Source of the DNA: Leptospiraceae bacterium
GTDB lineage: Bacteria > Spirochaetota > Leptospiria > Turneriellales > Turneriellaceae
Length of the DNA: 10,675 nucleotides
Direction: 5' to 3'
Assembly (NCBI GenBank): GCA_025057195.1
Contig: JANWWX010000022.1
Coordinates: 1 to 10,675 of the forward strand
Numbering within the stretch: the first letter of the stretch is position 1; every line of letters starts with the position of its first letter. Below the pieces are notes generated by a model. That model had not been told where the DNA came from and searched no databases. It worked only from the letters and a program-made list of their open reading frames with translations. Positions 1 to 10,675 of the stretch are shown piece after piece. The position numbers and the translations under genes were made by a program.

Positions 1-333
1 CTCCCCGCGCCGATCAGGCCACAGCGCATCTAACGCCACGCTGTTGCCTTCGCCATAAAGCCATAGCTCGCCGGCAGGACCGGGATACTGGGTTACCAAA
101 AGCCCTTGCTGCAGGGGACGTGCGGTGTGCAGAACAACCACAGGCCTGGGATGGCGCGCTTGCAGGTTGGTGCGCACGCGCAAATCCATGTTATCGTGCT
201 CCAAGGTCCGGCGCGAGACAATCAGGCAATCCGCCCAGGCCCGCAGCCGATCCATGCGCCGGCGGTCCTCGCTGCTCCCAAAATTCCATGCCTGTTGCGG
301 GTGTGCAGTATGGCCATCGAGCGTCATGGCCAT
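1..333 (-). CDS. RibD C-terminal-type reductase, partial (3' end beyond base 1)
   Basis: The N-terminal 111 residues of a stand-alone RibD C-terminal domain protein (dihydrofolate-reductase fold) are visible. The protein opens with MAMTLDGHTA, matching the family's strand-1 block (xxMAxSLDGxxA), then has WNFGSSEDRRRMDRLRAWAD and LIVSRRTLEHDN, the usual helix and nucleotide-binding turn. In riboflavin synthesis this domain reduces the ribosylamino-pyrimidine phosphate intermediate with NADPH. Here there is no N-terminal deaminase domain, so it could be a separate pyrimidine reductase or a RibD_C-like enzyme of other substrate. I chose ATG at 333. TTG codons in frame at 345 and 348 would add LRVN, which suits the beta strand that normally precedes MAMTLDG, so a TTG start is possible. 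An in-frame TAG lies slightly further upstream. The start is about 20 bases after the stop of the membrane protein gene on the same strand, suggesting one transcript. Confidence 0.82.
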   Translation of the reverse strand, partial: MAMTLDGHTAHPQQAWNFGSSEDRRRMDRLRAWADCLIVSRRTLEHDNMDLRVRTNLQARHPRPVVVLHTARPLQQGLLVTQYPGPAGELWLYGEGNSVALDALWPDRRGE

Positions 334-353
334 ATTGACTCGCAACAATTTTC

Positions 354-863
354 TCAAAAGTATTGTGCCCTACGCAAATCCGACCGGATGTTAAAATTGG
401 CCAAAAGGGCCCCTGCCATCCCGAAAATAAAATAAGTTGCAAAAGTAATCGCCACCAGTGAGATAAAGGTCTCTTTGCCAAATGTGGGGAAGAGCAGGCT
501 GGCCGGCACTTCCCCAAAAAGCAGCGCCAAATGGTTTACCGGCAACAGGCCACCGAAGACACCACCAAAATAGTAAATGTACTTCGCCAGGACTTTGCCA
601 AAAGGGTTGTAGCCGAGCGCAAGGAGGATGCTATAAAGCACCGTTGAGGCGATTGTGCTCAGTACAGAAAACTTCAAGGTCAGCCATGCCGATCGGAAAA
701 ATCCTGGCAGCTGCCGTTGTTGCAAATAAATGTTCTTGATGATGTTATAAGCACCTCGTGCCTGAAAAAAGAAAAAGACATAATTCAAGTAGGGGATATG
801 TAAGAAAAGGCTGGTTGGGCCAGAACTCCTCTGGATGCGTATTTCTTCACCGACATTGATCAT
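354..863 (-). CDS. small polytopic membrane protein of unknown function
   Basis: I do not recognise the family. The 169-residue product (from ATG 863) is strongly hydrophobic. Likely membrane segments lie at about residues 18-34 (with the run VFFFFQ), 56-83, 90-110 and 130-156. Charged loops separate them, and the tail is basic (NIRSDLRRAQYF). This alternation of hydrophobic and charged stretches supports real coding. A TTG at 896 would add 11 residues (MTRSGQGPTFA). ATG 863 is preferred as a standard codon, although neither has a good Shine-Dalgarno sequence. The gene is divergent from the acidic repeat protein and lies just upstream of the RibD_C-like reductase on the same strand. Its position says nothing firm about function; a small inner-membrane protein or a transporter component are both possible. 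Confidence 0.6.
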   Translation of the reverse strand: MINVGEEIRIQRSSGPTSLFLHIPYLNYVFFFFQARGAYNIIKNIYLQQRQLPGFFRSAWLTLKFSVLSTIASTVLYSILLALGYNPFGKVLAKYIYYFGGVFGGLLPVNHLALLFGEVPASLLFPTFGKETFISLVAITFATYFIFGMAGALLANFNIRSDLRRAQYF

Positions 864-1030
864 AGCGAATGTTGGACCTTGGCCTGAGCGTGTCAATCCT
901 TATCGCTCCACAATAGAACTTTAGCCTGTGTTTTTCCCACACCGATTCGCGGTGCTTGCACACTTGTGGTATATCACTCTCCGCAATTTTAAGGTTGTCC
1001 GCGCAGCGCACCGATAATAAATTGGGCAAA
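864..1030. other. divergent intergenic spacer
   Basis: This 167-base spacer separates the minus-strand membrane protein gene from the plus-strand acidic repeat protein gene, so promoters for both units should lie here or just inside the genes. I see no convincing sigma-70 pair. There is a short inverted repeat, CACCG-5-CGGTG, at 940-954, immediately followed by GTGC-TT-GCAC at 952-961. Both are short enough to be chance. A GATAAT hexamer at 1013-1018 has no matching -35 at normal spacing. Confidence 0.3.
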
Positions 1031-2821
1031 ATGGCGAAGGCTGTTGCAGATCAGGCGCCTAAAAATGGGCCAGAGGTAGATCCAGAAAAAAATTCTTTTG
1101 TGGTGCTTTACGATTCAGCGGAGACATCCGCTAACAGCCACGAACCTCCCAGTTTAGATGAGGTCAATACGGACAACCTCCAGAGCAGCGGCTTTGCGCT
1201 CCATCCTGACGATGCCTATATCAGTGAAATACTCTCCTCAGAGGATTTGGAACCGACCGAAGCCAATATCGCAACGCAGTTTGAAGAGAGCACAGCCCTA
1301 AGCAACGAGGAGCTCGATGGCATACTCCGTATGGGGCCAGATGTTGAGGAGGAATTCCACCCGGATTTTCCGCCACCACCCCCTGACGAACCACCTGTCC
1401 CAGAACCGCCAGATCTCACAGACACGGTTGGCAGCAGCGCTGCGCCGGCGTTGGAAGTGCAGCCTTTGTCGCCGGCAGAAGAAGATGAGGAATTACCCAT
1501 TGCCATTTCCGATGAGGACTTGGATGAAATCCTTTTGGAGGAGGGGTCTGAAGGATTTGCGCAGGCCCCCTCCCCCAAAGCCCCACCAGCCACTGCCAGG
1601 CAGGAAGTCCTGCCAGATGAGGAAGAGCCGATTGCCCTTTCGGATGATGAATTGGACCACATCCTTGCCGATGCTGAAAGTGTTCCACAGGCCAGTCCAC
1701 AATGGCAGCAGGACATAGGCCATGAAGCGCCATTCGCCGGCGACGTTGGCGGGCCAGAAAGCGAAATCGTCCCACCGGCAAGCCACGATCCCAAAGGGGG
1801 CTTTTTTGATAGCGACGAGGATGAGCCCATCACGCTCACTGATGAGGAATTGGATGGTATCCTGGACACCTCGACCGAAGAGGCGCCTGCGGAAAGTGAC
1901 GAGATGGTGCTGACGGCCCCGCCTCCGCGGCCCTCCCGCATAGTCGAAGACGAGGAATCGATTACCCTCTCAGGCGACGAACTCGATGGTATTTTAGCCG
2001 ACGCAGTAGAGGCTCCGGAATTCCCTGCGACCGAAACGCCACAAGGCACAGTCGAAACAGATTTTTTTGCCAGTGATGAAGACGAACCCATCACTCTTTC
2101 AGGAGAAGAACTCGAGGGCATCCTAGCCGATGCGGTGGAGGCACCTGAACCTACCGCGGAAAGCAGCCCCGGGCAGGCACAACCCACTCTGGAATCGCCA
2201 AGCACGGCAGCAGACCAGCAGATCGCCTCAGCTGAGGATAGTGGGATTGATGCCACACAGGACTTTTTTGCCAGCGATGCTGCTGAGGATGAGCCAATCA
2301 CACTTTCCCCCGAAGAGTTGGATGGCATTTTAGCAGACGCCACACCAGAACCAACGGAAGACAGCATGTCTCCCATCCCAGCTGAGGCGGATAACCGCTA
2401 CGCCGATGTGGATGCGATGGATACGCCAGCTGGCGAAGCCAGTGCCAGTGGACAAGAGGAAGAACCTATTGCCCTATCGCCGGAAGAATTGGATGGCATT
2501 GCCGCCGACGCCCGCGAGGTTACGCCTGAAGCACACATGGTGCCTTTGTCACCATTGGATGCCGGCAGTGAACCTCCTCTTGAAGAACAAACGCAAAAGC
2601 CGGAAACGGTCTTTGAAGAGGACATCGACAACGCCACCCTGGTTCCGGAGGTGGAATCTACTGCCACAAAATCTGATACCCCGGACACCGAAGAATTGCG
2701 TTCCGTCATGAGCTATCTCGATAGCCTGCTCGGCGAGCTGCCCGACGACGTGATCGAAAAATTCGCACAGTCTGAGTATTTTAAGCTTTACCAAAAGATC
2801 ATGGAAAAGCTAGGCCTCTGA
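1031..2821 (+). CDS. acidic repeat protein with eight FliM-N-like LSxxELDxIL motifs
   Basis: The 596-residue protein is extremely rich in Glu, Asp, Pro, Ala and Ser and has no signal peptide or membrane segment, so it is probably cytoplasmic and largely disordered. Eight copies of the consensus EPITLSxEELDGILADA start (Leu of LS) at about residues 90, 159, 203, 269, 313, 356, 425 and 482, with acidic Pro/Ala-rich linkers of roughly 30-60 residues between them. Three copies follow FFDSD or DFFASD. A Pro tract (PPPPPDEPPVPEPP) lies near residue 120. The last ~45 residues differ: they are predicted helical, with SYLDSLLGELPDD, IEKFAQSEYFKLY and KIMEKLGL, resembling a C-terminal block I associate with spirochaete proteins. 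I chose ATG 1031; TTG codons in frame at 956 and 1022 would only lengthen the N-terminus with untypical sequence. The next gene begins 3 bases after the stop, implying one transcript and related function. The repeats match the CheY-binding peptide of FliM/FliY, so a scaffold role is inferred; function is otherwise unknown. Confidence 0.87.
   Translation: MAKAVADQAPKNGPEVDPEKNSFVVLYDSAETSANSHEPPSLDEVNTDNLQSSGFALHPDDAYISEILSSEDLEPTEANIATQFEESTALSNEELDGILRMGPDVEEEFHPDFPPPPPDEPPVPEPPDLTDTVGSSAAPALEVQPLSPAEEDEELPIAISDEDLDEILLEEGSEGFAQAPSPKAPPATARQEVLPDEEEPIALSDDELDHILADAESVPQASPQWQQDIGHEAPFAGDVGGPESEIVPPASHDPKGGFFDSDEDEPITLTDEELDGILDTSTEEAPAESDEMVLTAPPPRPSRIVEDEESITLSGDELDGILADAVEAPEFPATETPQGTVETDFFASDEDEPITLSGEELEGILADAVEAPEPTAESSPGQAQPTLESPSTAADQQIASAEDSGIDATQDFFASDAAEDEPITLSPEELDGILADATPEPTEDSMSPIPAEADNRYADVDAMDTPAGEASASGQEEEPIALSPEELDGIAADAREVTPEAHMVPLSPLDAGSEPPLEEQTQKPETVFEEDIDNATLVPEVESTATKSDTPDTEELRSVMSYLDSLLGELPDDVIEKFAQSEYFKLYQKIMEKLGL
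1298..2503 (+). repeat. eight-copy protein repeat, consensus LSxEELDGIL
   Basis: The ten-residue cores occupy 1298-1327 (LSNEELDGIL), 1505-1534 (ISDEDLDEIL), 1637-1666 (LSDDELDHIL), 1835-1864 (LTDEELDGIL), 1967-1996 (LSGDELDGIL), 2096-2125 (LSGEELEGIL), 2303-2332 (LSPEELDGIL) and 2474-2503 (LSPEELDGIA). Most are preceded by EPI(T/A) and several are followed by ADA. Spacing is irregular (129 to 207 bases). Synonymous codons differ widely between copies (ctc, ctt and cta for the first Leu; tca, tcg and tcc for Ser). The repeat is therefore kept at the protein level and is not a recent tandem duplication. Confidence 0.9.
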
Positions 2822-2824
2822 TGC

Positions 2825-4447
2825 ATGGGACTGCGCGAACGCGCCAGCGAATTTGCCAAAAAAAAGCAGGCTGAAGAGGGTGTCGATTTAGGGCTCGAAC
2901 TACGCCCAGAGCCTGCGCAATCGCAACAACAAACTCCAGTGCAGGAGCGCCAGCCGGCAGGCACCACAACTACTCCTGCAACCGCTGTTGCCACCAACTT
3001 TACGCCGGAGTTGGCCACGCCCAAATCAGAACCCCCGACACCATCTGATCCCGGCGAACACAAAAACCTATTCGATGCAATCCTCAATTTGATTGAACTC
3101 TACAAAGAATTCGGCTCGGTCCGCTCTGCCCAAGAATTATGGCCACTCATCGCCTACTCCCTCTTGGCCCAACTCGGCACCAAATACATTGCGATTTTTA
3201 TGGAAGACGATGGGCGTATGCAGCTGGTGCATGCCATGGGCTATGCCATGCCGCAAGACTATTCGTTTTCGGCAACGGGTAGGCTCTGCCGGACTCTACG
3301 GGAAGTGCGGCGTCCCCTCTGGCTCGAGGACGCCATCGCCGAGATGCCAGAAAACGAAGCGCGTCTATTTAACGCGCACCAAATCCGCTACGCAGTGCCG
3401 GTTTTCCGTTACGAAGAACTGCGCGGTGTCATTGCGATCAATCCGCCAGAGGGTAAAAGCCGCTTTCCGGAAGACGATCTTTTTTATTTGAAAATCTGCG
3501 GGGAAATGCTGGGTGCCATGGAAGGGCAACTCCGCCTTTTGGCCGATGCGGAGCGCAAAAAGCAACAATTAGAAAAGCTCGAGTTAGCACAACAATACCT
3601 CACTGAATTTTGCTCAGAGCTGGGCAAGTTGCCAGCCAACGCCCCGCGAGGCGAAACTTGGGATCGCCACCTCAAAAAGCATTTTCCGGGAACTAACTTA
3701 CTCATCCTGCTACGCCAAGATTTCTTTTTGCGCACAGTATTTTCTACCGGCTTTCCTGCTGAAAAGGTCCGCAACCTAGAGCTTGCACTATCAGAGCCCA
3801 TCTTGGAAAAGCTGCGTGCTGGCCAGCGTGAATTTGCCCCGGCAGATTGGGAGCCTTCAGAGTCCCTCGGTTTCTTGAGCCAATACCGCAGTGTGCACGC
3901 CTTTTTGGTAGAACACCGGGGCGAGTTGGTAGGGGTGGCCTTTTGCCAAACCCAAAACCGCGAGTTCTTGCCTGTGCTTGGCGCCATGGTGCAGAACTAT
4001 GTCCTACACCAATTGGCCGAAAGTCCTGGCATTGCGCCCGCCGAAAATCCGGTTGCTGCAATCCGCAGCGTTTTAGAGCAGTGCGAACAGGAACTCCGCC
4101 AAAAGGCGCAACCTTATGCCGTGGTGGTCACCGACATCGCCAATTACCAGCGTCTGCATAACTTGTACGGTGATGGCCATGCCGCTGCCGTTCGGGACTT
4201 CAGCCGCAAGACCTGGCACCAAATTTTGGACAAAAATGATTTCACCGTCGAGGTTTATCCAGGCCATTTTGTCTCCATACTCCGCCAAAAAGAGACTGGA
4301 GATGCCTGGCGGCTTTCCCGGATGCTACAAAAACAGGCAGGAAAGGAATTTTCTGACGAAGACCTGCGCCCGATCTTCCAACACAAAATCTATGCCAGGC
4401 CACACTTAGCAGCCATCCCCTTCGAATTGTTATTCAAAGCTGGCTAA
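2825..4447 (+). CDS. GAF-domain protein with degenerate GGDEF-like C-terminus
   Basis: This 540-residue protein has no signal peptide or membrane segment. Residues 1-20 are a basic helix (MGLRERASEFAKKKQ), and 25-80 are a Pro/Thr/Gln-rich linker. Residues about 81-235 look like a GAF domain: LIELYKEFGSVRSAQELWPLIAY is written here in two parts, LIELYKEFGS and VRSAQELWPLIAY, and a core strand VPVFRYEELRGVIAIN follows. A charged helix at about 236-262 leads to a second GAF-like region, about 265-398. Residues about 405-538 resemble a diguanylate cyclase fold, with VVTDIANYQRLHNLYGDGHA matching the family's DIDxFKxxNDxxGHxxGD block. Where the active-site loop GG(D/E)EF should be, it reads VYPGHFVSI (residues 477-485), so c-di-GMP synthesis is unlikely. 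A regulatory or protein-binding role is more plausible. ATG 2825 follows the upstream stop by 3 bases, with a weak AGG at about 2813; an ATG at 2821 is out of frame. Its fixed neighbour is the acidic repeat protein, which suggests a shared signalling pathway. Confidence 0.82.
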   Translation: MGLRERASEFAKKKQAEEGVDLGLELRPEPAQSQQQTPVQERQPAGTTTTPATAVATNFTPELATPKSEPPTPSDPGEHKNLFDAILNLIELYKEFGSVRSAQELWPLIAYSLLAQLGTKYIAIFMEDDGRMQLVHAMGYAMPQDYSFSATGRLCRTLREVRRPLWLEDAIAEMPENEARLFNAHQIRYAVPVFRYEELRGVIAINPPEGKSRFPEDDLFYLKICGEMLGAMEGQLRLLADAERKKQQLEKLELAQQYLTEFCSELGKLPANAPRGETWDRHLKKHFPGTNLLILLRQDFFLRTVFSTGFPAEKVRNLELALSEPILEKLRAGQREFAPADWEPSESLGFLSQYRSVHAFLVEHRGELVGVAFCQTQNREFLPVLGAMVQNYVLHQLAESPGIAPAENPVAAIRSVLEQCEQELRQKAQPYAVVVTDIANYQRLHNLYGDGHAAAVRDFSRKTWHQILDKNDFTVEVYPGHFVSILRQKETGDAWRLSRMLQKQAGKEFSDEDLRPIFQHKIYARPHLAAIPFELLFKAG

Positions 4448-4519
4448 GGCGCGAGCATTTTTTAGGTAGGGAGCGCATAGATTTGGTTTAACGCCTGACT
4501 GGCGGAAAAAAATTGTACT
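4448..4519 (+). other. short intergenic gap before the efflux genes
   Basis: This 72-base gap separates the signalling pair from the efflux pair. It contains only weak inverted repeats (CGCC-5-GGCG around 4492-4504) and no stem followed by a T run, so no intrinsic terminator is supported. Nothing matching a good promoter was seen. Read-through from the upstream pair is possible. Confidence 0.3.
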
Positions 4520-5812
4520 GTGCTCGCCCAATCCCTGCTGGCCTATATCCTGTTTCTGGATAGTTACGAGACGCAGACTTTAGGTAGCACCCTACAGGCA
4601 AAACAAAACGAAGCGCGCACCTATACATTACCACAGATCGTTAGCCGTGCCGAGGAAACTAGCGAACTTTTGCGTGCACAACGGCTCAAGGTAGCAAGCA
4701 CTGAGGCACAGGGACGCCAGGCGCGTGCCTGGCAAAACCCATCGCTCTCAGCAGAATTGGGCCGCCTGCGCGACACCCAAAATAACGCCATGACGTACGA
4801 TTTCCGGATCACACAGCCGCTCTTTTTTCCCGGAAAACTTGCCAAGCAATATGAAATCTACCAGCGTGAGAAGGATTTTTTGGAGCTCGAGGCATTGGAT
4901 CTGCAAAACATCATAAAATTGGAGGCTTCGTACTATGCTTACGCCTATTTCATCGCCGAACTCAAATCGCGCACAATCACAAGCCGCATCGAACGCATCT
5001 CGCTCATGCGCACATACATGCGCGCGCAGGCATTCGCCTCTCCTGCAAAAATTGTCCAGCGGAATATTGTCTCAAACCAACTCATCGCGCTGCAAAAGAG
5101 CTTAAATGCTTCTTTAGCGGAGGCCGAGAGTTCGTGGCAAAGGCTCAATATCTATCTCAACGAGCCGCAGAAGATTGAATTGCAGCTGAGCTGGCTTACG
5201 GGACTACGCGATATCGATCGGGAAAAATTCCTGGCGAAGGTTAAAGCCGGAAACCGTCGGCTAAAGTCACGCCGTCTACTTTTAGCACGCCTGGAAGCAG
5301 AGTTGGCCTACCAGAAAAGCGTGCCGCTGCCTGATGTCAGCATCACTGCTTTTTACCGCCGTGAGGCACTTGAAATCCCCGGTGCCAACCAATTTTACGG
5401 TGGTGCGGTCAATATTCCATTACCGCTAGTCAACACCAACCGCGCAGGGATCGAGGCGGCCGAAAAGCGCCTGGAGGCAGCGCGCGCCGAGTCCGAATTT
5501 ACGGAACGCGAGATCATGCAGACCGCCAACGCGGTCCATGCCGAATACTCACAAAAGCGCAAGCTTTTGGCTGACTTCCATGCCGAACAAATCCCGAAAT
5601 TGGAACAACAGATGCGCTACGCCGACCGAGAGCTCAAATTGGGCCGGATTGACCTGCTTTCGTATTTGGAACTCGAACTGCAAACACACGAAGCAATCCA
5701 AGCTTTTTACGATAACCAACTGGAGTTAGTGCGGGCGATCACCCAGATGATCCATCTTATGGGAGAAAGCGTAGAGTATAACGGGGATCTCTATGTTGTT
5801 CAAGTGGATTGA
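4520..5812 (+). CDS. TolC/CzcC-family outer-membrane efflux channel
   Basis: The 430-residue product is an outer-membrane efflux protein that, as a trimer, would form the exit duct of an RND pump. It shows the internal duplication of the family: a first half with WQNPSLSAELG (71-81) leading to FRITQPLFFPGK, and a second half with PLPDVSITAFY (269-279) followed by YGGAVNIPLPLVNTNRAGI (293-311). Long helical stretches follow each, with Ala- and Glu-rich heptads such as EAAEKRLEAARAESEF, and GRIDLLSYLELELQ sits near the end, as in CzcC-type proteins. The length is normal for the family. I chose GTG 4520 because an in-frame TGA lies at 4496. The N-terminus MLAQSLLAYILFLDSYETQT is a short hydrophobic stretch without the usual basic residues of a signal peptide. 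A CTG start at 4499 would add LAEKNCT with one Lys, so the start is uncertain. It overlaps the RND pump gene by 20 bases. Confidence 0.85.
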   Translation: MLAQSLLAYILFLDSYETQTLGSTLQAKQNEARTYTLPQIVSRAEETSELLRAQRLKVASTEAQGRQARAWQNPSLSAELGRLRDTQNNAMTYDFRITQPLFFPGKLAKQYEIYQREKDFLELEALDLQNIIKLEASYYAYAYFIAELKSRTITSRIERISLMRTYMRAQAFASPAKIVQRNIVSNQLIALQKSLNASLAEAESSWQRLNIYLNEPQKIELQLSWLTGLRDIDREKFLAKVKAGNRRLKSRRLLLARLEAELAYQKSVPLPDVSITAFYRREALEIPGANQFYGGAVNIPLPLVNTNRAGIEAAEKRLEAARAESEFTEREIMQTANAVHAEYSQKRKLLADFHAEQIPKLEQQMRYADRELKLGRIDLLSYLELELQTHEAIQAFYDNQLELVRAITQMIHLMGESVEYNGDLYVVQVD

Positions 5813-8800
5813 GTGGGCACTCCATAACCGTAGCCTGGTCTTGGGCGTTGTTTTTGTCCTCTGCGTCGCTGGGTTTTACTCTGCACTACACTTGCCGATC
5901 GATGCCGTGCCCGACATTACCAACGTGCAGTCGATGATCATCACCAAAACGGGCGCGCTCGATCCGCAAAAGGTTGAATCGACCGTAACCTACGTCATCG
6001 AAACTGAGCTGCAGGGCATCCCACGGGTTGAGGAGATCCGCTCCATTTCCAAATATGGCCTGTCCCAAATCACCGTCGTCTTTGAAGAGGGCACCAACAT
6101 CTATTTAGCACGGCAGCAAATTAGTGAACGCTTAAACCAAGTGCGAGATAGCCTACCTGCAGGGATTGTCCCCGAGCTCGCTCCGCTTTCCACTGGTTTG
6201 GGCGAGGTATTTTTTTATGTCGTTGAGGCCAAACCGGGTAGCGAGCTTGCCAAGAAACCCGAAAAAGAGAGATTGATTTACCTGCGCACGGTGCAGGACT
6301 ATATTATCAAGCGGCAACTAAAAGGTATCACGGGTGTGGCCGACGTTGACACCTTCGGTGGCTATCCCAAAGAAATCCACATCAACCTCGACACCAGGAA
6401 ACTTGAACAGCATGGCCTGACCATCGAACAAGTTTCGGAGCGTCTTAACACGCTGGGCGAAAACTACGGCGGTGGCTACATCCAACGCGAAGGCCGCCAA
6501 ATTGTGATCCGTACCCTTGGCCGCGTCACCGATCTCGACAAGATCCGCAAGGTGCCCATCAAGCGTTCCTTTTTTGGCACCCCAGTAAGGCTTGGTGAAA
6601 TTTGCACCGTCACAATCCACCACCCACAACCCCTCGGCGGGGCCACCTACCGCGGCGAGGAAGCCGTCATTGGCATGCCGATGATGCTTGCCGGTGCCAA
6701 CAGCCGTAACGTGGCTGCGGCGTTGAACGAGGCTGTCAAAGACCTCGACCTGCCGCAGGATGTGCAGGTGCGCGTGCTCTACTCTCGCGACTACCTAGTC
6801 AATGCCACCATCAAAACTGTGTTCAAAAATCTGGCCGAAGGTGCGGGCTTTGTCGTCATCATCCTCCTTTTGATCCTGGGCAACATCCGCGCTGCGGTTC
6901 TGGTCTCGTTGGCGATTCCCATCTCGATGCTGATGGCCGTGATCGGCATGCAGTATTTCCAAGTCTCGGGCAATCTAATGAGTTTGGGAGCGATCGACTT
7001 CGGCCTTTTGGTCGATGGCTCGGTGGTCATGTTTGAAAACATCATCCGGCGTATGGAGGCATACGACAATTCTCTGCCCCTCGCCGGGGAGCGCAAGCGC
7101 CAGTTGATCCTTGTCTCTGCCAAAGAGGTGTTGCGGCCGATCACCACCGCACTCCTCATCATCATGGGTGTCTTCTTGCCGCTTTTTGCACTGGAAGGTG
7201 TCGAGGGGAGGATGTTCCGCCCGATGGCGCAGACCGTGCTTTTGGCACTTGGCTCAAGCCTACTTCTGGCAATTGTCCTGATGCCGGTTTTGGGCTATCT
7301 ATTCTTGCGCGTTCGGAAAGATCGCCACGACCACACACCGCGCATCCTGCGCTACATCCTCACTGGCTATGCTCCGCTTCTGCGGTTTGTATTGAAAAAA
7401 CCGACGGCGATCATCGTCGCTACCCTGCTTTTGACTGTGGTCTCTGTGATCCTCTTTTTGCGCATGGGTGGTGATTTTATCCCGCAGCTCAACGAAGGGG
7501 ACATGGTGATCAACTTCAGCCGCCCGGTGGAAGCGAGTTTTGACAAAATACTCGCCATGCAAAAGAAATCGGAAAAAATCCTGCTGACTTTCCCCGAAGT
7601 CAAAGAAGTGTATAGCCGCTTTGGCACACCACAATCTGCCGTGGATCCAGCAGGGATTTTTTTCTCAGATACTTTCATCATTTTGGAAAAAGACCTGTCC
7701 AAATGGCGGCGCCGCGCAGGGCGCACTATCACTAAAGAAGAGCTTTATCAAGAAATGGTCGAGGCACTTGCCGCTGACCCGGAATTAAAAGAACAAGAAC
7801 CCTCTCCGACACAACCCATCCAGATGCGTTTCAACGAAATGCTCGAGGGTTCGCGTGCCGATGTCACCATGCGCATTTACGGCACCGATTTGGATAAGCT
7901 GGCAGAAATTGTCGCACAAGGACGCCGCATTATTGAAAAAATGAAGGGTGTCGTCAGCGTGCAGTCGGATCCTATCATTGCCCTGAATAAGAGTCCTGTG
8001 CTCGATATTGAGCTCAACTACGATGCCATTTCGTACTATGGGCTTGATCTCGCCGATGTCAACCGTGTGGTCGAAATGGCGATGAGTGGCAACCGCATCG
8101 GCAATTTGTACGAGGGGGCGTACCGCTTCCCAATTGTCACGCGCCTTGACCCTAGGCTCCGCAACGACGTCGAACAGATCCGTAAAATCCCGGTCGGTTT
8201 GGATGCAGGTGGCAGCGTGCCACTCTATAAAGTAGCAACTATCACCGAGCGCGAGCAAACCACCACCATTGCGCGCAGCCAAGGACGACGTTATGCAGCG
8301 CTCTCGATCAACCTGGGTGACACCGATATTGAGCGTTTTGTCAAAAATGCACAGGCGGAAATCAGCCGTCAGATCCAACTACCCGAGTTTTATGAAATCA
8401 CCTGGGGCGGGCAATTCAAAAACCTGCAGCGCGCTAAAACCCGTTTGGCGATCATTGTGCCTTTGACCCTGCTTGCGATTTTCTTGATGCTCATGCGCTA
8501 CTTTGGCCAGGCCAAGCAGTCGCTTTTGGTCTTCATGGGCATCCCCACAGCAGTGATCGGCGGTGTGTTCACGCTGAGTGTGGTCGGGATGAATTTCAGC
8601 ATTTCTGCCGGTGTTGGTTTTATTGCACTCATGGGCATTGCAATCCTCAATAGCCTGGTATTGGTGACCCACTACGACGAACTGCGCCGGCAACAACCCA
8701 ACCGCCCTGTGCTGCAGCTGGTCGAGGAAGGCACGCTCGACCGCTTCCGCCCAGTGGTGATCACCACCCTCGTTGCTGGCTTAGGCTTCCTGCCAATGGC

Positions 8801-9014
8801 AGTCAACACTGGCTTGGGCGCCGAAGTGCAAAAACCACTGGCGACTGTCGTCATTGGTGGCCTCATCATCGCCACCATGCTGACCGCATTCCTATTGCCG
8901 GCACTTTATGTGATGCTTTTTGGCCGTGCCCAAACCCAGCCCGCCGCACCTCCACCGGCACCGAAACCACGCCCAGAATCCATTCCACAGCCAAAATCGA
9001 GAAAGAGGAATTAA
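5793..9014 (+). CDS. czcA: CzcA-type heavy-metal RND efflux pump
   Basis: This 1073-residue inner-membrane proton antiporter belongs to the heavy-metal efflux RND family and exports metal cations through the outer-membrane channel. The architecture is complete: TM1 at about 14-34, first periplasmic porter region ~35-340, TM2-TM6 ~345-505, TM7 ~537-557, second porter region ~560-880 and TM8-TM12 ~885-1045. Family signatures include LPIDAVPDITNVQ (34-46), DFGLLVDGSVVMFEN in TM4 (402-416, with Asp402, Asp408 and Glu415), DFIPQLNEGD (561-570), ITWGGQFKNLQRAKTRL (869-885) and GFIALMGIAILNSLV (942-956). The DFG-VDG-EN pattern is that of CzcA-like pumps for divalent cations such as Co, Zn, Cd or Ni, not the CusA-like copper/silver pattern. 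The exact metal cannot be told. ATG 5793 is preceded by GGGGAT at about 5783-5788, inside the upstream gene, so translation is probably coupled. The C-terminal tail from 1049 is Pro-rich then basic (PKSRKRN). No adaptor gene is adjacent. Confidence 0.93.
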   Translation: MLFKWIEWALHNRSLVLGVVFVLCVAGFYSALHLPIDAVPDITNVQSMIITKTGALDPQKVESTVTYVIETELQGIPRVEEIRSISKYGLSQITVVFEEGTNIYLARQQISERLNQVRDSLPAGIVPELAPLSTGLGEVFFYVVEAKPGSELAKKPEKERLIYLRTVQDYIIKRQLKGITGVADVDTFGGYPKEIHINLDTRKLEQHGLTIEQVSERLNTLGENYGGGYIQREGRQIVIRTLGRVTDLDKIRKVPIKRSFFGTPVRLGEICTVTIHHPQPLGGATYRGEEAVIGMPMMLAGANSRNVAAALNEAVKDLDLPQDVQVRVLYSRDYLVNATIKTVFKNLAEGAGFVVIILLLILGNIRAAVLVSLAIPISMLMAVIGMQYFQVSGNLMSLGAIDFGLLVDGSVVMFENIIRRMEAYDNSLPLAGERKRQLILVSAKEVLRPITTALLIIMGVFLPLFALEGVEGRMFRPMAQTVLLALGSSLLLAIVLMPVLGYLFLRVRKDRHDHTPRILRYILTGYAPLLRFVLKKPTAIIVATLLLTVVSVILFLRMGGDFIPQLNEGDMVINFSRPVEASFDKILAMQKKSEKILLTFPEVKEVYSRFGTPQSAVDPAGIFFSDTFIILEKDLSKWRRRAGRTITKEELYQEMVEALAADPELKEQEPSPTQPIQMRFNEMLEGSRADVTMRIYGTDLDKLAEIVAQGRRIIEKMKGVVSVQSDPIIALNKSPVLDIELNYDAISYYGLDLADVNRVVEMAMSGNRIGNLYEGAYRFPIVTRLDPRLRNDVEQIRKIPVGLDAGGSVPLYKVATITEREQTTTIARSQGRRYAALSINLGDTDIERFVKNAQAEISRQIQLPEFYEITWGGQFKNLQRAKTRLAIIVPLTLLAIFLMLMRYFGQAKQSLLVFMGIPTAVIGGVFTLSVVGMNFSISAGVGFIALMGIAILNSLVLVTHYDELRRQQPNRPVLQLVEEGTLDRFRPVVITTLVAGLGFLPMAVNTGLGAEVQKPLATVVIGGLIIATMLTAFLLPALYVMLFGRAQTQPAAPPPAPKPRPESIPQPKSRKRN

Positions 9015-9043
9015 AATCTTCAAGAAGTGGATTTACTCCAGCA

Positions 9044-10675
9044 ATGTATTCTCTAACTTTGCCTATGCGTATCACTATCGCACTCGCAGTCTTCGCTATC
9101 GCCTGTGGCGAACCACTTTTTGTGAAAACCAACATTCCCGCCGAACTGCGCGCCGGCAACCTGCTTATCCGCCACCGCGACCACCAACTGCATTTCATTG
9201 ACCAGCGGCTCAACCAAGGATTTTTACGATTAGACCTTAAGCAAAGTTTTGTCACAGCCAGAAGAGCGCGTGATGCTGTGCGCGCGCATTTAGCTAGCTA
9301 CCACATGCACGAGACAGTGCTCGAACACTGCCCCATGAAAGAACTCACCGGCATGCAAAGCTTGCCTGAAGGCGTGCTTTTAAGCGGCAACCTCGACTGC
9401 GCAGGGAACAAAAGCGCCGTGGACATCACTATCACCGCAGAAAAAAATCTCTGGCAGCTGCGCATCGTGCCGAAAGAGCCACGTTTTAACCGCATTATTT
9501 TCCACTTTATGGCCGAGCCTGACGAGCACATCTTTGGCGGCGGGGAGCAGTTCACCCATCTTGATCTGCGCGGCTTCCGCGTGCCGCTGCTAAGTGAAGA
9601 GCAGGGAGTCGGCCGTGGCGCACAGCCCATCACCGCCGGGGCACACATCATGGCCGGAGCCGGCGGCAATGCATTCACGACTTATGCACCCATCCCATTT
9701 TTTTTCAGCTCAGCGTTCCGCGCCTTTGAAAATGCACAGACAGCATACCAGATTTGGGATTTCCATGGCGATCGCTATCGCGTTGAAATCTGGGATAACA
9801 CCCTCGTGCTGTATTTTTCTGCCGCACAGAGCTACTCCGAAATCCTCAAAGACTACACTGCCCGCCACGGCCGGATGCAACCATTACCCGACTGGGCATT
9901 GGGTACCATCTTGGGAGTGCAAGGTGGGCGCGAGCGCGTGGAGAAGATCCTTGCCGAGGCACTGGCAGCAGGCAATCCTGTCACGGCTATCTGGATCCAG
10001 GACTGGGTCGGCCGCAGGTTCACCAGCTTTGGCTCGCAGCTGTGGTGGCGTTGGCTACCCGATGAGCAATCGTATCCTGATTTCCGCAATTGGGTGGCAG
10101 GCTTGCGCAAGCGCGGCATCCGTGTTTTGGGCTATATCAACCCGTTTTTGGCCGATAGCGGACCGATCTTTGAAGAGGCGCTGCGCCAAGGCTATTTGGT
10201 GCGCAACCAGCAGGGCGAACCCTACCGCATACAGACCGCAGGCTTTCCCGCATACCTTGTTGATCTATCCAACCCTTTGGCGCGCGATTTTCTGAAAAAC
10301 ATCATCCGCAAAAATCTACTGGGTAACGGCCTCTCAGGCTATATGGCCGACTTTGGCGAATGGCTGCCGTGGGATGCTGTGCTTTACTCAGGCGAAAGCG
10401 CTGCGCTGTGGCACAACCGCTACCCTGTCGAGTGGGCCAAGCTAAACGGCGAGGCAATCCGCGAAGCGCGCATGGAAAAAGAAGTGGTGTTTTTCACCCG
10501 TGCCGGCTTTACCGATGCCGCGCGCTACTCCCCCCTCTTTTGGCTCGGCGACCAACTGGTCAGTTTTGACCAGTACGATGGCCTGGCATCAGCCATCACC
10601 GGGCTTTTGAGCGGCGGCATTTCGGGCATCACGCTCAACCATAGTGATATTGGCGGCTACACGACGATCAACAAC
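9044..10675 (+). CDS. exported GH31 glycosidase, sulfoquinovosidase (YihQ)-like, partial (3' end beyond window)
   Basis: The first 544 residues of a GH31 alpha-glycosidase are visible. FGGGEQFTHLDLRG and EEQGVGRG, and later YMADFGEWLP, TRAGF, WLGDQ and HSDIGGY, match sulfoquinovosidase YihQ better than generic alpha-glucosidases. From memory of E. coli YihQ, checked positions align with a constant +31 offset: nucleophile Asp436 (405), acid/base Asp503 (472), Gln293 (262), Gln319 (288), Trp335 (304) and Tyr539 (508). Position 332, Arg301 in YihQ, is Gln here. Such enzymes release sulfoquinovose from sulfolipid glycosides; with the Gln change the substrate is uncertain, and another alpha-glycoside is possible. 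The N-terminus is an export signal ending in AIAC (Cys21), a plausible relaxed lipobox, unlike cytoplasmic YihQ. ATG 9044 and ATG 9065 are both possible starts; the second gives MRITIALAVFAIAC. Neither has a clear Shine-Dalgarno sequence. The gene starts 29 bases after the RND pump gene, so read-through transcription is possible. Confidence 0.88.
   Translation, partial: MYSLTLPMRITIALAVFAIACGEPLFVKTNIPAELRAGNLLIRHRDHQLHFIDQRLNQGFLRLDLKQSFVTARRARDAVRAHLASYHMHETVLEHCPMKELTGMQSLPEGVLLSGNLDCAGNKSAVDITITAEKNLWQLRIVPKEPRFNRIIFHFMAEPDEHIFGGGEQFTHLDLRGFRVPLLSEEQGVGRGAQPITAGAHIMAGAGGNAFTTYAPIPFFFSSAFRAFENAQTAYQIWDFHGDRYRVEIWDNTLVLYFSAAQSYSEILKDYTARHGRMQPLPDWALGTILGVQGGRERVEKILAEALAAGNPVTAIWIQDWVGRRFTSFGSQLWWRWLPDEQSYPDFRNWVAGLRKRGIRVLGYINPFLADSGPIFEEALRQGYLVRNQQGEPYRIQTAGFPAYLVDLSNPLARDFLKNIIRKNLLGNGLSGYMADFGEWLPWDAVLYSGESAALWHNRYPVEWAKLNGEAIREARMEKEVVFFTRAGFTDAARYSPLFWLGDQLVSFDQYDGLASAITGLLSGGISGITLNHSDIGGYTTINN

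Follow-up and report, generated by a model that had tools for sequence, protein, structure and literature searches.

How spirochaetes coordinate the motors at their two cell ends has long been asked. The window analysed here, the whole 10,675-nucleotide stretch of DNA, encodes a protein, C1, in which a peptide resembling the N-terminal peptide of FliM (FliM-N) recurs eight times, and it raises the question of what such motor-like peptides might capture when they are carried off the motor. A first-pass annotation had proposed that the repeats could dock phosphorylated CheY, other response regulators or another protein that binds FliM-N-like peptides. We found that the repeat observation is right and is part of a larger pattern than the window alone shows.

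Eight repeats in an acidic, disordered protein

The C1 gene contains the following features.

1031..2821, forward strand: C1, repeat protein of 596 residues from the ATG at 1031 (open reading frame, composition, AlphaFold2)
1298..1327, forward strand: repeat 1, LSNEELDGIL, lacking an acidic flank of the PI type
1505..1534, forward strand: repeat 2, ISDEDLDEIL
1637..1666, forward strand: repeat 3, LSDDELDHIL, flank DEEEPIA
1835..1864, forward strand: repeat 4, LTDEELDGIL, full flank GGFFDSDEDEPIT
1967..1996, forward strand: repeat 5, LSGDELDGIL
2096..2125, forward strand: repeat 6, LSGEELEGIL, flank FFASDEDEPIT
2303..2332, forward strand: repeat 7, LSPEELDGIL
2474..2503, forward strand: repeat 8, LSPEELDGIA
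2687..2812, forward strand: C-terminal three-helix domain of C1, residues 553–594 (alignment A1; block pLDDT 79–87)

All eight ten-residue cores share the C1 frame and together run exactly from 1298 to 2503, the span given in the first-pass annotation. The core pattern, which was composed after the repeats had been seen, occurs eight times in C1 and not once in any of 2000 shuffles of it. The consensus LSxxELDxIL proposed for the core holds in general, with four exceptions: in repeat 2 Ile comes first and Asp replaces Glu, repeat 4 has Thr where Ser is expected, core position 7 of repeat 6 is Glu instead of Asp, and the last residue of repeat 8 is Ala.

C1 is acidic (Asp 10.7%, Glu 15.4%), and its AlphaFold2 model, with a mean pLDDT of 45.6, is mostly disordered, in keeping with the earlier description of an acidic, probably disordered protein. 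Outside the C-terminal domain the model stays at disorder level, and the single match returned by a fold search (E 9.8) is meaningless given that mean pLDDT. A Pfam search of all 596 residues at E up to 1 gave no match, the FliM middle domain (PF02154) and FliMN_C (PF01052) included, and an NCBIfam search gave nothing meaningful; neither database assigns the repeats to some other family whose function is known, one of the two outcomes that had been named as contrary to the docking proposal. The model draws repeats 1, 2, 3, 5 and 8, at low confidence, as short helices beginning at core position 3. FliM residues 8–15 are helical (PMC7012829), and the predicted register of these five C1 helices matches that segment.

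The C1 family and its extended motif

A search found 111 proteins of the C1 family, the window's own counted in, with source-named homologues in Turneriella, Leptospira and other spirochaetes. C1 and nearly all homologues carry a precomputed Pfam label, PF27359; in the limited collection of literature searched, no paper names PF27359, and none of the papers listed describes the family. The constant part of the family is the C-terminal region of about 45 residues, in which L49, P50, F57, S60, Y62, Y66 and L73 are invariant across the 17 rows of alignment A1. With A1 as the query, this domain was detected in 272 of the 392 genomes sampled from the spirochaete phylum. We then read 61 loci, 59 of which have C1 (L060 was chosen as a fliM locus, and L185 is without C1), and in these the family is built of the C-terminal three-helix domain and 0–10 motif copies.

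The repeats of the window are versions of a longer motif, approximately FFx(D/E)nExI[AT]L[ST]x[DE]EL[DN][NG]IL. A pattern that restricts six core positions and demands an acidic upstream flank counts 100 copies in 39 loci, three motif-like sites without the acidic flank being excluded. At the positions left unrestricted, with loci weighted equally, Ile at −2 reaches 95%, Asp or Glu at 4 reaches 88%, Glu at −4 82%, Asn at 8 71% and Phe at −10 39%; Asp at −5 reaches 73%, but within the flank where the pattern demanded acidity. Treponema-type genomes usually have a single copy (DETIALTGDELDNIL) and Leptospira-type genomes several, up to ten in L057, so the motif is widespread and has been multiplied in the lineage of the window.

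Twenty of the 59 C1 loci have no counted copy; among these, a contig end cuts L056, L058 and L191, and near variants occur in L052, L053, L058, L175 and L179. The canonical motif is absent from the C1 proteins read in families f10, f12, f14, f23, f31, f39, f41 and f46, seven of which (f10, f12, f23, f31, f39, f41 and f46) are flagellate. Eight aligned proteins from f12, f23, f31, f39, f41 and f46 share an alternative block, approximately IDLxEAExIAxEDILxLTEEDLIEEL, and the C1 proteins of f29 and f36 carry the variant ISI[ND]GNDLD[KR][VI]I.

Other elements were seen by eye in some relatives. In the Treponema class (L154, L158, L159, L163–L165, L168, L171, L180, L181 and L184), several C1 proteins have an N-terminal YGVWVKxxPxD-like element, and some have a coiled-coil-like IAxELxSIKxELxxLK beside the motif and the C-terminal domain. 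The C1 relative of genome G027 (L230, 1–624) is truncated by its contig and shows a different tandem repeat, of the DDPEGLDLSR type, in its visible part; the 208 residues visible before the contig end hold no copy of the motif.

The motif core resembles FliM-N and the flanks do not

The FliM of the window's own genome starts MTDILSQDEIDQLL (L060, L042), and the core register with the FliM N-terminus that the first-pass annotation had pointed out is upheld by a matrix comparison. We built a core matrix from the 100 motif copies of the 39 loci and scanned 227,300 residues of non-C1 open reading frames in the fetched loci. A score of at least 8.7 was reached by 23 of 26 FliM N-termini and by 3 of 221,115 other windows; the remaining FliM N-termini scored 6.2–6.5 (two) and −1.3 (one), and three FliY-like N-termini scored 6.2, where the background is about 1 in 10,000. 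Because the 26 FliM proteins are related and were fetched on purpose (20 of the 23 high scorers have the core LSQDEID[QA]LL), the useful figure is the background rate for a single site specified in advance, about 1.4 in 100,000. When the flanks are added to the matrix, FliM no longer stands out from the background, and the conserved C1 flanks (FF, DEDExI) are absent from FliM.

C1 and FliM-N of FliM/FliY share the core L-S-x-[DE]-E-aliphatic-D-x-aliphatic-L in register, but C1 has up to ten copies in a long disordered protein whereas FliM has one at the N-terminus of a motor protein. C1 also has Leu for Ile at position 6 and Ile for Leu at position 9, has conserved FF and acidic flanks, and has neither the Gln8 of FliM nor, in our searches, the FliM domains.

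In the E. coli CheY–FliM complex, as tabulated in Table 3 of PMC3774744, FliM L6, I11 and L14 contact CheY hydrophobically, D12 pairs with CheY K119 and Q8 touches the V108 backbone. The equivalents of L6, I11 and L14 are aliphatic in all 100 motif copies bar one Phe, at positions that the selecting pattern itself fixed; within those restrictions, core position 1 is Leu in 99 and Ile in 1, position 6 Leu in 95 and Met in 5, and position 9 Ile in 90, Leu in 9 and Phe in 1. The equivalent of D12, core position 7, is kept in part (Asp 56, Asn 13 and Glu 10 of 100). FliM Gln8 is not kept: Gln falls outside the eight commonest residues at core position 3 (G 34, D 23, E 8, A 8, S 7, P 6, N 5 and T 3 of 100).

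CheY docking is the best single reading of this core, although we put it at somewhat below an even chance. It is favoured by the core register above background, by the equivalents of the hydrophobic contacts and by the helix register modelled at low confidence. It also gains from genus g14, where FliM-N itself comes near the C1 consensus EL.N[IL]L (LDDAELSNLL in G021, IANEELQNIL in G023 and IEDSELSNLL in G036), CheW is present and C1 retains motif copies. The foreign flanks count against it.

The acidic low-complexity context, a copy number that runs from 0 to 10 and an AlphaFold2 model with no fold beyond the C-terminal domain would also suit generic acidic amphipathic helices, serving as spacers or weak condensate stickers, that resemble FliM-N by chance. 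We consider this improbable, since distant genomes preserve single copies together with their defined flanks, and since both the background of 3 windows in 221,115 and the shuffles of C1 speak for a specific core.

The g14 sequences (L046, L048 and L212) are also of note as FliM-N peptides, since they depart from LSQDEIDALL and end in ELxN[IL]L despite the presence of CheW. In G024, FliM-N was not seen in the stretch fetched.

A GAF-containing partner gene follows C1

A second gene, C0, starts 3 bases past the C1 stop codon.

2825..4447, forward strand: C0, partner gene of 540 residues, with an N-terminal helix, two GAF-like domains and a degenerate GGDEF domain
2831..2875, forward strand: N-terminal helix of C0, residues 3–17, with a conserved MGLxEKA start
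4073..4333, forward strand: degenerate GGDEF region of C0 (sub-cut-off Pfam match; YPGHF at the expected site by eye)

Pfam gives a GAF match in C0 and a GGDEF match that, at 12.5 bits, falls below the cut-off of 23.8. The GGDEF active-site signature is not kept, as judged by eye, and YPGHF stands in its place, which suggests a regulatory rather than a catalytic role. The AlphaFold2 model (mean pLDDT 80.8) has an N-terminal helix, two alpha/beta domains and then a third domain, and from the Pfam and PDB matches we read the three as probable GAF, GAF and GGDEF. C0 is like the bacteriophytochrome-activated diguanylate cyclases in that its six best PDB matches in Foldseek are chains of 6et7, 5llx and 5llw at probability 1.00; unlike them it lacks the kept signature and has no phytochrome match in Pfam, and the six query-normalised TM-scores lie at 0.25–0.38.

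Of the 59 C1 loci, 32 have a C0 match next to C1 and on its strand, made up of 17 of the 19 C1-bearing loci in the first set of relatives, the window, and 14 of 39 later loci. In the Treponema class, C1 is often followed by a short MGL-starting protein that gives no match to the C0 profile, bar a weak one in L172. Given that any C0 match adjoins C1 in this way, the motif could dock C0 itself in a closed two-protein module. We regard this as highly improbable: 20 of the 39 motif-bearing loci are without a C0 match, and in many of these the short MGL-starting protein follows C1; no motif was counted in 13 of the loci that do have C0; and the C-terminal domain of C1 would be the better candidate for contact with C0.

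C1 lies beside flagellar genes in several clades

The gene order C1–C0–C2–fliM, with near-touching genes, occurs in nine loci (L051–L059), which were fetched for the C1–fliM linkage seen in 10 of 17 genomes of the same family or order (G001–G017). The window's own genome, 1.38 Mb and 54% complete, has C2–fliM on a separate contig (L060). Genes of an MptE-like cluster, of a kind resembling flagellin-modification genes, are present in 19 of the 61 loci, two apiece in 16 and mostly in the Treponema class; the assignment comes from a Pfam run on four proteins of the cluster, all of which matched. One MptE-like protein matches the flagellin-modification protein PseD at 2e-26, far below the cut-off. 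In L175 fliS precedes C1, and in L065 fapA follows C0. In the f5, f6, f23, f41 and f46 loci read, ATP-synthase genes precede C1 (by eye, one confirmed), so flagellar adjacency is not universal.

C1 is found in 258 of 337 FliM-positive and in 14 of 55 FliM-negative genomes, counts drawn from related and not independent genomes. Twelve of the 14 C1-bearing FliM-negative genomes keep FliG_C or FlhA, and many are fragmented drafts. We therefore do not take co-presence as proof: the kinship of the genomes and the drafts with FliG_C or FlhA leave the count supportive only. Genomes that do not appear among the C1 or CheW matches listed were counted as lacking them, and their families were assigned on that basis. 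FliM and CheW occur in each of the 36 f38 genomes sampled and C1 in none, and four genomes (G050, G069, G096 and G102) have a C1 match and no CheW match.

In three families the full motif is missing where flagellum or switch is lost or reduced

In family f49, matches to FliM, FliG_C, CheW and C1 are all absent from the 36 sampled genomes. In family f50, G361 and G370 have no match to FliM, FliG_C or FlhA; CheW has three matches in G361 and none in G370. Their C1 proteins are 212 and 206 residues long: that of G361 is without the motif, and that of G370 has only VSPEELEGLL, with no flank, though FliM, FliG_C, FlhA and CheW are all absent there. G307, a flagellate member of f50, carries the complete motif.

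The third case is genus g94 of family f45, in which FlhA is strong, FliG_C weaker and CheW not found. In G171, G265 and G316, FliM matches are weak (E 5e-9 to 2e-11) and the FliM frame opens shortly before the middle domain, without the N-terminal peptide; no FliM-like core was found nearby on that strand. In place of C1 these genomes have a motif-less 92-residue open reading frame with YGVWIK and part of the C-terminal domain, weak matches (E 0.006–0.010) backed by neighbours shared with G237. In the g94 genome G237, C1 has 207 residues and no copy of the motif, and FliM gives no match. G297, also of family f45, combines a canonical FliM-N with motif copies in C1. In g94, a single clade, the C1 motif and FliM-N are thus jointly absent. 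In G265, FliM is followed by FliO, FliP and a FliR-family gene. Across G171, G265 and G316 (L206–L208, L229), FlhA, FliO, FliP and a FliR-family gene were seen with no CheW match; these genomes apparently have either a motor that lacks a chemotactic switch or just the export apparatus.

A role of the C1 family in the flagellar system is supported by the gene neighbourhood together with these losses in three families. The losses follow CheW less well. G079 (75% complete) has a FliM match at E 7e-62, with the FliM gene not located within the 1.6 Mb read, and no CheW match; its C1, a 318-residue open frame, keeps two motif copies, EDISLTKSELDEII and ETVALSGNELDNLI, so the motif can persist where CheW alone is lost. 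A canonical FliM-N is found in G050 and G027, which give no CheW match, so a missing CheW match may not mean a missing CheY. A missing CheW was therefore ruled out, by G079, G050 and G027, as a proxy for a missing CheY. Taken together with G361, these genomes indicate that presence of the motif goes with the flagellum and its switch, not with the chemosensory array. FliM without a CheW match was seen in the single-contig genomes G079 and G050, and in G027.

The co-loss pattern fits any partner that travels with the flagellar switch. The motif could dock another flagellar or assembly protein, of the C-ring, export, flagellin-modification or chaperone kind, with the likeness to FliM-N reflecting a shared helix type and not a shared receptor. 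We consider this a serious possibility, if a clear minority one: the motif follows the flagellum better than CheW (G079, G361), fliM, MptE-like genes, fliS and fapA are among the neighbours, and the conserved flanks are unlike those of FliM, but the core is like FliM-N at the contact positions, and FliM-N and the motif are jointly missing in g94.

For CheY docking, the same neighbours (fliM, MptE-like genes, fliS and fapA), the losses in f49, f50 and g94 and the g14 likeness argue in favour. Against it stand the two copies in G079 without a CheW match, G361 with CheW but neither flagellar marker nor motif, the VSPEELEGLL of G370 despite missing FliM and CheW, the seven flagellate families without the canonical motif, and f38 with FliM and CheW but no C1. 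The FliM-N-like docking first proposed is partly supported, by the core register, the aliphatic contact equivalents and the flagellar tie through neighbours and co-loss; what does not fit is the lost Gln8, Asp12 kept in 56 of 100 copies, the flanks foreign to FliM, G079, and the several flagellate clades whose C1 is without the motif.

A candidate off-motor docking hub

The FliM-N-like copies in C1, and the relatives that lie beside flagellar genes, suggest that C1 may be an off-motor docking hub. C1 would be a flagellum-associated spirochaete scaffold, probably cytoplasmic, with the C-terminal three-helix domain as its constant part and a disordered body that carries one to ten FliM-N-like motifs in most loci read. 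Many clades encode it together with C0, a GAF–GAF protein with an inactive-looking diguanylate-cyclase domain. In the likeliest mechanism, each motif would form a short helix docked to the face of a CheY-type receiver that FliM binds, and C1 might then concentrate, buffer or relay phosphorylated CheY off the motor. In its most specific form, which we hold to be rather unlikely as a whole, C1 is in most spirochaetes an off-motor array of FliM-N mimics that multivalently captures phosphorylated CheY and sets or synchronises the signal to the motors at both cell ends, an array adjusted through the number of repeats and through the GAF partner in those genomes that have one.

Being present in 272 of 392 genomes, tied to the flagellum and equipped with motor-like peptides off the motor, C1 would be a directly testable candidate for motor coordination. 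Even with a ligand other than CheY, C1 remains a flagellar accessory protein of wide distribution that has been little described and has a clear docking motif.

The polar hubs FimV, HubP and TspA are long acidic proteins with repeats. C1 is like them as a long acidic repeat protein, a likeness of composition, and some C1 homologues are automatically named 'pilus assembly protein FimV'. Pfam and NCBIfam gave no match in C1 to LysM or to a FimV-type C-terminal domain, and no membrane segment is evident by eye; membership of the FimV/HubP group was dropped for want of a domain match.

Other genes of the window

Upstream of C1 and divergent from it, a 180-residue open reading frame on the reverse strand (354–896) probably contains membrane segments, as judged by eye, and gave nothing meaningful in Pfam or NCBIfam. 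Three genes lie 3′ of C0, coding for an outer-membrane efflux protein, a CusA/CzcA-type RND pump and a GH31 glucosidase, and none of them clustered with any gene in the loci of 20 relatives. Within 4520–9014, with no membrane-fusion protein gene between them, the efflux protein gene overlaps the start of the gene for the CusA/CzcA-family pump.
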